Of a stretch of 64,000 bases of DNA, positions 1-64,000 are shown piece by piece. The position numbers and the translations under genes are program-made. Numbering within the stretch: the stretch's first letter is position 1; every line of letters begins with the position of its first letter. Source of the DNA: Curvibacter sp. AEP1-3 (GTDB taxonomy: Bacteria > Pseudomonadota > Gammaproteobacteria > Burkholderiales > Burkholderiaceae_C); contig NZ_CP015698.1 in NCBI RefSeq assembly GCF_002163715.1, positions 3,326,201-3,390,200 of the forward strand. The letters run 5' to 3'. The notes under the pieces were generated by a model that was not told the origin of the DNA, did no database searches, and saw only the letters and a program-made list of their open reading frames with translations.

Positions 1-2
1 TC

Positions 3-389
3 ACCGGCACCGCAGGTCTGGACTTTGCGCACATGGCGCCTGAACGTGTGGAGATTGCCGTGGCCAATGTGCGCCGCGTGCAAAACCACATTCAGGGTGT
101 GCATGCCGCTGCCATGGCGCTGCTGGCCGAAACGGCCACCGGCATGGTCGTGGGCATGAATGTGCGGGACGACTGCCTGCCCCTGGCCAAGAGCATGCGC
201 ATCGACTTCAAACGACGTGCCCAGGGCGCCATGCGCGCAGTGGCCACCTTGTCGGATGCGCAGCGCCAGCTCATGCAGCAAAGCGACAAGGGCGAGGTCA
301 GCGTGCCGGTGCTGGTCAGCGACGAATCGGGCGAACAGCCCATTCAATGTGAATTCATCTGGGCGTGGATACCCACCCCGAAAAAATAA
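3..389 (+). CDS. hotdog-fold (DUF4442-like) protein, 5' truncated
   Basis: Open from the first bases of the window, so the N-terminus lies outside; about 128 codons are visible. The visible part (AMALLAETATGMVVGMNV, then a stretch ending in FIWAWIPTPKK) resembles the central helix and C-terminal strands of DUF4442-type hotdog proteins, which are acyl-CoA thioesterase relatives. It ends 12 bases before the thiolase start, with the AGGAG of the next gene immediately after its stop, so the two are probably co-transcribed. A role in removing or editing acyl-CoA intermediates is inferred from family and neighbours; the substrate cannot be told from sequence. Confidence 0.65.
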   Translation, partial: TGTAGLDFAHMAPERVEIAVANVRRVQNHIQGVHAAAMALLAETATGMVVGMNVRDDCLPLAKSMRIDFKRRAQGAMRAVATLSDAQRQLMQQSDKGEVSVPVLVSDESGEQPIQCEFIWAWIPTPKK

Positions 390-401
390 AGGAGTTTCCT
401 C

Positions 402-1595
402 ATGAAACAAGTCCAAGACGCTTACATCGTTGCCGCCACGCGCACGCCCATCGGGCGTTCCGGCCGCGGCTATTTCCGTAACACCCGCCCTGACGAGTTG
501 CTGGTGTCTGCCCTGCGCAGCGCCATGTTGCAAGTCCCCACCTTGGACCCCAAGGCGATTGAAGACGCCATCATCGGCTGCTCTTTCCCCGAGGGCGAGC
601 AGGGCATGAACATGGCCCGCGTGGCCGTGGGCTTGGCTTTTGACCACCCCGTGGGCGGCATCACCGTCAACCGCTTCTGCGCGTCCGGCATTTCTGCCAT
701 TCAGATGGCGGCAGACCGCATCCGTGTGGGCGAGGCCGATGTGCTGATCGCCGGCGGTGCCGAGTCCATGAGCATGGTGCCCATGGGTGGCGGCAAGCCC
801 TCGTTCAATCCCGAAGTGTTTGCCCGCGACGAGAACGTCGGCATCGCCTACGGCATGGGTCTGACCGCAGAAAAGGTCGCCCAGCAGTGGAAGGTGACAC
901 GCGAAATGCAAGACGCCTTCGCCCTTGAATCCCACCTGCGCGCCATCAAGGCCCAGCAAGCCGGCGAGTTCACCGACGAGATCACGCCCATCGATGTGAT
1001 CGAGCGCACTCCCAACCTGGCAACCGGCGAAGTGTCCACCCGCACCCGCACCGTGAACCTCGACGAAGGCCCACGCCCAGACACCTCCATCGAAGGCCTG
1101 GCCAAGCTCAAGCCTGTGTTCGCTGCCCGCGGCAGCGTGACTGCCGGCAACAGCTCCCAGACCAGCGATGGCGCAGGCGCTTTGATTCTGGCCAGCGAGA
1201 AAGCCGTCAAGCAGTTCGGCCTGACCCCCTTGGCCCGTTTTGTGAGCTTTGCAGCGCGCGGCGTGCCGCCTGAAATCATGGGCATCGGCCCGATCGAAGC
1301 CATCCCTGCTGCCTTGCGTTACGCCGGTTTGCAGCACTCTGACATCGACTGGTTCGAGCTGAACGAAGCCTTTGCCGCCCAGTCGCTGGCTGTGATTAAC
1401 ACCCTGGGTCTGGATCCGTCCAAGGTCAACCCCATGGGTGGCGCGATTGCGCTGGGTCACCCGCTGGGCGCTACCGGTGCCATCCGTGCGGCCACGGTGG
1501 TGCACGCGCTGCGCCGCCACAACCTGAAGTACGGCATGGTCACCATGTGCGTAGGAACCGGGCAGGGCGCTGCCGGCATCTTTGAACGCGTGTAA
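402..1595 (+). CDS. acetyl-CoA acyltransferase (thiolase)
   Basis: A 397-residue thiolase, normal length for the family. The acyl-accepting cysteine is C93 in NRFCASG, the catalytic histidine is H353 in GHPLGATG, and the second cysteine is C383 in CVGTGQG. Thiolases of this type cleave 3-ketoacyl-CoA with CoA to acetyl-CoA and a shortened acyl-CoA, the last step of beta-oxidation, in the cytosol. AGGAG lies 9 bases before the ATG. It follows a hotdog protein and precedes a thioesterase, an enoyl-CoA hydratase, an enoyl reductase-like SDR and an acyl-CoA dehydrogenase, which supports a degradative role. Chain-length preference is unknown. Confidence 0.93.
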   Translation: MKQVQDAYIVAATRTPIGRSGRGYFRNTRPDELLVSALRSAMLQVPTLDPKAIEDAIIGCSFPEGEQGMNMARVAVGLAFDHPVGGITVNRFCASGISAIQMAADRIRVGEADVLIAGGAESMSMVPMGGGKPSFNPEVFARDENVGIAYGMGLTAEKVAQQWKVTREMQDAFALESHLRAIKAQQAGEFTDEITPIDVIERTPNLATGEVSTRTRTVNLDEGPRPDTSIEGLAKLKPVFAARGSVTAGNSSQTSDGAGALILASEKAVKQFGLTPLARFVSFAARGVPPEIMGIGPIEAIPAALRYAGLQHSDIDWFELNEAFAAQSLAVINTLGLDPSKVNPMGGAIALGHPLGATGAIRAATVVHALRRHNLKYGMVTMCVGTGQGAAGIFERV

Positions 1596-1608
1596 GGCGC
1601 GTCACACC

Positions 1609-1632
1609 AAGGCCACCTTCGGGTGGCCTTTT
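1609..1632 (+). terminator. intrinsic terminator after thiolase gene
   Basis: Perfect 9-bp stem AAGGCCACC / GGTGGCCTT with a TTCG tetraloop, followed by Ts. It lies 14 bases after the thiolase stop. Nearly the same hairpin recurs at 7531-7560. Confidence 0.85.
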
Positions 1633-1674
1633 GCATGGGGCTGTATGCTCCGCAGCCATCTGGAGATCGCTTGA

Positions 1675-2481
1675 ATGAGTACCCACGTTTTTGATGAAGC
1701 CATTGCGCTGCAGGCGCAGCCGGATGGCAGCTGGACAGGCCACACCCACCCGGCCTATGCCAATATGGTGGGGCCGTTTGGCGGCATCACTGCGGCTCAA
1801 GCCCTGAACGGAGTGCTGCAGCACCCGGAGCGATTGGGCGACCCGGTGTCGCTGACGGTGAATTTTTGCGCGGCGCTGGCCGACGGCCCCTTCACCGTCA
1901 TGGCGCGTGCGGCGCGCACCAACCGGTCGACCCAGCACTGGACCATCGAGATCCAGCAGGGGGATGCGATTGTCATGACCGGCACAGCGGTGACCGCTGT
2001 GCGCCGCGAAACCTGGGGTGTGGACGAAGAGCCCATGCCCCTGTGCCCGCCACCCGCCGAAGTACCGCCGCCGCAGGTCATGGCGCCCATGGAGTTTGTG
2101 AAGCGTTATGAGCAGCTCCCGGTGACCGGCCAGCTGCCTGCCGTGTGGGATGGCAGCGGCCACAGCAGCCTCACGCAAATCTGGGTGCGGGACAACCCGC
2201 CACGCCCCCTGGACTTTGCGTCGCTGGCTTGCATCTCTGATGTTTTCTTTCCCCGGGTGTTCATCCGCCGGGCCACTCACGTGCCTGTGGGCACCGTGTC
2301 ATTGACGGTGTACTTCCACGCCAGCACCGAGCAACTGGCCCAGACCGGCACCGGTTACCTGTTGGGGCAAGCGCAAGCGCAGGCCTTCCGCAATGGCTTT
2401 TTTGACCAGAGCAGCCAGCTCTGGAACGAAGCCGGCGTGCTGCTGGTGACCACGCACCAGATCGTCTATTACAAACAGTGA
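1675..2481 (+). CDS. TesB-like acyl-CoA thioesterase
   Basis: A 268-residue double-hotdog protein. The N-terminal half carries YANMVGPFGGITAAQ, typical of the first hotdog of TesB-like thioesterases, and the second half ends with the strand pattern GFFDQSSQLWNEAGVLLVTT, matching the conserved C-terminal hotdog (DQ and the closing strand). Such enzymes hydrolyse acyl-CoA to free acid and CoA. GGAG sits about 10 bases before the ATG. It lies between a terminator and the enoyl-CoA hydratase gene (33-base gap), so it probably starts or joins the downstream transcript. It may relieve accumulation of dead-end acyl-CoAs; that is inference. Confidence 0.8.
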   Translation: MSTHVFDEAIALQAQPDGSWTGHTHPAYANMVGPFGGITAAQALNGVLQHPERLGDPVSLTVNFCAALADGPFTVMARAARTNRSTQHWTIEIQQGDAIVMTGTAVTAVRRETWGVDEEPMPLCPPPAEVPPPQVMAPMEFVKRYEQLPVTGQLPAVWDGSGHSSLTQIWVRDNPPRPLDFASLACISDVFFPRVFIRRATHVPVGTVSLTVYFHASTEQLAQTGTGYLLGQAQAQAFRNGFFDQSSQLWNEAGVLLVTTHQIVYYKQ

Positions 2482-2514
2482 TCCAATCACGCATCCCTTT
2501 TTGAGCGAGCGACC

Positions 2515-3279
2515 ATGCAAGACATCCTGATCCACACCGACGCCGGCATCACCACCATCACCCTGAACCGGGTCGAAAAGAAAAACTCTTTTACCCAGGC
2601 CATGTACGCCGCCTGCGCAGATGCATTGGACGCTGCGCGTGACGATGCTTCCGTGCGCGTGGTGGTGTTCCAGGGCGACGCCACCGTCTTCAGCGCCGGC
2701 AACGACATCGGCGACTTTCTGGGCGCGCCGCCCAAGGCGCAGGACGCACCGGTATTCCGTTTCTTGCGGGCCTTGGCGGCATTCCCCAAGCCCATCGTTG
2801 CGGCGGTATGCGGCCCGGCAGTAGGCATCGGCACCACCATGCTGTTCCATTGCGATCTGGTCTATGCCGGTGACAACGCCGCTTTCTCCATGCCCTTCGT
2901 GAACCTCGGCTTGTGCCCGGAAGCGGCGTCTAGTCTGCTGGTGCCCCAGATGATGGGTTACCACCGCGCCGCCGAGGCCTTGCTCATGGGCGAGCCCTTC
3001 ATGGCCGAAGCCGCCCTCGAAGTCGGTCTGGCTAACCGCGTGGTACCGCCCACCGAAGCCAATGCGGTTGCCCAAGCCCAGGCCCGCAAGCTGGCCGCCA
3101 AGCCCATCGCCTCGCTGATCGAAACCAAGCGCCTGCTCAAGAAAGGCCAGCTGGCAGACGTGCTGGCCCGCATCGATGAAGAAGCGGTGAGCTTCGGCCG
3201 CATGCTGGGTGAGCCTTCTGCCAAAGAGGCGTTCACCGCGTTTATGGAGAAGCGCAAGCCCGACTTCACTAAGGTCTGA
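2515..3279 (+). CDS. enoyl-CoA hydratase/isomerase (crotonase family)
   Basis: A 254-residue crotonase. The oxyanion-hole segments are FSAGNDIGDF (residues 59-68) and CGPAVGIGTTM (99-109). Only one acidic catalytic residue is obvious, E136 in LCPEAASS; the second Glu of true hydratases (usually in the GxG helix region) is absent, as in delta3,delta2-enoyl-CoA isomerases. It may therefore isomerise unsaturated acyl-CoA rather than hydrate it. Seen: motif and length; inferred: isomerase rather than hydratase. It continues the acyl-CoA gene series; a dispersed repeat lies just after the stop. Confidence 0.85.
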   Translation: MQDILIHTDAGITTITLNRVEKKNSFTQAMYAACADALDAARDDASVRVVVFQGDATVFSAGNDIGDFLGAPPKAQDAPVFRFLRALAAFPKPIVAAVCGPAVGIGTTMLFHCDLVYAGDNAAFSMPFVNLGLCPEAASSLLVPQMMGYHRAAEALLMGEPFMAEAALEVGLANRVVPPTEANAVAQAQARKLAAKPIASLIETKRLLKKGQLADVLARIDEEAVSFGRMLGEPSAKEAFTAFMEKRKPDFTKV

Positions 3280-3294
3280 CTTTTAAGTGTTTTA

Positions 3295-3343
3295 GGCTGC
3301 TGGCGCTCCTTCCATATGCGCGAGCAGCTCCTAAAATAGTAGC
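3295..3343 (-). repeat. dispersed ~45-bp repeat, copy 1 (intergenic)
   Basis: Read on the minus strand: GCTACTATTTTAGG, then AGCTGCTCGCGCATAT, then a short variable stretch and GCGCCAGCAG. Same core and spacing as the copies at 6727, 14397, 33656, 39490, 48621, 49573 and 52193. Lies between the crotonase and tetR genes. Confidence 0.8.
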
Positions 3344-3423
3344 AATCTGAAGGTAAGGCGCTGCGTTTGCGCCTCAGCTGCGAAGCGCCAAGACACTCGC
3401 GTTTTCCCTGAGTATTTTTGCCA

Positions 3424-3437
3424 AGCAAGCGCTTGCT
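3424..3437. promoter_or_regulatory. perfect 14-bp palindrome, candidate TetR operator
   Basis: AGCAAGCGCTTGCT is a perfect inverted repeat 31 bases upstream of the tetR ATG, a usual place for a TetR-family autoregulatory operator. Assignment to this regulator is inferred from position and symmetry. Confidence 0.5.
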
Positions 3438-3467
3438 GAAAATAGATGAGGCTGGTATGGTCGACGC

Positions 3468-4145
3468 ATGACCACTACCGAGACCCTGCCCGCCGCGCCT
3501 GCTGAAGATGCCGCGCCACCCGAGGCCAAACGCCCGCGCGGCCGTCCCCGCAAAACCGAAGACGAACGTGATGACGGCAACCGCCGTCACGAACTACTCA
3601 AAGCTGCAGCCCAGCTCTTCCGCCGCCAAGGGTTCGCCGCGACCACCACCCGCGACATCGCCAACGCGGCCGGCATGCAAAGCGGCTCGCCGTTCTACCA
3701 CTTCAAAAGCAAAGACGCGCTCTTGTTCGCCGTCATGGAGGCGGGCATGCATTCGGCGCTGGCCAACCAGCAGCGTGTGCTGGGCGATGTCGCCTATGCC
3801 GCACTGAGTCCGGCCGACAAACTACGCCGCCTCGTCCATGCGCACTTTGAGGTTCTGCTCGGGCCCGGCAACGACTTTGTGCCGGTCATGCTGTACGAGT
3901 GGCGCTCCTTGCAGCGCCCGCAGCGCAAGGTGCTGCACAAACTGATTGCCGACTACGAGGCCCTGTGGATGCCGGTGCTGCAAGCCCTGCAGGACAGCGG
4001 CCAGCTCAAGGCGCCGGTGGGCGTGGCGCGCCTGCTGATTCTGGGCGCGCTCAACTGGTCGGTGCAATGGTTCGACCCCGCCAAAGGGGCCACGGTAGAA
4101 GCGCTCGGCGAACACGCCGTGGCCATGTTCATTCAGGAGGTGTAA
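3468..4145 (+). CDS. TetR family transcriptional regulator
   Basis: A 225-residue protein with an unusual 35-residue N-terminal tail rich in Pro, Arg and acidic residues, then a TetR helix-turn-helix (about residues 45-85: LFRRQGFAATTTRDIANAAG followed by SPFYHFKSKDAL). The C-terminal ligand-binding half is of the acyl-CoA/fatty-acid regulator type, though this cannot be proven from sequence. The stop overlaps the ATG of the enoyl-reductase-like SDR by one base (TAATG), so it is translationally coupled to the catabolic genes. A perfect palindrome at 3424-3437 is a likely autoregulatory site. Expected to repress the acyl-CoA genes until an acyl-CoA ligand binds. Confidence 0.9.
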   Translation: MTTTETLPAAPAEDAAPPEAKRPRGRPRKTEDERDDGNRRHELLKAAAQLFRRQGFAATTTRDIANAAGMQSGSPFYHFKSKDALLFAVMEAGMHSALANQQRVLGDVAYAALSPADKLRRLVHAHFEVLLGPGNDFVPVMLYEWRSLQRPQRKVLHKLIADYEALWMPVLQALQDSGQLKAPVGVARLLILGALNWSVQWFDPAKGATVEALGEHAVAMFIQEV

Positions 4146-5029
4146 TGCATTACGGTTCTGTCTTCGCGCCCGGCTTGTTTGCCGGCAAAGTGGTGGTGAT
4201 TACCGGAGGCGGCTCCGGCATTGGCCGCTGCACAGCCCATGAGCTGGCAGCCTTGGGCGCCACCGTAGCGCTCATAGGCCGCAAGCCCGAAAAGTTGGAG
4301 AAAGCTGCAATCGAGATCACCGAGGACGGTGGCAAAGTCAGCCAGCATGTGTGCGATATCCGCAATGAAGACGCCGTGAAGGCCTGCGTGGCTGCCATCG
4401 TGGCCCAGCACGGCCGCATTGACGGCCTGGTGAACAACGCCGGCGGCCAGTACATGACGCCGCTGGAAGCCATCAGCGCCAAGGGCTGGGAGGCGGTGAT
4501 CAACACCAACCTGACCGGCGGTTTCTTGATGGCACGCGAGTGCTTCAGCCAAAGCATGAGCAAGCATGGCGGCGCCATCGTCAACATCGTGGCCGACATG
4601 TGGGGCTCCATGCCCGGCATGGGCCACAGTGGTGCCGCGCGCGCCGGCATGGTGAGCTTTACTGAGACTGCAGCCACCGAGTGGGCAGGCCGTGGGGTGC
4701 GGGTGAACGCTGTTGCGCCGGGCTACATCGCCTCCAGCGGCATGGACCACTATCCGCCTGAAATGGGCCCTATGTTGCGCGAAATGGCCAAGACGGTGCC
4801 CCTGGGCCGCTTTGGCACCGAGGCCGAAACCTCTGCCGGGATTGTGTTTTTGCTGAGCCCTGCAGCGGCGTTTATCAGCGGTACCACGCTGCGCATCGAC
4901 GGTGCACGGCCCCAAGTGCGCATGGGCTGGCCCATGCGCGTGGCGGACGAAAAGGCGCAAGCCCGCGATGCCATCAAACCCTTCAACGGCTTTCACCGCG
5001 CCAGCACGCCCAAGGTGTTTCAGTCATGA
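4145..5029 (+). CDS. SDR oxidoreductase, 2-enoyl-CoA reductase-like
   Basis: A 294-residue short-chain dehydrogenase. The start is ATG 4145 because AGGAGGT lies directly upstream, although the frame stays open to 3899. Cofactor motif TGGGSGIG at residues 20-27, NNAG at 97-100. The classical YxxxK is replaced by HSGAARAG (161-168), the pattern of peroxisomal trans-2-enoyl-CoA reductase and 2,4-dienoyl-CoA reductase relatives. It therefore probably reduces unsaturated acyl-CoA with NAD(P)H. It overlaps tetR by one base and the acyl-CoA dehydrogenase by four, so the three genes form one unit. It may act on dienoyl or branched intermediates; the substrate is not visible. Confidence 0.85.
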   Translation: MHYGSVFAPGLFAGKVVVITGGGSGIGRCTAHELAALGATVALIGRKPEKLEKAAIEITEDGGKVSQHVCDIRNEDAVKACVAAIVAQHGRIDGLVNNAGGQYMTPLEAISAKGWEAVINTNLTGGFLMARECFSQSMSKHGGAIVNIVADMWGSMPGMGHSGAARAGMVSFTETAATEWAGRGVRVNAVAPGYIASSGMDHYPPEMGPMLREMAKTVPLGRFGTEAETSAGIVFLLSPAAAFISGTTLRIDGARPQVRMGWPMRVADEKAQARDAIKPFNGFHRASTPKVFQS

Positions 5030-6216
5030 GCGCGCTCCCTGATTTAGCGCAGGAGTTCGGCCCGGAGGATGTGGCTGCCGTGGAAGATGCGGCGCGCCGC
5101 TTCATCCAGACCGAGGTGGCCCCGCATCTGGCGGACTGGGAAGAGGCAGGTGAGTTCCCCCGCAGCCTGTACCAGCGCGCTGCCGATCTGGGCTGGTTAG
5201 GGCTGGGCTACCCGGAGCGCTTTGGCGGCACACCTGCGCCCTGGGCACTGCGCAACGCGCTCACGATTGCGCTCGCTCGCAGCGGGGGCAGTGGCGGCCT
5301 CATGGCCAGCCTGTTCAGCCTCAACATCGGTTTGCCTCCGGTGCTGCGCCATGGCTCTGCGGCCTTGCAGCAGCTAGTGGTGCCCGATGTGCTGGCCGGC
5401 CGCAAGATTGCCGCGCTGGCGATTACCGAGCCCGGTGGTGGCACGGATGTGTCTGCACTCAAAACCACGGCCCGCCTGGAGGGCAACGAGTACGTGGTGG
5501 ATGGTGAAAAAACCTTCATCACCTCCGGCATGCGCGCCGATTGGATCACGGTGGCGGTGCGGACTGATTTGAAGAACAAAGGTCCCATGGGCATCTCCAT
5601 GCTCATGGTGCCTGGCGATGCGCCTGGCTTGTCGCGCAGTCCTCTCCAGAAAATGGGCTGGCATTGCTCGGACACGGCGCAGCTGCGCTTTGACGGCGTG
5701 CGGGTGCCGGCCTCCAACCTCGTGGGCGAGGAGGGTGCGGGTTTCAAGATCATCTTGACCAACTTCAACGGCGAGCGCTTGTCCATGGCAGCTATGGCGC
5801 TGGGCTTTGCAGAGTGCTGTTATGACGAAGCCTTGAGCTGGGCCCAGCAGCGCAAAACGTTTGGCACCGCACTGATTGATCACCAGGTCATTCGTCACAA
5901 GTTCATGGACATGAAGATGCGCATCGAGTCCACCCGCGCATGGCTGCATGCGGTGGCCGCGCGGGCGGACGCCGGTGACCGCGGCGACAAGTCGGCCAAA
6001 GGTGCAGAGTGGGTGGCACAGGTGTGCCTGCTCAAGAACCATGCGACGCAGACCATGCAGTTCTGCGCCGACCAGGGCGTACAGATTCTGGGTGGCATGG
6101 GCTACATGCGGGGCACGGCTTGTGAGCGCATTTACCGCGAAGTGAAGGTGATGATGATCGGCGGCGGCGCTGAGGAAATCATGAAAGAGTTGGCAAGCCG
6201 TCAGCTCGGCCTGTGA
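5026..6216 (+). CDS. acyl-CoA dehydrogenase
   Basis: A 396-residue FAD flavoenzyme of normal length that introduces the alpha,beta double bond in acyl-CoA and passes electrons to ETF. Seen: AITEPGGGTDVSALKTTA (FAD/substrate signature, about 132-149), and the C-terminal GGMGYMRGTACERIYREVK. In the C-terminal loop where medium- and short-chain enzymes carry the catalytic Glu of the YEGTSEI motif, this protein has GGGAEEI. A Glu is present at residue 250 (NFNGERL), aligning with the catalytic base of isovaleryl-CoA and long-chain dehydrogenases. A branched-chain or long-chain substrate is thus favoured (inference). ATG overlaps the preceding stop by four bases. Confidence 0.92.
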   Translation: MSALPDLAQEFGPEDVAAVEDAARRFIQTEVAPHLADWEEAGEFPRSLYQRAADLGWLGLGYPERFGGTPAPWALRNALTIALARSGGSGGLMASLFSLNIGLPPVLRHGSAALQQLVVPDVLAGRKIAALAITEPGGGTDVSALKTTARLEGNEYVVDGEKTFITSGMRADWITVAVRTDLKNKGPMGISMLMVPGDAPGLSRSPLQKMGWHCSDTAQLRFDGVRVPASNLVGEEGAGFKIILTNFNGERLSMAAMALGFAECCYDEALSWAQQRKTFGTALIDHQVIRHKFMDMKMRIESTRAWLHAVAARADAGDRGDKSAKGAEWVAQVCLLKNHATQTMQFCADQGVQILGGMGYMRGTACERIYREVKVMMIGGGAEEIMKELASRQLGL

Positions 6217-6225
6217 GAATGCGGC

Positions 6226-6723
6226 ATGCCTAAAACCCCCCATGCAGAGCCAGCCGCAGCGCCCATCGTTTTTGAGCCGGAGTTCATCGAAGGCCTGACC
6301 CGCATCTTTGAAGTGAGCATCGTCTTCAACCAGATGCTAGGGTTGAAGATCACCTCCATCACCCCTGACAAAGTGAAGGCCCGCATTGCCATGCGCCCGG
6401 AGTTGGTCGGCCATGCGGCCTACAACCGCATCCACGGCGGCGTAATCAGCGCAGGGCTGGATGCCATGGGTGGCCTGGCGGTGATGGCGGCCATTGGCGC
6501 ACGCCACATGGACGAAGCACCCTCGCAGCGCCTGCACCGCTTTGCCAAGCTGGGCACCATCGATCTGCGGGTGGACTACCTGCGCCCCGGCATCGGCGAG
6601 CAGTTCGAGCTGCACGCCGAGGTGATGCGCCTGGGCTCACGCGTTGCGTCTACCCGCATGGAGTTTCTGGGCGCGGATGGCAAGCTCCTGTCCACCGGGT
6701 CTGCGGCTTACATCGTCTCCTGA
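6226..6723 (+). CDS. hotdog-fold thioesterase (PaaI-like)
   Basis: A 165-residue single-domain hotdog protein. The central helix region ARIAMRPELVGHAAYNRIHGGVISAGLDAMGG contains the HGG-x-x-x-x-x-D pattern of PaaI/YbgC-type acyl-CoA thioesterases, with D at the expected catalytic place. It starts 9 bases after the acyl-CoA dehydrogenase stop and is the last gene of the tetR-led unit. It probably hydrolyses a CoA ester from the same pathway, releasing trapped CoA; substrate unknown. A dispersed repeat begins four bases after its stop. Confidence 0.85.
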   Translation: MPKTPHAEPAAAPIVFEPEFIEGLTRIFEVSIVFNQMLGLKITSITPDKVKARIAMRPELVGHAAYNRIHGGVISAGLDAMGGLAVMAAIGARHMDEAPSQRLHRFAKLGTIDLRVDYLRPGIGEQFELHAEVMRLGSRVASTRMEFLGADGKLLSTGSAAYIVS

Positions 6724-6726
6724 TTT

Positions 6727-6770
6727 GCTATTTTTTAGGAGCTGCTCGCGCATATCCAATGGGCGCTAGG
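6727..6770 (+). repeat. dispersed ~45-bp repeat, copy 2 (intergenic)
   Basis: GCTATTTTTTAGG, then AGCTGCTCGCGCATAT, CCAAT and GGGCGCTAGG: the same element as copy 1 in the opposite orientation. Follows the hotdog thioesterase stop directly. Confidence 0.8.
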
Positions 6771-6949
6771 GGTGTAAATGACCAAGAAGTATGCCCGCTG
6801 TGAAGCTTGTTTGTTTCATTGGTGGCGCAAGTAGCATGGGCCAGTTTTTCGATTTGAGGACGGTGTGAAGTGAACGTCTGCCTTGCAGTGGAAGCTACCG
6901 TTAGGGTTGGGTATTCTGTTAAGCGGTGTCTGCGCAAGCTAGGTTAACA

Positions 6950-7342
6950 ATGAAAATTAGTGCATTCAACGCCATAGCGGCGATATTGTTGTTCATGCAT
7001 CGACCGACGTATGCAATCAGCTTCAGTGATGCCGGCGAGAACCTTCTCTACTTTGAATACGCTTCATTGTCCGCGGACTATTGCGAGCAGCGTGGTTACC
7101 CTAGCCGCTCGATCTACTCTAAATGGCAGCAAACATATTCACAAGTACAAATAGAAGCCGTCAAACGTGTCTTGGCGGAAGGTCAAAGTCGTGGTCTAAC
7201 AACTGGCGAACAGCAGCAAGTTCTTTCTCAAGCACTTGCGAGCCACAGAAAAGTTGCAAGTGACAATATTGCCAAGAAAGGCGTTCCGTGTTCGAGATAC
7301 AGGGAATTTCTAGTTGGTTATAGCGGGCTCCTGAAAAAATAA
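6950..7342 (+). CDS. small secreted protein, unknown function
   Basis: 130 residues from ATG 6950; the same frame is open to 6926 but the internal Met gives a proper signal peptide (MKISAFNAIAAILL, then a likely cleavage after PTYA). The mature part has two cysteines (SADYCEQRGY and GVPCSRYREF) that could pair in the periplasm, and is otherwise helical with many Gln, Ser and Lys. I do not recognise a family. Base composition is clearly more AT-rich than its neighbours and codon choice differs (ATA, AAA, TCA common), suggesting recent acquisition. It stands alone, with about 230 bases of non-coding DNA on each side. Confidence 0.6.
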   Translation: MKISAFNAIAAILLFMHRPTYAISFSDAGENLLYFEYASLSADYCEQRGYPSRSIYSKWQQTYSQVQIEAVKRVLAEGQSRGLTTGEQQQVLSQALASHRKVASDNIAKKGVPCSRYREFLVGYSGLLKK

Positions 7343-7530
7343 TCGGACCCAATTAACTCGCCAAGTTGCCTCAGTCCTTTGATGGACATGTGTCCGATTT
7401 GTGCTGGCAGGTTTGGTGTTGTTCCGAAAACCGCTTTCAGCCTGTAGGTGCCCCAAAACTTCTGAAAGCCTGCAGCCCGCTTAGGTTTAAGTTCTTGTCG
7501 CTCCTACTAACTAACAAGGTTCACCAAGAC

Positions 7531-7560
7531 AAAAAAAGGCCACCCGAAGGTGGCCTTTTT
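7531..7560. terminator. bidirectional intrinsic terminator
   Basis: AAAAAAAGGCCACC, loop CGAA, GGTGGCCTTTTT: a 9-bp GC-rich stem flanked by A and T runs. It lies 20 bases beyond the stop of the minus-strand livK-type gene and can end transcription from both sides. The remainder of 7343-7579 shows no gene I can support. Confidence 0.85.
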
Positions 7561-7579
7561 CATGGGTAGCTGACGGTGC

Positions 7580-8755
7580 TTACTTTTTGGCAGGCGCGTC
7601 GCTCACGTACTCAGACATGACCTTCCACTTGCCGTCGGTAATCTGGGACAGGCGGGATGCGCCGCTGCCCAGACGCTTTGTGGCGGTGAAGGTTTGGACC
7701 GGTGCACCGAACATGTCTGCCGGAATGGTCATGCTGTCCATGACCTTGATGTACGAGTCCGTGGTCAGGTTCTTGCCGGCCTTGTTGGCTGCCGAGGCAA
7801 AGGTGTTGATGATCATGTAGCCGTAGACCGAGAAGACGGTGGGGTCCTCATTGAACTTGGTCTTGTACTTGTTGGCCCAGAAGCGGATGCTGGGGGTCTG
7901 CTCATCGGTGTAGGGGTTCTGCACGGTCATGGTGGCGTAGAGGCCGTCCATGGCTTTGCCGCCGATCTTGTGGATCAGGTCCGTGTAGGCGGCACTCGAC
8001 CCGATGAAGGTGGGGTTGTAGCCCAGCTTGCGGGCGGTGCCGATGGCGCCGATAGTCTCGCGGATGATGGTGCCCAACACCACAAAGTCGCAACCGCTAG
8101 CCTGCATTTTGGAGACCTGGGACGAGAAGTCAGTGGCTCCACGCTTGTAGGAGGTCTTCTCGGCGAATTCCATGCCGATAGTCTTCAAGCCGTCTTCACC
8201 GCCTTTGAGCACTTCGAGGCCGAAGTCGTCATCCTGGTACAAGGTGCAGACCTTTTTGGCGCCTTTTTCCTTCACCAGCTTGGGCACGGCCAGGCGCATC
8301 TGGTCGTAGTAAGGGGCGGCAAACGAGTACTTGAGCTTGTGGAAGGGCTCATACATTTCGCGGGCGGCGGTGATCGGGAAGAAGTTGATCACATTCTTCT
8401 CGAACTGCACCGGCATGGCCGCCATGTTCTGGGCGGTGCCGATGTGGCCGACCATCATGAAAATCTTGTCCTGGTTGACCAGTTTCTGGGCAGCGAGCAC
8501 GGCCTTTTTGGGGTCGTAGCCGGAGTCTTCCACCAGCAGTTTCAGCTTGCGGCCATTAACGCCGCCTTGCTCGTTGATTTCGTCCACCGCCAGCAGCATG
8601 CCGGCGCGGGCCTGTTTGCCGAAGCCGGCCAAGGGACCGGAGAGGTCCTGGATGGAGCCCAGCAGGATTTCGTCTTTGCTCACGCCTTGTTGGGCGCTGG
8701 CAAATGTCGCGGTCAGGGCCAGGGTGCCCAGTGCGATGGCGGTACGCAGTTTCAT
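7580..8755 (-). CDS. Liv-type ABC transporter substrate-binding protein
   Basis: A 391-residue periplasmic binding protein with a clear signal peptide (MKLRTAIALGTLALTATFAS, cleavage after ASA). The mature start (GVSKDEILLGSIQDLSGPLAGFGKQARAG is the region) and the VNGRKLKLLVEDSGYDP segment are typical of the LivJ/LivK family. GAGGAGA precedes the ATG. It is the last gene of the livH-livM-livG-livF-ligase series, 49 bases after the ligase stop. Because an acyl-CoA ligase sits within the operon, the ligand is more likely a hydrophobic carboxylic acid than a branched-chain amino acid; this is inference from context. Confidence 0.9.
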   Translation of the reverse strand: MKLRTAIALGTLALTATFASAQQGVSKDEILLGSIQDLSGPLAGFGKQARAGMLLAVDEINEQGGVNGRKLKLLVEDSGYDPKKAVLAAQKLVNQDKIFMMVGHIGTAQNMAAMPVQFEKNVINFFPITAAREMYEPFHKLKYSFAAPYYDQMRLAVPKLVKEKGAKKVCTLYQDDDFGLEVLKGGEDGLKTIGMEFAEKTSYKRGATDFSSQVSKMQASGCDFVVLGTIIRETIGAIGTARKLGYNPTFIGSSAAYTDLIHKIGGKAMDGLYATMTVQNPYTDEQTPSIRFWANKYKTKFNEDPTVFSVYGYMIINTFASAANKAGKNLTTDSYIKVMDSMTIPADMFGAPVQTFTATKRLGSGASRLSQITDGKWKVMSEYVSDAPAKK

Positions 8756-8804
8756 GGTTGTGTCTCCTCGTTGGTTCTCTTTGCAAAAGGGGGCAGCAGA
8801 GCTG

Positions 8805-10661
8805 CTATCGGTACATGGCCTCTATCCGGGCTTCGTATTTCTTCTCCACCAGCTTGCGTTTGAGCTTCATGGTGGGGGTGAGTTCCTCGTCTTCCGCGGT
8901 CAACTGGTTTTCCAGCAGGAAGAATTTTTTGATTTGTTCGACGCGCGCAAATTTCTTGTTCACCCGGTCCAGCTCGGCCTGGATCAGAGCCTGCACCTCT
9001 GGTGCGCGGGTGAGGGATGCGTAGTTGCTGAATGGCACGTCCGCATCTTGGGCAAATTTCTCGACGTTCTCTTGGTCGATCATGATGATCACCGTCAGGT
9101 AGGGGCGTTTGTCGCCGATGACCACTGCGTCGGTGATGTAGGGCGAGAACTTCAGGTCGTTTTCCAGCTCGCTGGGCGTGATGTTCTTGCCGCCCGCTGT
9201 GATGATGATGTCCTTCATCCGGTCGGTGATGCGGAAGTAGCCGTCTTCGTCCACCACGCCCACATCGCCGGTATGCAGCCAGCCATCGGGGGTGATGGTT
9301 TCTGCGGTTTTCTCAGGCAGATTCAGGTAGCCGGCAAACACGTTCTTGCCGCGCACCATGATCTCGCCAGTGGCAGGGTCCAGCTTGACCTCATTGAAGC
9401 TGGCCGCAGGGCCGATGGAGCCGGGCTTGATCTTGTTGACTGGCACACCGGTGGACGCACCACAGGTTTCCGTCATGCCCCAGACCTCCAGCATGGGCAA
9501 GCCCAAGGCCAGATACCAGCGCACCAGGTCGGGCGAGATGGGAGCTGCACCCGTGATCAGGAAGCGCGAGCGGTGGATGCCGATCAGCTTGCGCACATTA
9601 TTCAGTGCCAGCACCTGGGCCAGCTTGAATTGCAGTTTCAGAGACGTTTCCACGGGCTGACCTGCCAGCACTTTGTCGGCGATCCGGGTGCCCACGTTAA
9701 TGCCCCAGCCGTACACGAACTGCTGGAACTTGCCGGACTCTTTGAGCGCAATCATCACGCTGGAGTAAAACTTCTCCCACACCCGCGGCACGGCGGTGAA
9801 CACGGTGGGGGCAATCTCCCGCACGTTTTCGGGGATGGTTTCCGGGTTCTCCACGAAGTTGAGCTTGGCACCGGTGTAGAGCGAGAAGTACTCGCCGCCC
9901 AGCCGCTCGGCAATGTGGCACAGCGGCAGAAAGCACATGCGCTCGTCGCTGGCGTCCTGGGCGATCAGGGTGTTGTACCCGCGCACTGAATACACAATGC
10001 CTTGGTGCAAATGCATGGCGCCCTTGGGCTTGCCCGTGGTGCCGGAGGTGTAGACCAGAATGGCCAGGTCTTCGGGTTTGCAGGCCGCACTGCGCTGGGG
10101 CACTGCATTGGGGTTGGCTGCGTTGTAGGTGCGGCCCATAGCCCGCAGGGCGTCGAGGCTGAGAACGTCAGGGTCATCCAGCCCTCGCAGGCCTTCCATG
10201 TCCATGACGATGATTTTTTGCAGTGTGCTGCACTGCGCGCGCACTTCCAGTGCCTTGTCGAGTTGCTCGTCGTCTTCTACGAACAGGAAGCGGGTGCCGG
10301 AATCCTCGCACAGGTACTGCACCTGGCTGGGCGCGTCAGTGGGGTAAATGCCGTTAGAAACACCACCGGCCGACAGCACGGCCAAGTCTGCCCACACCCA
10401 CTCCACCACGGTGTTGGCCAGGATGGACGCTGTGTGGCCTTGCTCAAAGCCCAGACTGATCAGACCGCCGGCGATTTCGCGCACGGCGTCGGCCGTTTGG
10501 TTCCAGGTCCAGCTGCGCCACAGCCCCAGGTGTTTCTGGCGCAGCCAGATGTCGGGGCCGCGTGCGGCCACGGCGTTCCAGAACATGGCCGGAATCGTCT
10601 CTCCCGCCATGGCGATGCCACTTTGTGGCTGGATGTCGCTGGTATCCCAGAGTCCGTTCAT
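8805..10661 (-). CDS. long-chain acyl-CoA synthetase (AMP-forming ligase)
   Basis: About 618 residues from the ATG at 10661, which has GGAG nine bases upstream; the open frame extends to 10706 but overlaps livF. The AMP-binding P-loop is YTSGTTGKPKGAM, followed by the A5-like motif EVWGMTETCG and GWLHTGDVG before the C-terminal hinge ITDRMKDIIITAGGKNI. The C-terminal YxPTMKLKRK-like segment (LTPTMKLKRKLV) is the long-chain (FadD15/ACSL) type. It activates a carboxylic acid to acyl-CoA with ATP. It is embedded between livF and the binding-protein gene, so it likely activates the imported substrate. Confidence 0.92.
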   Translation of the reverse strand: MNGLWDTSDIQPQSGIAMAGETIPAMFWNAVAARGPDIWLRQKHLGLWRSWTWNQTADAVREIAGGLISLGFEQGHTASILANTVVEWVWADLAVLSAGGVSNGIYPTDAPSQVQYLCEDSGTRFLFVEDDEQLDKALEVRAQCSTLQKIIVMDMEGLRGLDDPDVLSLDALRAMGRTYNAANPNAVPQRSAACKPEDLAILVYTSGTTGKPKGAMHLHQGIVYSVRGYNTLIAQDASDERMCFLPLCHIAERLGGEYFSLYTGAKLNFVENPETIPENVREIAPTVFTAVPRVWEKFYSSVMIALKESGKFQQFVYGWGINVGTRIADKVLAGQPVETSLKLQFKLAQVLALNNVRKLIGIHRSRFLITGAAPISPDLVRWYLALGLPMLEVWGMTETCGASTGVPVNKIKPGSIGPAASFNEVKLDPATGEIMVRGKNVFAGYLNLPEKTAETITPDGWLHTGDVGVVDEDGYFRITDRMKDIIITAGGKNITPSELENDLKFSPYITDAVVIGDKRPYLTVIIMIDQENVEKFAQDADVPFSNYASLTRAPEVQALIQAELDRVNKKFARVEQIKKFFLLENQLTAEDEELTPTMKLKRKLVEKKYEARIEAMYR

Positions 10662-10665
10662 GCTG

Positions 10666-11463
10666 CTATCTCCAGTTTTTCTTCTTTTTCCAACGACGTT
10701 CCCCACGCACTCCGTCCTCCTTCATGCCAAGGTAAAACTCTTTGATGTCGTCTTTTTCGCGCAGGTTGGCGCAGGTGTCTTCCATGACGATGCGGCCGTT
10801 CTCCAGCACATAGCCGTAGTCCGAGGCATTGAGCGCCATGTTGGCGTTTTGCTCCACCAGCAGGATGGTGGTGCCGCGCTCGCGGTTGATACGCACCACG
10901 ATCTCAAAAATCTCTTTGGTGAGCTTCGGGCTCAGACCCAGGCTGGGCTCGTCCAGCAGGATGAGGTCGGGGTCTGCCATGAGCGCTCGGCTGATAGCCA
11001 GCATCTGCTGTTGTCCGCCAGAAAGCAAACCGGCATCCTGCGCGGCGCGTTCCTTGAGGATGGGGAAGTAGCCATACACGGTTGCAAGGTCCTTGGCGAC
11101 GCCATCGCGGTCTGCGCGGGTGAAGGCACCCATGAGCAAGTTGTCATGCACGCTAAGCAGGGGGAACACTTCGCGCCCTTCGGGCACATGGCTCAGGCCT
11201 TCCTGCACGATATAGGCAGGATCGCGGGCGGTGATGTCCTGCCCCTTGAATTCGATTGAGCCTTTGCGCGGATCGATGATGCCGGAGATGGTTTTCAAAA
11301 TGGTGGTCTTGCCCGCACCGTTGGAGCCCAATACTGTGGCAATCTCGCCGCGGCGCACCTGCAAACTCACGCCCCGGATGGCCTTGATGGGGCCGTAGGA
11401 GCTCTCGACATTCAGCAGCTTGAGCACAGGCTGGTCGCTGATGGGGGGCGGCAAGGTGCTCAT
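10666..11463 (-). CDS. livF: Liv-type ABC transporter ATPase LivF
   Basis: 265 residues. Walker A GSNGAGKT, Q-loop, signature LLSGGQQQMLAISRAL and Walker B DLILLDEPSLGLSPK are all present. LivF-type ATPases power HAAT-family importers as a heterodimer with LivG. The C-terminal end is unusually basic (a run of Arg, Trp and Lys) and its stop lies within the ribosome-binding region of the ligase gene. Starts with a four-base overlap with livG. Confidence 0.93.
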   Translation of the reverse strand: MSTLPPPISDQPVLKLLNVESSYGPIKAIRGVSLQVRRGEIATVLGSNGAGKTTILKTISGIIDPRKGSIEFKGQDITARDPAYIVQEGLSHVPEGREVFPLLSVHDNLLMGAFTRADRDGVAKDLATVYGYFPILKERAAQDAGLLSGGQQQMLAISRALMADPDLILLDEPSLGLSPKLTKEIFEIVVRINRERGTTILLVEQNANMALNASDYGYVLENGRIVMEDTCANLREKDDIKEFYLGMKEDGVRGERRWKKKKNWR

Positions 11464-12287
11464 GCGGCCTCCCGGGAAGGTTGGCGGCGCAGGGACGACA
11501 CATCATCAATAGAGCCCAGATAGGCTTCCACCACGGCGGGGTCGGTTTGCACTTCGCGGGGGCTGCCCATGGCCAGCACTTCGCCCTGGTTCATGGCCAG
11601 TACACGGTCCGAGACTTTGGAGACCAGACTCATGTCGTGCTCCACCATCAGAACCGTAATGCCCAGCTCGTTCTTGATGTCCTGGATCCAGAAAGCCATG
11701 TCGTCGGTTTCTTCCACATTCAAGCCGCTGGACGGCTCGTCGAGCAGCAGCAGCTTGGGTTCGGTGCACAGGGCTCGCGCCATCTCTACCACCTTGCGCA
11801 CGCCGTAGGGCAGGCCTGCCACCAGCGAGTCGCGGTAGTGCTGCAGGTCAAGGAACTCAATCACTTCCTCGGCTTTTTCACGGGCCTTGAGTTCAGCCTC
11901 GCGCACGGCGGGGGTGAATAGCAAGTCTTGCCACAGGGAGGTTTTGCGGTGCGTGTGGCGGCCGATCAACAGGTTGTGCAGCACGCTGGCGTGCTCGAAC
12001 AGCTCAATGTTCTGGAAGGTGCGCGCGATGCCCAGTGAGGCCACGTTTTGTGGGGCCTGTTCGGTGAGCTGCAGCGGACCCTGCGGGCCCATATAGGTGA
12101 TGCTGCCGGTGGTGGGCGTGTAAATGCGGCTGATCAGGTTGAACACCGTGGTCTTGCCGGCGCCATTGGGCCCGATGAGGGTGAAGACCTCGCCTTGCTT
12201 GACATCGAAGCTGACTTTGTTGACCGCCAGCACGCCGCCGAAGCGCACGCTCAGGTCTTTGGCCGAGAGAAGTGTGTCGGAGTTCAT
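11460..12287 (-). CDS. livG: Liv-type ABC transporter ATPase LivG
   Basis: 275 residues. Walker A GPNGAGKTT, the LivG-specific insert after Walker A (IARTFQNIELFEHASVLHNL), and Walker B LLLLDEPSSGLN are present. The signature segment reads LPYGVRKVVEMARAL in place of LSGGQ, which is normal for LivG. It overlaps livM and livF by four bases at each end, so translation is coupled. Cytoplasmic energising subunit of the importer. Confidence 0.93.
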   Translation of the reverse strand: MNSDTLLSAKDLSVRFGGVLAVNKVSFDVKQGEVFTLIGPNGAGKTTVFNLISRIYTPTTGSITYMGPQGPLQLTEQAPQNVASLGIARTFQNIELFEHASVLHNLLIGRHTHRKTSLWQDLLFTPAVREAELKAREKAEEVIEFLDLQHYRDSLVAGLPYGVRKVVEMARALCTEPKLLLLDEPSSGLNVEETDDMAFWIQDIKNELGITVLMVEHDMSLVSKVSDRVLAMNQGEVLAMGSPREVQTDPAVVEAYLGSIDDVSSLRRQPSREAA

Positions 12288-13360
12288 TTCAACCGGTCCG
12301 ATTTCTGGAAGGATTTCTGCCGCTTGAACATGCCCTTGCGGTAGAACGGGAACATCTGCAAATAGGTGCGCACCTTGAGCCAGCGGCCATACAGGCCCAT
12401 GGGCTCAAATAGCACGAAGGCGATCAGCACAGAGCCATAAATCACGCTCTTGAGGCCGGGCGCCTGGCCGATGAACTCTGGTAGAAATTCTTTGCCGGCC
12501 GAAATGCCCTGGGGCAGGATGATGAGGAAGATGGCACCCAGAAACACCCCGTGTACCGAGCCCAAGCCGCCGATCACTATCATCAGTAGCAAGTCGATCG
12601 ACTGCAGCAGGTTGAACTGGTCGGGCGAAATGAAGCGCAAGTTGTGGGCATACAAGGCGCCCGCCATGCCGGCCAAAGCCGCTGAAATGGAGAACGACAG
12701 TGTCTTGTAGTACGCCAGATGGATGCCCATGCTCTGCGCCGAAATTTCGGAGTCGCGGATGGCCACAAAAGCCCGGCCTGTCGGGGAGCGCAGCAGGTTC
12801 AGAATGCCCAGAGTGCACAACACGGTCACCGTGAGGCACACGAAGTAGAAGCCTTGGCCGCTGCCCAGTTCGTAACCAGCCATTTTGATCACGCCGACCG
12901 CTTTGCCTGCATTTCCGCCAGTGACCGATTCCCAGCGGGCAAACACTTCTTCAATGATGAAGCCGAAGGACAAAGTGGCCATACCCAGATAGATGCCCTT
13001 GAGCCGCAGCGCTGGCAAGCCCACGACGATGCCCATGAGCGCCGACAGGGTACCTGAGAGGGCCAGCGACACCACAAACGGAACACCGGCATTGGTGAAG
13101 TAAGCCTGTGCATAGGCGCCAACACCCAGAAATGCGGCATGCCCCAGCGAGAACTGGCCGGTAAAGCCGGCAAGCAGCATCAGCCCGAGACCCGCAATGG
13201 CGTAGATCAATACTAGGTTCAGTTGAGCCAGGCTGTACTCGGTGAGCAGCCACGGAGCGGCCACCAGCAGCACCACCAGCGCGCTGTACCAGAACACATG
13301 GCCGCCATGCTTGGCGAGGTTGATGTCCTGCGCGTAATCGGTCTTGAATATGAAACGCAT
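12284..13360 (-). CDS. livM: Liv-type ABC transporter permease LivM
   Basis: 358 residues, a membrane protein with about nine to ten hydrophobic segments. The ABC-interacting loop is recognisable (AIRDSEISAQSMGIHLAYYK, typical of LivM). The tail extends some 30 residues past the last helix with a basic end (KRQKSFQKSDRLK). Starts at an ATG overlapping the livH stop. Forms the transmembrane pore with LivH. Confidence 0.92.
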   Translation of the reverse strand: MRFIFKTDYAQDINLAKHGGHVFWYSALVVLLVAAPWLLTEYSLAQLNLVLIYAIAGLGLMLLAGFTGQFSLGHAAFLGVGAYAQAYFTNAGVPFVVSLALSGTLSALMGIVVGLPALRLKGIYLGMATLSFGFIIEEVFARWESVTGGNAGKAVGVIKMAGYELGSGQGFYFVCLTVTVLCTLGILNLLRSPTGRAFVAIRDSEISAQSMGIHLAYYKTLSFSISAALAGMAGALYAHNLRFISPDQFNLLQSIDLLLMIVIGGLGSVHGVFLGAIFLIILPQGISAGKEFLPEFIGQAPGLKSVIYGSVLIAFVLFEPMGLYGRWLKVRTYLQMFPFYRKGMFKRQKSFQKSDRLK

Positions 13361-14256
13361 CAGACTTTCTTCCGCAATTTTTCGCCGAACAAACCGTTGG
13401 GTTTGACCATCAGCATGACGAGCACCACCACGTAGGCGGCTGTGTCCTTGAAGCCATCAGGCAAGTAGAAGCCGGCAAAGGACTCCACCAGGCCGATCAC
13501 CAGCCCGCCCACAATGGCGCCCGGCAGGCTGCCGAAGCCGCCCACCACCGCGGCCGGGAAGGCCTTGAGGCCGATAAAGCCCATGTTGGCGTGTACGAAG
13601 GTAATGGGCGCGAGCAGGATGCCTGCAATCGCAGCCACCGCAGCCGCCAGGCCCCAAGCCAAACCATTGAGGCGCTGAACCGGAATGCCCATGTAGTAAG
13701 CGGCTAGCTGGTTCTGGGAGGCTGCCTGCATGGCGATGCCCAGCTTGGTATAGCGGAACAGCGCAAACAAGAGCACGCACAACACGCCGGTGGCGCCGAT
13801 GATGACGAGGTGCTCTACGTTGAGCACCAAGGCGCCTATGCCCATGTCATTGCCGCCGAACTTCAGGATCTCGTCTTTGTAGGGCACGGGCAAAGCGTTG
13901 GTGTCGGTGCCGATGCCGGGGATCATGGTGATCAGGCCGCGCGCCACATAGCCGATGCCGATGGTGAGCATCACGATCGAGAAAGCAGGCTGCCCCAAAA
14001 TGGGGCGAATGACCAGACGCTCCAGGAACACGCCGAAGAGGGCCATGCCCAAGATCGCGCTGGGTACAGCAATCCAGTAGGGCATTCCGAGCATGGTCAT
14101 GCCCACCAGTCCGCCGAAGGCGCCCAGCATCATCAGTTCGCCCTGGGCGAAGCTCACGGTTTCGGTGGCTTTGTAGATCAATACAAAGCCGAGCGCGATC
14201 AGGCCGTAAATGCACCCCTGTGCCACGCCGCTGATCAGCAATTGAAGGAACTGCAC
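13360..14256 (-). CDS. livH: Liv-type ABC transporter permease LivH
   Basis: 298 residues, first gene of the operon. Starts at GTG 14256 with AAGGAGA eight bases upstream. Begins with the typical LivH segment LLISGVAQGCIYGLIALGFV; the coupling loop GIAMQAASQNQLAAYYMGI and the closing helix with GLVIGLVESFAG are present. Operon promoters must lie in 14257-14396, where I see no convincing sigma-70 pair. A dispersed repeat occupies the distal part of that gap. Confidence 0.92.
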   Translation of the reverse strand: MQFLQLLISGVAQGCIYGLIALGFVLIYKATETVSFAQGELMMLGAFGGLVGMTMLGMPYWIAVPSAILGMALFGVFLERLVIRPILGQPAFSIVMLTIGIGYVARGLITMIPGIGTDTNALPVPYKDEILKFGGNDMGIGALVLNVEHLVIIGATGVLCVLLFALFRYTKLGIAMQAASQNQLAAYYMGIPVQRLNGLAWGLAAAVAAIAGILLAPITFVHANMGFIGLKAFPAAVVGGFGSLPGAIVGGLVIGLVESFAGFYLPDGFKDTAAYVVVLVMLMVKPNGLFGEKLRKKV

Positions 14257-14396
14257 GTTGTCTCCTTGGTAAGTGCAGTCCGGTTATAGCGTTCTGTCCC
14301 CCAATCACCGATAGGGTTCCCACTGATCTCGTAGACCCTAGGAAGTCCCCTCAAGTCCGCTGGGTATCTACAGTGCGGGCTTGAAGTGTTTTGGTT

Positions 14397-14442
14397 CTCT
14401 GGCACCCATGGAATATGCGCGAGTAGCTATCAAAAAAATAGC
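14397..14442 (-). repeat. dispersed ~45-bp repeat, copy 3 (intergenic)
   Basis: On the minus strand: GCTATTTTTTTGATAGC (which can fold on itself), TACTCGCGCATATT, CCATGGGTGCCAGAG. It ends two bases before the stop of the YciA-type gene, between it and livH. Confidence 0.8.
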
Positions 14443-14443
14443 G

Positions 14444-14860
14444 CTATTCGTTGGTTTTAGGTATGGGGCGGGGGCGTCCCTGGTCGTCAATCGCGACATA
14501 GGTGAGTGACGCCTCGGTGACTTTGGTGTACTGCCCTTGTGAGCGGTAACGCTCGGCATACACCTCGACTTTGACGGCGATAGAGGTGCGGCCGATGCGG
14601 CTCACCTTGCTGAAGAAACTCAGGATGTCGCCCACCCGCACCGGTTGCTTGAAGATGAACTCGTTCACCGCCACGGTGGCCATACGCCCCTGGGTGTAGC
14701 GAGCAGGCAGCACCGAGCCGGCCAAGTCGACCTGGGCCATGACCCAGCCGCCGAAGATGTCGCCGTTGGCATTGCAGTCGCCCGGCATGGGGATCACTTT
14801 GAGCACCAGCTCCTGGTCGGTAGGCAATTGAACGTGGCTGGAACTTGAAACGGTAGACAT
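14444..14860 (-). CDS. YciA-type acyl-CoA thioesterase
   Basis: 138 residues from ATG 14860, with AGGA eight bases upstream; a GTG two codons earlier is too near that site. The hotdog signature is DCNANGDIFGGWVMAQVDLAG, with the N-x-x-G-D-x-x-GGW pattern of YciA/cytosolic acyl-CoA hydrolases and the conserved Asp. The C-terminal strand contains EASLTYVAID. Broad-range acyl-CoA thioesterase; quaternary form in the family is a hexamer. Divergently oriented from the Atm1-type ABC gene with only 40 bases between starts. Confidence 0.9.
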   Translation of the reverse strand: MSTVSSSSHVQLPTDQELVLKVIPMPGDCNANGDIFGGWVMAQVDLAGSVLPARYTQGRMATVAVNEFIFKQPVRVGDILSFFSKVSRIGRTSIAVKVEVYAERYRSQGQYTKVTEASLTYVAIDDQGRPRPIPKTNE

Positions 14861-14900
14861 GGGCACAATCCTGAACTGAAACTATTCCGAATTGTCCCCC

Positions 14901-16760
14901 ATGCGCCCCTCCGGTCTCCCCGCAGCAGCTCCTGCTGCGATCTCCTCTGCCTCCGCTGTGCAGCCCAAGTCCGACTGGAGCACTCTTCAGCGCCTCTTTC
15001 CCTACTTGTGGACCTACAAATGGCGTGTGCTGGCAGCCCTGGCGTTCATGGTAGGGGCGAAGCTCGCCAACGTGGGCGTGCCCCTGCTGCTGAAAAACCT
15101 GGTGGATGCGATGACCATCAAACCCGGCGACGCTGCGGCGGTGCTGGTGGTGCCTATGGCACTGCTGGTGGGGTATGGCGCTTTGCGCCTGTGCACGTCT
15201 TTGTTTAGTGAGCTGCGCGAGCTGGTGTTTGCCAAGGCTACCGAGGGCGCTGCGAGGTCCATTAGCCTGCAAGTGTTCCGCCATCTGCATGCCATGAGTT
15301 TGCGCTTTCACTTGGAGCGCCAGACCGGGGGCATGACCCGCGACATCGAGCGGGGCACCCGTGGCGTGCATTCGCTGATCAGCTATTCGCTCTACAGCAT
15401 CGTGCCCACCCTGATCGAGGTGGCGTTAGTGCTGACGCTGCTGGCGGTCAAGTTCGATGTCTGGTTTGCCTGGATCACCGGGATTGCGCTTGTTGTTTAC
15501 ATCGCTTTCACGGTCACGGTCACCGAATGGCGCACGCAGTTCCGCAAAAAGATGAATGAGATGGACAGCACGGCCCACAGCCGCGCCATCGATTCACTGC
15601 TGAACTACGAGACGGTCAAGTACTTCAACAACGAAGAATTCGAAGCCCGGCGCTATGACGAAAACCTGGAGCGCTACCGCAAGGCGGCCGTCAAGAGCCA
15701 GACTACGCTTTCGGTGCTCAATACCGGGCAGCAGCTCATCATTGCCACCGCTCTGGTCACCATGCTGTGGCGCGCTACCCAAGGCGTGGTGGACGGGCGC
15801 ATGACGCTGGGCGATCTGGTCATGGTCAATGCCTTCATGATCCAGCTTTATATTCCGCTGAACTTTCTGGGTGTGATCTACCGGGAGATCAAGCAAAGCC
15901 TGACCGACCTGGAGAAGATGTTCAGCCTCATGGAGCGTGAGCGCGAGATCGCGGATGCACCCGATGCACAACCCCTGCAGTTGGCAGCTGATGGCACAGA
16001 CGCCAGCGTGCGGTTTGAAGGTGTCACTTTCAGCTACGACCCTGCAGGCAGCAAGGCAGCTGCAGGCACCGAGGCGCGCACCATCCTGCACCACATCAGC
16101 TTCGAGATTCCTGCGGGCAAAACGGTCGCTGTGGTGGGGCCCAGTGGTTCAGGCAAATCGACGCTGGCGCGCTTGCTCTTCCGTTTTTACGATGTGCAGC
16201 AGGGCCGCATCACCATTGCCGGGCAGGACATCCGCAATGTGACACAAAGCAGCGTGCGTCAGGCCATCGGCATCGTGCCGCAGGACACGGTGCTTTTTAA
16301 CGACACGGTGGAATACAACATCGCCTACGGGCGACCCGGTGCCAGCCGCGCCGAGGTCGAGGCAGCGGCCAAAGCGGCGCACATTCACCGCTTTATTGCG
16401 GCAGCCCCCCGAGGCTACGACACCATGGTGGGTGAGCGAGGTCTCAAGCTCAGCGGTGGAGAAAAACAGCGTGTGGCGATTGCCCGAACCCTGCTCAAGA
16501 ACCCTCCGGTCATGATCTTTGATGAAGCTACCAGCGCGCTGGACAGTGCCAACGAGCGCGCCATTCAGGCGGAGCTGCAAGGCGTTTCCCGCAACAAGAC
16601 AACGCTGGTGATTGCTCACCGCTTGTCCACGGTCGTGGACGCTCACGAGATACTGGTGATGGATGCAGGTCACATCATTGAACGCGGTAACCATGCCGAA
16701 CTATTGGCGGCCAATGGGCGTTACGCGTCCATGTGGGCCTTGCAGCAAAGCGGGGAGTAA
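14901..16760 (+). CDS. Atm1/ABCB7-type ABC exporter
   Basis: A 619-residue half-transporter with an N-terminal six-helix transmembrane domain and a C-terminal ATPase. Start ATG 14901 is preferred over a TTG nine bases earlier. The HMT/Atm1 signature segments are visible: RHLHAMSLRFHLERQTGGM, and DSLLNYETVKYFNNEEFEARRYD. Walker A GPSGSGKST, signature LSGGEKQRVAIART, Walker B VMIFDEATSALD and the H-loop IAHRLST are intact. Bacterial relatives (Novosphingobium Atm1) export glutathione conjugates and metal-glutathione complexes from the cytosol. The following hypothetical gene starts three bases after its stop. Confidence 0.92.
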   Translation: MRPSGLPAAAPAAISSASAVQPKSDWSTLQRLFPYLWTYKWRVLAALAFMVGAKLANVGVPLLLKNLVDAMTIKPGDAAAVLVVPMALLVGYGALRLCTSLFSELRELVFAKATEGAARSISLQVFRHLHAMSLRFHLERQTGGMTRDIERGTRGVHSLISYSLYSIVPTLIEVALVLTLLAVKFDVWFAWITGIALVVYIAFTVTVTEWRTQFRKKMNEMDSTAHSRAIDSLLNYETVKYFNNEEFEARRYDENLERYRKAAVKSQTTLSVLNTGQQLIIATALVTMLWRATQGVVDGRMTLGDLVMVNAFMIQLYIPLNFLGVIYREIKQSLTDLEKMFSLMEREREIADAPDAQPLQLAADGTDASVRFEGVTFSYDPAGSKAAAGTEARTILHHISFEIPAGKTVAVVGPSGSGKSTLARLLFRFYDVQQGRITIAGQDIRNVTQSSVRQAIGIVPQDTVLFNDTVEYNIAYGRPGASRAEVEAAAKAAHIHRFIAAAPRGYDTMVGERGLKLSGGEKQRVAIARTLLKNPPVMIFDEATSALDSANERAIQAELQGVSRNKTTLVIAHRLSTVVDAHEILVMDAGHIIERGNHAELLAANGRYASMWALQQSGE

Positions 16761-16763
16761 GCC

Positions 16764-17378
16764 ATGGACATGTTGCTGTTGTTGGCGGCAGCCCTTGGAT
16801 TTGCTTGGGCCAAGAAGAAAGACCAGAGCGAGCGCATTGCCCTGTTGGTAAGCGTGCTCTCTCGCTTTGACATCGAAAAGCTGATGGAAAGCCTCACGGA
16901 CGGGTATCTGCGCGCCTTGGGCGAGGAAGACGCGGAGCGCCAGACCCAGGTCTGGAGCTACCTGGAAGTGCAGGAACAAACGCTGAGCGAACAGTTCACT
17001 GCCTTCGCTGCCGAATTCGCAACGCAGGATGCAGCTGCCACGCGGGTAAGCCGCCTGCCGGTGGCCATTCCCTATGCGGCCCGCTGGTGGCCGTCCGCCG
17101 GCTTTGACGTGCGTGAAGCGTTTGCAGTCCACGCGCGTGGCATCGCGTCGGTGATTGAAAACCAGGCAGGTCTGTCGCCCAAGCGCCGTGCTTTCACCCT
17201 GTCTGCAGAACTCTTTTTGATGCAGCACACCTGCCACTGGTATTGCCGCTCCAAGACCGTGGCTTCAGCACGTTTGCTGGCGCGGCACAAGACCACTTAC
17301 CAACAAGTGTTGCAGTCGGTCAGTGTGGGAACTCGCAATGCCTATCTCGCAATGACGGGGCAGTCTGCAGCCGTCTAA
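16764..17378 (+). CDS. hypothetical protein, N-terminal hydrophobic anchor
   Basis: 204 residues. Begins with a short hydrophobic stretch (MDMLLLLAAALGFAWA) followed by KKK, which looks like an uncleaved membrane anchor or a weak signal. The rest is soluble and helical, with a central segment PVAIPYAARWWPSAGFDVREA and a Cys/His/Trp cluster near residue 155 (MQHTCHWYCRSK). No family recognised. It begins three bases after the Atm1-type exporter stop, so the two are co-transcribed and may work together; function unknown. Confidence 0.7.
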   Translation: MDMLLLLAAALGFAWAKKKDQSERIALLVSVLSRFDIEKLMESLTDGYLRALGEEDAERQTQVWSYLEVQEQTLSEQFTAFAAEFATQDAAATRVSRLPVAIPYAARWWPSAGFDVREAFAVHARGIASVIENQAGLSPKRRAFTLSAELFLMQHTCHWYCRSKTVASARLLARHKTTYQQVLQSVSVGTRNAYLAMTGQSAAV

Positions 17379-17385
17379 TGCGGGC

Positions 17386-17420
17386 AAAAAAAGAGGGCCC
17401 AGCTATGAAGCCGGACCCTC
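17386..17420. terminator. terminator between convergent genes
   Basis: GAGGGCCCAGC and GCCGGACCCTC can pair with two mismatches around a TATGAA loop. A run of seven As on the plus strand (17386-17392) supplies the U-tract for the minus-strand porin transcript. Confidence 0.65.
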
Positions 17421-17465
17421 AACCCGTCGCAATTCAACCTTGGCTAACCTGAAATACGCGCGTTC

Positions 17466-18554
17466 TTAGAACGTCTTGCGCAGGGAGATTTCTGCGCCTT
17501 CACCGGTGGCGTTGCTCTTCTCAGAGCCATTGGCGTTGAAACGCTTTTGTGTTTCGCGCACCAGGGAAAAGTGCACGCCGGTAGTGGCATCCAGAAGCCA
17601 GGCGTAACCAAGGCCGATGCGGACGCTGTCTACGTCGGAGCTGGCGTCTGTGGCGGACTTGCGAGCTGTTTCATCGATGCTTCGCACCGATGCCCGTATT
17701 TCACCCGGGCCATAGGGAATCCGAACACCCGCAGTAAAGACATCTTGCGAGCCACTGCTGGTGATGTTGGCTTTGCTGGAACGGGCGTAGGTGCTGCTCA
17801 CACGCACAACGCCAAAATCGTAATAAGCGCCCATGGAGAACGTGTCCATGGTCTTCTGGGTGGTGGTGTCCCACTTGTCTTGCTCTTGTTGGAAGCCAAT
17901 GGCAGCTGATGCTGGGCCTTCGTTGTAGGCCACGTGTGCACCAATGCCGTTGGCGGCTGCTTTTTCGCCTTTGCTGAAAGTCAGTCCGGCATTGAATCCA
18001 CTGGCGGTTGGCGTGGTGTAGTAGACCGCGTTGTTCCATTGATTGGCCGCCAGAGCGCCTCGTGTTCCCATGGAGGCGTAGCTGTCACCACTGAACGCCT
18101 CGTAGCGGCCGGCAGTGGATACGCCGTACTGCGGCGAATGCAAGCGACCGAGCTTCAAGTCGCCGTATTTTTTGCTGGTCAAGCCGACCCACGCCTTGTC
18201 TTTGAACAATGCCGCGCTGTCGTTTTGAGCGCCGTTGTCGGCGTTGAAGCGCATCTCAATCATGAAATAGCTGCTCAGATCAGCGTCGATGTCAGATGAG
18301 CCGGAAAAGTTCAGACGGGCATTCGAACCCTCATCCACCGCTTCAGAGGCGGTGGTTTCTTTGGACAGGTCCGAAGGGATTGCGCTTTTCAGGCCCACAT
18401 CCAAGCGTCCGGAGATCTTGAGTGGAATGGCGGACGTCACGGCCGGCGCGCTGGGGGCGGGTGCGGGAGCCGGAGCGGGTGCCGATTGTGCGAATGCATT
18501 GCTGATCAACGCGCACAGCGTGAGCGGGAGCAGGGTGGATGGAATGGGGCGCAA
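17466..18554 (-). CDS. outer-membrane porin (Gram_neg_porin type)
   Basis: 362 residues with a signal peptide (PLTLCALISNAFAQ) followed by an alanine/proline linker. The mature protein has alternating beta strands and ends LRKTF with the terminal Phe required for outer-membrane assembly. Starts at TTG 18554: GAGGAG lies seven bases upstream and no ATG or GTG is suitably placed, so a rare TTG start is likely. General betaproteobacterial trimeric porin family. Its upstream region holds the 10-mer GTCAGACGTC also found before the pectin operon, suggesting it is the outer-membrane entry for that operon's substrate under control of the neighbouring GntR protein (inference). Confidence 0.87.
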   Translation of the reverse strand: MRPIPSTLLPLTLCALISNAFAQSAPAPAPAPAPSAPAVTSAIPLKISGRLDVGLKSAIPSDLSKETTASEAVDEGSNARLNFSGSSDIDADLSSYFMIEMRFNADNGAQNDSAALFKDKAWVGLTSKKYGDLKLGRLHSPQYGVSTAGRYEAFSGDSYASMGTRGALAANQWNNAVYYTTPTASGFNAGLTFSKGEKAAANGIGAHVAYNEGPASAAIGFQQEQDKWDTTTQKTMDTFSMGAYYDFGVVRVSSTYARSSKANITSSGSQDVFTAGVRIPYGPGEIRASVRSIDETARKSATDASSDVDSVRIGLGYAWLLDATTGVHFSLVRETQKRFNANGSEKSNATGEGAEISLRKTF

Positions 18555-18597
18555 TTCAAATCTCCTCGTTGATGTGATGTCAAGTCACTCGTCCTAA

Positions 18598-18607
18598 GTC
18601 AGACGTC
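18598..18607. promoter_or_regulatory. candidate GntR operator upstream of porin
   Basis: GTCAGACGTC, within a larger imperfect palindrome AAGTCA...TGACTT. The same 10-mer occurs inverted at 19527-19536 before the enolase-superfamily gene. Two exact copies on either side of the gntR gene suggest operator sites. Confidence 0.5.
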
Positions 18608-18677
18608 AGATGACTTGAGGCAAGTCTATGAGGAAGTTTCGAATCCAAAATCAGTGAAAACCCTGCCGGCGATGCTT

Positions 18678-18688
18678 GGGGGGGGGGG
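18678..18688. other. run of 11 Gs next to gntR stop
   Basis: Homopolymer of eleven Gs on the plus strand, immediately downstream of the gntR stop codon (18689-18691 on the minus strand). Homopolymers this long are prone to slippage; here it lies just outside the reading frame. Confidence 0.9.
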
Positions 18689-19450
18689 TCAGGCGGGTTC
18701 GATCTTGCGACGGAGTCGCTCTCGGCTGTTGCTCAAATGCATGAACATGGCGGCTTTGGCGGACGCTGCATCCTGGCGTGCAATGGCATCAAAAATGGCC
18801 TCGTGTTCCCTTTGTGCAGTCTCCTTGCCGTCCGACAAAATGGGAAGCGCTTCGCCGAACTGGCCGGTCGTGACTTTCGCTTTGGTTTGTTCGATTCCTT
18901 CATGGGAGTGCGAGCGCAAAGTAGCATTCCCCAGGTTGCCCAGAACTTCCAGGAAATACTGGTTGTCAGTTGCGGCGGCAATCTCAGCGTGGAACCGGTA
19001 ATCATCTTCAACGGTGCTCTTGCCAGCTTGCCAATTGGACCTGTAGCTCAACAATGCTTCACGCATCACAGCGAGATGTGCGTCGGTACGCCTCAATGCG
19101 GCCAGATGAGCCGCCTCAGACTCAAGACTGATGCGCAACTCCAGCATGGCCAAAGTCTGCTTTACATGCAGCTCCTGAGGCGGTGCGGAGAGAAGACTGG
19201 CGCTCCCAGTTCGTTCCAAAACAAAAGTCCCGATTCCATGGCGGGTCTTCACAAAACCGCTGGCTTGCAGGCTGGACATGGCCTCACGTACCACCGTCCT
19301 GCTGACGCTGAACTCCTCCATCAGCGAAGGCTCGGGCGGAATGCGATCTCCCGTTTTCAATTCGCCATTCAGGATGCGGGCCTGAATGCTTTCAACCACG
19401 CGCTGTGGTTGGCTTTTGTTGGCTACGGATTTGGAGGGGGAGGTGGTCAT
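18689..19450 (-). CDS. GntR family (FadR subfamily) regulator
   Basis: 253 residues. N-terminal winged helix (about residues 16-80) with the GntR signature RIPPEPSLMEEFSVSRTVVREA and the wing KTRHGIGTFV. C-terminal all-helical FCD domain with the metal-binding pattern D-x4-H (DDYRFHAEIAAAT) and a later His (REHEAIFDA). FCD regulators usually sense sugar acids or other organic acids. Lies between the porin (same strand) and the oligogalacturonate operon (divergent), with a shared 10-mer on both sides. Probably represses both transcripts until a uronate-derived ligand binds; ligand identity is inference. Confidence 0.9.
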   Translation of the reverse strand: MTTSPSKSVANKSQPQRVVESIQARILNGELKTGDRIPPEPSLMEEFSVSRTVVREAMSSLQASGFVKTRHGIGTFVLERTGSASLLSAPPQELHVKQTLAMLELRISLESEAAHLAALRRTDAHLAVMREALLSYRSNWQAGKSTVEDDYRFHAEIAAATDNQYFLEVLGNLGNATLRSHSHEGIEQTKAKVTTGQFGEALPILSDGKETAQREHEAIFDAIARQDAASAKAAMFMHLSNSRERLRRKIEPA

Positions 19451-19526
19451 ATGAGTCAGATTTTAATGAAGCTGCTATGGACTGCAGTAATGCAAGATAA
19501 GCGTCGTCAGGGTAAATACCATCTAA

Positions 19527-19536
19527 GACGTCTGAC
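19527..19536. promoter_or_regulatory. candidate GntR operator upstream of pectin operon
   Basis: GACGTCTGAC, the exact reverse complement of the 10-mer at 18598-18607, 42 bases before the enolase-superfamily start codon. Confidence 0.5.
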
Positions 19537-19577
19537 GACTAGGTGTACAGTCGTTCCTATCAATTTGCGGACATGTC

Positions 19578-20732
19578 ATGAAGATCGAAAAAGTTATAGG
19601 GCAGATATTCACATACCCCACCAAAAGGTCGGTCGACAGCGACGGGCACTCCCATCCCGGTGAGACAACCCAGGCAAAGATGGCGATGTTGACCGTCCAA
19701 AGTGACACCGGGGACTGTGGTTACGCATTTGCGCCACCAGAAGTTGTGCGTGCACACGTACTCGACGCATTTGTCCGTCCTGCTGCGTTGGGCGAACATG
19801 CGCTACAGCGCGAAAAAATATGGAAGAGCCTCGAGCATCGTCAGCGCGGCAGTGCCGGCCAATTGACCGACAGGGCGCTCGCCGCGGTAGAGCAAGCCTT
19901 GTGGGACCTTGCGGGGCGCTCGCTGAATGTCCCGGTGTACCGCCTTTTAGGCGCTTACCGCGACAAAGTACCCGCCTACGGCAGCACGATGTGTGGTGAT
20001 GAGCTGGCGGGCGGATTGGCCACGCCGGATGACTATGCGAATTTCGCCGTCAAGCTGGTGGCGCGGGGATACAAGGGAATCAAGATCCACACATGGATGC
20101 CCCCGGTCCGATTCGCCCCGAATGTGGATATGGACATCAAAGCCTGCGCGGCAGTGCGCGAAGCAGTGGGGCCGGCCATCGCGCTCATGCTGGACGGGTA
20201 CCACAACTACAGCCGGGTCGATGCGCTACGTATCGGACGTGCGCTGGAAAAGCTCGAATTCTCCTGGTTCGAAGAAATGATGAACGAGCAAAGCATGGAG
20301 TCCTATGTGTGGCTGGCAGGCCAACTGGATATTCCCATTCTGGGTCCGGAAAGCCTCTCGGGCAAACACTACAGCCGTGCTGCATGGGTGCAGAACGGCG
20401 CCTGCGACATTCTTCGGGCCGGCGTACCGGGCGTCGGCGGCATCACACCGACGCTGAAAGTGGCACATCTGGCAGAGGCTTACGGGATGGACTGTGAAGT
20501 TCATGGCAACGGAGCCGCCAATCTGGCGGTGTGCGCGGCGATCAAAAACTGCAAGTGGTATGAAAGGGGCTTGCTGCACCCCTTTCTGGACTATGACGAA
20601 GTGCCAGCCTATCTGAACGCCTTGGTCGATCCGATGGACAGCGACGGATTTGTTCATCTTTCCCAAAAACCAGGTCTGGGCGAGGACATCAATTTCGACT
20701 ACGTCGAAGCCCACACGGTGTCACGCTACTAA
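19578..20732 (+). CDS. enolase-superfamily (mandelate racemase-like) enzyme
   Basis: 384 residues with the two-domain enolase-superfamily layout: N-terminal capping domain (to about 125) and a TIM barrel. Visible barrel motifs are GYKGIKIHTW (second strand), ALMLDGYHNY (first metal Asp), FSWFEEMM (second, Glu), ILGPES (third, Glu) and CEVHGNG (catalytic His on strand seven). These enzymes abstract the proton alpha to a carboxylate and often dehydrate or cycloisomerise sugar acids. It is the first gene of an operon with a Tog-like transporter and oligogalacturonate lyase, so a uronate-derived acid is the likely substrate. The exact reaction cannot be assigned. Confidence 0.8.
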   Translation: MKIEKVIGQIFTYPTKRSVDSDGHSHPGETTQAKMAMLTVQSDTGDCGYAFAPPEVVRAHVLDAFVRPAALGEHALQREKIWKSLEHRQRGSAGQLTDRALAAVEQALWDLAGRSLNVPVYRLLGAYRDKVPAYGSTMCGDELAGGLATPDDYANFAVKLVARGYKGIKIHTWMPPVRFAPNVDMDIKACAAVREAVGPAIALMLDGYHNYSRVDALRIGRALEKLEFSWFEEMMNEQSMESYVWLAGQLDIPILGPESLSGKHYSRAAWVQNGACDILRAGVPGVGGITPTLKVAHLAEAYGMDCEVHGNGAANLAVCAAIKNCKWYERGLLHPFLDYDEVPAYLNALVDPMDSDGFVHLSQKPGLGEDINFDYVEAHTVSRY

Positions 20733-20762
20733 AACGCCCTAGCAGCCGCAAGGACCTAATCT

Positions 20763-21647
20763 ATGTACGAAAACAAGACCACAGGCTTTTTGTTTGTGCT
20801 TCCCTTTGTGATCGGGGTGCTGGGCTTCAAGCTCTTCCCGTTCGTCATGAGCTTCGCATTGAGCTTCACCCAATACGACTTCATCAGCCCACCCCAGTAC
20901 ATTGGGCTGGAAAACTATCAGGAGTTGTTTCAGAAAGATCCGCTGTTCAAGAAGTCACTGGGCGTTACCTTGCTCTTTGCGGCACTCGCGGTTCCCATGC
21001 GGGTCGGATTCGCGTTGTTCATGGCCCATGTCTTGAACTTCAAACTTCGGGGAATCAACTTCTTCCGGTCAGCCTACTACCTGCCCTCCATTCTGGGCGG
21101 GTCGATTGCCGCCGCCATCATGTGGCGCTTCATCTTCTCCCAGAACGGATTGGTGAACATCGTGATGATGAAGATGGGCCTGCAGCCCATCGCGTGGTTG
21201 GCTGACGAGCACTACTCGCTGTGGACCGTGGTGCTCTTGTTCACCTGGCAGTTCGGTTCTGCCATGGTTATCTTTTTGGCCGCATTGCAGAACGTACCCA
21301 CCTCTTTGTATGAGGCGGCAGAAATCGACGGTGCCAGCAAGACACAGCAGTTTTTCAAGATCACGGTGCCCCTGATCACCCCGGTGATCTTTTTCAACTT
21401 GATCATGCAGATGGTGCATGCCTTCCAGGAATTCAACGGCCCCTACATGATCACCGAGGGTGGCCCCTTGCACTCCACGTATGTGCTGTCTCTGTACATC
21501 TATGACCAGAGCTTCAAGTACTTCAACCTGGGCTACGGCAGTGCGCTGTCATGGGTGCTCTTCGCGATCGTGGCGGGTCTCAGTGCAATCTCTTTCTTCA
21601 CATCCAAATACTGGGTCTTCTACTCCGGTGAAAAGGAGCGCAAATAA
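20763..21647 (+). CDS. sugar ABC transporter permease (TogM-like)
   Basis: 294 residues, six hydrophobic segments, with the MalF-type coupling loop LYEAAEIDGASKTQQFFKIT. Starts at ATG 20763 after AAGGA. Overlaps the next permease by one base (TAATG). By context with an oligogalacturonate lyase it corresponds to TogM of the oligogalacturonide importer; substrate specificity is inferred. Confidence 0.88.
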   Translation: MYENKTTGFLFVLPFVIGVLGFKLFPFVMSFALSFTQYDFISPPQYIGLENYQELFQKDPLFKKSLGVTLLFAALAVPMRVGFALFMAHVLNFKLRGINFFRSAYYLPSILGGSIAAAIMWRFIFSQNGLVNIVMMKMGLQPIAWLADEHYSLWTVVLLFTWQFGSAMVIFLAALQNVPTSLYEAAEIDGASKTQQFFKITVPLITPVIFFNLIMQMVHAFQEFNGPYMITEGGPLHSTYVLSLYIYDQSFKYFNLGYGSALSWVLFAIVAGLSAISFFTSKYWVFYSGEKERK

Positions 21648-22546
21648 TGCAAGCCGAACTGAATCTGGCAGAGCGTGCCAGCTCAGACGCCTACGCCAAC
21701 GAGCTCCAACGCAAAGAAAAAATCAGTGCCGCCGTGCGCTACGGTGTGCTGCTGGTCATGGGCCTGGTGATGCTGTATCCCATGATCTGGCTGGTGGGAG
21801 CGTCATTCAAGACCAACGCAGAAGTCTTCACGGAAATCGGCTTCTGGCCCAGCCGGTTTGACTTTTCGGCCTATGCCAAGGGATGGAAGACCAGCACGGA
21901 ATACACGTTTGCAACGTATTTCCTGAACTCATTCCTGATCATCATTCCCAAGGTAATCGTGACGGTGATTTCGTGCGTCCTGGTGGCCTATGCGTTCGCG
22001 CGTTTCGAGTTCTGGGGAAAGAAGTTCCTGTTCAGTGTGATGGTCGGCACCATGATGCTGCCGCTGATCATTCTGCGCTTGCCCCAGTACCTGATGTTCA
22101 AGGAGTTCGGTTGGGTTGATACCTACTTGCCACTGATTGTTCCGTCCGCATTTGCCACCGACACCTTCTTCGTATTCATGCTGGTCCAGTTCCTGCGCGG
22201 GATTCCTCGAGACATGGAAGAGGCCGCACAGATCGACGGTTGCAACGCGCTCCAGCTTTTGTGGCACATCCTGATTCCGATTCTTAAACCGGCTCTCATA
22301 TCGGTCGTGGTGTTTCAGTTCATCTGGAGCATGAATGACTTCATGGGTCCGTTGATCTATCTCTCCAGCGTAGAGAACTACCCCGTGTCCTTGGCACTGA
22401 AGATGAGCATCGGTGCCACCGAAGAGGTCGAATGGGCCAGTGTCATTGCCATCTCGGTAGTGGCCTTGATTCCATCACTGGTGGTGTTCTTCCTGGCACA
22501 ACGGCATTTCATTGAAGGTGCCGCCAGCAGCGGTATCAAAGGTTAA
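21647..22546 (+). CDS. sugar ABC transporter permease (TogN-like)
   Basis: 299 residues of the MalG type, with the EAA loop DMEEAAQIDGCNALQLLWHI and five to six membrane segments. The cytoplasmic N-terminus is long (about 30 residues) and charged. One-base overlap with the preceding permease and 13 bases to the ATPase start. Confidence 0.88.
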   Translation: MQAELNLAERASSDAYANELQRKEKISAAVRYGVLLVMGLVMLYPMIWLVGASFKTNAEVFTEIGFWPSRFDFSAYAKGWKTSTEYTFATYFLNSFLIIIPKVIVTVISCVLVAYAFARFEFWGKKFLFSVMVGTMMLPLIILRLPQYLMFKEFGWVDTYLPLIVPSAFATDTFFVFMLVQFLRGIPRDMEEAAQIDGCNALQLLWHILIPILKPALISVVVFQFIWSMNDFMGPLIYLSSVENYPVSLALKMSIGATEEVEWASVIAISVVALIPSLVVFFLAQRHFIEGAASSGIKG

Positions 22547-22559
22547 AGAGGAGCCTCTT

Positions 22560-23678
22560 GTGGCGCAATTGCAATTAAAAAAAATCGAGAAGACATACCC
22601 CAACGGGTTCAAAGCAGTGCACGGCGTGGATCTGCAAATCCGCGACGGCGAGTTCATGGTGTTTGTGGGGCCCTCGGGCTGCGCTAAAAGTACCATCCTG
22701 CGGATGATTGCGGGGCTGGAGAGCATCAGTGGCGGTGAGCTGTTGATCGGTAATCAAGTGGTAAACAGCTTGCCGCCCAAGCAACGCGGCATTGCGATGG
22801 TGTTCCAGAACTACGCCCTGTACCCGCACATGAAGGTCTATGACAACCTGGCGTTTGGTCTGAAGCTCGCAGGAACCGCCAAAGCAGAAATAGATGCCCG
22901 TGTGCGGGAAGCTGCCAAGCTCTTGGAAATGGACCATCTGCTGGACCGCTTCCCCAAACAATTGTCCGGGGGACAGGCGCAGCGGGTGGCCGTGGGGCGA
23001 GCGATTGTGAAACGCCCGGAAGTGTTCTTGTTCGATGAGCCGCTGTCGAATCTGGATGCGAAGCTGCGCGCCTCCATGCGCGTACGTTTGACCGAATTGC
23101 ATCGCACCTTGCGGGAGCAAGGGCGTCCTTCTACCGTGGTGTACGTTACTCACGATCAGGTGGAAGCCATGACCATGGGTGAGCGGATCTGTGTGCTGAA
23201 GGACGGTGAAATCCAGCAAGTGGATACCCCTACGGCCTTGTACGACAAACCCGCGAACGTGTTTGTGGCTGGCTTCATTGGTTCACCGGAGATGAACATC
23301 ATCCCTGCAGAAGTCACCCAAGATGGCGCGCAAGTCTCCATTGGCGGGGTCACGCTCCAAGTCCCGCAAAAACACATTCCACGCCTCCAAGCACTAAAGG
23401 CGGTCAAGTTTGGTATCCGTCCTGAGCACATCACGGCGGGTGGCCATAGCGAATCCGCTGTGCAGATGGTGGACGGCACCCTGCGCTTTATGGAACACAT
23501 GGGCAGCGAGGTGTACGTGCACTTCACCCTGGGCGATACACCGCTGACAGCCCGTGTTCCTGCAGACCAACTCCGCGATCTTGCAGGCAAAGCCCGCGGG
23601 GATCGCCATGCCTTCGGTATCCAGATGGATGCCTGCCACGCTTTCGACATGGACAGCGGGCTGAATTTGTTCTTGTGA
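22560..23678 (+). CDS. sugar ABC transporter ATPase (TogA-like)
   Basis: 372 residues from GTG 22560, chosen because AGGAG lies seven bases upstream and an earlier in-frame ATG (22512) falls inside the previous gene. Walker A is GPSGCAKST (37-45), with Ala where most members have Gly. Signature LSGGQAQRVAVGRAI and Walker B VFLFDEPLSNLDAKLR are intact, followed by the C-terminal regulatory OB-fold domain of the MalK/UgpC group. It energises the two permeases of this operon. Confidence 0.9.
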   Translation: MAQLQLKKIEKTYPNGFKAVHGVDLQIRDGEFMVFVGPSGCAKSTILRMIAGLESISGGELLIGNQVVNSLPPKQRGIAMVFQNYALYPHMKVYDNLAFGLKLAGTAKAEIDARVREAAKLLEMDHLLDRFPKQLSGGQAQRVAVGRAIVKRPEVFLFDEPLSNLDAKLRASMRVRLTELHRTLREQGRPSTVVYVTHDQVEAMTMGERICVLKDGEIQQVDTPTALYDKPANVFVAGFIGSPEMNIIPAEVTQDGAQVSIGGVTLQVPQKHIPRLQALKAVKFGIRPEHITAGGHSESAVQMVDGTLRFMEHMGSEVYVHFTLGDTPLTARVPADQLRDLAGKARGDRHAFGIQMDACHAFDMDSGLNLFL

Positions 23679-23705
23679 CATCAAAAAATCAATGAGGAGA
23701 CAATC

Positions 23706-24995
23706 ATGAAACGACGTTCGATTTGGCTGGCAGGTGCAGCACTATCTTTTGCCATGGCTGCAGGCGCCCAGGAAGCCAGTACCCTGCGCTTTTCCTGGTG
23801 GGGTGGTGGTGCCCGCCACGACGCCACGCTCAAAGCCATCGCCGCATTCGAGGCGAAAAACCCCGGCGTGAAAATCAAGGCCGAGTACATGGGTTTCAAC
23901 GGCTATCTGGAGCGCTTGTCGACCCAGTACGCTGGTGGCACCGAGCCGGACATCATGCAAATCAACTGGGCTTGGCTCTCCACTTTCTCCAAGACGGGGG
24001 ATGGTTTTCTGGATCTCAACAAGCACAAGTCGCTGATCGGCTTGAACCAGTTTTCCGAGGCTGATCTGCAGACCGGCGTGGTCAACAAAAAACTCAATGC
24101 CTTGCCGGTTTCCTATACCGCACGCGTCATGCTTTGGAATCGCGCCGCGTATGAGCGTGCGGGACTCAAAATGCCTGCGACCTGGGATGATTTATTTGCA
24201 GCCGGACCGGTGTTCAAGCAAAAGTTCGGCGACAAGGCCTTCGCCATTGATGGTGAGCTGTACGACATGATTTTGTTGTCGCAGACCTACATCATGCAGA
24301 AGTACGGAACGCCGTATGTGCACCCTGTGCAGCCCAAGGTGGCTATGACCGAAGCCGCTGCACTGGAGTGGGTGCAAACCTACAAGAAACTAACGGCCAA
24401 CAATGTGGCGGTGCCCCTGCCGCTACGTGCATCGTTGGGCGGAGCAGAAAAGCCCACCGAACAGCAACAAGACTGGGTGAGTGGAAACTGGGCCGGCAAC
24501 TACACGTGGGACAGCACGATCGGCCTGCGCGCCAGCACATTGAACAAAGACCAGAAGCTCGATGTGGGCGACTTCCTGATGCTGCCGAATGCCAAGAACA
24601 GCGGTATGTTCGGCCGCCCATCCCTGATGTTTGCAGTAAGCAAAAAGACCAAGAATCCGGAAATCGCTGCAAAGTTCTTGAACTACTTGGTAACGGATCC
24701 AGAGGCCATTGCCATTCTCGGGACCACGCGAGGCGTTCCTTCTGCCGACAGCCAGTTCCGGGCCATCGTGCGTACCGACGCATTGCAGGGCTCGGAGCTC
24801 AAGGCATTCCTCCAGATCAAAAAGCTGAAGGACAACGGCAAGATCGATATGCCTTCGCCCTTGTTCGAGAACGCACGCTTTAATAAGTTCATCCGCGAGG
24901 TCTTCGAGACCGTAGCCTACGGAAAGACCACGGACCAGGAGGCCGCGAAGCGCCTGGTGGAAGAGGGCAACGCACTGTTGCAACGCATCAAGTAA
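23706..24995 (+). CDS. sugar ABC transporter binding protein (TogB-like)
   Basis: 429 residues with a signal peptide ending AAGAQEA. The mature part begins STLRFSWWGGGARHDATL, and contains GYLERLSTQYAGGTEPDIMQ, both typical of family 1 extracellular solute-binding proteins and closely like oligogalacturonide-binding relatives. GAGGAGA precedes the ATG. It delivers oligosaccharides from the periplasm to the TogMN-like pore; the lyase gene follows 15 bases later. Confidence 0.9.
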   Translation: MKRRSIWLAGAALSFAMAAGAQEASTLRFSWWGGGARHDATLKAIAAFEAKNPGVKIKAEYMGFNGYLERLSTQYAGGTEPDIMQINWAWLSTFSKTGDGFLDLNKHKSLIGLNQFSEADLQTGVVNKKLNALPVSYTARVMLWNRAAYERAGLKMPATWDDLFAAGPVFKQKFGDKAFAIDGELYDMILLSQTYIMQKYGTPYVHPVQPKVAMTEAAALEWVQTYKKLTANNVAVPLPLRASLGGAEKPTEQQQDWVSGNWAGNYTWDSTIGLRASTLNKDQKLDVGDFLMLPNAKNSGMFGRPSLMFAVSKKTKNPEIAAKFLNYLVTDPEAIAILGTTRGVPSADSQFRAIVRTDALQGSELKAFLQIKKLKDNGKIDMPSPLFENARFNKFIREVFETVAYGKTTDQEAAKRLVEEGNALLQRIK

Positions 24996-25010
24996 AGAGC
25001 CGGAAAGTTC

Positions 25011-26159
25011 ATGAGCAAAGCAAGTACCAGACAGTTTGAATTCATCACCAAGTCGGATCCGGATACCGGGGCTCGTGTTACGCGACTGAGCCCGGCGGAT
25101 ACCGCTTGCCATCGCACTTACTTCTACCAAAAGTGCTTTAGCAACGACGGTAACCAGTTGGTGTTCGGTGCCCGGTCCGGTGATGAATGGCATTACCACA
25201 GGCTGGACTTGCAGACCCGTGTCGCGACCCAATTGACCGACCAGCCCGGGGAGAACACCTTCGGTGGCTTTCTGAGCCCGGACGACCGCTTTCTGTATTT
25301 CGTCCGGGCGGAGCGGGAGTTGATCCGTCTGGAGCTCGCCACCTTGAAGGAAGAGTGTGTCTATACCGTGTCCTCTGACTGGGTAGGCTACGGAACCTGG
25401 GTAGCCAATAGTGCCTGTACCAAAATGGTGGGCATCGAGATTCTGGGGACGGATTGGTTTCCGTTAACGGATTGGAAAAAGTTCGGCGAGATGTTCCATT
25501 CCAAGCCGCGTTGCCGCTTGATCCGAATCGACTTGGTGACCGGAGCGCGGACGGTGATTCACGAGGAAAAGCTTTGGCTGGGCCACCCCCAGTACCGCCC
25601 CTTTGATGACAACACAGTGGCTTTTTGCCATGAGGGTACCCATGACCTCATCGATGCACGCATGTGGTTTGTGAACGAAGACGGTAGCAACCTGCGCTGT
25701 GGCAAGGAACACGATCAGGGCGAGAGCTGCACCCATGAATTCTGGGTGCCGGACGGCTCCGCCATGGTGTTCGTGTCTTATTTCAAAGGGCGTTCAGAAC
25801 GTGCCATGTGTTCCCTGGATCCTGTCACCTTGCAAACCCGCGTGCTCACGACCATGCCGCCATGCTCTCATCTGATGAGCAACGCTGATGGCAGTCTCAT
25901 CGTGGGCGACGGCTCCGGGACCCCAGTGGACGTGTCTGACAGTTCATCGCACAAGGTCCAGAACGACCCCTACCTGTATGTGTTCGATCTGAAAGCCGGC
26001 AACATGCGCAAACTGGCGCGGCACGACAGCTCCTGGCGGGTGTACCTCGGCAACCGGCAGGTCACCCACCCCCATCCGTCTTTTACGCCGGATGAGCGGC
26101 AGGTGCTTTTCAGCAGCGATGCGGAAGGCGAGCCGGCGCTCTTCCTCGTGGACCTGTAA
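25011..26159 (+). CDS. ogl: oligogalacturonate lyase
   Basis: 382 residues, full length for the family (PL22). The whole protein follows the enterobacterial Ogl pattern: CHRTYFYQKCFSNDG near the start, DNTFGGFLSPDD-like ENTFGGFLSPDDRFLYF, DWVGYGTWVANSACTKMVGI, DNTVAFCHEGTHDLIDARMW, and GESCTHEFWVPDGS, PCSHLMSNADGS and HPHPSFTPD in the seven-bladed propeller with the His residues that bind manganese. It cleaves short, often unsaturated, oligogalacturonates in the cytoplasm to 5-keto-4-deoxyuronate. No signal peptide, as expected for an enzyme acting after import. This is the strongest evidence that the operon degrades pectin fragments. Confidence 0.93.
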   Translation: MSKASTRQFEFITKSDPDTGARVTRLSPADTACHRTYFYQKCFSNDGNQLVFGARSGDEWHYHRLDLQTRVATQLTDQPGENTFGGFLSPDDRFLYFVRAERELIRLELATLKEECVYTVSSDWVGYGTWVANSACTKMVGIEILGTDWFPLTDWKKFGEMFHSKPRCRLIRIDLVTGARTVIHEEKLWLGHPQYRPFDDNTVAFCHEGTHDLIDARMWFVNEDGSNLRCGKEHDQGESCTHEFWVPDGSAMVFVSYFKGRSERAMCSLDPVTLQTRVLTTMPPCSHLMSNADGSLIVGDGSGTPVDVSDSSSHKVQNDPYLYVFDLKAGNMRKLARHDSSWRVYLGNRQVTHPHPSFTPDERQVLFSSDAEGEPALFLVDL

Positions 26160-26212
26160 ATCCTGCAGCTTATAGGGGCGGATCGCCGGATGGAGGGTAA
26201 ATCCATGCGTTT

Positions 26213-26227
26213 CGCGCATAATGCGCG
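26213..26227. promoter_or_regulatory. palindrome upstream of lysR
   Basis: CGCGCAT-A-ATGCGCG is a perfect 7-bp inverted repeat with a one-base centre, ending three bases before the lysR ATG. It also replaces the usual ribosome-binding site. Possible autoregulatory site; function inferred from position only. Confidence 0.35.
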
Positions 26228-26230
26228 CCC

Positions 26231-27208
26231 ATGGAAACCAAATGGCTTGAAGACTTTGTGTCTCTGGCTGAAACCCGGAGTTTCAGCCGATCAGCGCAAC
26301 TGCGTCACGTAACCCAACCCGCGTTTTCGCGGCGCATCCAGTCGTTGGAGGCGTGGGCCGGCACCGATCTGGTGGACCGCAGCAGCTACCCCACCCGGCT
26401 GACCCCGGCGGGCGAGACGTTGTATGACCAGTCGTTGGAGGTGCTTCAAGCCTTGCAAAGCACCCGCGCCATGCTGCGCGGGCATACCACCGCAGCGCAA
26501 GACGTGGTCGAGTTCGCGGTGCCGCACACCTTGGCGTTCACTTTTTTTCCGGCGTGGGTGTCCGAGCTGCGCGAGAAATTCGGGCCGCTCAAAAGCCGCC
26601 TGATTGCGCTCAATGTGCATGACGCGGTGATTCGTCTGGTCGAAGGCAGTTGCGATTTGCTGATTGCCTATCACCATCCCTCGCAGCCCTACCAGCTGGA
26701 TGCGGACCGCTATGAGATGGTCAGTCTGGGTGAGGAAGTGGTGGCACCTTATTCCAAGCCGGATGCGGATGGCAACCCCATGTTCAGCCTTCCCGGCAAA
26801 CTCGGTCAGCCCTTACCCTACCTGGGGTATGCGCCGGGCGCCTATTTGGGCCAGATGGTGGAACTCATCTTGAAGCAAGCCGAAGTACCTGTCCATTTCG
26901 ATCGTGTGTATGAGACCGACATGGCCGAAGGCCTGAAGGCCATGGCGTTAGAAGGCCACGGCGTGGCCTTCCTGCCCCACAGCGCGGTAAAGAAAGACCT
27001 GCGTGCCAAAAAATTGGTGAGTGCCTTGCCGAATCACATGAAGTCGCTGCAGATCACCATGGAAGTACGGGCATACCGCGAACGCCTGGCCGTGCGGGAA
27101 GCAGGCCGCAGCTTGAGCGCGGCGCAGCGGGCGCAGACCCGCACGCCCAAGGGCTCAGCCCAAGCCCTATGGGACTATTTGCATTCCCAGGCGACCTCAA
27201 CGGCATAG
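26231..27208 (+). CDS. LysR family regulator, HypT-like
   Basis: 325 residues. N-terminal LysR helix-turn-helix METKWLEDFVSLAETRSFSR with RHVTQPAFSRRIQSLEAW, followed by a LysR effector domain. The opening METKWLEDFVSLAE and overall pattern match the HypT/QseD group (hypochlorite-responsive in E. coli). The frame closes at 26219-26221, so ATG 26231 is the only practical start; it lacks a Shine-Dalgarno sequence. An out-of-frame ATG at 26205 has GGAGGG at ideal distance. It stands between the pectin operon and the intron-split binding-protein gene; the regulated target is unknown. Confidence 0.88.
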   Translation: METKWLEDFVSLAETRSFSRSAQLRHVTQPAFSRRIQSLEAWAGTDLVDRSSYPTRLTPAGETLYDQSLEVLQALQSTRAMLRGHTTAAQDVVEFAVPHTLAFTFFPAWVSELREKFGPLKSRLIALNVHDAVIRLVEGSCDLLIAYHHPSQPYQLDADRYEMVSLGEEVVAPYSKPDADGNPMFSLPGKLGQPLPYLGYAPGAYLGQMVELILKQAEVPVHFDRVYETDMAEGLKAMALEGHGVAFLPHSAVKKDLRAKKLVSALPNHMKSLQITMEVRAYRERLAVREAGRSLSAAQRAQTRTPKGSAQALWDYLHSQATSTA

Positions 27209-27315
27209 TTGTTGCATAACGGTTTTGCATACCGGCCCAATGAATAGGCATTTGCGGCGGTGAAAGGGGCTGGCTAGAGTCACAAATTCAGTCAGGCCCC
27301 GTCGTTGGAGAAGTT

Positions 27316-27363
27316 ATGACAAATACATACGCTGCTGCACCCCGTCGTGCAGCGTTTTTTTTG
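27316..27363 (+). CDS. amino-acid binding protein gene, exon 1 (16 codons)
   Basis: ATG 27316 with GGAG five bases upstream opens MTNTYAAAPRRAAFFL, the n-region and start of the hydrophobic core of a signal peptide. The frame meets the GTGCG of a group II intron exactly after codon 16. Joining base 27363 directly to base 31168 continues in frame as [11 protein letters not shown], completing the hydrophobic core and leading into a GltI-type binding protein. Exon identity rests on this exact junction. Upstream, 27209-27315 holds the direct repeat TTGCATA (27212 and 27225). Confidence 0.85.
27334..27362 (+). terminator. terminator-like hairpin inside signal-peptide codons
   Basis: GCTGCAC (27334-27340), loop CCCGTC, GTGCAGC (27347-27353), then G and eight Ts. 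It has the form of an intrinsic terminator but lies within codons 7-16 of the binding-protein gene. Group IIC introns insert just downstream of such hairpins, and the first intron begins two bases after the T-run start of GTGCG (27364). Confidence 0.75.
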
Positions 27364-29265
27364 GTGCGTCCGGCAGGACGCTCTCACTAGGAGGTGAAAG
27401 ACCTCTACTCGCCCTGCAAGGGGAAGGGTTAGCCAATGGCAAGGGCTTCGCGGGCGACTGCGAGTCTGAAGGAAGCCGGATGGCAAAGCGCTGGTTCGAC
27501 GAACAGGAAGCGGATATGAGGCGCCACAGGGGGGTAAGGAGTCCGAAATCTCTGAAGCCCAAAACTTGCACGGAACTCTGTGGCGTAGATCCGACGGACA
27601 TAAGCGTGAAAGTGGGTGCGTAATACCCGGAGAGATCTGAGTGTGGTGCCCGTAAGGGCTACCGGCCATCGAAAGGTGACGGGAGGCTCGCTCAGAAGTC
27701 AGCAGAGGGCATAGTAGGTGCAACCCAAGGTGATGAGCCACAAGAGGCGGCACCGAAGGCCCGAACAAGTGGAAACGAGAGTAGGAACGAAGTCACTCGA
27801 TGCCAATCGATGAAGCAGAAGCCCTCGCAAGAGGGGCCCACAGCGAAGGAACCGGACGGAATCTGGGGAGTGCGCACGTGGGTGCTGAGGTGGGTACGGC
27901 GTACGTCGAGCAACCGAAATCGGAGAGAGACCGGCTCATGAGCCGAGTCGTGGATCGCGACAACATGCAGCTCGCTTACAGCCGAGTCATGAAGAATCGC
28001 GGCGCACCCGGCATTGACGGAATGCGCTGTGAAGACCTCAAGACGTGGCTCAAAGTGAACTGGTCGCAAGTAAAGAAGTCGTTACTGGATGGAACCTACC
28101 GCCCCCAAGCGGTACGTCGGGTGGACATACCCAAGCCGCAAGGCGGGGTACGCACGCTCGGAGTGCCCACGGTGGTGGACAGGCTGATTCAGCAGGCGCT
28201 ACATCAGGCGATGCAACCCCTGTTTGAACCTACCTTCTCGCAAAGCAGCTACGGCTTCAGACCGGGGAAAAGTGCGAAGCAGGCGGTAAGCAAAGCGGCA
28301 GAGTACATCCGTGGCGGCAAGCGCTGGGTGGTGGACATGGACCTGGAGAAATTCTTCGACCGTGTCAACCACGACGTGCTGATGGCGCGGGTGGCACGCC
28401 AGGTACAGGACAAAACCGTCCTGAGCCTGATACGCAGGTTTCTGGAGGCCGGGATGATGGCCAACGGGGTAGAGACACCACGGTACGAGGGTACACCGCA
28501 AGGCGGCCCCCTGTCACCACTACTGTCCAACATCCTGTTGACTGATTTAGACCGGGAGCTAGAGGCACGCAAGCTGCTGTTTTGCAGGTATGCGGATGAC
28601 TGCAACATCTACGTGAGCAGTCAGCGGGCGGGCCAACGCATCATGGAGGGCATAAAGAGGTTTCTTGCAAACCGGCTCAAGCTCACTGTGAACGAGACCA
28701 AAAGTGCGGTTGAGCGGCCATGGAAACGCAAGTTTCTGGGATACAGCGTGACAGCACAACGAGCCAGCAAAATCCGAATAGCCAAGGAAAGCACGCAACG
28801 CCTGATGCACGCCGTGCGCACATACTGTGCACAGGGACGGGGCAGGCCACTGCCCCAGACCATCGAAAAGCTAAATCCGGTTTTACGGGGATGGATGAAC
28901 TACTTCAGCCTGACCCAGAGCCACAAGCCCATCGAAGCACTGGATATGTGGGTACGTAGACGGCTACGCGCCCTGATGTGGAGGCAATGGAAAAGGACAA
29001 AGACGCGGGAATCCAAAATGCTCGCACTCGGGCTCGATGCCCAGCGGGCATGGAAGTCCAGCGTCAATGGCCATGGTCCATGGTGGAACGCCGGTGCCAA
29101 ACACCTGCGCCAAGCTCTCCCGACGAAATACTTCACGCAACTCGGGCTGGTCTCGCTGGTGGCAACCCACCAGCACCTCCAGCGTCCTACTTGAACCGCC
29201 GTATGCGGAACCGCACGTACGGTGGTGTGAGAGGGCTGAGGGGGTAACCCCTCACCCTACTCGAT
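27364..29265 (+). mobile_element. group II intron, copy 1 (1902 bp)
   Basis: Begins with the group II 5' consensus GTGCG and ends in CGAT (the usual AY end). The first 436 bases are the structured RNA of domains I-III; the reverse transcriptase lies in domain IV; domain V-like GAACCGCCGTATGCGG with CCGCACGTACGGTGG (29191-29228) and a domain VI hairpin (29232-29257) follow. Absence of an endonuclease domain in the protein and the upstream terminator-like hairpin point to class C. Identical in sequence to the copy that follows directly. The ends were fixed by comparing the two copies and by the restored reading frame of the host gene. Confidence 0.92.
27800..29194 (+). CDS. group II intron reverse transcriptase/maturase, copy 1
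   Basis: 464 residues from ATG 27800; a shorter start at 27938 (MSRVVDRDN) with GGAGAG upstream is also possible and would better match class C proteins of about 420 residues. Seen: RT segments RNRGAPGIDGM-like KNRGAPGIDGM, QSSYGFRPGKSA, the PQGGPLSP motif (233-240), the catalytic YADD (264-267) and the maturase X-domain region with LNPVLRGWMNYF. No HNH endonuclease follows. It assists splicing and copies the intron RNA into DNA target sites. Identical to copy 2. Confidence 0.93.
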   Translation: MPIDEAEALARGAHSEGTGRNLGSAHVGAEVGTAYVEQPKSERDRLMSRVVDRDNMQLAYSRVMKNRGAPGIDGMRCEDLKTWLKVNWSQVKKSLLDGTYRPQAVRRVDIPKPQGGVRTLGVPTVVDRLIQQALHQAMQPLFEPTFSQSSYGFRPGKSAKQAVSKAAEYIRGGKRWVVDMDLEKFFDRVNHDVLMARVARQVQDKTVLSLIRRFLEAGMMANGVETPRYEGTPQGGPLSPLLSNILLTDLDRELEARKLLFCRYADDCNIYVSSQRAGQRIMEGIKRFLANRLKLTVNETKSAVERPWKRKFLGYSVTAQRASKIRIAKESTQRLMHAVRTYCAQGRGRPLPQTIEKLNPVLRGWMNYFSLTQSHKPIEALDMWVRRRLRALMWRQWKRTKTRESKMLALGLDAQRAWKSSVNGHGPWWNAGAKHLRQALPTKYFTQLGLVSLVATHQHLQRPT

Positions 29266-31167
29266 GTGCGTCCGGCAGGACGCTCTCACTAGGAGGTGAA
29301 AGACCTCTACTCGCCCTGCAAGGGGAAGGGTTAGCCAATGGCAAGGGCTTCGCGGGCGACTGCGAGTCTGAAGGAAGCCGGATGGCAAAGCGCTGGTTCG
29401 ACGAACAGGAAGCGGATATGAGGCGCCACAGGGGGGTAAGGAGTCCGAAATCTCTGAAGCCCAAAACTTGCACGGAACTCTGTGGCGTAGATCCGACGGA
29501 CATAAGCGTGAAAGTGGGTGCGTAATACCCGGAGAGATCTGAGTGTGGTGCCCGTAAGGGCTACCGGCCATCGAAAGGTGACGGGAGGCTCGCTCAGAAG
29601 TCAGCAGAGGGCATAGTAGGTGCAACCCAAGGTGATGAGCCACAAGAGGCGGCACCGAAGGCCCGAACAAGTGGAAACGAGAGTAGGAACGAAGTCACTC
29701 GATGCCAATCGATGAAGCAGAAGCCCTCGCAAGAGGGGCCCACAGCGAAGGAACCGGACGGAATCTGGGGAGTGCGCACGTGGGTGCTGAGGTGGGTACG
29801 GCGTACGTCGAGCAACCGAAATCGGAGAGAGACCGGCTCATGAGCCGAGTCGTGGATCGCGACAACATGCAGCTCGCTTACAGCCGAGTCATGAAGAATC
29901 GCGGCGCACCCGGCATTGACGGAATGCGCTGTGAAGACCTCAAGACGTGGCTCAAAGTGAACTGGTCGCAAGTAAAGAAGTCGTTACTGGATGGAACCTA
30001 CCGCCCCCAAGCGGTACGTCGGGTGGACATACCCAAGCCGCAAGGCGGGGTACGCACGCTCGGAGTGCCCACGGTGGTGGACAGGCTGATTCAGCAGGCG
30101 CTACATCAGGCGATGCAACCCCTGTTTGAACCTACCTTCTCGCAAAGCAGCTACGGCTTCAGACCGGGGAAAAGTGCGAAGCAGGCGGTAAGCAAAGCGG
30201 CAGAGTACATCCGTGGCGGCAAGCGCTGGGTGGTGGACATGGACCTGGAGAAATTCTTCGACCGTGTCAACCACGACGTGCTGATGGCGCGGGTGGCACG
30301 CCAGGTACAGGACAAAACCGTCCTGAGCCTGATACGCAGGTTTCTGGAGGCCGGGATGATGGCCAACGGGGTAGAGACACCACGGTACGAGGGTACACCG
30401 CAAGGCGGCCCCCTGTCACCACTACTGTCCAACATCCTGTTGACTGATTTAGACCGGGAGCTAGAGGCACGCAAGCTGCTGTTTTGCAGGTATGCGGATG
30501 ACTGCAACATCTACGTGAGCAGTCAGCGGGCGGGCCAACGCATCATGGAGGGCATAAAGAGGTTTCTTGCAAACCGGCTCAAGCTCACTGTGAACGAGAC
30601 CAAAAGTGCGGTTGAGCGGCCATGGAAACGCAAGTTTCTGGGATACAGCGTGACAGCACAACGAGCCAGCAAAATCCGAATAGCCAAGGAAAGCACGCAA
30701 CGCCTGATGCACGCCGTGCGCACATACTGTGCACAGGGACGGGGCAGGCCACTGCCCCAGACCATCGAAAAGCTAAATCCGGTTTTACGGGGATGGATGA
30801 ACTACTTCAGCCTGACCCAGAGCCACAAGCCCATCGAAGCACTGGATATGTGGGTACGTAGACGGCTACGCGCCCTGATGTGGAGGCAATGGAAAAGGAC
30901 AAAGACGCGGGAATCCAAAATGCTCGCACTCGGGCTCGATGCCCAGCGGGCATGGAAGTCCAGCGTCAATGGCCATGGTCCATGGTGGAACGCCGGTGCC
31001 AAACACCTGCGCCAAGCTCTCCCGACGAAATACTTCACGCAACTCGGGCTGGTCTCGCTGGTGGCAACCCACCAGCACCTCCAGCGTCCTACTTGAACCG
31101 CCGTATGCGGAACCGCACGTACGGTGGTGTGAGAGGGCTGAGGGGGTAACCCCTCACCCTACTCGAT
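29266..31167 (+). mobile_element. group II intron, copy 2 (1902 bp)
   Basis: Starts at GTGCG immediately after the CGAT end of copy 1, without any spacer, and ends in CGAT at 31167 before CTTGGC of exon 2. The two units match throughout where compared, including every open frame in both strands, so duplication is recent or maintained by recombination. Its own 5' flank is the 3' end of copy 1 and not the T-rich exon, which bears on how it can splice. 29266-29701 is structured RNA with no gene. Confidence 0.92.
29702..31096 (+). CDS. group II intron reverse transcriptase/maturase, copy 2
   Basis: Identical 464-residue protein to that of copy 1, with intact YADD and maturase domain, so both introns encode an apparently functional protein. 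No frameshift or stop distinguishes the copies. Confidence 0.93.
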   Translation: MPIDEAEALARGAHSEGTGRNLGSAHVGAEVGTAYVEQPKSERDRLMSRVVDRDNMQLAYSRVMKNRGAPGIDGMRCEDLKTWLKVNWSQVKKSLLDGTYRPQAVRRVDIPKPQGGVRTLGVPTVVDRLIQQALHQAMQPLFEPTFSQSSYGFRPGKSAKQAVSKAAEYIRGGKRWVVDMDLEKFFDRVNHDVLMARVARQVQDKTVLSLIRRFLEAGMMANGVETPRYEGTPQGGPLSPLLSNILLTDLDRELEARKLLFCRYADDCNIYVSSQRAGQRIMEGIKRFLANRLKLTVNETKSAVERPWKRKFLGYSVTAQRASKIRIAKESTQRLMHAVRTYCAQGRGRPLPQTIEKLNPVLRGWMNYFSLTQSHKPIEALDMWVRRRLRALMWRQWKRTKTRESKMLALGLDAQRAWKSSVNGHGPWWNAGAKHLRQALPTKYFTQLGLVSLVATHQHLQRPT

Positions 31168-32034
31168 CTTGGCAGCTTGCTTGCATTTGCGGGGCACAGC
31201 CCGGCCGCTGCGACTGGTGTTCTGGAGCGTGTCAGTAGTGGCGGCAAATTGGTGATTGCGCACCGCGAGTCGTCCATTCCGTTTTCTTATGTTGATGCTG
31301 ACAAGAAGCCCGTGGGCTATGCCGTAGAGCTGTGCCTGAAGTTGGCAGAGGCGGTGCGCAAGAAGACCGGTGCCAAGAACATGCAGGTGGAGTTCTTGCA
31401 GGTCACACCTGCCAACCGCATCGCCATGGTGGCCGAAGGCAAGGCAGACCTCGAATGCGGATCGACCACCAACAACGCCGAGCGGCGCCAGAAAGTAGCC
31501 TTCACCATCCCTCACTTCATTACCGGGGCCCGCATGTTGGTGCGGGCTGACAGCAAGATAGAACGGATTGAAGACTTGGAAGGCAAAAAGCTGGTGTCCA
31601 CCAAAGGTACGACCCCGCTGAAGGCTGCGGAGCAGGCCAACCGTGAGCGGTTGTTGCGCATCACCATCCTCGAAGCCCCCGACCATGCGAAAGCGGTCGA
31701 CATGGTCGAGAAAAGTGAGGCGGATGCTTTTGTGATGGATGACGTGCTTTTGTATGGCTTGGCGTCTAACCTGCCCAAGCCTGAATCGTTGCGCGTGGTC
31801 GGCAAGTTCCTGACCACAGAACCCTTGGCCATCATGCTGTCCAAAGACGATCCCGAGTTCAAGAAGCTGATCGACGAAGAAATGCGTCGCCTGATCGTCA
31901 GCAAAGAGATTCAGCCGATCTACGACAAATGGTTTCTGAAGCCCATTCCGCCGAACGACAAAGCGCTGAATCTGCCCGTGAGCTACCTGCTGAGGGACTT
32001 CTGGAAATACCCCAGCGACTTCGTGCCTTTTTAA
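31168..32034 (+). CDS. amino-acid ABC transporter binding protein, exon 2 (GltI-like)
   Basis: 288 codons, giving 304 residues when joined to exon 1. After the signal-peptide remainder ([15 protein letters not shown]), the mature protein begins [20 protein letters not shown] and contains [31 protein letters not shown] and [16 protein letters not shown], the pattern of GltI/DEBP glutamate-aspartate receptors. Without splicing, translation could start only at internal codons lacking the signal-peptide n-region, so the protein would not be exported. No permease or ATPase genes lie nearby. It is either rescued by intron splicing or functionally dead; the frame itself is intact. Confidence 0.88.
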
Positions 32035-32086
32035 GCGACTCCGCTCGCATAGCGGGGTGCGCTGCGGTTTTGGGACAATAGGGGCC

Positions 32087-33133
32087 ATGACTTCCACAGC
32101 CACCCCCCAGACACTGACCATCACCCGCCCGGACGACTGGCACTTGCACGTGCGCGACGGCGCTGCCCTCAATACCGTGGTGCCGCACACCGCAGCCCAG
32201 TTCGGCCGCGCCATCATCATGCCCAACCTCAAGCCGCCGGTGACCACCGCCGAGCAGGCGTTGGCTTACAAGGCCCGCATTCAGGCCGCGGTACCGGCGG
32301 GTGTGGAGTTTGAGCCTTTGATGACGCTCTACCTCACCGACAACCTGCCCGCTGATGAAATTGCGCGTGCCAAGGACGCCGGTGTAGTGGCCGCGAAGCT
32401 CTACCCCGCAGGGGCGACCACCAACAGCGATGCCGGCGTCACTGACATCCGCAAGACATATAAGACGCTGGAAGCCATGCAGAAAGCCGGCTTGCTCTTG
32501 TTGGTGCATGGCGAGGTCACTAGCAGCGACATTGATTTGTTTGACCGTGAAGCGGTGTTCATCGACACCCAGCTCATTCCCTTGCGCCGGGATTTCCCCG
32601 AGCTGAAGATCGTGTTCGAGCACATCACCACGCTGGAAGCTGCTCAGTACGTGGCCGCTGCAGACCGCTTTACTGCTGCGAGCATCACTGCCCACCACCT
32701 GCTCTACAACCGTAATGCCATCTTCACCGGCGGCATCCGGCCCCACTACTACTGCCTGCCGGTTTTGAAGCGTGAGACGCACCGCAAGGCCCTGGTGCAA
32801 GCAGCGACCGGCGGCTCCCCCAAGTTCTTCCTGGGTACCGACAGCGCGCCACACCCCGCCCACCTCAAGGAGCATGCCTCGGGCTGCGCTGGCTGCTACA
32901 CCGCCCACGCTGCCATGGAGCTGTACGCCCAGGCATTTGACGCTGCAGGTGCCCTCGACAAGCTGGAGGGCTTTGCCAGTTTCCACGGTGCGGACTTCTA
33001 TGGTTTGCCACGCAACCGGGGCACCATCACCTTGATGCGCGAAAGCTGGACCCCACCCGAGAGCTACGCCTTCGGCGAAACCACGCTCAAACCCCTGGCC
33101 GCGGGCGAAGCACTGCAGTGGCGTTTGGTCTAG
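32087..33133 (+). CDS. pyrC: dihydroorotase
   Basis: 348 residues, class II (E. coli PyrC type). Start ATG 32087; the frame is open upstream to 32057 without a good site. Metal-binding HLH in [10 protein letters not shown] near the N-terminus, the carboxylated lysine in [15 protein letters not shown], and the two later His in VHGEVT and EHITT are visible, with DSAPH as the catalytic Asp region. It converts carbamoyl aspartate to dihydroorotate in pyrimidine synthesis. Its end overlaps the next gene by 16 bases. Confidence 0.95.
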
Positions 33134-33867
33134 AAGCGATTAACTGGTCCGCGCCGTGGCTTGACCCGTGGCGCGATGCGGGGGAGGGCTTGGCTCTGCA
33201 GGTTGAAGCTGGCCTGACGGTGGCGCAGGCGCTCAATGCGCCCGGCATGGCTCCGGTGCGCTTCATCCCCCAAAGCGAGTTGCCAGCGGGCAGCGCTTAC
33301 GAGCAGCACATCTACGACACGGGGTGCGTCCCGACCCGTGACGGTTTGCACGATTTTTTCAATGGTCTGTGCTGGATGCAGTTCCCACAGGCCAAGAAGA
33401 AGCTCAATCTCTTGCAGGCCCAGCAAATTGCGCAAACCGGCATCCAGCCGGTGCGCGGCCCCGCCCGCGATGCGTTGACGGTCTTTGACGAAAACGCCGC
33501 GCTCCTCATGGCGCCGGATGCTTTGTGGGACGCTTTGGCAGCCAAAGATTGGCAGACGCTGTTCGGCCCGCTGCGCCCGATGTGGGCCCACGCCACACTG
33601 GTGCTGTTCGGTCATGCACTGCTGGAAAAACTGGTTTACCCACGAAAACCCATCACAGCGCACGTATTCCGTGCGCGGGCAGCTACGAATTCGATAGCGG
33701 ATATGGATGCTTGGCTGGCAGCCACGCTGAGTGCCCCCATGCTGGCAGCCAAGCCCTTTGCCCACTTGCCGGTGCTCGGTGTACCCGGCTGGTGGCCGGA
33801 GAATGAGTCGGCTGACTTCTACGCAGACGCCAGCGTATTCCGTGCACCCCGGTCAGCGGCTGGTTAG
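33118..33867 (+). CDS. DUF3025 domain protein
   Basis: 249 residues from GTG 33118, overlapping the pyrC end. Conserved segment [37 protein letters not shown] and [18 protein letters not shown] match the DUF3025 family of betaproteobacteria, function unknown. The start is uncertain because no clear ribosome-binding site is seen; coupling to pyrC translation would explain this. Residues about 180-194 ([15 protein letters not shown] region) come from a dispersed repeat lying in antisense orientation inside the gene. Confidence 0.8.
33656..33698 (-). repeat. dispersed ~45-bp repeat, copy 4 (inside DUF3025 gene)
   Basis: On the minus strand: GCTATCGAATTC, GTAGCTGCCCGCGCA, CGGAATACGTGCGCTG. Opposite to the gene direction and in frame without a stop. 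Confidence 0.7.
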
Positions 33868-33890
33868 CACCTCACTGCTATCACGCGTTG

Positions 33891-34913
33891 TCAGGCCTTG
33901 AGCTTGAGCAAGTGCACCATGACCCGTGCCGTGGTCTGGTCAAAGTCAATTTGCTCATTGAAGTCTTTGCCTGTCAGCCAGGAGGCATCCCAGTGGTTTT
34001 GTTTGAGCACGGATTTCCAGCTCTCATGCAAAGTGGCCTGCCGTACCGCCTCCACCATCGCGGCTTGGCGCTCTGCCGGGACCGACTTCCCGGTGAATAC
34101 GCCGCGCCAGTTGGCCATGTCTACTTGCATGCCCTGGTCGCGAATGGACGGAATACCGAAAGAGGCTTTTCGTGATGACACCCCGATGGCCCTGAGCTGC
34201 CCGCCGGCGAGCTGCGAGCTGAATTCGCTGTAGCCAGAGATCCCTACCATCGCTTTGCCGGACAGTACAGCAGACACTACTTCCGCTCCACCCGCAAAAG
34301 GCAAATATGTCAAATCGTCGGGGTTCGCGCCGGTCGCGCGGGCAAACACCCCGGAGAAGATGTGATCCACACCACCCGCGGACCCGCCTGCCACCGTGAC
34401 CGCCTTCAGATTGGCCTTCATGGCGGCCGAGAGGTCGGACGCATTCTTGATGGGCGAGTTGGCCGCCACCACCATGACCAAGTAGTCACTCGTGAGCCGT
34501 GCCAGGGGCGCCAGCGTTCCCATATCAATCGCAGGTTTTTGCAGCGCCACGGCACCGACCATCACGGTACCGCCCATGATGAGCGTGTTCGAGTCGGCCG
34601 CATATTTCTCGGCGTAGTAGGCCAGACCGATGGTGCCGCCTTTGCCGCCTTTGTTTTCATAGTCGATTTCATCCACAACTCCGGCGGAAATCATGGCCGT
34701 ACCCAGGGCTCGGCCCGTCTGGTCCCAACCGCCTCCGGCGTTCGCCGGGATCACGATTCGCAATTTGGATGCGAGTTTGGCGGCTGCTTTGGGTTTTGAG
34801 GCCGGTGCTTTGGCTGCTTGTCCCCAGCTCGGCGCGGTCATCCCGGCTAAGGTGCCTGCGGCGATGCAGGTGAGAAGCTGGCGGCGATCCATTTTTTTCA
34901 TCAAGGGCCTCAT
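33891..34913 (-). CDS. Bug/TctC-type periplasmic binding protein
   Basis: 340 residues; the ATG at residue 5 (KKMDRRQLL) may be the true start. Twin-arginine-like beginning DRRQLLTCIAAGTLAG then a lysine/alanine-rich linker. The mature part has the Bug hallmarks: LRIVIPANAGGGWDQTGRAL near the start, YENKGGKGGTIGLAYYA, and a middle segment TVAGGSAGGVDHI. These proteins bind carboxylates for tripartite tricarboxylate (TTT) transport. No tctA or tctB is nearby, so it is an orphan receptor, common in Comamonadaceae; ligand unknown. Confidence 0.88.
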   Translation of the reverse strand: MRPLMKKMDRRQLLTCIAAGTLAGMTAPSWGQAAKAPASKPKAAAKLASKLRIVIPANAGGGWDQTGRALGTAMISAGVVDEIDYENKGGKGGTIGLAYYAEKYAADSNTLIMGGTVMVGAVALQKPAIDMGTLAPLARLTSDYLVMVVAANSPIKNASDLSAAMKANLKAVTVAGGSAGGVDHIFSGVFARATGANPDDLTYLPFAGGAEVVSAVLSGKAMVGISGYSEFSSQLAGGQLRAIGVSSRKASFGIPSIRDQGMQVDMANWRGVFTGKSVPAERQAAMVEAVRQATLHESWKSVLKQNHWDASWLTGKDFNEQIDFDQTTARVMVHLLKLKA

Positions 34914-35105
34914 GGGATTTCACTTTGAATCGGGCATTTTCCCAGCCAAAGCAGGGGAGGCCACGGGCCTCACTTGTAACAAGTTGTGGCAGCGGAAAGG
35001 CCATAAACTTCATGGGTTCAAGCGCCTGAGTGCTTGAATTCAGCCCTCGCGCCCCTACCATTCGGCTTAATTCGCCCGGAGCGGGTGCTCTTTCCTGAGA
35101 CAACT

Positions 35106-35984
35106 ATGAAACGCATTCTTTTGTTTGTATTGACCAACGTGTTGGTGGTGGCGGTGCTGGGCGTCGTGGCCAGCCTGCTCGGTGTCAACAAGTTCTTGAC
35201 TTCCAACGGCCTGAACCTGGGTGCCTTGCTGGGCTTTGCGCTCATCATGGGCTTTGGCGGCGCCATTTTTTCGTTGCTGATCAGCAAGCCCATGGCCAAG
35301 TGGACATCGGGCGTGCAGATCATCGAACAGCCCCAGAACGCCGACGAGGCCTGGATTGTGGACACCGTGCGCAAGTTTGCGGACAAGGCCGGCATCGGCA
35401 TGCCGGAAGTCGGCATTTTTGAAGGTGAACCCAATGCGTTCGCTACTGGCGCCTTCAAAAACAGCGCCTTGGTGGCAGTGTCCACCGGCTTGCTGCGTGG
35501 CATGACCCGCGAAGAAATTGAAGCCGTTATCGGCCATGAGGTGGCCCACATTGCCAACGGTGACATGGTCACCATGACCCTGATCCAGGGCGTGATGAAC
35601 ACCTTCGTGGTGTTCCTCAGCCGTGTAGTCGGTTACGCCGTGGACAGCTTCTTGCGGAAGAACGATGAGCAGAACAGCGGCCCCGGCATCGGCTATTACG
35701 TGACGACCATCGTGCTCGACATCGTGCTCGGGTTTGCCGCTGCCATGGTGGTGGCCTGGTTCAGCCGCCAGCGCGAGTTCCGTGCGGACGCAGGCGCCGC
35801 CCAGCTGATGGGCCGCAAGCAGCCCATGATGAACGCCTTGGCCCGCCTGGGTGGCATGACTCCGGGTGAGTTGCCCAAGAGTGTGGCGGCCATGGGCATT
35901 GCAGGTGGTATCGGTCAGTTGTTTTCGACCCACCCACCCATTGAGCAGCGCATTGCTGCCCTGCAGGCGAACAACGGGCAGTAA
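35106..35984 (+). CDS. htpX: membrane protease HtpX
   Basis: 292 residues from ATG 35106 (the frame is open to 35034). Two N-terminal membrane segments (residues 4-25 and 38-60), zinc motif HEVAH at 144-148, two further hydrophobic segments and the third ligand region [10 protein letters not shown]. It is an M48 family inner-membrane zinc metalloprotease that degrades misfolded membrane proteins with FtsH. A strong terminator follows at 36018. Upstream 34914-35105 shows no heat-shock promoter I can assign. Confidence 0.95.
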
Positions 35985-36017
35985 GCCCTGCAGCGCACTG
36001 CGCTGCGTGTCTTGAGC

Positions 36018-36057
36018 GAACCCCTTGCCGCTGAGTGCGGCCAGGGGTTCTCTTTTT
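36018..36057 (+). terminator. intrinsic terminator after htpX
   Basis: GAACCCC-TTGCCGC / TGCGGCCA-GGGGTTC stem with TGAG loop, then TCTTTTT. It lies 34 bases after the htpX stop. Confidence 0.88.
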
Positions 36058-36099
36058 GTGGCGTGCTACAACCGCGGTTTGCGTTTCAGCCTCTGCACT

Positions 36100-36729
36100 A
36101 TGGAACTTTCTACCTGGCTCGCCTTCTTCGCCGCTTCCTGGGCCATCAGCATCTCGCCCGGCGCCGGCGCGGTAGCCGCCATGAGCGCCGGCCTGAATCA
36201 CGGCTTCCGGCGCGGTTACATCACCACCATCGGTTTGGTGTTGGGCATTTGGACCCAGATCCTCGTGGTGGGGGTGGGGCTGGGTGCCGTGGTAGCTGCC
36301 AGTAGCGCGGCGTTTCTGGTTATCAAGTGGGCAGGGGTGGCCTATCTGGTGTGGCTGGGTATCCAGCAGTGGCGTGCACCTGCTGTTCCTCTCGCTGCAA
36401 AGGCTGATGAAGCTGTGCCGGCGAGTGTGAGCACACAAATTTTCAAAGCTTGGGTCATCAATGCGCTGAACCCCAAGGGCACGGTGTTTTTGTTGGCGGT
36501 GGTGCCGCAATTCCTGAACCTCTCACAAGCCCTCACGCCTCAATACATGATCATCGGCGCAACTTTGGCTTTTACTGATCTGGTGGTCATGGGCTGCTAC
36601 ACGGCCGTGGCCGCCAAAGTGCTGCGCGCACTCAAATCCGAGTCGCACCTGCGCACCATGAACCGGGTGTTCGGCGGCCTGTTTGTGGCAGCTGGCACCC
36701 TGTTGGCGCTGTTCAAGCGGACGACTTGA
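36100..36729 (+). CDS. LysE/RhtB family amino-acid exporter
   Basis: 209 residues from ATG 36100. Begins MELSTWLAFFAASWAISISPG with the conserved SPGAGAVAAMSAGLNHGFRRG of LysE/RhtB exporters, followed by five to six membrane segments and NPKGTVFLLAVVPQF. Members export homoserine lactone, threonine, leucine and similar amino acids across the inner membrane. Substrate not predictable. A terminator separates it from htpX. Confidence 0.9.
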   Translation: MELSTWLAFFAASWAISISPGAGAVAAMSAGLNHGFRRGYITTIGLVLGIWTQILVVGVGLGAVVAASSAAFLVIKWAGVAYLVWLGIQQWRAPAVPLAAKADEAVPASVSTQIFKAWVINALNPKGTVFLLAVVPQFLNLSQALTPQYMIIGATLAFTDLVVMGCYTAVAAKVLRALKSESHLRTMNRVFGGLFVAAGTLLALFKRTT

Positions 36730-36769
36730 CTGTCTGCCTGCAAAGGCTGGATTTCGCAGGTCAGACCGT

Positions 36770-38380
36770 TCAAAAGGCCAGCTGTAGAGGGGCCCCCGAC
36801 CCGGGCAAGCGGTTCTGTTCAATCCTGAACATGCTGACCACTTCTTTCAGACGGGCTGCTTGCTGTTTGAGGCTATCTGCCGCTGCGGCGCTTTCCTCCA
36901 CCAGTGCGGAGTTTTGCTGAGTCACCTGATCCAGCTGCATGATGGCTTCGCTGATCTGAGTGAAGCCTGCGTTTTCTTCCGCTGTGGCGGCAGAGACCTG
37001 GTTCATCAGCTCGTTCACGCGTTGCACCCGGCCCACGATGCCTTGCACAGATGCGCCGGCCAACTGGGCTTGCTGCTCGCCGGTGGCCACCCGGCTGATG
37101 CTGTCGCCGATCAGCGTTTTGATCTCCTTGGCAGCTTCCGCACTGCGCTGCGCCAGGCTGCGCACTTCAGAGGCCACGACGGCAAAACCCCGCCCTTGTT
37201 CACCTGCACGCGCGGCCTCCACCGCCGCGTTCAACGCGAGGATGTTGGTCTGGAAGGCGATACCGTCAATCACCCCGATGATCTCGCTGATCTTCTTGGA
37301 TGACTGGGCGATGGACTGCATGGTGTGCACCATGGCGTCTACGTGCTGCCCGCTTTCCAGCGCCGCACCGGAAGTTTCATTGGCCATGGCGCTGGCTTCT
37401 CGCGTGTGCTCGGCATTGAGCTTGACGGCGCTGGCAATTTCTTCCGTAGACGCGGCAGTTTCTTCGAGGTTGCTGGCTTGTTCCTCGGTCCGCGCACTCA
37501 GGTCTGCGGTGCCGGAGGCAATCTGCTCTGACGCAGAAGCCACCTGCTCGCTGCATTCATGGACCAGTCCCGCCATGTGGGTGAGGCTGTATTTCATGCG
37601 CAGCATCGCAGCCACCACGCTGTCGGTTTGTTGCTGGTGCGCTGGAATCACCACGGTCAGGTCGCCCTCTGCAATCGCGTTGGCCACCCGTACCACTTCA
37701 CCCGGCTCGCCCCCCAGTTGACGGGTCAGGCTGCGGGTGATCACTATGGCTACGCCCAAAGCTGCGATGACGGCAAAGACAGAGAACAACAAGGTAGTCT
37801 GGATAGCCGCAGCGCCTTGCGCTTTGGCGAGCTGGCCCTCCAAGACTATCGTGTCTGACTGAGCCTCCAGCATGGCATCGGAGGCGGCGGTCAGCTTGCT
37901 GAGTGGTCCCCGCACATTCTTTACCAAGTACTCACCAGCCTCTTGCGTATTGCCCGTCTGTATGCGCTTTACGGCTTCTTCTCTGACAGCATTGAAGGCA
38001 ATCAACGCTTCTTCAACAGGCTTTAAGAGCTCCTGCTCTTTGGCGCTGACGATGGTTTTCTTTAGCTTTCCAAATGCATCATCCGCAGCCTTCTGGCCTT
38101 GGGCGATCCGGCTTACGGTGTAAGTCGCTTCTTCTGCATTGCCTATCGCCAACCCCACTACGGCAGCCCGCATATTGCGAACCTGCACATTGATGCCTAG
38201 TTGCAGCTGGGAGGCAAGTATCACCTTGACCGCGCTTTCATCTACGATGTGATTGACGTTGTCATTGATGTTACCTATCCGGTAAATGGATGTGCCACTG
38301 ATGGCCAGAAGCAGTGCGATGAGCAGGCCGAAGCCTGCGGCCAGCTTGGTGCTGACTTTCCAAGAGCCAAATGTTTGCAT
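36770..38380 (-). CDS. methyl-accepting chemotaxis protein
   Basis: 536 residues from ATG 38380, with GGGAGGG upstream. First membrane segment KLAAGFGLLIALLLAISG, a periplasmic four-helix-bundle-type sensor of about 160 residues, second segment TTLLFSVFAVIAALGVAIVI, a HAMP domain, then the cytoplasmic coiled coil with the signalling hairpin AARAGEQGRGFAVVASEVRS. No C-terminal CheR-binding pentapeptide (ends LQLAF). It reports an unknown small ligand to CheA. No other che genes are nearby. Confidence 0.93.
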   Translation of the reverse strand: MQTFGSWKVSTKLAAGFGLLIALLLAISGTSIYRIGNINDNVNHIVDESAVKVILASQLQLGINVQVRNMRAAVVGLAIGNAEEATYTVSRIAQGQKAADDAFGKLKKTIVSAKEQELLKPVEEALIAFNAVREEAVKRIQTGNTQEAGEYLVKNVRGPLSKLTAASDAMLEAQSDTIVLEGQLAKAQGAAAIQTTLLFSVFAVIAALGVAIVITRSLTRQLGGEPGEVVRVANAIAEGDLTVVIPAHQQQTDSVVAAMLRMKYSLTHMAGLVHECSEQVASASEQIASGTADLSARTEEQASNLEETAASTEEIASAVKLNAEHTREASAMANETSGAALESGQHVDAMVHTMQSIAQSSKKISEIIGVIDGIAFQTNILALNAAVEAARAGEQGRGFAVVASEVRSLAQRSAEAAKEIKTLIGDSISRVATGEQQAQLAGASVQGIVGRVQRVNELMNQVSAATAEENAGFTQISEAIMQLDQVTQQNSALVEESAAAADSLKQQAARLKEVVSMFRIEQNRLPGSGAPLQLAF

Positions 38381-38502
38381 GGCGCCCTCCCTGTTTTTTG
38401 TAAGCACATGCTAAGCCCAGTCGTGACAACTGGGAAGCCCAAAAGCTTAAAAAACCTGATTGGGGTGCGCGCGCAACAGTGGCCGCGCAAGTGCCGCTGC
38501 CC

Positions 38503-40332
38503 TCAGGGAGTGCGCGCTTGGCTCAGCATGTCCAAGGCCAACGCCTCGGCCACTTTGATGCCGTCTACGCCCGCCGACAAAATGCCGCCGGCATACGAAG
38601 CGCCTTCGCCTGCCGGGTACAGGCCGCGTACGTTGGTGCACTGCAGGTCTTCACCGCGCGGAATCTTGATGGGGCTGGAAGTGCGTGTCTCCACCCCGGT
38701 AAGCACGGCATCTGCCATGTCAAAGCCCTTGATCTTGCGGCCGAACACCGGCAGAGCTTCTCGCATGGCCTCAATCGCATAGGCGGGTAATGAAGGGGCG
38801 AGGTCACCCAGTTTCACACCAGGCTTGTACGACGGCGTGACACTGCCGAATTCGCTGGAAGGCTTGGCCGCAATGAAGTCACCCACCAACTGGCCGGGCG
38901 CTTCATAAGTGCCGCCACCCAAGGTGTACGCACCGCTTTCCAGCTGCCGTTGCAGTGCAATGCCTGACATGGGGTGTGCAGCCTTCGGGTCGTTGGCTTT
39001 CATGGCGGTGGCTTCTGCCGTATAGCGCTTGCCTTTCTCATCGCCGAAGGCATGCACAAAGGCGGCCTCGTCGTCCGGGTAGTCGGGCGGGTCAATGCCC
39101 ACCACCATGCCGGCGTTGGCATTGCGCTCGGCGCGGGAGTACTGGCTCATGCCGTTGGTGACTACTCGGCCGGGCTCACTGGTGGCCGCCACCACCGTGC
39201 CGCCCGGGCACATGCAGAAGCTGTACACCGCCCGCCCGTTGGCTGCGTGGTGCACCAGTTTGTAGTCCGCCGCGCCCAAGAGCGGGTGCCCTGCATGGCG
39301 GCCCCAGCGCGCACGGTCAATTACGCTTTGCGGGTGCTCAATGCGGAAGCCCACCGAAAACGGTTTGGCATGCATGGCCACGCCGCGCTCGTAGAGCATG
39401 GCAAAGGTGTCGCGCGAACTGTGGCCCAGCGCCATGACCACGTGGCTTGCCGGCAGCTGGTAGCGCCTGCCATCCACAAGGTTTTCAACCTCCAGCGCCC
39501 GTATGGATTGCGCGGGTAGCTCCTGATTTGATAGCGATTCGCCCAGTAACACATCCGTGACACGTTGCTCAAAACGGATTTCGCCGCCCAGCGCGATGAT
39601 CTGCTCCCGGATGCCTTCCACCACCTTCACGAGTTTGAAGGTGCCGATGTGCGGGTGTGCCTCGTACAGGATCTCTGACGGTGCGCCGTGCTGCACAAAT
39701 TCATGCATCACCTTGCGGCCCAGAAAGCGCGGGTCTTTGATCTGGCTGTAAAGCTTGCCGTCCGAGAAGGTGCCGGCACCGCCTTCACCGAACTGCACAT
39801 TGCTTTCGGGGTTCAGGTTCTTTTTGCGCCACAGGCCCCAGGTGTCTTTGGTGCGCTGGCGCACCGTTTTGCCCCGCTCCAGCACGATGGGCTTGAAGCC
39901 CATTTGCGCCAGCACCAGCGCTGCAAACATGCCGCAGGGGCCAAAGCCCACCACCACGGGGCGCTCTTGCAGGTCGGCAGGGGCCTGCGCCACCATACGG
40001 TAGCTCATGTCAGGGGTGGGGCCGATGTGCGGATGGCCCGCATTTCGGGCCAACAACCCAGCTTCCAGCGAGGCGTCCGCCAGCGAGAGGTCGACGATGT
40101 AGACCGCCAGCAAATCCACCTTGCGCGCATCGAAGCTGCGTTTGAAGACCTGCAGGCTCGCTATGGCCGTTACGTCAATGCCCAACGCTTGGGCGCACAG
40201 CCGTTGAAGGGCCTTTACGGGGTGGGCAACAGGCGCGCGATCAGCCTCGGTTTCGGACGGCGCGTCGGAAGCGCGGCGCTCTTCAACGGGCAGGGCAGAC
40301 AGGGGGAGTTTGAGTTCAGTGATGCGGATCAT
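38503..40332 (-). CDS. FAD-dependent oxidoreductase (COG2509 type)
   Basis: 609 residues. FAD-binding Rossmann motif VVGFGPCGMFAALVLAQMG (about residues 126-144) follows an N-terminal RNA-binding-like domain, the typical arrangement of this uncharacterised family. Later conserved parts: GKLYSQIKDPR, CMCPGGTVVAATSE and YPAGEGASYAGGILSAGVDG near the C-terminus. Reaction unknown. Residues about 266-281 (SLSNQELPAQSIRALE) are encoded by a dispersed repeat. It ends close to a low-complexity gap before the chemoreceptor gene. Confidence 0.88.
   Translation of the reverse strand: MIRITELKLPLSALPVEERRASDAPSETEADRAPVAHPVKALQRLCAQALGIDVTAIASLQVFKRSFDARKVDLLAVYIVDLSLADASLEAGLLARNAGHPHIGPTPDMSYRMVAQAPADLQERPVVVGFGPCGMFAALVLAQMGFKPIVLERGKTVRQRTKDTWGLWRKKNLNPESNVQFGEGGAGTFSDGKLYSQIKDPRFLGRKVMHEFVQHGAPSEILYEAHPHIGTFKLVKVVEGIREQIIALGGEIRFEQRVTDVLLGESLSNQELPAQSIRALEVENLVDGRRYQLPASHVVMALGHSSRDTFAMLYERGVAMHAKPFSVGFRIEHPQSVIDRARWGRHAGHPLLGAADYKLVHHAANGRAVYSFCMCPGGTVVAATSEPGRVVTNGMSQYSRAERNANAGMVVGIDPPDYPDDEAAFVHAFGDEKGKRYTAEATAMKANDPKAAHPMSGIALQRQLESGAYTLGGGTYEAPGQLVGDFIAAKPSSEFGSVTPSYKPGVKLGDLAPSLPAYAIEAMREALPVFGRKIKGFDMADAVLTGVETRTSSPIKIPRGEDLQCTNVRGLYPAGEGASYAGGILSAGVDGIKVAEALALDMLSQARTP
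39490..39535 (-). repeat. dispersed ~45-bp repeat, copy 5 (inside oxidoreductase gene)
   Basis: On the minus (coding) strand: GCTATCAAATCAGG, AGCTACCCGCGCAAT, CCATACGGGCGCTGGAG. Read in the same frame as the copy inside the MBL hydrolase gene. Confidence 0.75.
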
Positions 40333-40377
40333 GGCGGCTCGTGGTTATCAAGCAAGGCCGCGATTTTACGCGCCGAC

Positions 40378-41316
40378 TCAGTGCGGGCCGTGCTGCCGGG
40401 CCTCGGAGGGGCTGTGGCCGAAGAGCTTGCGGTAGTCGCTGGCGAATTGGCTGAAGTGCCAGAAGCTCCAGTCGGCCGCCACGTCACGTACGGCGCTGTC
40501 CGGTTTGCGCAGCAGGTCTCTGCGCGCTCCGTTGAGCCGCAGGATGCGAAGGTATTGCACGGGCGTCATGCCCAGTACGTCTTCGAAGCAGTACTGCAGG
40601 GTACGGCGGCTCACGAACACGCGCTGGCACAGGTCTGGTACGGTGATGGTCTGGTCGTGGTGGGCCAGCAGGTAGTCGCGTGCTTTGGCGACGATGCGCT
40701 GGCGGCGCGCCAGGCTGTCGCGTACCGCACTGTCCACCACGCCGGTGTCCAGCAATGGCAGCAAAGCGTCCAGCGCCAGATGCTGCGGGTCCGTCGCAGA
40801 AGCAACATCGCCTGCCAACAGTGCGTGCAATGTGTGCAGGCATTGGCGGCGCGCGGCCGGTGAGGCCTGCACCACTTCGGCACGGCTCAGGCGTTCCCAA
40901 TCGAGTTCAAAGCCCATGCGTTGTGCGGCATCGCGCAAGGCATCCTGCCGTACCACCACCCCAAAGATGGTGTAGTCCGCCGGTGTGACGAGCTCGAATT
41001 CGCAGTGCCCCGGGCGCACCAGCACGCTGTCAGGTGTTGCGGTGCGGCCGTTGATGCGCGTAGCCTGGGCTGAGTAGGGCAGGCCGAACCACAGGGCATC
41101 CGGCCAGACGCAGCAGGTCTGCCGCATGCCCTGGCTGGTGCTCTCCCTGAAGACCTGCATGTCCGGCAATTGCATTTCCTCCAGCAAGCCGTGGAAGGTG
41201 CCCGGGGTGGTTTGGTCGTAGCACTGTTCCCAGTTGGTGAGGTTGGCGGCGTGCTCGTCCGCATCGCGTGCTTCGATGACCCGGAGGGCGGTGGTGGGCA
41301 ATGGCGGCGACTGCAT
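40378..41316 (-). CDS. AraC family regulator, EutR-like
   Basis: 312 residues from ATG 41316; the frame stays open much further upstream but would overlap the divergent permease. The C-terminal AraC domain has two helix-turn-helix units, the first at TITVPDLCQRVFVSRRTLQY and the second around VRDVAADWSFWHFSQFASDYR, followed by KLFGHSPSEARQH. The N-terminal half resembles EutR, which responds to ethanolamine plus cobalamin. Divergent from the ethanolamine permease, eutB and eutC, so it is most likely their activator. The effector is inferred. Confidence 0.87.
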   Translation of the reverse strand: MQSPPLPTTALRVIEARDADEHAANLTNWEQCYDQTTPGTFHGLLEEMQLPDMQVFRESTSQGMRQTCCVWPDALWFGLPYSAQATRINGRTATPDSVLVRPGHCEFELVTPADYTIFGVVVRQDALRDAAQRMGFELDWERLSRAEVVQASPAARRQCLHTLHALLAGDVASATDPQHLALDALLPLLDTGVVDSAVRDSLARRQRIVAKARDYLLAHHDQTITVPDLCQRVFVSRRTLQYCFEDVLGMTPVQYLRILRLNGARRDLLRKPDSAVRDVAADWSFWHFSQFASDYRKLFGHSPSEARQHGPH

Positions 41317-41349
41317 GGGCGGGCGATGAATGTGTGCGGAATGTAGACC

Positions 41350-41422
41350 AAGGCAGTCGCACCGTGAAGGTGCGCAATGCAGGTTTGCCGATTTTTGATA
41401 CCGGCTTGCCATCCGACTGCCT
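41350..41422. promoter_or_regulatory. regulator-binding repeats in araC-eat intergenic region
   Basis: Direct repeat GGTTTGCC (41382) and GGCTTGCC (41403), 21 bases or two helical turns apart, as in AraC-type operators. A wider inverted pair AGGCAGTC (41351) and GACTGCCT (41415) brackets them. Function inferred from spacing and location between the divergent genes. Confidence 0.5.
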
Positions 41423-41493
41423 ACATTCACCGCTAGCAAACCCCATGCCGGCGCGCATGGGTGCACTTTCTCAATCCATGTTGGAGGAACCAC

Positions 41494-42891
41494 ATGTCAA
41501 CGTCACAACCCTCATCGGGCGCTCATGCGCTCAAGCCGGTGCTCAGCACCTTGCAGCTCTGGGGCATCGCAGTCGGGCTGGTAATTTCCGGCGAATACTT
41601 CGGCTGGAGTTTCGGCTGGGCCTCTGCCGGTACTTTGGGTTTCACCGTCACCGCCCTGTTTATCGCGGCGATGTACACCACCTTCATCTTCAGCTTCACC
41701 GAGCTGACTACGGCCATTCCCCATGCTGGCGGTCCCTTCGCCTACAGCAAACGCGCCTTCGGCCCCACTGGCGGCTACTTGGCCGGTGCGGCCACCCTGG
41801 TGGAGTTTGTGTTTGCACCGCCCGCGATCGCCTTGGCGATTGGTGCCTACCTGAACGTGCAGTTCCCGTCGCTGGACCCCAAACTCGCAGCTTTGGGTGC
41901 CTACCTGGTGTTCATGACGCTCAACATTGTCGGCGTGCAGATTGCCGCCACGTTCGAGTTGTTCATCACCATCATCGCGATCTTTGAATTGCTGGTGTTC
42001 ATGGGCGTGGTGTCGCCCGGCTTCTCCATGGCCAACTTCACCAAGGGCGGCTGGTCCGGACAGGACGACTTCAGCTGGGCTGCGATCCCCGGCATGTTTG
42101 CCGCCATTCCATTTGCCATCTGGTTCTTCCTGGCGATTGAAGGCGTGGCCATGGCAGCCGAAGAGGCCAAAGACCCTAAGCGCTCCATCCCGATTGCCTA
42201 TATCACCGGCATCCTGACCTTGGTGGTGCTGGCCGTGGGCGTCATGGTGTTTGCCGGCGGCGCCGGTGACTGGACCAAGCTAGCCAACATCAATGATCCG
42301 CTGCCCCAAGCCATGAAGCTCATCGTGGGTGAAAACAGTGGTTGGTTGCACATGCTGGTGTGGTTGGGCCTGTTCGGTCTGGTGGCGTCCTTCCACGGCA
42401 TCATCCTGGGCTATTCACGCCAGATCTACGCTTTGTCCCGTGAGGCCTTCCTGCCTTCGTACTTTGCCAAAGTGCATCCCCGCTTCAAGACACCGCACCG
42501 CGCCATCCTGGCTGGTGGCGTGGTCGGCATTGCGGCCATCTACAGTGATTCTTTGATCACTATTGGCGGCCAGTCCCTGACCGCGAACATCGTCACCATG
42601 TCGGTGTTCGGCGCCATCCTGATGTACATCCTGAGCATGCTCAGCCTGTTCAAGCTGCGCAGTACCGAACCCGGCATGGCACGTCCTTTCCGTGCACCGC
42701 TGTATCCCTTCTTCCCGGCGTTTGCCCTGTTCGGCGCGCTGGTGTGCATGGCCACCATGATCTACTACAACCCCTTGATCTTCGGTTTGTTTGTGGGCTT
42801 CCTGGTGCTGGGGTACGTCTACTTTAAGATGACCGGACAGCAACGTGCAGACGCCATGCCCCAAGGCATGAGCGCCCCTATCGCCAAGTAA
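41494..42891 (+). CDS. eat: ethanolamine permease
   Basis: 465 residues from ATG 41494, with GGAGG eight bases upstream. An APC-superfamily transporter with about twelve membrane segments; it opens LSTLQLWGIAVGLVISGEYF and has FGWSFGWASAGTLGF, both typical of the ethanolamine permease Eat group, and SFTELTTAIPHAGGPF. It imports ethanolamine at the inner membrane. eutB follows 42 bases later. Confidence 0.92.
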   Translation: MSTSQPSSGAHALKPVLSTLQLWGIAVGLVISGEYFGWSFGWASAGTLGFTVTALFIAAMYTTFIFSFTELTTAIPHAGGPFAYSKRAFGPTGGYLAGAATLVEFVFAPPAIALAIGAYLNVQFPSLDPKLAALGAYLVFMTLNIVGVQIAATFELFITIIAIFELLVFMGVVSPGFSMANFTKGGWSGQDDFSWAAIPGMFAAIPFAIWFFLAIEGVAMAAEEAKDPKRSIPIAYITGILTLVVLAVGVMVFAGGAGDWTKLANINDPLPQAMKLIVGENSGWLHMLVWLGLFGLVASFHGIILGYSRQIYALSREAFLPSYFAKVHPRFKTPHRAILAGGVVGIAAIYSDSLITIGGQSLTANIVTMSVFGAILMYILSMLSLFKLRSTEPGMARPFRAPLYPFFPAFALFGALVCMATMIYYNPLIFGLFVGFLVLGYVYFKMTGQQRADAMPQGMSAPIAK

Positions 42892-42933
42892 TCACTGCAC
42901 CTTTGCTACCTGCCACTCTCTTGATTCACTGAC

Positions 42934-44334
42934 GTGCCAAGCCACCCTTACCAGCACACCGTCGCAAGCCATGTCTATGGTTTTCGGGACCTCAAAGACC
43001 TGATGGCCAAGGCCACGCCCTTGCGCTCAGGTGACTTGCTGGCCGGGGTGGCTGCACACACGGCGCAGGAACGGGCTGCGGCCCAGATGGCCTTGGCAGA
43101 ACTGCCCTTGCGCACCTTTCTGACCGAGGCCTTGGTGCCCTACGAATCAGACGAAGTTACCCGACTGATTCTGGATACCCACAGTGCAGACGCCTTTGCA
43201 CCGGTGAGCCACCTCACGGTGGGAGACTTCCGCAACTGGCTGCTCAGTGATGCGGCAAACACGGAGGCCCTCACGGCACTGGCACCCGGCATCACGCCCG
43301 AAATGGCCGCCGCCGTGAGCAAGCTCATGCGCAACCAGGACCTGATTCTGGTGGCCAAGAAGTGCCGGGTGGTGACGGCGTTCCGCAATTCCATCGGCCT
43401 GCCCGGCCGCATGGCGACGCGCCTGCAGCCCAACCACCCCACGGATGACGCCACCGGCATCGCCGCCAGCCTGCTGGACGGCTTGCTGTACGGCAGCGGG
43501 GACGCGGTGATCGGCATCAACCCCGCGACCGACAACGTGGCCCAGGTGATGAAGCTGGTGCACATGATGGGCGACGTCATCGCGCACTACGACATCCCGA
43601 CGCAGAGTTGTGTGCTCACCCATGTGACCAACACCATCCAAGCGATTGAGCGCGGTGCGCCGGTGGATTTGGTGTTCCAGTCCATAGGCGGTACCGAGGC
43701 CACCAACAGCAGCTTTGGCTTGAACCTCGCGTTGCTGGCCGAGGCGCGGAGTGCGGCACTTTCGCTGAACCGTGGCACGGTGGGCGACAACGTGATGTAT
43801 TTCGAAACCGGGCAGGGCAGCGCCCTCTCGGCCAACGCCCACCATTGCATGGACCAACAAACCTGCGAGGCCCGAGCCTACGCGGTGGCGCGAGCTTTCA
43901 AGCCGCTGCTGGTCAACACCGTGGTCGGCTTCATAGGCCCTGAGTACCTGTTTGATGGCAAGCAGATCATCCGTGCGGGGCTGGAAGACCACTTCTGCGC
44001 CAAGCTGCTGGGCCTGCCCATGGGCTGCGATGTCTGCTACACCAACCACGCCGAAGCCGACCAGAACGACATGGATGTGTTACTCACCCTGCTGGGGGCG
44101 GCGGGCTGCAACTTCGTGATGGGCATTCCGGGCTCGGACGACATCATGCTGAACTACCAGACCACGTCGTTCCACGACGCCCTGTATGCGCGCAAGGTGC
44201 TGGGCTTGCGGCCTGCGCCCGAATTCGAGGCCTGGTTGCAGCGCATGAACATCTTTCAAGGGCAGGGCGCCGACTTGGTGCTGCCGCCGGGACTGCCCGC
44301 GGCGTTCGAGCAAGCCTTGTTGCCCTTGGCTTGA
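42934..44334 (+). CDS. eutB: ethanolamine ammonia-lyase large subunit
   Basis: 466 residues, starting at GTG 42934; the sequence YQHTVASHVYGFRDLKDLMA then fits the EutB N-terminus. Conserved: SGDLLAGVAAHTAQERAAAQ, CRVVTAFRNSIGLPGRMATR, DAVIGINPATDN and the C-terminal VMGIPGSDDIMLNYQTTSFHD. It binds ethanolamine and, with EutC, adenosylcobalamin, and produces acetaldehyde and ammonia by a radical mechanism. No good ribosome-binding site is seen. No EutA reactivase or microcompartment shell genes accompany it. Confidence 0.95.
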   Translation: MPSHPYQHTVASHVYGFRDLKDLMAKATPLRSGDLLAGVAAHTAQERAAAQMALAELPLRTFLTEALVPYESDEVTRLILDTHSADAFAPVSHLTVGDFRNWLLSDAANTEALTALAPGITPEMAAAVSKLMRNQDLILVAKKCRVVTAFRNSIGLPGRMATRLQPNHPTDDATGIAASLLDGLLYGSGDAVIGINPATDNVAQVMKLVHMMGDVIAHYDIPTQSCVLTHVTNTIQAIERGAPVDLVFQSIGGTEATNSSFGLNLALLAEARSAALSLNRGTVGDNVMYFETGQGSALSANAHHCMDQQTCEARAYAVARAFKPLLVNTVVGFIGPEYLFDGKQIIRAGLEDHFCAKLLGLPMGCDVCYTNHAEADQNDMDVLLTLLGAAGCNFVMGIPGSDDIMLNYQTTSFHDALYARKVLGLRPAPEFEAWLQRMNIFQGQGADLVLPPGLPAAFEQALLPLA

Positions 44335-44342
44335 GGTGATGC

Positions 44343-45164
44343 ATGTCTGACCCACAGTCACCCGTCACCGCCAACCCATGGGCGGCATTGCGCCAATTCA
44401 CCGATGCCCGCATTGCCTTGGGCCGCTCCGGCGTGAGCTTGCCCACGAGCGCGCATCTTGCGTTTCAATTGGCCCATGCCCAGGCGCGAGATGCCGTGCA
44501 TCGCGGGCTAGACGGCCCAGCTTTGTCCGCGCAGCTTAGTGCTGCTTGGCCCGATCTTCCGGGTTCGGTGCTTCAACTGCACAGTGCGGCGACGGACCGC
44601 AACCACTACCTGCAACGCCCCGATCTGGGGCGCAGGTTGGACATCGCTTCGCGCGACTTGTTGGCCCCTTCGAAAGGCACTCTGGAGGAACGGCGGTTCG
44701 ACGTGGCGTTTGTGATCGCAGACGGCCTGTCGGCTTTGGCTATTGAGCAAAACGCGGCACCGTTTTTGGCTGCTTTGCATCAGCGCATGTCGGGTGAAGA
44801 TTGGAAAGTCGCGCCCCTGTGTGTGGTGCGCCAAGCCCGCGTCGCCATCGGCGATGAAATCGGGCAGGCATTGGGCGCGAAGGCGGTGGTGGTGCTGATC
44901 GGGGAGCGCCCGGGCCTAAGTTCACCAGACAGCATGGGCCTGTATCTGACCTGGATGCCCCGCGTGGGGCTCACGGACGCGAGCCGCAACTGCATTTCCA
45001 ATGTGCGGCCCGCAGGGCTGGTGGTTGACGAAGCAGCCTACAAGTTGCACTTTCTGCTCAACGAATCCCGTCAGCGTCAGCTATCCGGTGTGGAGCTGAA
45101 AGACGAAACCGCCGCGGCGGCCACTGCCCTGAACGCAGGCCACGGCAACTTCCTGCTGAAGTAA
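44343..45164 (+). CDS. eutC: ethanolamine ammonia-lyase small subunit
   Basis: 273 residues, eight bases after eutB. Typical EutC pattern: TDARIALGRSGVSLPTSAHL, FQLAHAQARDAVH, DVAFVIADGLSALAI, VVLIGERPGLSSPDSMGLYL and NCISNVRPAGLVVDEAAYKL. It provides the lower part of the cobalamin site. Acetaldehyde removal must be by an enzyme coded elsewhere. Convergent with cysK, 21 bases apart. Confidence 0.95.
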   Translation: MSDPQSPVTANPWAALRQFTDARIALGRSGVSLPTSAHLAFQLAHAQARDAVHRGLDGPALSAQLSAAWPDLPGSVLQLHSAATDRNHYLQRPDLGRRLDIASRDLLAPSKGTLEERRFDVAFVIADGLSALAIEQNAAPFLAALHQRMSGEDWKVAPLCVVRQARVAIGDEIGQALGAKAVVVLIGERPGLSSPDSMGLYLTWMPRVGLTDASRNCISNVRPAGLVVDEAAYKLHFLLNESRQRQLSGVELKDETAAAATALNAGHGNFLLK

Positions 45165-45185
45165 GCCGCAGCCCTTTGCGTGAGG

Positions 45186-46103
45186 TCAGGCGGGCAAATA
45201 GCCTTCGACCGACAGATAGCGCTCACCGGTGTCGTAGTTGAATCCCAACACGGTGCTGCCTGCGGGGATCTCGGGCAGTTTCTGCGCAATCGCGGCCAAA
45301 GTGGCGCCGCTGGAAATGCCGACCAGCAAACCTTCCTCACGTGCGCTGCGGCGGCCGTATTCACGGGCAGTTTCGGCTTCGACCTGAATCACGCCATCCA
45401 GCAGATCCGTCTTCAGGTTTTTGGGGATGAAGCCAGCACCAATGCCTTGGATCGGGTGGGGTGCGGGTGCACCACCGCTGATCACGGGGGATGCGGAGGG
45501 CTCCACGGCAAACACCTTGAGCTGCGGCCATTTGGCTTTGAGCACTTGGGCCACACCACTCAGGTGCCCGCCGGTGCCCACGCCAGTGATGATGTAGTCC
45601 ACGCCATTGGGAAAGTCGTTGGCGATTTCCAGAGCCGTGGTGCGCACGTGCACGTCGATGTTGGCGGGGTTCTCAAACTGCTGTGGAATCCAGGCGCCGG
45701 GGGTCTGAGCTTTGAGTTCTTCGGCGCGGGCGATGGCGCCTTTCATGCCTTTCTCGCGCGGGGTCAGGTCGAAGCTGGCGCCGTAAGCCAACATGAGGCG
45801 GCGGCGCTCAATGGACATGCTGTCGGGCATGACCAGAATCAGTTTGTATCCCTTGACCGCTGCGACCAGGGCTAGGCCCACGCCGGTGTTGCCCGAGGTA
45901 GGCTCAATGATGGTGGCGCCGGGTTTCAGCGCGCCGCTGCGTTCTGCATCTTCGATCATGGCCAAGGCAATGCGGTCCTTGATGGAGCCGCCCGGGTTGG
46001 TGCGCTCGCTTTTCACATACACCTTGTGGCTGTTGCCGAACAGCTTGTTGATGCGGATGTGGGGTGTGTTGCCTATGGTTTGCAGGACGTTGTCGAATGC
46101 CAT
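45186..46103 (-). CDS. cysK: cysteine synthase
   Basis: 305 residues, O-acetylserine sulfhydrylase of the PLP fold II family. PLP lysine K42 in NPGGSIKDR, the carboxylate loop PTSGNTGVG (69-77), the phosphate loop [10 protein letters not shown] and the C-terminal SSGATLAA are present. It makes cysteine from O-acetylserine and sulfide. Stands alone on the minus strand; its promoter lies opposite that of the RNase P RNA. Confidence 0.93.
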
Positions 46104-46217
46104 GGTGTGTCTCCGTGATGGGGTCTGAACCTAAATATTCTGAAGCAAAGTGACGAAACGGCTTCGACAGTTTGCACATATCGATATTCCTGCTCTGGCA
46201 GGACCGATAATCGGGGG

Positions 46218-46564
46218 GTGAAGCCCGCCAGACCACCGCTGGTGCAATTCTGGAAACAGAGCACTGGAGGAACGTCCGGACTGCATAGGGCAGCGTAGCA
46301 GCTAACGGCTGTCCACCGACAAGTCGGCCACGCAAGTGGAAGGCCCTAAGGTGAGGATTAGAGCAGCAGAGACGAGCCGATTCAGTTCGGGTGAAACGGG
46401 CAATCTCTACGCGCAGCAATACCAAGTAGGCACACGTTGACGGGGCCCCCGGAGTGTGCGGGTAGGTAGCATCGAGCCGTCCGGGTGACCGGCGGCCCAG
46501 AGTAATGGTGGTCACGTGGGGGAAACCCCATGCACAGAATCCGGCTTATCGGTGGGCTTCACAC
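46218..46564 (+). ncRNA. rnpB: RNase P RNA (type A)
   Basis: Recognised by GGAGGAACGTCCGGACTGCA near the 5' end, GGAAACGGGCAATCT-like TGAAACGGGCAATCTC in the middle, and the 3' end AGAATCCGGCTTATCGGTGG. The P1 helix pairs GTGAAGCCCGCC (46218-46229) with GGTGGGCTTCAC at the end, giving about 347 nt. It is the catalytic RNA that trims tRNA 5' ends. A GATAAT box (46206-46211) is placed correctly as its -10 element; no clear -35. Confidence 0.95.
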
Positions 46565-46613
46565 TTTATTTGTTGTATGGTCGAGTCTTCACAGTGTTTT
46601 TGGCGGAGGCTTT

Positions 46614-47042
46614 ATGCGACCGATTCTGGAACTGTTGGAGAAACACGGGGGCTCTGTCTGGAGCCTGAACCCGGATGACAGCGTCTACCAGGCGCTCGAA
46701 ATGCTGGCCGACTGCAATGTCGGCGCGCTCATGGTGATGGAGGGCGACAAGCTGGTCGGCATCTTCTCGGAGCGGGACTACACCCGCAAAATCGCACTGG
46801 CCGGCCGATCCTCCAAGGACACCAAGGTGAAAGACATCATGACCTCGCAGGTCATGGTGGTCGGCCCCAAGACACGTACCCAGGAGTGCATGGCCTTGAT
46901 GAGTCAGAAAAAGATCCGCCACTTGCCGGTAGTCGACGGCTCCAAGGTGCTGGGCATGGTGTCTATCCGTGACTTGATGGACGACATCATCAAGGACCAC
47001 GAACAGACGATCAGCCAGCTGCAGAGCTACATCGCGAGCTGA
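46614..47042 (+). CDS. CBS domain protein
   Basis: 142 residues from ATG 46614, with GGAGG six bases upstream; the open frame back to 46530 lies within rnpB. Two CBS motifs: VYQALEMLADCNVGALMVME with GIFSERDYTRKI, and TQECMALMSQKKIRHLPVVD with GMVSIRDLMDDII. Stand-alone CBS pairs bind adenine nucleotides and act as energy sensors; partner unknown. Immediately downstream of rnpB, perhaps sharing its transcript. Confidence 0.87.
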   Translation: MRPILELLEKHGGSVWSLNPDDSVYQALEMLADCNVGALMVMEGDKLVGIFSERDYTRKIALAGRSSKDTKVKDIMTSQVMVVGPKTRTQECMALMSQKKIRHLPVVDGSKVLGMVSIRDLMDDIIKDHEQTISQLQSYIAS

Positions 47043-47049
47043 CGCGCTC

Positions 47050-48129
47050 TCAAAACTTCTCCCAGCCCGCCAGATACCGCCATTGCCCGACCGGCAGGTC
47101 GGACAGAGCAACGCGCCCCAGCCGGATGCGTTTCATTCCCAGAATGTGCAGCCCGGCTTTTTCGCACAGGAAGGCAATCAGTCCTGGGTGTGAGCCCTTG
47201 ATGGCAAAGCGCAGGCGGCTTGACTCCGGGGTGGTGCTGTTCACACTGACTTTCACCTGAGGCAGGTCCAAGCGCTCGTCTTTGAGCGCGTAGGCTATAG
47301 GCTTGAGCGCATCAAGCTCCACCTCCCCCTTCACCTCGACCAGAAATTCATGTTCCATGGTGGACATGTCCTCGGTGAGCTTGCGGGTGGTGCGCCAGTC
47401 CTGGGTGAAGACCACCAGGCCGGTTGCGCCGGTTTCCAACTCTACATCCGCTTCAAGGTGGTTGAAGTGACGCTTGAGCACGCGGGTGTCAGTCGGGTCA
47501 CCTTCCCAATGGTTGGCAGGGGTCAGTAGCGTACGGGCATTTGCCGGAGGCGCTTTGCGTCCCGGTGCGCCAGTGCGTGCCGGGGCACCGGCGCGCACCG
47601 GAGTTAGTTCTTCCAGCCCGTCGGTGTGGCCGGCCGGCTTGTTCAGCAACAGGGTGACCGGTGTGAGTTCCATCAGGCTGGCGTTGGGGTCCAGGGTGAT
47701 GGTCTCAAGGTCCACCCGGTGCTGGGGTTCTTCCACCACTACCCCATTGACCTGCACCCAGCCGCCTTCGATATATTGCTCGGCTTCCTTGCGGGAGCAA
47801 TCTTTGAGGGACATGACGCGTTTGGAGAGGCGCTCACCGGTAGTGGCTGCCGGTGCTTCTACGACGGGCTCTTTGCGGGGCTTGCGCAAACGAGGCTTCT
47901 TGGTGGATGGCGCAGGTGTCTGAGCTGTTGTGGTGGGGCCTGGACGATGGGCTGCCTCCGGACTCCGCAATACAGAGGGGCCACGCGGTCCCGAGGGTGT
48001 CCGGGCCGCTCCGGTTGCACGCTGTGGCTGGGGGGCGGATGCGGGTGCTCTCGCCGGTGCCGCGGCGCGCGTCGGTTTGATGGGCTTGGTCAGTATGGGG
48101 CGTGGGGGCTTGGCGCCGGATGTGCTCAT
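47050..48129 (-). CDS. RluF/RsuA-like pseudouridine synthase, altered active site
   Basis: 359 residues: a 95-residue Pro/Ala/Arg/Lys-rich N-terminal tail, an S4 RNA-binding domain (ERLSKRVMSLKDCSRKEAEQ...GGWVQVNG), then a pseudouridine synthase fold. The catalytic motif GRLDxxTxGLLLLT is represented by VELETGATGLVVFTQ: the catalytic Asp aligns with Glu and the preceding Gly-Arg are lost. An extra Pro/Ala/Arg stretch (APARTGAPGRKAPP) is inserted in the middle. It may bind rRNA without modifying it or use Glu; seen: motif change, inferred: reduced activity. Overlaps the MBL hydrolase stop by four bases. Confidence 0.85.
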   Translation of the reverse strand: MSTSGAKPPRPILTKPIKPTRAAAPARAPASAPQPQRATGAARTPSGPRGPSVLRSPEAAHRPGPTTTAQTPAPSTKKPRLRKPRKEPVVEAPAATTGERLSKRVMSLKDCSRKEAEQYIEGGWVQVNGVVVEEPQHRVDLETITLDPNASLMELTPVTLLLNKPAGHTDGLEELTPVRAGAPARTGAPGRKAPPANARTLLTPANHWEGDPTDTRVLKRHFNHLEADVELETGATGLVVFTQDWRTTRKLTEDMSTMEHEFLVEVKGEVELDALKPIAYALKDERLDLPQVKVSVNSTTPESSRLRFAIKGSHPGLIAFLCEKAGLHILGMKRIRLGRVALSDLPVGQWRYLAGWEKF

Positions 48130-49091
48130 GCTTGGCCTTCTTCGTTATGTTGCGCGCCTGGATTGTCCAGTGCGTAAATGCGTTCTACATGGGCTAGCAG
48201 GGAGCGTTTGGCCACAGGCCAGATGCGCGGGTCTACATCGTCGTAGGCCAGGGGCAGCCAGTCGTCCAGGCTGCCTTGGGGGTTGGCTTGCATGACAGCC
48301 GCAATTTTGGCTTCGCGTGCCAGGCGGTGCGCCTTGAGCTTGGCAATGGCATCGCCCGCACCGTCGATCACATGGCCGTGGGCCGGCAGGATGTATTGCG
48401 CCTGGTAGTCGCGGCAGGCAGTAGCCAGTGCGTCCAGCGAATCCAGATAGTCCCGCATGTTGCCGTCCGGCGGGTCGATGACCGTGGTGCTGCCACTCAA
48501 GATGTGGTCGCCGCTGAAGAGCAGGCCATCTTCTTCCAGCAGCAGGCATACGTGATTGGCGGCATGGCCGGGGGTGTAAATCACCTGCAGGGTGTGCACA
48601 GGTTTAAGTGCGGTTTCGACCTCTGGCGCAGGCAGCATATGCGCGAGCAGCTCTCTATTTTGTAGCGGTCGGTCCGGAGTGAACTCGCTGGCGGCGCGTG
48701 CGGTGGACGCTGAGGGCAAGCCCAGAATCGGCGGGCCGCCCTGGCACAGGGCCTGCAGCGGTGCAGCGCCGGGCGAATGGTCGGGGTGCGAATGGGTGCA
48801 CACAATGCGCAGGATGTTGCCGCCACTGCCGTCTTCAAACGCAGCCGCCTGCCACAGGCGCTGCAGGTGGTCGGGGTCTGCGGGGCCCGGGTCAATGACG
48901 GTATAGCCCGTGGCGGGTTCGCCCACCAGGTAGCTGTTGGTGCCGGGGCCTGTCATCACGCCGGGGTTGGGGGCGGTGAGGCGCAGCACATGGCGCATCA
49001 GGGGCACGGGTCTGTCGGTTTGCCAGGCATCAAGTAGCGAGGCGGCGGCCGGCGAGAGTTCGCCGGGCAGAAGGTGGGTGGGTCTGGCCAT
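48126..49091 (-). CDS. MBL-fold metallo-hydrolase (LACTB2-like)
   Basis: 321 residues from ATG 49091. Metal motif [10 protein letters not shown] (HxHxDH), then later His in TPGHAANHV, the Asp in FSGDHILSG and PAHGHV. The C-terminal helix bundle [12 protein letters not shown] is the LACTB2-type winged-helix extension. These enzymes are hydrolases or RNases with two zinc ions. Residues about 142-157 ([15 protein letters not shown]) are encoded by a dispersed repeat. Its start faces dapF, with only 37 bases between the start codons. Confidence 0.9.
48621..48666 (-). repeat. dispersed ~45-bp repeat, copy 6 (inside MBL hydrolase gene)
   Basis: On the minus (coding) strand: GCTACAAAATAGAG, AGCTGCTCGCGCATAT, GCTGCCTGCGCCAGAG. 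Best match to copies 1 and 2. Confidence 0.8.
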
Positions 49092-49128
49092 GCGGCGGAT
49101 TGTGCAGCCAAACGGGGATAATGAACGG

Positions 49129-49998
49129 ATGCGAATCCAGTTCACCAAAATGCAGGGCGCGGGCAACGACTTCGTAGTGCTCGATGAAACCAAGGGTCGC
49201 TTGGGTTTGACCCCTGCGCATTACCGCTTTCTGGGCGATCGCCACTTCGGCGTGGGGGCCGACCAGATTCTCACTGTGCGCCCCTCGCCCGCCGAGGGCA
49301 TCGACTTCGAATACGTGATTCACAACGCCGATGGCAACGAGGTAGAGCAGTGCGGCAATGGCTCCCGCTGCTTCGCCCGCTTTGTGCGCGACCAGGGCCT
49401 GACCGGCAAAGACCGCATCCGCGTCAAAACCATGAAGGGCGTGATCGAACCCTTGCTTACCTCCGACGGCCGGGTGACGGTGGACATGGGCGGGCCGGTA
49501 TTCACTCCGGCAGACATTCCTTTTGACGACAGTGGCCTGAGTCTGCAAGCCATGGGATCATGGGGAAATTGGCCTCTGGCGCCCGTGGAATCTGCGCAAG
49601 CAGCTCCTCTTTTGGTAGCAACGGTATCTATGGGTAACCCCCATGCGGTCACGCTGGTGGCTGATGTGGATGCTGCACCGGTCGCCACACTGGGCCCGCA
49701 GGTGCAGGCCAACCCGCGCTTTACCCAAGGTGTGAACGTAGGCTTTTTGCAGGTGGTGAGCCGCAGCCAGGTGCGCTTGCGTGTGTACGAGCGCGGTGTG
49801 GGCGAGACGCTGGCCTGTGGCACGGGCGCCTGCGCGGCCGTGGTGGCCGGTATCCGTCTCGGCCTGCTGGACGCACGTGTGGATGTGCAGACCCGTGGCG
49901 GCATGCTGACCATTGCTTGGGACGGTATGGGCGCCTCTGTTTTCATGACCGGCCCCGCCACCACGGTTTTCCGTGGCGAAATTGATTTACCCGAATAA
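49129..49998 (+). CDS. dapF: diaminopimelate epimerase
   Basis: 289 residues from ATG 49129. The two catalytic cysteines are in [10 protein letters not shown] and [11 protein letters not shown]; also [14 protein letters not shown] at the N-terminus and [11 protein letters not shown] in the middle. It converts LL- to meso-diaminopimelate for lysine and peptidoglycan. Residues about 149-164 ([16 protein letters not shown] region), just before VSMGNPH, come from a dispersed repeat in antisense orientation. Followed by DUF484 and xerC, a conserved proteobacterial order. Confidence 0.95.
49573..49619 (-). repeat. dispersed ~45-bp repeat, copy 7 (inside dapF)
   Basis: On the minus strand: GCTACCAAAAGAGG, AGCTGCTTGCGCAGAT, TCCACGGGCGCCAGAGG. 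Antisense to dapF and in frame. Confidence 0.78.
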
Positions 49999-50014
49999 CC
50001 TGAACCCGCAGACC

Positions 50015-50713
50015 ATGACTCCACCTCTGAACCAAGCCTTGGGCAATCCCATCACCGAAGACGACATTGCCAACTATTTGGTGAACAACCCCGACTTCTT
50101 CCAGCGCCACGCGGAGTTGCTGGCCACGGTGCAGTTCACCAGCCCGCACAGCCACCGCGCAGTGAGCTTGCAGGAGCGCCAGGCCGAGATGCTGCGCGAG
50201 AAGATCAAGTTGCTGGAGCAGCGCATCATGGAAATGATCCGCCACGGCAACGAGAACGTGATGCTGTCCGACAAGATCCTGCGTTGGGCGCGCTCGCTGT
50301 TCCTCACCATCAACCCGGCCGAGTTGCCCGAGGAGATCGTGCGCGAAATCAAGGACCAGTTCGCCGTCCCGCAAGTGGGCTTGCGTATCTGGGGCGTGGC
50401 TGAAGGCTTTTCTGCTTTGCCGGCGGCCCAGGAGGTCAGTGAAGATGCCAAGGTATTCGCCACTTCTTTGAATGAACCTTTCTGCGGCCTGAATACCGGC
50501 TTCGAAGCCGTGAGCTGGCTGGAAGAGCCGGGCACGGTCAGCTCGCTGGCGCTGATTCCCCTGCGCAGTGGCATGGCCGGCAGCCAGGCGCCCGCCTTCG
50601 GCATGCTGGTGCTGGCCTCGGGCGACGCGCAGCGTTTCAACAGCGGAATGGGCACGGATTTCCTGGCCCGCATCGGCGAAATCGCCAGCGCTGCGCTGTC
50701 CCGCCTGCGTTAA
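50015..50713 (+). CDS. DUF484 family protein
   Basis: 232 residues from ATG 50015. Opens with NPDFFQRHAELLATVQFTSP, the hallmark of DUF484, then a coiled coil (VSLQERQAEMLREKIKLLEQ) and a GAF-like C-terminal domain. Function unknown; the gene sits between dapF and xerC here, as it commonly does in proteobacteria. It ends 17 bases before xerC. Confidence 0.9.
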   Translation: MTPPLNQALGNPITEDDIANYLVNNPDFFQRHAELLATVQFTSPHSHRAVSLQERQAEMLREKIKLLEQRIMEMIRHGNENVMLSDKILRWARSLFLTINPAELPEEIVREIKDQFAVPQVGLRIWGVAEGFSALPAAQEVSEDAKVFATSLNEPFCGLNTGFEAVSWLEEPGTVSSLALIPLRSGMAGSQAPAFGMLVLASGDAQRFNSGMGTDFLARIGEIASAALSRLR

Positions 50714-50730
50714 GCCATTCCCATACCGCC

Positions 50731-51696
50731 ATGACTGCGGACGACTCGGCACTGGTGGAGAAATACCTGGAGTTCGTCCGCGTCGAAAAGCGCTTGGCCG
50801 CGCGCACCGTGGAGCTGTATTCGCTGGATCTGGGGCGGCTGTCTGAGCAGGCCACGCGTGCCGGCGTTACCTTGAGAGACGTCAGAAATCACCACATCCG
50901 CCGCTGGGTTGCCCAGATGCACAGCGCCGGGCGCAGCGGGCGCGGCATCGCACTCATTCTGTCGGGATGGCGCGGTTTTTATGCCTGGCTGGGCCGCGAG
51001 GGCTTGGTGAGCAGCAACCCGGTGCAGGATGTGCGCTCGCCCAAGGCGCCCAAACCATTGCCCAAAGCGCTGGCGGTGGATGACGCGGTGCAGTTTGCCG
51101 ATTTCGAAAGTGATGACAACGCTTGGCTGGAAGCCCGCGATGCCGCCATTGTCGAACTGCTCTATGGCAGCGGCCTGCGCGTGGGAGAGTTGGTGGGGCT
51201 GGATGTAGTAGCCGGCAAAGATGCCAAGGGCTGGATCGACATGCAGGCCGCAGAGGCCCATGTGCTGGGAAAAGGTTCTAAGCGCCGCAGTGTGCCGGTG
51301 GGTGCCACGGCCATGCAGGCCTTGCAGCGTTGGTTGGTGTTGCGTGGCCCTTCGGGTACCACCACAGCCGCACCTGTGGACGCATTAGGGGCCGATGCCG
51401 CCTCCGCGCTCTTCACTGGCCGCAATGGCACGCGCCTCACCGCGCAAAGTGTGTGGCAGCGGCTCAAGCGGCGCAGCCAACTGGCGGGCCTGAATGTACC
51501 GGTGCACCCGCACATGCTGCGCCACTCGTTTGCCAGCCACGTGCTGCAAAGCAGTGGCGACTTGCGTGGCGTACAGGAGCTGCTGGGTCACGCCAATATC
51601 ACCACCACGCAGGTCTATACCCGGTTGGACTTTCAGCATCTGGCCAAGGCCTACGACGCTGCGCATCCGCGCGCCAAACTCAAGCGTCAGCCCTGA
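50731..51696 (+). CDS. xerC: tyrosine recombinase XerC
   Basis: 321 residues. N-terminal SAM-like core-binding domain and C-terminal catalytic domain with R150, K181, H261, R264, H287 and nucleophile Y296 (HMLRHSFASH and LGHANITTTQVYTRL). With XerD it resolves chromosome dimers at dif. Position after dapF and DUF484 identifies it as chromosomal XerC and not an element integrase, despite the tRNA gene downstream. Confidence 0.94.
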   Translation: MTADDSALVEKYLEFVRVEKRLAARTVELYSLDLGRLSEQATRAGVTLRDVRNHHIRRWVAQMHSAGRSGRGIALILSGWRGFYAWLGREGLVSSNPVQDVRSPKAPKPLPKALAVDDAVQFADFESDDNAWLEARDAAIVELLYGSGLRVGELVGLDVVAGKDAKGWIDMQAAEAHVLGKGSKRRSVPVGATAMQALQRWLVLRGPSGTTTAAPVDALGADAASALFTGRNGTRLTAQSVWQRLKRRSQLAGLNVPVHPHMLRHSFASHVLQSSGDLRGVQELLGHANITTTQVYTRLDFQHLAKAYDAAHPRAKLKRQP

Positions 51697-51743
51697 CGGG
51701 GGCATGAGCTGCCTCCTCTTTTTCGCAAAAAGTTTTGGGTTTC

Positions 51744-51772
51744 TTGAAAGTTGCCAAAACGCGGTATATAAT
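51744..51772 (+). promoter_or_regulatory. sigma-70 promoter of tRNA-Gly
   Basis: TTGAAA (51744-51749), 17-base spacer, TATAAT (51767-51772); the tRNA starts 14 bases later. Near-consensus strength. Confidence 0.88.
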
Positions 51773-51786
51773 CATGGGCTTGTAAC

Positions 51787-51862
51787 GCGGGAATAGCTCA
51801 GTTGGTAGAGCGCAACCTTGCCAAGGTTGAGGTCGAGAGTTCGAGACTCTTTTCCCGCTCCA
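51787..51862 (+). tRNA. tRNA-Gly (GCC)
   Basis: 76 nt with encoded CCA. Acceptor GCGGGAA pairs with TTCCCGC; anticodon loop TTGCCAA gives GCC; T-arm GAGAG-TTCGAGA-CTCTT. Reads GGC/GGT. Confidence 0.95.
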
Positions 51863-51882
51863 AATTCACCCTCAAGGGTTTC

Positions 51883-51917
51883 AAAAAAGGTCAGCAGTTT
51901 GCTGGCCTTTTTTGTTT
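51883..51917 (+). terminator. intrinsic terminator after tRNA-Gly
   Basis: AAAAAAGGTCAGC, loop AGTTT, GCTGGCC then TTTTTTGTTTT. One G-T pair in the stem. Confidence 0.85.
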
Positions 51918-51976
51918 TCCGGGCCAGTCTGTCTAAGAGCAAGACCCGCCCGCACCTCCAAGCGACAATAGCCCCC

Positions 51977-53164
51977 ATGAAAACCATTCGACTGCGCGCC
52001 GGTAAAGAGCGCTCCTTATTGCGCCGCCACCCCTGGATTTTTGAGTCCGCCATCGCCAAAGGCGGCGGTGACAGCGGGGAGACCGTGCGGGTCGAATCAG
52101 CCGAGGGGGCATTTCTGGGTTGGGCTGCGTTCAGCCCGCAGTCCAAAATCCGGGCGCGTGTCTGGAGTTTCGATGAAAAGCAGCGCATTGATGCTAGCTT
52201 TTTTGTAGCTGCTTGCGCACAAGCCATAGGCGCCAGAGCCCGATTTGACATAAAAAGCGACGGTGTGCGCCTGATCCACGGCGAGTCGGATGGCTTGCCC
52301 GGATTGATCGTGGATCGCTACGGCGACACGCTGGTGGCGCAGTTCACCTCGGCCGGTGTGGAGAAGTGGAAGCCTGCGATTGCGGATGCCTTGCTCAGTG
52401 CCACCGGGCTGACCAAGCTCTACGAGCGCTCGGATGCCAGCAGCCGCGCCTTGGAGGGCTTGCCCGAGGCCACCGGCTGGCTGCGTGGCGAAGGGGCTAC
52501 GGACCTGGTGCTGCGCGAGCATGACTGGAAACTGGCCCTGAGCATCGCCGAAGGCCACAAAACCGGCTTTTATCTGGACCAGCGTGACAGCCGGCACAAA
52601 TTTGCCCAGTACACCCGCCGCCTTGGTTTCCAGCGGGTGCTCAACTGTTACTGCTACACCGGCGGTTTCTCGGTGGCGGCTCTGGCGGGCGGCGCCGGGC
52701 ACGTGACCTCGATCGATTCCAGCGGCCCGGCCATCGAAAAAGCCAAGGCTAACGTCGCGCTAAATGGCTTTGATGCAGAGCGCACCACTTTCATGGACGC
52801 GGATGTGAATGCCTCGCTGCGCGCTTTTGCGGCTGAGGGGCGCACCTTTGATGCCATCATTCTGGACCCGCCCAAGTTTGCGCCGACCGTGGCGCATGCC
52901 GAGCGTGCGGCAAGGGCTTACAAGGACATCAATCGTCTGGCCTTCAAGCTGCTGGAGCCGGGTGGGGTGCTGTTCACCTACAGCTGTTCCGGCGGCATCA
53001 GTGCTGACTTGTTCCACAAAATCATCGCCGGTGCGGGCTCCGACGCGGGTGTGGACGGCTTTATCACTGAGCGCATGGGCGGAGCTCCGGACCATCCGAT
53101 GACCATTGCCTTCCCTGAAGGCGAGTACCTTAAGGGCTTGGTCGTGATACGGCGACAAGCCTGA
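51977..53164 (+). CDS. 23S rRNA (cytosine-5) methyltransferase, RlmI-like
   Basis: 395 residues from ATG 51977 (the frame runs back through the tRNA). N-terminal PUA domain (KTIRLRAGKERSLLRRHPWIFESAI), central EEHD-like domain, then a SAM-binding Rossmann fold with NCYCYTGGFSVAALAGGAGHV and the FDAIILDPPKFA motif, with YSCSGG after it. This is the RlmI/YccW arrangement, methylating C1962 in E. coli. Residues about 73-88 (ASFFVAACAQAIGARA) come from a dispersed repeat within the PUA/central junction. Confidence 0.9.
   Translation: MKTIRLRAGKERSLLRRHPWIFESAIAKGGGDSGETVRVESAEGAFLGWAAFSPQSKIRARVWSFDEKQRIDASFFVAACAQAIGARARFDIKSDGVRLIHGESDGLPGLIVDRYGDTLVAQFTSAGVEKWKPAIADALLSATGLTKLYERSDASSRALEGLPEATGWLRGEGATDLVLREHDWKLALSIAEGHKTGFYLDQRDSRHKFAQYTRRLGFQRVLNCYCYTGGFSVAALAGGAGHVTSIDSSGPAIEKAKANVALNGFDAERTTFMDADVNASLRAFAAEGRTFDAIILDPPKFAPTVAHAERAARAYKDINRLAFKLLEPGGVLFTYSCSGGISADLFHKIIAGAGSDAGVDGFITERMGGAPDHPMTIAFPEGEYLKGLVVIRRQA
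52193..52238 (+). repeat. dispersed ~45-bp repeat, copy 8 (inside rlmI-like gene)
   Basis: GCTAGCTTTTTTGT, AGCTGCTTGCGCACAA, GCCATAGGCGCCAGAG. Same strand as the gene but in a different frame from copies 5 and 6. Confidence 0.78.
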
Positions 53165-53240
53165 CACCGACAAGTCTTGAATTGCTGACTACACTCCCCA
53201 GTTGCTTCTTTTGCACTGCACCATTTTTGGAAGTTGAACG

Positions 53241-54293
53241 ATGAGCTTGATTCCCGCCACCATCCTGACCGGTTTTCTGGGTTCCGGTAAAACCACTTTG
53301 CTCAAGCGCGTGCTGGCTGAGGCCCACGGTCAGAAGATCGCCGTGATCGAAAATGAGTTCGGTGAAGAGAACATCGACAGTGACATTCTGGTGAGTGACA
53401 CCAACGAGCAGATCATCCAGATGAGCAATGGCTGTGTGTGCTGCACCATTCGCGAAGACTTGCGCACCACGCTGAAAGACCTGGCTGAGAAAAAGCGCAA
53501 GGGCGAGCTGGACTTTGAGCGCGTCGTGATTGAAACCACCGGCGTGGCCGATCCCGGCCCGGTCGCACAGACCTTCTTTATGGATGACGAGATCGCGGAG
53601 ACTTATCTGCTGGACTCCATCCTGACGCTGGTAGACGCCAAGCATGCCGTGCAGCAGCTCAATGACCGCCAGGAAGCGCGCCGCCAGATCGGTTTTGCGG
53701 ACCAGATATTCATCAGCAAGTCAGATCTGGTGTCCAAAGATGAGCTGGATGCCCTGATGCACCGCATCAAGCATATGAACCCGCGGGCTCCGCAAAAAGC
53801 AGTGCACTTCGGCGATGTGGCCATCAAAGAGGTGTTTGACCTGCGCGGCTTCAATCTGAACGCCAAGCTCGACATCGATCCGGATTTCCTGAAGGATGAC
53901 GATCACCACCACCATGACCACGAACATGCCGAGCACTGTGATCACCCTTCCCATGCTCACGACCACGCGACCCACGGGCACCACCACCATCATGAAGACG
54001 ATGTGAAGAGCTTTGTGTTCAAGTCGGACCGTCCGTTTGACCCCGCCAAGCTGGAAGATTTTCTGGGGGCCATCGTCAACATCTATGGCCCGCGCATGCT
54101 GCGTTACAAAGGCGTGCTCTATATGAAGGGTACCGAGCGCAAGGTGATTTTCCAGGGCGTGCACCAATTGATGGGTAGCGATCTGGGACCCGCCTGGGCG
54201 GATGGGGAGGCCCGTATGAGCAAGATGGTGTTTATCGGCATCGACTTGCCCAAAGACATCTTCTTGCAAGGCATGGAGCAATCCTTGGTGTAA
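53241..54293 (+). CDS. CobW/COG0523 GTPase, His-rich metal chaperone
   Basis: 350 residues. P-loop GFLGSGKTT (11-19), metal-binding CVCC (65-68), guanine-recognition SKSD, then a long His-rich loop of about 40 residues (DDDHHHHDHEHAEHCDHP and more His after it) and the CobW C-terminal domain. Members deliver zinc or other metals using GTP. I looked for a Zur-type operator upstream and saw none. Metal identity is not fixed by sequence. Confidence 0.9.
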   Translation: MSLIPATILTGFLGSGKTTLLKRVLAEAHGQKIAVIENEFGEENIDSDILVSDTNEQIIQMSNGCVCCTIREDLRTTLKDLAEKKRKGELDFERVVIETTGVADPGPVAQTFFMDDEIAETYLLDSILTLVDAKHAVQQLNDRQEARRQIGFADQIFISKSDLVSKDELDALMHRIKHMNPRAPQKAVHFGDVAIKEVFDLRGFNLNAKLDIDPDFLKDDDHHHHDHEHAEHCDHPSHAHDHATHGHHHHHEDDVKSFVFKSDRPFDPAKLEDFLGAIVNIYGPRMLRYKGVLYMKGTERKVIFQGVHQLMGSDLGPAWADGEARMSKMVFIGIDLPKDIFLQGMEQSLV

Positions 54294-54479
54294 CGGCTCT
54301 AAGTCAAGAGGGTAGGGCGCCTTATGTTTGTCTCGCTTTTGCAACTAATGGGTTTTCCCATGGGTAAGCCTGTACACTCGCGCGCCGAAGAAACCCGCTC
54401 TGACAAGCCCCTGAAAGGGCGCAAAGCGACTGCAGCCACCAGCGACCATGCGCAGGCCGTACCTGCCAGGAGACAAGAA

Positions 54480-55511
54480 GTGAACGCGAAATCCGGGAAA
54501 GATAGCAAGGTGAAACCAGCCCCCAGCAAAGCAAAACCTGTTGCGAAAAAGGCTGCCACTGCCAAAGCTGCCACCAAGGCTGCTGCAGCCAAAACCCCTG
54601 CCAAACCAGCTGCAAAAGCAGCTGCAAAAGCTCCTGTCGCTACCAAATCGAGCAGCAAAGCCGCTGTCAAAACCGTGGTTTCTGCACCTGTGAAAACTCC
54701 TACCAAAGCCGCTGCCAAAGCGCCAGCCAAAACCGCTCCTGCAGCGGCCAAGTCCACCGCCAAAGCAGTGGAAAAAGCTCCAGTCGCGGCCGCAAGTAAA
54801 ATCAAAGCGGCCGCAACCAAAGCGGTCGCGAAGCCACTTGAGGTGGTCAAGGAAGCACCTGCAACCCCAGTGCGCGCCGTGCCCGCTGTTGTTGCCGTGC
54901 CTTCAGTTCCTGCCAAAGCAGGAAGGCCCTCATCCCGTCTGGCCCAGTTGACGGTCCCGTCGATGGCGCAAACTGTGGCTTCCACAGCTGCAAAAGCCAG
55001 TTATAACCAAACCATGTCTGCTCCAGTCATTGCTCCCGTGATACCTGCCATTGTGAAAAAAGACGCCAAATTAGCCAATAACTGGAAAAGCAAAACGGTT
55101 ACCGAACTGTCGGATGCCGAGTTATTGGCGATGCCCGACTCGGAATACATGAATGAGGTGCAACTTGCGTATTTCCGCCTGAAGCTCTCCAACCTAAAGC
55201 GCGACATCTTGACCAGCGCCGGTGAAACCACTGAACACCTGCGTGAAGATACTTCCGTAGTGCCCGATCCTGCAGACCGCGCCACCATTGAAGAAGAGCA
55301 CGCTTTGGAGTTGCGCACGCGTGACCGTGAGCGAAAGTTGCTGAAGAAGATCGAACAATCGATTGCGCGCATTGATGCTGGCGATTACGGTTATTGCGAT
55401 GAAACCGGTGAGCCCATCGGTGTGGGTCGCCTTTTGGCGCGTCCCACGGCGACCTTGTCGCTGGAGGCGCAGCAGCGCCGTGAGCTCAAGCAGAAGATGT
55501 TCGGGGACTGA
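54480..55511 (+). CDS. DksA-like protein with histone-H1-like N-terminal tail
   Basis: 343 residues from GTG 54480, chosen because AGGAG lies seven bases upstream; in-frame ATGs at 54324 and 54351 would give a longer form. Residues 1 to about 170 are Lys/Ala/Pro repeats (AAKAPAKT-like), the rest is DksA: coiled coil with DPADRA tip and a zinc-finger region in which only C306 remains of the four Cys (T309, S327, A330 occupy the others). It should bind the RNA polymerase secondary channel with ppGpp without needing zinc. The basic tail could bind DNA or RNA (inference). Confidence 0.85.
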   Translation: MNAKSGKDSKVKPAPSKAKPVAKKAATAKAATKAAAAKTPAKPAAKAAAKAPVATKSSSKAAVKTVVSAPVKTPTKAAAKAPAKTAPAAAKSTAKAVEKAPVAAASKIKAAATKAVAKPLEVVKEAPATPVRAVPAVVAVPSVPAKAGRPSSRLAQLTVPSMAQTVASTAAKASYNQTMSAPVIAPVIPAIVKKDAKLANNWKSKTVTELSDAELLAMPDSEYMNEVQLAYFRLKLSNLKRDILTSAGETTEHLREDTSVVPDPADRATIEEEHALELRTRDRERKLLKKIEQSIARIDAGDYGYCDETGEPIGVGRLLARPTATLSLEAQQRRELKQKMFGD

Positions 55512-55543
55512 AGTCCCGATCGCTGCGCACCTCCGTATCCGAT

Positions 55544-57322
55544 ATGTCAACCAAAGACGAACGACCTGGCTTACTTTCCAAGGTGGCGATGTTCGTTCGC
55601 AATCCGACCAAAGACTGGTCGGAGTTATCGCGCACGGAAACCGAGCCGGATAGCAGTTACGACAAACAGGCCTTGAAGGCCATGATTGAGCGCAAGCGGC
55701 AAAACGACTTCGTCCGCAAGCGCGAGTTCGATCAATTGCGCAAGCTGCGCAATCGCGATCCATCTGCAGCAGCCAATCTTGCTCGTCCGTCATTCTTCCA
55801 GAGCAGTATTCCGACTGATCCTGATGGTCGTGCGGTGACGTTGAAGAAGATTGATGAAATCGAAGCCCAGATGTCCAAGCAGTGGTGGAAAGGCAAGCAA
55901 GAGGCTGCCGCCATGCAGGGCGCAGGACCGACAGCACCACAAAGCATCCCGCCATCCCTCCCGGCGGCTCCCAACCCGGGATCGCAACCGTCCGTGGATG
56001 CACCGATTTCAATTCCTTCTGTATTTGAGTCGACAGAATCCACTGGTTTGAGGGTATTGAACACCGTCCGAGATCCGGCGCCCTCCACCGAATATGCCCC
56101 GACGGAGATGGGCTCGGGCATGCCGCCCATGTCCTCCCATGTTCCTTTGGCTCCGGTGGTGAAGGGTCCCGTTACCCACATCACGGCAGATCCTTCTGAA
56201 TTGAGCTTTTCCACTTCCAAGCTTTTTGCCATGGATGTGGCAGATATGGCAACGGACCCCGAGTTGGAGGAGGCTGCCATTCGCTTTGCCAATGGAGACG
56301 ACGCAGGTGCTGAAGCCGGTCTGATTCAGGCACTAGGGAGAGGTCATCCGGATGCAGAGGTCGCCTTCAATTGGGCCGCCGCGCTCATGGATCTGTACCG
56401 CGCCACGCAGAATCGCGACCGGTTTGATTGGGCCACCGTGGAATACGCGCATCTTTGGAACGGCCGGGTGCCCGGGTGGGAAGTGTTGCAGCTCGATTCC
56501 AACCACGGTATGGACACGACCGCAGCAGCCCCGTTTGTCCCTGAGCCTGTGGAAGGCGAGTTCGGAACTGAGGCGGCCATGTGGGACTGCCCGGCGACCC
56601 TGACGGTCGACGGCATGGAGTCCTTACGCATGGTGCTGTCCAGCAATCCCATGCCGTGGACATTGGCGTGGGCTCGGCTGCAACGCATCGAGCCTGAAGC
56701 CATGCCCCTGCTTTCAGGTCTGTTTGCCAGCTTGTGTGATGAGCCTGTGTCCTTGCGCTTTGCTGGCGCGGATATGCTTTTGCAAGCTTTGCGCAACCTG
56801 ACCCCCTCCGGCGACAGGTCGGTGGATTCCGTGTGGTGGACGGTGCGCCTTAACGCTTTGCGTGCCTTGCAATTGCTCGACGAGTTTGAGTTAGTGGCGC
56901 TGGATTACTGTGTGACGTATGAAGTTTCGCCGCCAGCATGGGAGCCTGCGAAGTGTGATTACGCAGCATGGTCCGGTCCTTCCGTTGCACGGTCTACAGC
57001 AGACTTTATTGCCACCGTGCCTTTGGGGCTGGATTCGGTAACGATTACCAGCCAGGAGCTCCGTGGGGACGTGGTCGGGGATGCCATGACCGTTCTGGCG
57101 GGCATCGATGGCGCGCGTGATGCGTCCAACAGCATTGCCGTGTCCTGCCGCTACCTTGTGCGAGTCGATTTTTCTGCTGCCGGCAGCATTCTCAATTGGG
57201 TTGCCATGCGCCAAGCCGAGGGCTGCATGGTGCAATTCCAGGATGTACACCGGCTTGTAGCCGCGTTCTTCAACGTGATCGGCATCAGCGAGCACGCACG
57301 CGTCATTCCCCGTTCGCTCTAA
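55544..57322 (+). CDS. large unknown protein with possible STAS-like C-terminus
   Basis: 592 residues. N-terminal charged region ([20 protein letters not shown], a likely coiled coil), a Pro/Ser-rich linker (about 125-195), a helical tetratricopeptide-like middle ([23 protein letters not shown]) and a C-terminal part whose last 70 residues, [17 protein letters not shown] then [15 protein letters not shown], look like a STAS fold. Function unknown. It lies 33 bases after the DksA-like gene and is followed by a terminator, then hslVU, so it may be co-expressed with DksA. Confidence 0.75.
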
Positions 57323-57331
57323 GGCGAACGC

Positions 57332-57363
57332 AGCAAGCCGGCGAGTGCCCGGCTTGCTTTTCT
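57332..57363 (+). terminator. intrinsic terminator before hslV
   Basis: AGCAAGCCGG / CCGGCTTGCT stem around a short loop, then TTTCTT. Separates the STAS-like gene from hslVU. Confidence 0.85.
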
Positions 57364-57387
57364 TGCAACCATCCTCATTTATCCGCC

Positions 57388-57933
57388 ATGGAACAATTTC
57401 ACGGAACGACCATCATCAGTGTGCGTCGTCAGACCCCAACCGGTATGCAAGTGGCCATCGGTGGCGACGGGCAAGTGACGCTTGGCAACATTGTGATCAA
57501 GGGTACGGCCCGTAAAGTACGCAAGCTTTACCACGGCAAGGTCTTGGCGGGATTTGCGGGTGCCACGGCTGACGCATTCACCTTGTTTGAACGTTTTGAA
57601 GCCAAGCTTGAAAAGCACCAAGGGCACTTGGTGCGTGCGGCCATTGAGCTCACCAAGGATTGGCGCACTGACCGCGTCTTGCGCAAGCTGGAGGCGATGC
57701 TGGCGGTGGCAGACAAAGATGCATCACTCATCATCACCGGCAACGGGGATGTGCTGGAGCCTGAAAACGGGATTGTGACGATTGGTTCCGGTGGGGCCTA
57801 TGCGCAAGCAGCTGCAGTGGCGTTGCTTAACCACTCGGAATTGTCGGCTGCCGACATCGTGAAGCGCTCGCTGGAAATCGCCGGCGAGTTGTGCATTTAC
57901 ACGAACATGAACCACACCATTGAAACCCTCTAA
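57388..57933 (+). CDS. hslV: ATP-dependent protease subunit HslV
   Basis: 181 residues from ATG 57388. A six-residue propeptide MEQFHG precedes the catalytic Thr of TTIISVRRQ, so processing is expected. [37 protein letters not shown] and [14 protein letters not shown] are conserved. Forms the double-hexamer peptidase of the HslUV complex in the cytosol. hslU starts 25 bases after its stop. Promoter region is short; no clear sigma-32 site found. Confidence 0.96.
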
Positions 57934-57957
57934 GCAGGGTTGCTGCTTTCAATTTTT

Positions 57958-59292
57958 ATGCAAACACTTACGCCTCAAGGCATTGTTGCCGAACTGGATA
58001 AACACATTGTCGGGCAGGCGCAAGCCAAGCGCGCCGTCGCAATTGCGTTACGCAACCGGTGGCGCAGGCAGATGGTGGAGGGCACTCTCCGCACGGAAAT
58101 CACGCCCAAAAACATTCTGATGATTGGTCCCACTGGCGTGGGTAAGACCGAGATTGCCAGACGCTTGGCCCGTTTGGCCGACGCACCCTTCATCAAGGTG
58201 GAAGCGACGAAGTTCACCGAAGTCGGCTACGTGGGCAAGGACGTGGACGCCATCATCCGCGATCTTGCAGAGATTGCAGTCAAACAGACGCGCGAGACAG
58301 AAAAAGCCAAGGTCCGCGCGCGGGCAGAAGATGCAGCGGAAGACCGCATCCTGGATATCCTGATTCCAACGCCGCGGGCAGACTTCGGCTCGCTCTCTAC
58401 TAATGAGACTCCAGAAAATGCTACACGCCAGGCTTTTCGCAAGAAGCTGCGTGAGGGGCAATTGGCAGACCGCGAGATAGAGTTGGAAGTGGCTGCGCCC
58501 GCGCCCAGCCTGGACGTGATGGGGCCAGCCGGAATGGAGGAGATGACCGAACAGATTCGCGGTTTGTTCGGTCAAATGGGGCAGGGCAAGAAGCAAACCC
58601 GCAAGCTCCGTATTGAGGATGCCGCCAAGCTGCTCTCCGATGAAGAAGCTGCCAAGTTGGTCAATGAGGAAAACGTCAAGACCCAGGCCATCCAAATGCT
58701 TGAGCAGAACGGCATTGTCTTTATTGACGAGATCGACAAGGTCACCTCGCGCAGCGAAGGCAGTGGCGCAGAGGTTTCCCGTCAGGGTGTTCAGCGGGAC
58801 CTATTGCCTCTGGTGGAGGGCACCACGGTGTCCACGAAATACGGAATGGTAAAGACGGATCACATTCTCTTTGTGGCATCCGGAGCGTTCCATCTGAGCA
58901 AGCCCAGCGATTTGATTCCTGAGCTGCAAGGGCGCTTTCCCATTCGGGTGGAGTTGCAGTCGCTATCGGTTCAAGACTTCGAGGCCATCCTGACCCAAAC
59001 CCATGCGTCCCTGATCAAGCAATACCAAGCGCTATTGGCGACAGAACGCGTGCAACTGCATTTCACCGATGACGGCATTACCCGCTTGGCCCAGATCGCC
59101 TTCGATGTGAACGAGCGCACGGAGAATATTGGAGCCCGCCGCTTGTCCACCGTCATGGAGCGCCTGCTCGATGAGGTGAGCTTTGAGGCCACTTCATTGG
59201 CGGGGCAAACGGTTCATATAGACGCAGCCTATGTCGACCAGCGTTTGACGGCCCTGAGTCAAGACGAAGATTTGTCACGATTCATCCTTTAG
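57958..59292 (+). CDS. hslU: ATPase subunit HslU
   Basis: 444 residues from ATG 57958 (a TTG at 57940 is less likely). Walker A GPTGVGKT (57-64), the pore motif GYVG, Walker [10 protein letters not shown], and the sensor [17 protein letters not shown] are present. It unfolds substrates and feeds them to HslV. The C-terminus ends SRFIL, the tail that docks into HslV pockets. About 260 bases of regulatory DNA for mraZ follow. Confidence 0.96.
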
Positions 59293-59444
59293 GAAGGCAT
59301 GGATCGGATAAACGGTTGTTGCTTCAAGCATCACTTTCAGAGCCTCTGCTAAGTGCTTAATTTAGAACGGTTTTTAAGCTCGGAAAGCCTTCGAAAACGC
59401 GTCTAAGTCCTTGATTTCATTGGAAAATTTTCGCGCAGGCCCTA

Positions 59445-59504
59445 TTGCGAACGCGTGTTTTGCTGATACAGTGCAAAAAAGTGCAATTTAGTGGTGAAAA
59501 GTGC
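59445..59504 (+). promoter_or_regulatory. mraZ promoter with 10-bp-periodic MraZ boxes
   Basis: TTGCGA (59445-59450), 16-base spacer, TACAGT (59467-59472). From 59471 four GTG-led units start every 10 bases (GTGCA, GTGCA, GTGGT, GTGCC at 59471, 59481, 59491, 59501), the pattern of MraZ operators that place subunits on one DNA face. Autorepression is expected from MraZ biology. Confidence 0.7.
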
Positions 59505-59551
59505 CGCGAAATTGCTGTTTCGACACTGCTGCAGCAAAAAGGTGTTTTTTC

Positions 59552-59980
59552 GTGTTCCAAGGGGCTTCGTCTCTCAGTCTTGATGCCAAGGGTCGCCTGT
59601 CGGTGCCGACACGGCATCGTGACGTCTTGAGTGCGACGGCTGCCGGACAGCTCACGATCACCAAACACCCCCACGGCTGTTTGATGGTTTTCCCGCGCCC
59701 TGAATGGGAAAAGTTCCGTGAACGGATTGCGGCTCTGCCCATGTCCGCCCAGTGGTGGAAACGGATTTTTCTGGGCAATGCCATGGACGTTGAGATGGAT
59801 GGCACCGGCCGTGTGCTGATTTCACCGGAGTTGCGTGAGTCCGCGGGCATCGCCAAAGACACCATGCTGCTGGGCATGGGCAATCACTTTGAGCTGTGGG
59901 ACAAGGCCACGTACGACGAACAAGAAGCGAAGGCCATGCAAGGTGAAATGCCCGACGTCTTCAAGGATTTCTCTTTTTAA
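59552..59980 (+). CDS. mraZ: transcriptional regulator MraZ
   Basis: 142 residues from GTG 59552: AAGGTG lies seven bases upstream, and [20 protein letters not shown] then fits the MraZ N-terminus, while the frame's earlier ATG falls in the operator. Two SpoVT-AbrB-like domains, with DAKGRLSVP and the second [12 protein letters not shown]. It forms a ring that binds the repeats upstream and controls the division and cell-wall cluster it opens. Confidence 0.93.
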
Positions 59981-59989
59981 GGCCACACG

Positions 59990-60925
59990 GTGGAAGCTCC
60001 TCGGACCCATACCACCGTATTGTTGAACGAAGCGGTAGATGCCTTGTTCAGTGATGGCGGCACCCCCTTTGACGCAGCTTTGCAAGCCACCTATGTGGAT
60101 GCGACTTTCGGCCGGGGCGGCCACTCTCGCAGCATTCTCTCGCGCTTGGATGCTTCCGGCCGGCTGATCGCCTTTGACCGTGATCCTGAGGCCGTGGCCC
60201 AGGCAGCGCTCATTACGGATCCCCGCTTTTCAATTCGCCACGAAGGTTTCTCGAACCTCGGCGTCTTGCCGTCCGGCAGTGTCGGCGGCGTGCTGATGGA
60301 CCTTGGTGTGAGTTCCCCCCAGATCGATAGCCCGGAGCGGGGCTTCAGCTTCCGCTTCGACGGCCCTTTGGATATGCGCATGGACACCACGCGCGGTGAG
60401 AGTGTGGCCCAGTGGCTGGAAACAGCCGAGATCAATCAAATCGCGGAGGTGATACGTGAATATGGTGAAGAACGGTTTGCTGGGTCAATTGCAAAGGCGA
60501 TTGTTGCTCGCCGACAGGAACGGGGCCCAATTTCAACCACCTCCGAGTTGGCCCAACTCGTGGCTGACACGGTCAAAACCCGCGAGCCGGGCCAGAACCC
60601 TGCAACGCGCACATTTCAGGCTTTTCGGATTTTCATCAACGCCGAGCTTGAGGAGTTGCAACAGGCGCTAGACGCCAGCCTGGAAGTCCTCCAGCCCGGC
60701 GGACGTCTGGCTGTGATCAGCTTCCATTCGTTGGAAGACCGTATCGTCAAGCAATTCATCGCCAAGCACTCCAAGGAAGAGTACGACCGCCGCGCGCCCT
60801 TTGCGGCTCCCAAGGTCATGAAGCTCAAGGCCTTGGGACGAATCAAGCCGAGTGCAGAAGAAGTGGCTGCCAACCCTCGCTCACGCAGCGCGATTCTGCG
60901 TGTGGCGCAAAGGATGCCGGCATGA
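59990..60925 (+). CDS. rsmH: 16S rRNA m4C1402 methyltransferase RsmH (MraW)
   Basis: 311 residues, starting at GTG 59990. [13 protein letters not shown] at the N-terminus, SAM motif [43 protein letters not shown] and the C-terminal [12 protein letters not shown] are family signatures. Methylates C1402 of 16S rRNA together with RsmI. Overlaps ftsL by four bases. Confidence 0.95.
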
Positions 60926-61233
60926 TGCGCATCAACCTGGTGCTGTTGGTGGCGGTGGTTTTCAGTGCGCTGTACCTGGTGGGGATTCAGTACGAGTCGC
61001 GCCGTGTGTTTACTGAGCTGGACAAGGCCCGTGCAGATTCCCGTCGTCTGGAAACCGAGTTCGGGCGCCTTCAGGTCGCCAAACGTGAACAGGCGACATC
61101 CGCACGCGTGGAGCAGCTCGCGCGTGAAAAACTGCAAATGCGCCAAGTGACGCCCGCGATCACCAGTTATGTCACCTACAGCGCGCCTGTGCCCCAAGCT
61201 AGCGCGTCGGCGGCAAAGAAAGGTGTCCAGTGA
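60922..61233 (+). CDS. ftsL: cell division protein FtsL
   Basis: 103 residues. Short cytoplasmic start, one membrane segment ([20 protein letters not shown]), then a periplasmic leucine-zipper-like coiled coil. Forms the FtsQLB complex at the divisome. Identity rests on its place between rsmH and ftsI and its layout; sequence conservation is low. Four-base overlaps on both sides. Confidence 0.92.
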
Positions 61234-62975
61234 CACGCCGGGGCATTCAGTACACCTCCAGCCCCTTGTTGGCCAGCCGCACTCCGGTATGGCGCAGCAA
61301 GTTTGTAGTGGGTGCGATTGCGCTCGGGTTTACAGGTTTGGTGGCGCGTGCCGCCTACATCCAGGTGTATGCCAATGACTTCTTTCAGCGCCAGGGCGAA
61401 GTACGCTTCGCGCGCACGATTGATTTGCCGGCGGATCGTGGGCGCATCCTGGACCGCAATGGCTTGATTCTTGGTTCCAGTGTTCCGGCCCCCAGCATTT
61501 GGGCCATTCCTGAAGACGTAGAGCTGGAAAAGGGTCAGCTGGCCCAATTGGCCAAGCTACTGGATATGCCGGCAGCCGACATCGCAAAGAAGCTGCAGGA
61601 CGAGGACAAGTCCTTCGTCTGGATCAAGCGCCAGGTCAATGCGGACATTGCCAAGAAGATTGCCGAGCTGAATATCAAAGGCATCTATCAGCGCAAGGAA
61701 TACAAGCGCCAGTATCCGGAAGGCGAGGCGGCTGCGCACATCGTGGGCTTTACCAACGTCGAAGACAACGGTCAGGAAGGCGTGGAGCTGATGTTCAACA
61801 AGGAGCTGCTCGGACGTCCGGGCATGCGCCATGTGATCAAGGACCGGCTGGGTCGCGCCGTGGAGGATGTGGGTGAAATGGTTCCTCCGGTCCCGGGTCG
61901 AGACCTGCAGCTCAGCATTGACAGCAAGGTGCAGTTCTTCGCGTACCAGAAGCTGCGTGACGCCGTAGTCACCAACAAAGCCAAAGCGGGCAGCGTGGTG
62001 GTACTGGATGCCATCACTGGCGAAGTGCTGGCGCTTGCCAACTACCCCAGCTACGTGCCGGACAAACGTCACAACCTCACCGGTGAGCAGTTGCGCAACC
62101 GTGCATTGACCGACACGTTCGAGCCTGGTTCGGTCATGAAACCGTTCACAGTCGGTCTTGCGCTGGAGTCTGGTCGCGCCAAGCCGACTACCGTGATCGA
62201 TACTGCTCCAGGCTCGGTCACCATCACCGGTGCCACCATCCGCGACTCGCATCCGCACGGCGCCTTGACGGTGGAGCAAGTCATCCAGGTCTCCAGCAAC
62301 GTGGGCACCACCAAGCTGGCTATGCAGATGCCGGCCAGTGAAATGTGGCAGACCTTCTCGCAAGCGGGTTTCGGTCAGAAGCCGCAGATCGAGTTTCCCG
62401 GCGCAGTGTCCGGGCGGCTGCGTCCCTACAAGTCTTGGCGCCCCATTGAACAGGCCACCATTTCTTATGGTTACGGCATGTCTGCTTCGTTGTTTCAGAT
62501 GGTGCGTTCGTACACCGTCTTTTCCCATGATGGCCAGATTATTCCTGCCACTTTGCTGAAAACCAGCCAGCCTGCGGTAGGCGTTCCCGTGTTCTCCGAG
62601 CAGACCGCGGCCAAAGTCCGCCATATGCTGAAAATGGCTGCTGGACCGGGCGGCACGGCACCCAAGGCTCAGACCATCGGTTACTCGGTGGGTGGAAAGT
62701 CGGGAACCGCCTACAAGCAAATCGGCAAGGGCTACGGGAGCGACGGAAACCGCAAGTACCGCAGCTGGTTTGTGGGCATGGCGCCCATCGAGCAACCGCG
62801 CATCATCGTGGGCGTCATGCTCGATGAGCCCAGTGCCGGCAAATACTACGGCGGTGAAGTGGCCGCGCCTGTATTCAGTGAGACCGTGCAGCAAACCTTG
62901 CGCATGTTGGGGGTTCAGCCTGACATGGCTGTGCAGCCGCATATCGTCGCGGATGCGGTGGAGGAGAGCTTCTGA
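61230..62975 (+). CDS. ftsI: penicillin-binding protein 3 FtsI
   Basis: 581 residues from GTG 61230. One N-terminal membrane anchor (VVGAIALGFTGLVARAAYI), the pedestal domain with GRILDRNG, and the transpeptidase domain with SVMK (301-304), SSN (355-357) and KSGT (490-493). It cross-links septal peptidoglycan. One-base overlap with murE. Confidence 0.95.
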   Translation: MTRRGIQYTSSPLLASRTPVWRSKFVVGAIALGFTGLVARAAYIQVYANDFFQRQGEVRFARTIDLPADRGRILDRNGLILGSSVPAPSIWAIPEDVELEKGQLAQLAKLLDMPAADIAKKLQDEDKSFVWIKRQVNADIAKKIAELNIKGIYQRKEYKRQYPEGEAAAHIVGFTNVEDNGQEGVELMFNKELLGRPGMRHVIKDRLGRAVEDVGEMVPPVPGRDLQLSIDSKVQFFAYQKLRDAVVTNKAKAGSVVVLDAITGEVLALANYPSYVPDKRHNLTGEQLRNRALTDTFEPGSVMKPFTVGLALESGRAKPTTVIDTAPGSVTITGATIRDSHPHGALTVEQVIQVSSNVGTTKLAMQMPASEMWQTFSQAGFGQKPQIEFPGAVSGRLRPYKSWRPIEQATISYGYGMSASLFQMVRSYTVFSHDGQIIPATLLKTSQPAVGVPVFSEQTAAKVRHMLKMAAGPGGTAPKAQTIGYSVGGKSGTAYKQIGKGYGSDGNRKYRSWFVGMAPIEQPRIIVGVMLDEPSAGKYYGGEVAAPVFSETVQQTLRMLGVQPDMAVQPHIVADAVEESF

Positions 62976-64000
62976 TGGCCACCTTCACTACCCCCGCGCA
63001 GGCCGTGGAATGGCTGCGTTCCCGCGGCGTTCAGGGCCTCACGACAGACAGTCGCGAAGTGACCGGCGTGGATGCATTCATTGCATGGCCGGGTGCCGCG
63101 ACCGATCCACGGCGCTTTGTTGCGCCCGCACTGGCGAAAGGCGCTCTCGCCTGCCTCGCGGAGCAGTCGGGTGCAGAGGCCTTCGAATTGGATCCCGATC
63201 GCACGGGCTTTTACTCCGGACTCAAGGCCGGTTCTGGGCCGATAGCAGCAGCGTTTTACGGCATGCCTTCCCGCGAGTTGGCCGTGATGGCGGTGACCGG
63301 CACCAACGGAAAAACCAGCACTGCCTGGTGGTTGGCACAGGCACTGGGCCAAGTGGGGGGCAAAGAGGCTATGCCGTGTGGCGTCATCGGCACGCTGGGC
63401 GTTGGTCGCCCGCCTGCATTGAAGGCCACAGGCTTCACGACGCCTGATCCGGTTCTCTTGCAGAAGACCCTGCGTTCTTTCACGGAGCAAGGGCTCAAGG
63501 CATGCGCGATGGAGGCTTCGTCCATCGGCATCGAAGAACTGCGCATGGCCGGCACGGTAATCCATACCGCCATCTTTACCAATTTCACCCAGGACCATCT
63601 GGATTACCACGGCAGTATGGCGGCTTACTGGGCCTCCAAGCGCGCGCTGTTTTCCTGGGACGGGTTGAAGGCCGCGGTGGTGAATGTGGATGACGACAAG
63701 GGCGCCGAACTGGCCGCTGAGCTTGCGTCCACCTCCTTGGATGTGTGGACTGTTGGCGTTCAGCGTGACGCACGTCTGGTGGCCCGCAGCGTGACCCATT
63801 CGGCACACGGGCTGGCGTTCGATGTGGTGGAAGGCGGAAATTCCGTGCGTCTGCAGTCGCACGTTATCGGTAGCTACAACGTGTCCAACTTGTTGGGGGT
63901 GATTGCAGCCATGCGCACTGTGGGTATCCCTCTGCAGTCCGCGGTGCAATCCTGCGCAACGCTGTTGCCGGTACCCGGTCGTATGGAATGTGTAGGTGGA
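62975..64000 (+). CDS. murE: UDP-MurNAc-tripeptide ligase MurE, 3' truncated by window
   Basis: 342 codons visible, no stop before the window edge. Start ATG 62975 overlaps the ftsI stop by one base. ATP-binding TGTNGKTS at 108-115, the carbamylated-lysine region and the EASSIGIEE and NFTQDHLDYHG segments (about 190-225) are present. It adds meso-diaminopimelate to UDP-MurNAc-dipeptide, using the product of dapF encoded in this same window. The N-terminal domain is shorter than in E. coli. Confidence 0.93.
   Translation, partial: MATFTTPAQAVEWLRSRGVQGLTTDSREVTGVDAFIAWPGAATDPRRFVAPALAKGALACLAEQSGAEAFELDPDRTGFYSGLKAGSGPIAAAFYGMPSRELAVMAVTGTNGKTSTAWWLAQALGQVGGKEAMPCGVIGTLGVGRPPALKATGFTTPDPVLLQKTLRSFTEQGLKACAMEASSIGIEELRMAGTVIHTAIFTNFTQDHLDYHGSMAAYWASKRALFSWDGLKAAVVNVDDDKGAELAAELASTSLDVWTVGVQRDARLVARSVTHSAHGLAFDVVEGGNSVRLQSHVIGSYNVSNLLGVIAAMRTVGIPLQSAVQSCATLLPVPGRMECVGG

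Follow-up and report, generated by a model that had tools for sequence, protein, structure and literature searches.

Head-to-tail group IIC introns at a terminator-like sequence within the signal-peptide codons of a solute-binding protein gene

Class C group II introns insert after intrinsic terminators (Robart et al. 2007, as reported in the accessible parts of PMC3522654, PMC8919778 and PMC4424553). The window analysed here, a stretch of 64,000 nucleotides from Curvibacter sp. AEP1-3, contains two such introns end to end in a gene for a solute-binding protein, which raises the question of how they entered coding sequence, why there are two of them and what becomes of the gene. An initial annotation of the locus took the arrangement to make protein export dependent on splicing; as a whole, this interpretation was partly supported. 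Insertion at a terminator mimic, doubling at the same site and restoration of the signal by splicing together form what is probably the best explanation. Regarded as established are the intron class, the target mimic, the empty sites, the genome-wide doubling in the assembly and an independent pair made of different introns.

The interrupted gene and its introns

The two 1902-bp introns are letter-for-letter identical and abut without spacer, as initially described (Table 1). The insertion point lies after codon 16, in phase 0, within the signal-peptide codons of a gene for a family-3 solute-binding protein. The annotated position within the signal peptide was upheld, and connecting 27363 to 31168 again gave 304 codons plus stop without an internal stop. 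The ligated exon junction expected after splicing is TTTTTTTTG followed by CTTGGC. The designation as a GltI-like receptor stood at the level of the family: PF00497 (family-3 binding domain) matched the 3' exon product, and the best NCBIfam model for codons 17 to 304 was the glutamate/aspartate receptor PRK10797, but the score of 226.8 bits did not pass the cut-off of 375 for this model.

Table 1. Features of the interrupted gene and its surroundings (positions in the window)
Feature	Position	Strand	Basis or remark
LysR-family regulator gene, upstream	26231..27208	+	PF00126 and PF03466
5' exon: first 16 codons of the binding-protein gene (signal peptide n-region, start of h-region)	27316..27363	+	sequence, joined frame
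Terminator mimic in coding sequence	27334..27362	+	stem, loop, G, T8; insertion after G 27363
Group IIC intron copy 1	27364..29265	+	identical to copy 2 and nine other genome copies
Rfam matches, copy 1	RF02001 27448-27620; RF01998 27659-27761; RF00029 29194-29265	+	
Candidate EBS1 (CGAA), copy 1, late in domain I	27670..27673	+	top column of unbiased scan, narrow margin
Reverse transcriptase/maturase, copy 1	27800..29194	+	PF00078, PF08388, TIGR04416; open 464-aa frame
Group IIC intron copy 2, directly abutting copy 1 in the same orientation	29266..31167	+	Rfam and identity to copy 1
Reverse transcriptase/maturase, copy 2, identical to that of copy 1	29702..31096	+	open 464-aa frame
Domains V and VI, copy 2	31096..31167	+	RF00029; fold -44.5 kcal/mol, z -6.18
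3' exon: binding-protein codons 17-304 with stop codon	31168..32034	+	PF00497 8.6e-30; PRK10797 3.2e-67
pyrC-like dihydroorotase gene, downstream	32057..33133	+	TIGR00856

Both reverse transcriptases (RT) have open frames and look intact, as had been stated; in copy 1 the real start is possibly a later ATG than that of the 464-aa frame. The closest solved structure is the GsI-IIC RT (PDB 6ar1; 1.1e-143, 482.5 bits, residues 46 to 459), while the IIC maturase of PDB 7uim (E. rectale type) was matched with 2.7e-103 and 349.3 bits and LtrA far more weakly (1.6e-45, 158.9 bits); this placement in the IIC lineage is by match scores to solved structures. Entry 7uim, from E. rectale, is presumably the group IIC structure compared below. 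A Pfam search of the RT for an HNH endonuclease domain yielded only PF00078 (RVT_1) and PF08388 (GIIM). Elements of domains D1-D4 and D5/D6 were detected by Rfam in both copies with the same scores, above gathering, and the fold of domain VI of copy 2 leaves one A bulged, seven bases before the 3' end; this A we take to be the branch point. The affinity of the RT, the missing HNH domain and the location of the copies behind terminator hairpins identify the intron as class IIC, the class assigned initially. Each window copy is complete and uninterrupted and thus not nested as in a twintron; one other place in the genome (L015, see below) is an ambiguous exception.

The candidate EBS1 lies, in an isolated fold, partly inside a GAAA loop on a 4-bp stem. 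It can form 4 of 4 pairs, counting one G-T, with TTTG at the window site, and 0 of 4 at the inner junction between the copies. With the seven outer sites in the genome, 3 or 4 of 4 pairs were obtained for this candidate from a narrow-margin scan, and likewise in eight related introns.

The insertion site and its empty counterparts

The initial statement that class C introns normally reside outside genes agrees with the accessible part of PMC8919778, and the intron is apparently inside a gene here because the signal-peptide codons form a hairpin, T8 and G and so resemble the intrinsic terminators that class IIC introns are known to target, a reason missing from the initial annotation. The stem of 7 bp (GCTGCAC/GTGCAGC) encloses a 6-nt loop (27334-27353) and is followed by G and T8 (27355-27362). 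In stability, the hairpin matches those of the other sites in the genome (RNA fold -12.7 kcal/mol, compared to -10.1 to -14.4 at five sites and -14.9 at the sixth, L015); the DNA fold gave -7.4 with a z of -3.41. A terminator scan selected the mimic, yet the region contained 3 sites in total compared to 5.1 in shuffles. Stem, T-run and G precede the intron at all seven places it occupies in the genome; that of the window is a coding mimic, and no sense-strand gene was seen running through the other six sites. Antisense open frames of 383, 543 and 91 aa span the sites at L014, L017+ and L018, respectively; a Pfam search of the two long ones (383 and 543 aa) gave no match.

The intron ribonucleoprotein would thus seek a DNA hairpin with T-rich bases and a final G behind it, as in intrinsic terminators, and would have inserted in sense direction between codons 16 and 17, where the signal-peptide codons offer this combination. 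For the entry of a terminator-seeking intron into a coding gene, terminator-mimicking codons appear to be sufficient.

The same gene is uninterrupted in three relatives (L066, 97.9%; L037, 95.0%; L067, 91.4% identity over the joined 1.1 kb), whose empty sites retain the stem and the T-run and encode the same N-terminus with few changes. For comparison of a possible attenuator, 45 sequences were supplied, in 18 of which the gene start was located by script. All 7 pairs (counting G-T) are kept in five distinct sequences (window, L066, L037, L067 and L038), among which two stem pairs are changed on both sides; L100 duplicates L038, and the other 12 sequences with a located gene start have different N-termini. 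Randomly drawn synonymous codons for the same protein gave 7 of 7 pairs in 11-14% of the draws for each sequence. A conserved attenuator within the signal-peptide codons is kept only as a suggestion.

Doubled copies inside and outside the genome

The tandem arrangement, pointed out initially for this gene, is not peculiar to it: three of the six other places are doubled as well. In total, 11 identical full copies occupy seven places, four of which carry exact head-to-tail pairs, and two partial intron pieces additionally adjoin one of the full copies. To judge by this identity, the insertion burst is recent, and a mobile group IIC intron would lately have spread through the host genome. When 11 uniform random insertions were simulated in 100,000 trials, four or more doubled places arose in 7, 3 and 0 trials with 130, 260 and 520 targets, respectively, and in 1.3% and 4.5% of the trials with only 30 or 20 targets. 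Doubled places are thus more numerous than expected from uniform random insertion.

The doubling is known from the deposited assembly, and a single real copy might have been placed twice by the assembler or a gap filler. Identical copies are indistinguishable, doubled places always hold exactly two copies (no array of three was seen at any of the seven places), and at L015 a full copy lies between fragments 1-350 and 1777-1902 of another, accompanied by one isolated N and seven foreign bases, which looks like a patched gap or mis-assembly. The four pairs, unlike L015, meet exactly at the intron ends without remnant, however, and ten 20-kb stretches sampled from the genome, as well as the small contig, were free of N (a further stretch, L166, finished with 5000 consecutive N, taken to be a mask); a like pair of two different introns on a Pseudomonas plasmid (see below) also argues against this explanation, which we consider quite unlikely. 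As a repeat control, multi-copy transposases gave nothing identical to compare with, since no two of the 20 PF00665 matches shared a score and PF01609 was matched once; the 16S copy count was uninformative as a gauge of assembly quality, two of six genomes being without any match, probably by masking.

On Pseudomonas plasmid NZ_CP079828.1, two different related introns are arranged head to tail behind one terminator, with the downstream intron short of one base at the junction. Because its two introns differ, this pair cannot be a doubled repeat. The sister plasmid NZ_AP015031.1 carries the downstream intron alone at the same place; the comparison suggests an order of events, most simply read as sequential insertion. 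Outside the host genome, an intron end directly before an intron-like start was found in 0 of 24 and 0 of 10 cases (two scans, covering many draft assemblies and including some intron-like starts that fail to align as introns), and a junction scan of viral contigs gave no match.

In the window, the hairpin and IBS1 would survive insertion ahead of the resident copy, so that the site would remain a target. A second identical copy would then presumably have been added behind this 5' exon, whether through a subsequent insertion or through a single coupled event of reverse transcription. In the latter case the RT, on reaching the 5' end of one intron RNA, might continue at the 3' end of a second one, or go round an intron RNA circle, which would yield a dimer. 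Such a one-step origin accords with the exact junctions, with doubled places too frequent for independent uniform insertion and with the efficient template switching to RNA 3' ends described for the GsI-IIC RT, the closest solved enzyme, in the accessible text of PMC11460701. An excess of doubled places would equally follow from a preference for transcribed or already opened sites, however, and the Pseudomonas introns, which differ and of which one occurs alone, are most simply explained by sequential insertion; we therefore rate an origin in one event as rather unlikely.

The insertion point is followed by C or T in all seven cases, whereas re-insertion ahead of a resident copy would face a G, a point against the preferred explanation; among relatives, G was found at 2 of 10 such sites.

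Consequences for the gene and relation to known systems

The initial annotation had stressed that the introns sit exactly in frame. This is no evidence of splicing, because a precise insertion leaves every target base in place and relatives have an uninterrupted gene; phase 0, moreover, has a chance of one in three. Nor is the intact downstream frame proof of a working gene, because the insertion, with 11 identical copies in the genome, appears recent. In the window lineage the gene differs by 11 synonymous and 3 amino-acid changes and has gained no stop. These changes may be older than the insertion.

Without splicing, the frame from the ATG covers 24 codons before a stop, and a TAA lies in frame 18 bases 5' of exon 2; a receptor with its signal from unspliced or re-initiated translation was excluded on these grounds. 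A start within exon 2 (TTG 31177) could give a truncated protein missing most of the signal. The stops would suit a plain insertional knock-out, in which the gene is shut off by the pair, spliced mRNA is scarce or absent, the cell can do without the receptor and the frame has survived only because the insertion is young; the recent burst and the intron-free state of the nearest relatives found fit as well. On the other hand, the ribozyme elements and the RT look intact, the hairpin of the 5' exon is of the kind by which class IIC introns locate the 5' splice site (accessible part of PMC7161350), and the changes in the window lineage, although possibly older than the insertion, include no stop. 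A knock-out is accordingly a serious contender, to which we give somewhat less than even weight.

In the preferred explanation, the inner copy lacks a matching IBS1 upstream (0 of 4 pairs with the candidate EBS1), and the 5' splice site of copy 1 is expected to be the only usable one. Copy 1 and then copy 2 might be removed, or both as one 3.8-kb unit; either route would restore the signal peptide and might allow protein output. The stronger claim of the initial annotation, that the gene is routinely expressed from spliced mRNA with splicing as a possible control point, is rather doubtful. Frame, phase and candidate splice-site pairing are all compatible with it, and dN/dS values of 0.06 to 0.11 by pair among four sequences indicate purifying selection on the gene, but the insertion is too young for selection to inform, and three further places, none with a sense-strand gene seen running through, hold the same intron in doubled form. 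It is quite improbable that a site with one IIC intron preferentially gains a seamless second copy as a regular product and that the 3.8-kb double unit splices cleanly. If so, the making of a bacterial export signal would here require the prior action of two ribozymes or of a single composite one, and the second copy would come via end-to-end template switching or local re-insertion. The exact pairs, together with the order suggested by the Pseudomonas sister plasmids, offer a natural system for the re-use of occupied sites and for double-intron splicing.

In the literature covered on tandem or head-to-tail group II introns, with most subscription papers outside the scope, no class IIC end-to-end pair was met. 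Twintrons and nested arrays are described for T. elongatus and Methanosarcina acetivorans in the accessible parts of PMC2882425 and PMC4424553, and, according to the accessible part of PMC4028801, 21 of 513 sequences were excluded there as twintrons and others for having more than one intron copy. In twintrons and nested arrays, as far as described there, introns likewise home to places that introns already hold; in a twintron one lies inside another, whereas here the copies stand end to end behind one 5' exon. Coding genes with group II introns include a surface-layer gene of C. tetani (PMC3919590) and phage genes (PMC12350094); according to the accessible parts of these sources, a coding frame is interrupted and restorable by splicing there too; the present intron is class IIC, with a terminator mimic as target.

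The RT is homologous to the GsI-IIC RT (6ar1) and the 7uim maturase over nearly its whole length; these come from other hosts, and the window element is known from its sequence. With the group IIC structure, as described in the accessible part of PMC10190682, it would share a target read as DNA stem-loop, short T-rich IBS1 and a single IBS3 base. The nearest counterparts are the terminator-inserted class C introns, which, in the accessible sources, agree in RT type, in the missing endonuclease domain, in the target of hairpin and T-run and in the spread of copies, and from which the present case differs by a window copy in a coding terminator mimic and by four doubled places in the genome.

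Tandem group IIC introns in a receptor gene

The initial annotation had described two identical, head-to-tail group II introns without spacer, each with an intact reverse transcriptase (RT), between codons 16 and 17 of a receptor gene. This observation is true: every base of the two 1902-bp copies matches, both contain an open RT/maturase frame of 464 amino acids, and joining the flanking parts of the gene yields a frame of 304 codons. The Rfam group II elements RF02001, RF01998 and RF00029 were detected in both copies with equal scores. The intron is a group IIC intron, as annotated, and thus of an already known class. Its RT, in which only the domains RVT_1 and GIIM were found, is closest among solved structures to GsI-IIC RT (E 1.1e-143), followed by the 7uim maturase (2.7e-103), which we take to be from a IIC element, while LtrA, a IIA protein, is far behind (1.6e-45). 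Domain VI folds with a single bulged A seven bases before the 3' end. Few genomes encode a close relative of the RT: at E <= 1e-150, 4 of 350 in the family do, its own counted. Related introns in three other genomes (G243, G442 and G276) and in Pseudomonas plasmids start with GTGCGYCCGGCAGGRCGC and end with CTACTCGAT (CTACTCAAT in G442), with a hairpin, a T-run and G in front. In the G442 intron (78%), approximately 1.3 kb of other DNA interrupts the sequence near position 1744, and the RT match contains one stop codon.

The receptor is a family-3 solute-binding protein (PF00497). As regards its designation as GltI-like, the glutamate/aspartate receptor is the top NCBIfam model, with a score below that model's cut-off. 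Named records among the nearest relatives are mostly Rhodoferax. The oligogalacturonate lyase encoded two genes upstream (PF14583, 611 bits, a strong match) may hint at a pectin-degradation neighbourhood.

Features and their locations
Feature	Location	Remark
Oligogalacturonate lyase gene	window:25011-26159	two genes upstream of receptor
LysR-type regulator gene		upstream of receptor
Receptor gene with introns	window:27316-32034	
Signal-peptide stem	window:27334-27353	
Intron copy 1	window:27364-29265	
Intron copy 2	window:29266-31167	
pyrC-like gene		downstream of receptor
Intron place L015	G000:C1:2456164-2458550	same genome, - strand
Other maturase domain (L225)	G000:C1:2958679-2958915	same genome, 573-aa frame
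G442 related intron	L148:1092-4294	split
Introns A and B	L212:5535-9331	NZ_CP079828.1

The target site in the signal-peptide codons

The receptor codons for Ala-Ala-Pro-Arg-Arg-Ala-Ala-Phe-Phe-Leu form the sequence GCTGCAC-CCCGTC-GTGCAGC, followed by G, T8 and G. In the structural account of a class IIC element in PMC10190682, the target is recognised through a DNA stem-loop, a T-rich IBS1 of short length and a single IBS3 base. As hairpin, T-run and G are arranged as in IIC targets, the coding sequence mimics a normal target, and this terminator mimic is a good reason for the odd location of the intron in a gene. The RNA fold of the stem (-12.7 kcal/mol) compares with -10.1 to -14.4 at five other sites and -14.9 at L015; the DNA fold is -7.4 (z -3.41). 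Intron-free receptor genes with stem and T8 are found in two related sequences, L066 (97.9%) and L037 (95.0%, G-T at two of the seven pairs), and with stem and T6 in a third, L067 (91.4%). The residence is indeed exactly in frame, as results from any precise insertion when the gene was intact beforehand; only phase 0 is left to chance.

All seven pairs of the stem are kept in the window, L066, L037, L067 and a further relative, L038, two of them being changed on both sides. The protein constraint alone yields seven of seven pairs in 11-14% of draws for each sequence.

Hairpins with T-runs also precede the intron at all six other places in the genome. At none of these was a gene on the sense strand seen to continue across the insertion; the lone sense frame crossing such a place, at L015, extends through the T-run. 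Three sites are crossed by open frames in antisense (383 aa at L014, 543 aa at L017+ and 91 aa at L018), and the two long ones gave no Pfam match and are therefore taken as chance frames of GC-rich DNA. The insertion site is followed by C or T at each of the seven places. In relatives, 2 of 10 sites have G there, which is thus not forbidden.

Head-to-tail pairs in this genome and in a Pseudomonas plasmid

The genome contains 11 full copies at seven places, all identical by exact match, plus two partial pieces beside one copy. Exact head-to-tail pairs occupy four of these places and single copies two; at the remaining one, L015, a full copy is flanked by fragments of another. L225 is a further group II maturase domain that differs from the 11 copies. 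With our own, loose criteria, which recovered all six sites given to the scan (L015 not among them), 31 target-like sites were counted in 260,196 bases (ten 20-kb stretches and the window), corresponding to about 520 genome-wide. When 11 insertions were drawn uniformly over the targets (100,000 trials), at least four doubled places arose 0 times with 520 targets, 3 times with 260, 7 times with 130, 1276 times with 30 and 4534 times with 20. Independent accidents would explain the pairs only if the number of real targets were very small; otherwise, the pairs reflect a preference for occupied sites, a single coupled event or the assembly.

Assembly is brought into question by L015, which reads 19-T terminator, intron 1-350, N, TTTTTCG, full intron, C, intron 1777-1902, and is probably a patched gap with the consensus repeat as filler. 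The four exact pairs are free of such remnants. Ten sampled 20-kb stretches and the small contig showed no N; an additional stretch ends in a 5000-base N block near rRNA genes, taken for masking. The identical pairs are likely to be real.

Of 51 plasmid records matched by the junction-region query, one covered at least 80% of it: a plasmid of Pseudomonas sp. HD6515 (NZ_CP079828.1), which carries an independent pair. Here, two different introns, A and B (68% identity over 1.2 kb; B 70% identical to the window intron), follow a single terminator in head-to-tail orientation; similarity to the window intron and the terminator sites suggest that both are IIC. The same stretch in the sister plasmid pKF715B (NZ_AP015031.1), at 99.9%, has B alone. 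The single site reads T8-CG/B and the paired one T8-GG/A/B, with B lacking its first G. The simplest reading of these sequences is that A was added between the terminator and a resident B; loss of A from pKF715B, with the site restored exactly, is less likely. Under either reading, the pair does not represent a duplicated repeat. No pairs were seen at 24 matched starts in 12 other genomes with matches (399 searched) or at 10 in 6 others (377 searched), with a pattern that requires T eight bases before the intron and also picks up some sequences not aligning as introns, and with draft assemblies tending to break at such repeats. What stays surprising is the count of exact doubles in one genome.

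Splicing and formation of the pairs

The initial annotation had made protein export dependent on splicing, which is a possible reading of the sequence. Translation without splicing would give a 24-residue peptide. The window branch of the receptor gene carries 11 synonymous and 3 amino-acid changes (2 and 2 on the L066 branch), and the insertion is too young for these counts to reveal if the gene is still functional. Class IIC introns are described as locating the 5' splice site through a 5' exon stem-loop (PMC7161350), and such a stem-loop is predicted in the receptor transcript. A candidate EBS1, CGAA, pairs 4/4 with TTCG (four places), 4/4 including one G-T with TTTG (window and L015 outer), 3/4 with TACG (L014) and 0/4 with the inner junction CGAT; the homologous bases of eight related introns pair at 3 or 4 of 4 with their own sites. 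The candidate came from a scan with narrow margin and, folded alone, lies partly within a GAAA tetraloop, and may therefore be wrong. If it is correct, copy 1 would offer the sole usable 5' splice site, implying stepwise or composite removal.

For the Pseudomonas pair, re-insertion at the same 5' exon would be the simplest route. The identical pairs in the genome carrying the window might alternatively have arisen by end-to-end template switching: GsI-IIC RT, the nearest solved enzyme to the window RT, is reported to begin cDNA synthesis by switching to an RNA 3' end (PMC11460701). As a further alternative, head-to-tail intron circles, described as RNA for Ll.LtrB (PMC6248898), could have been reverse transcribed.
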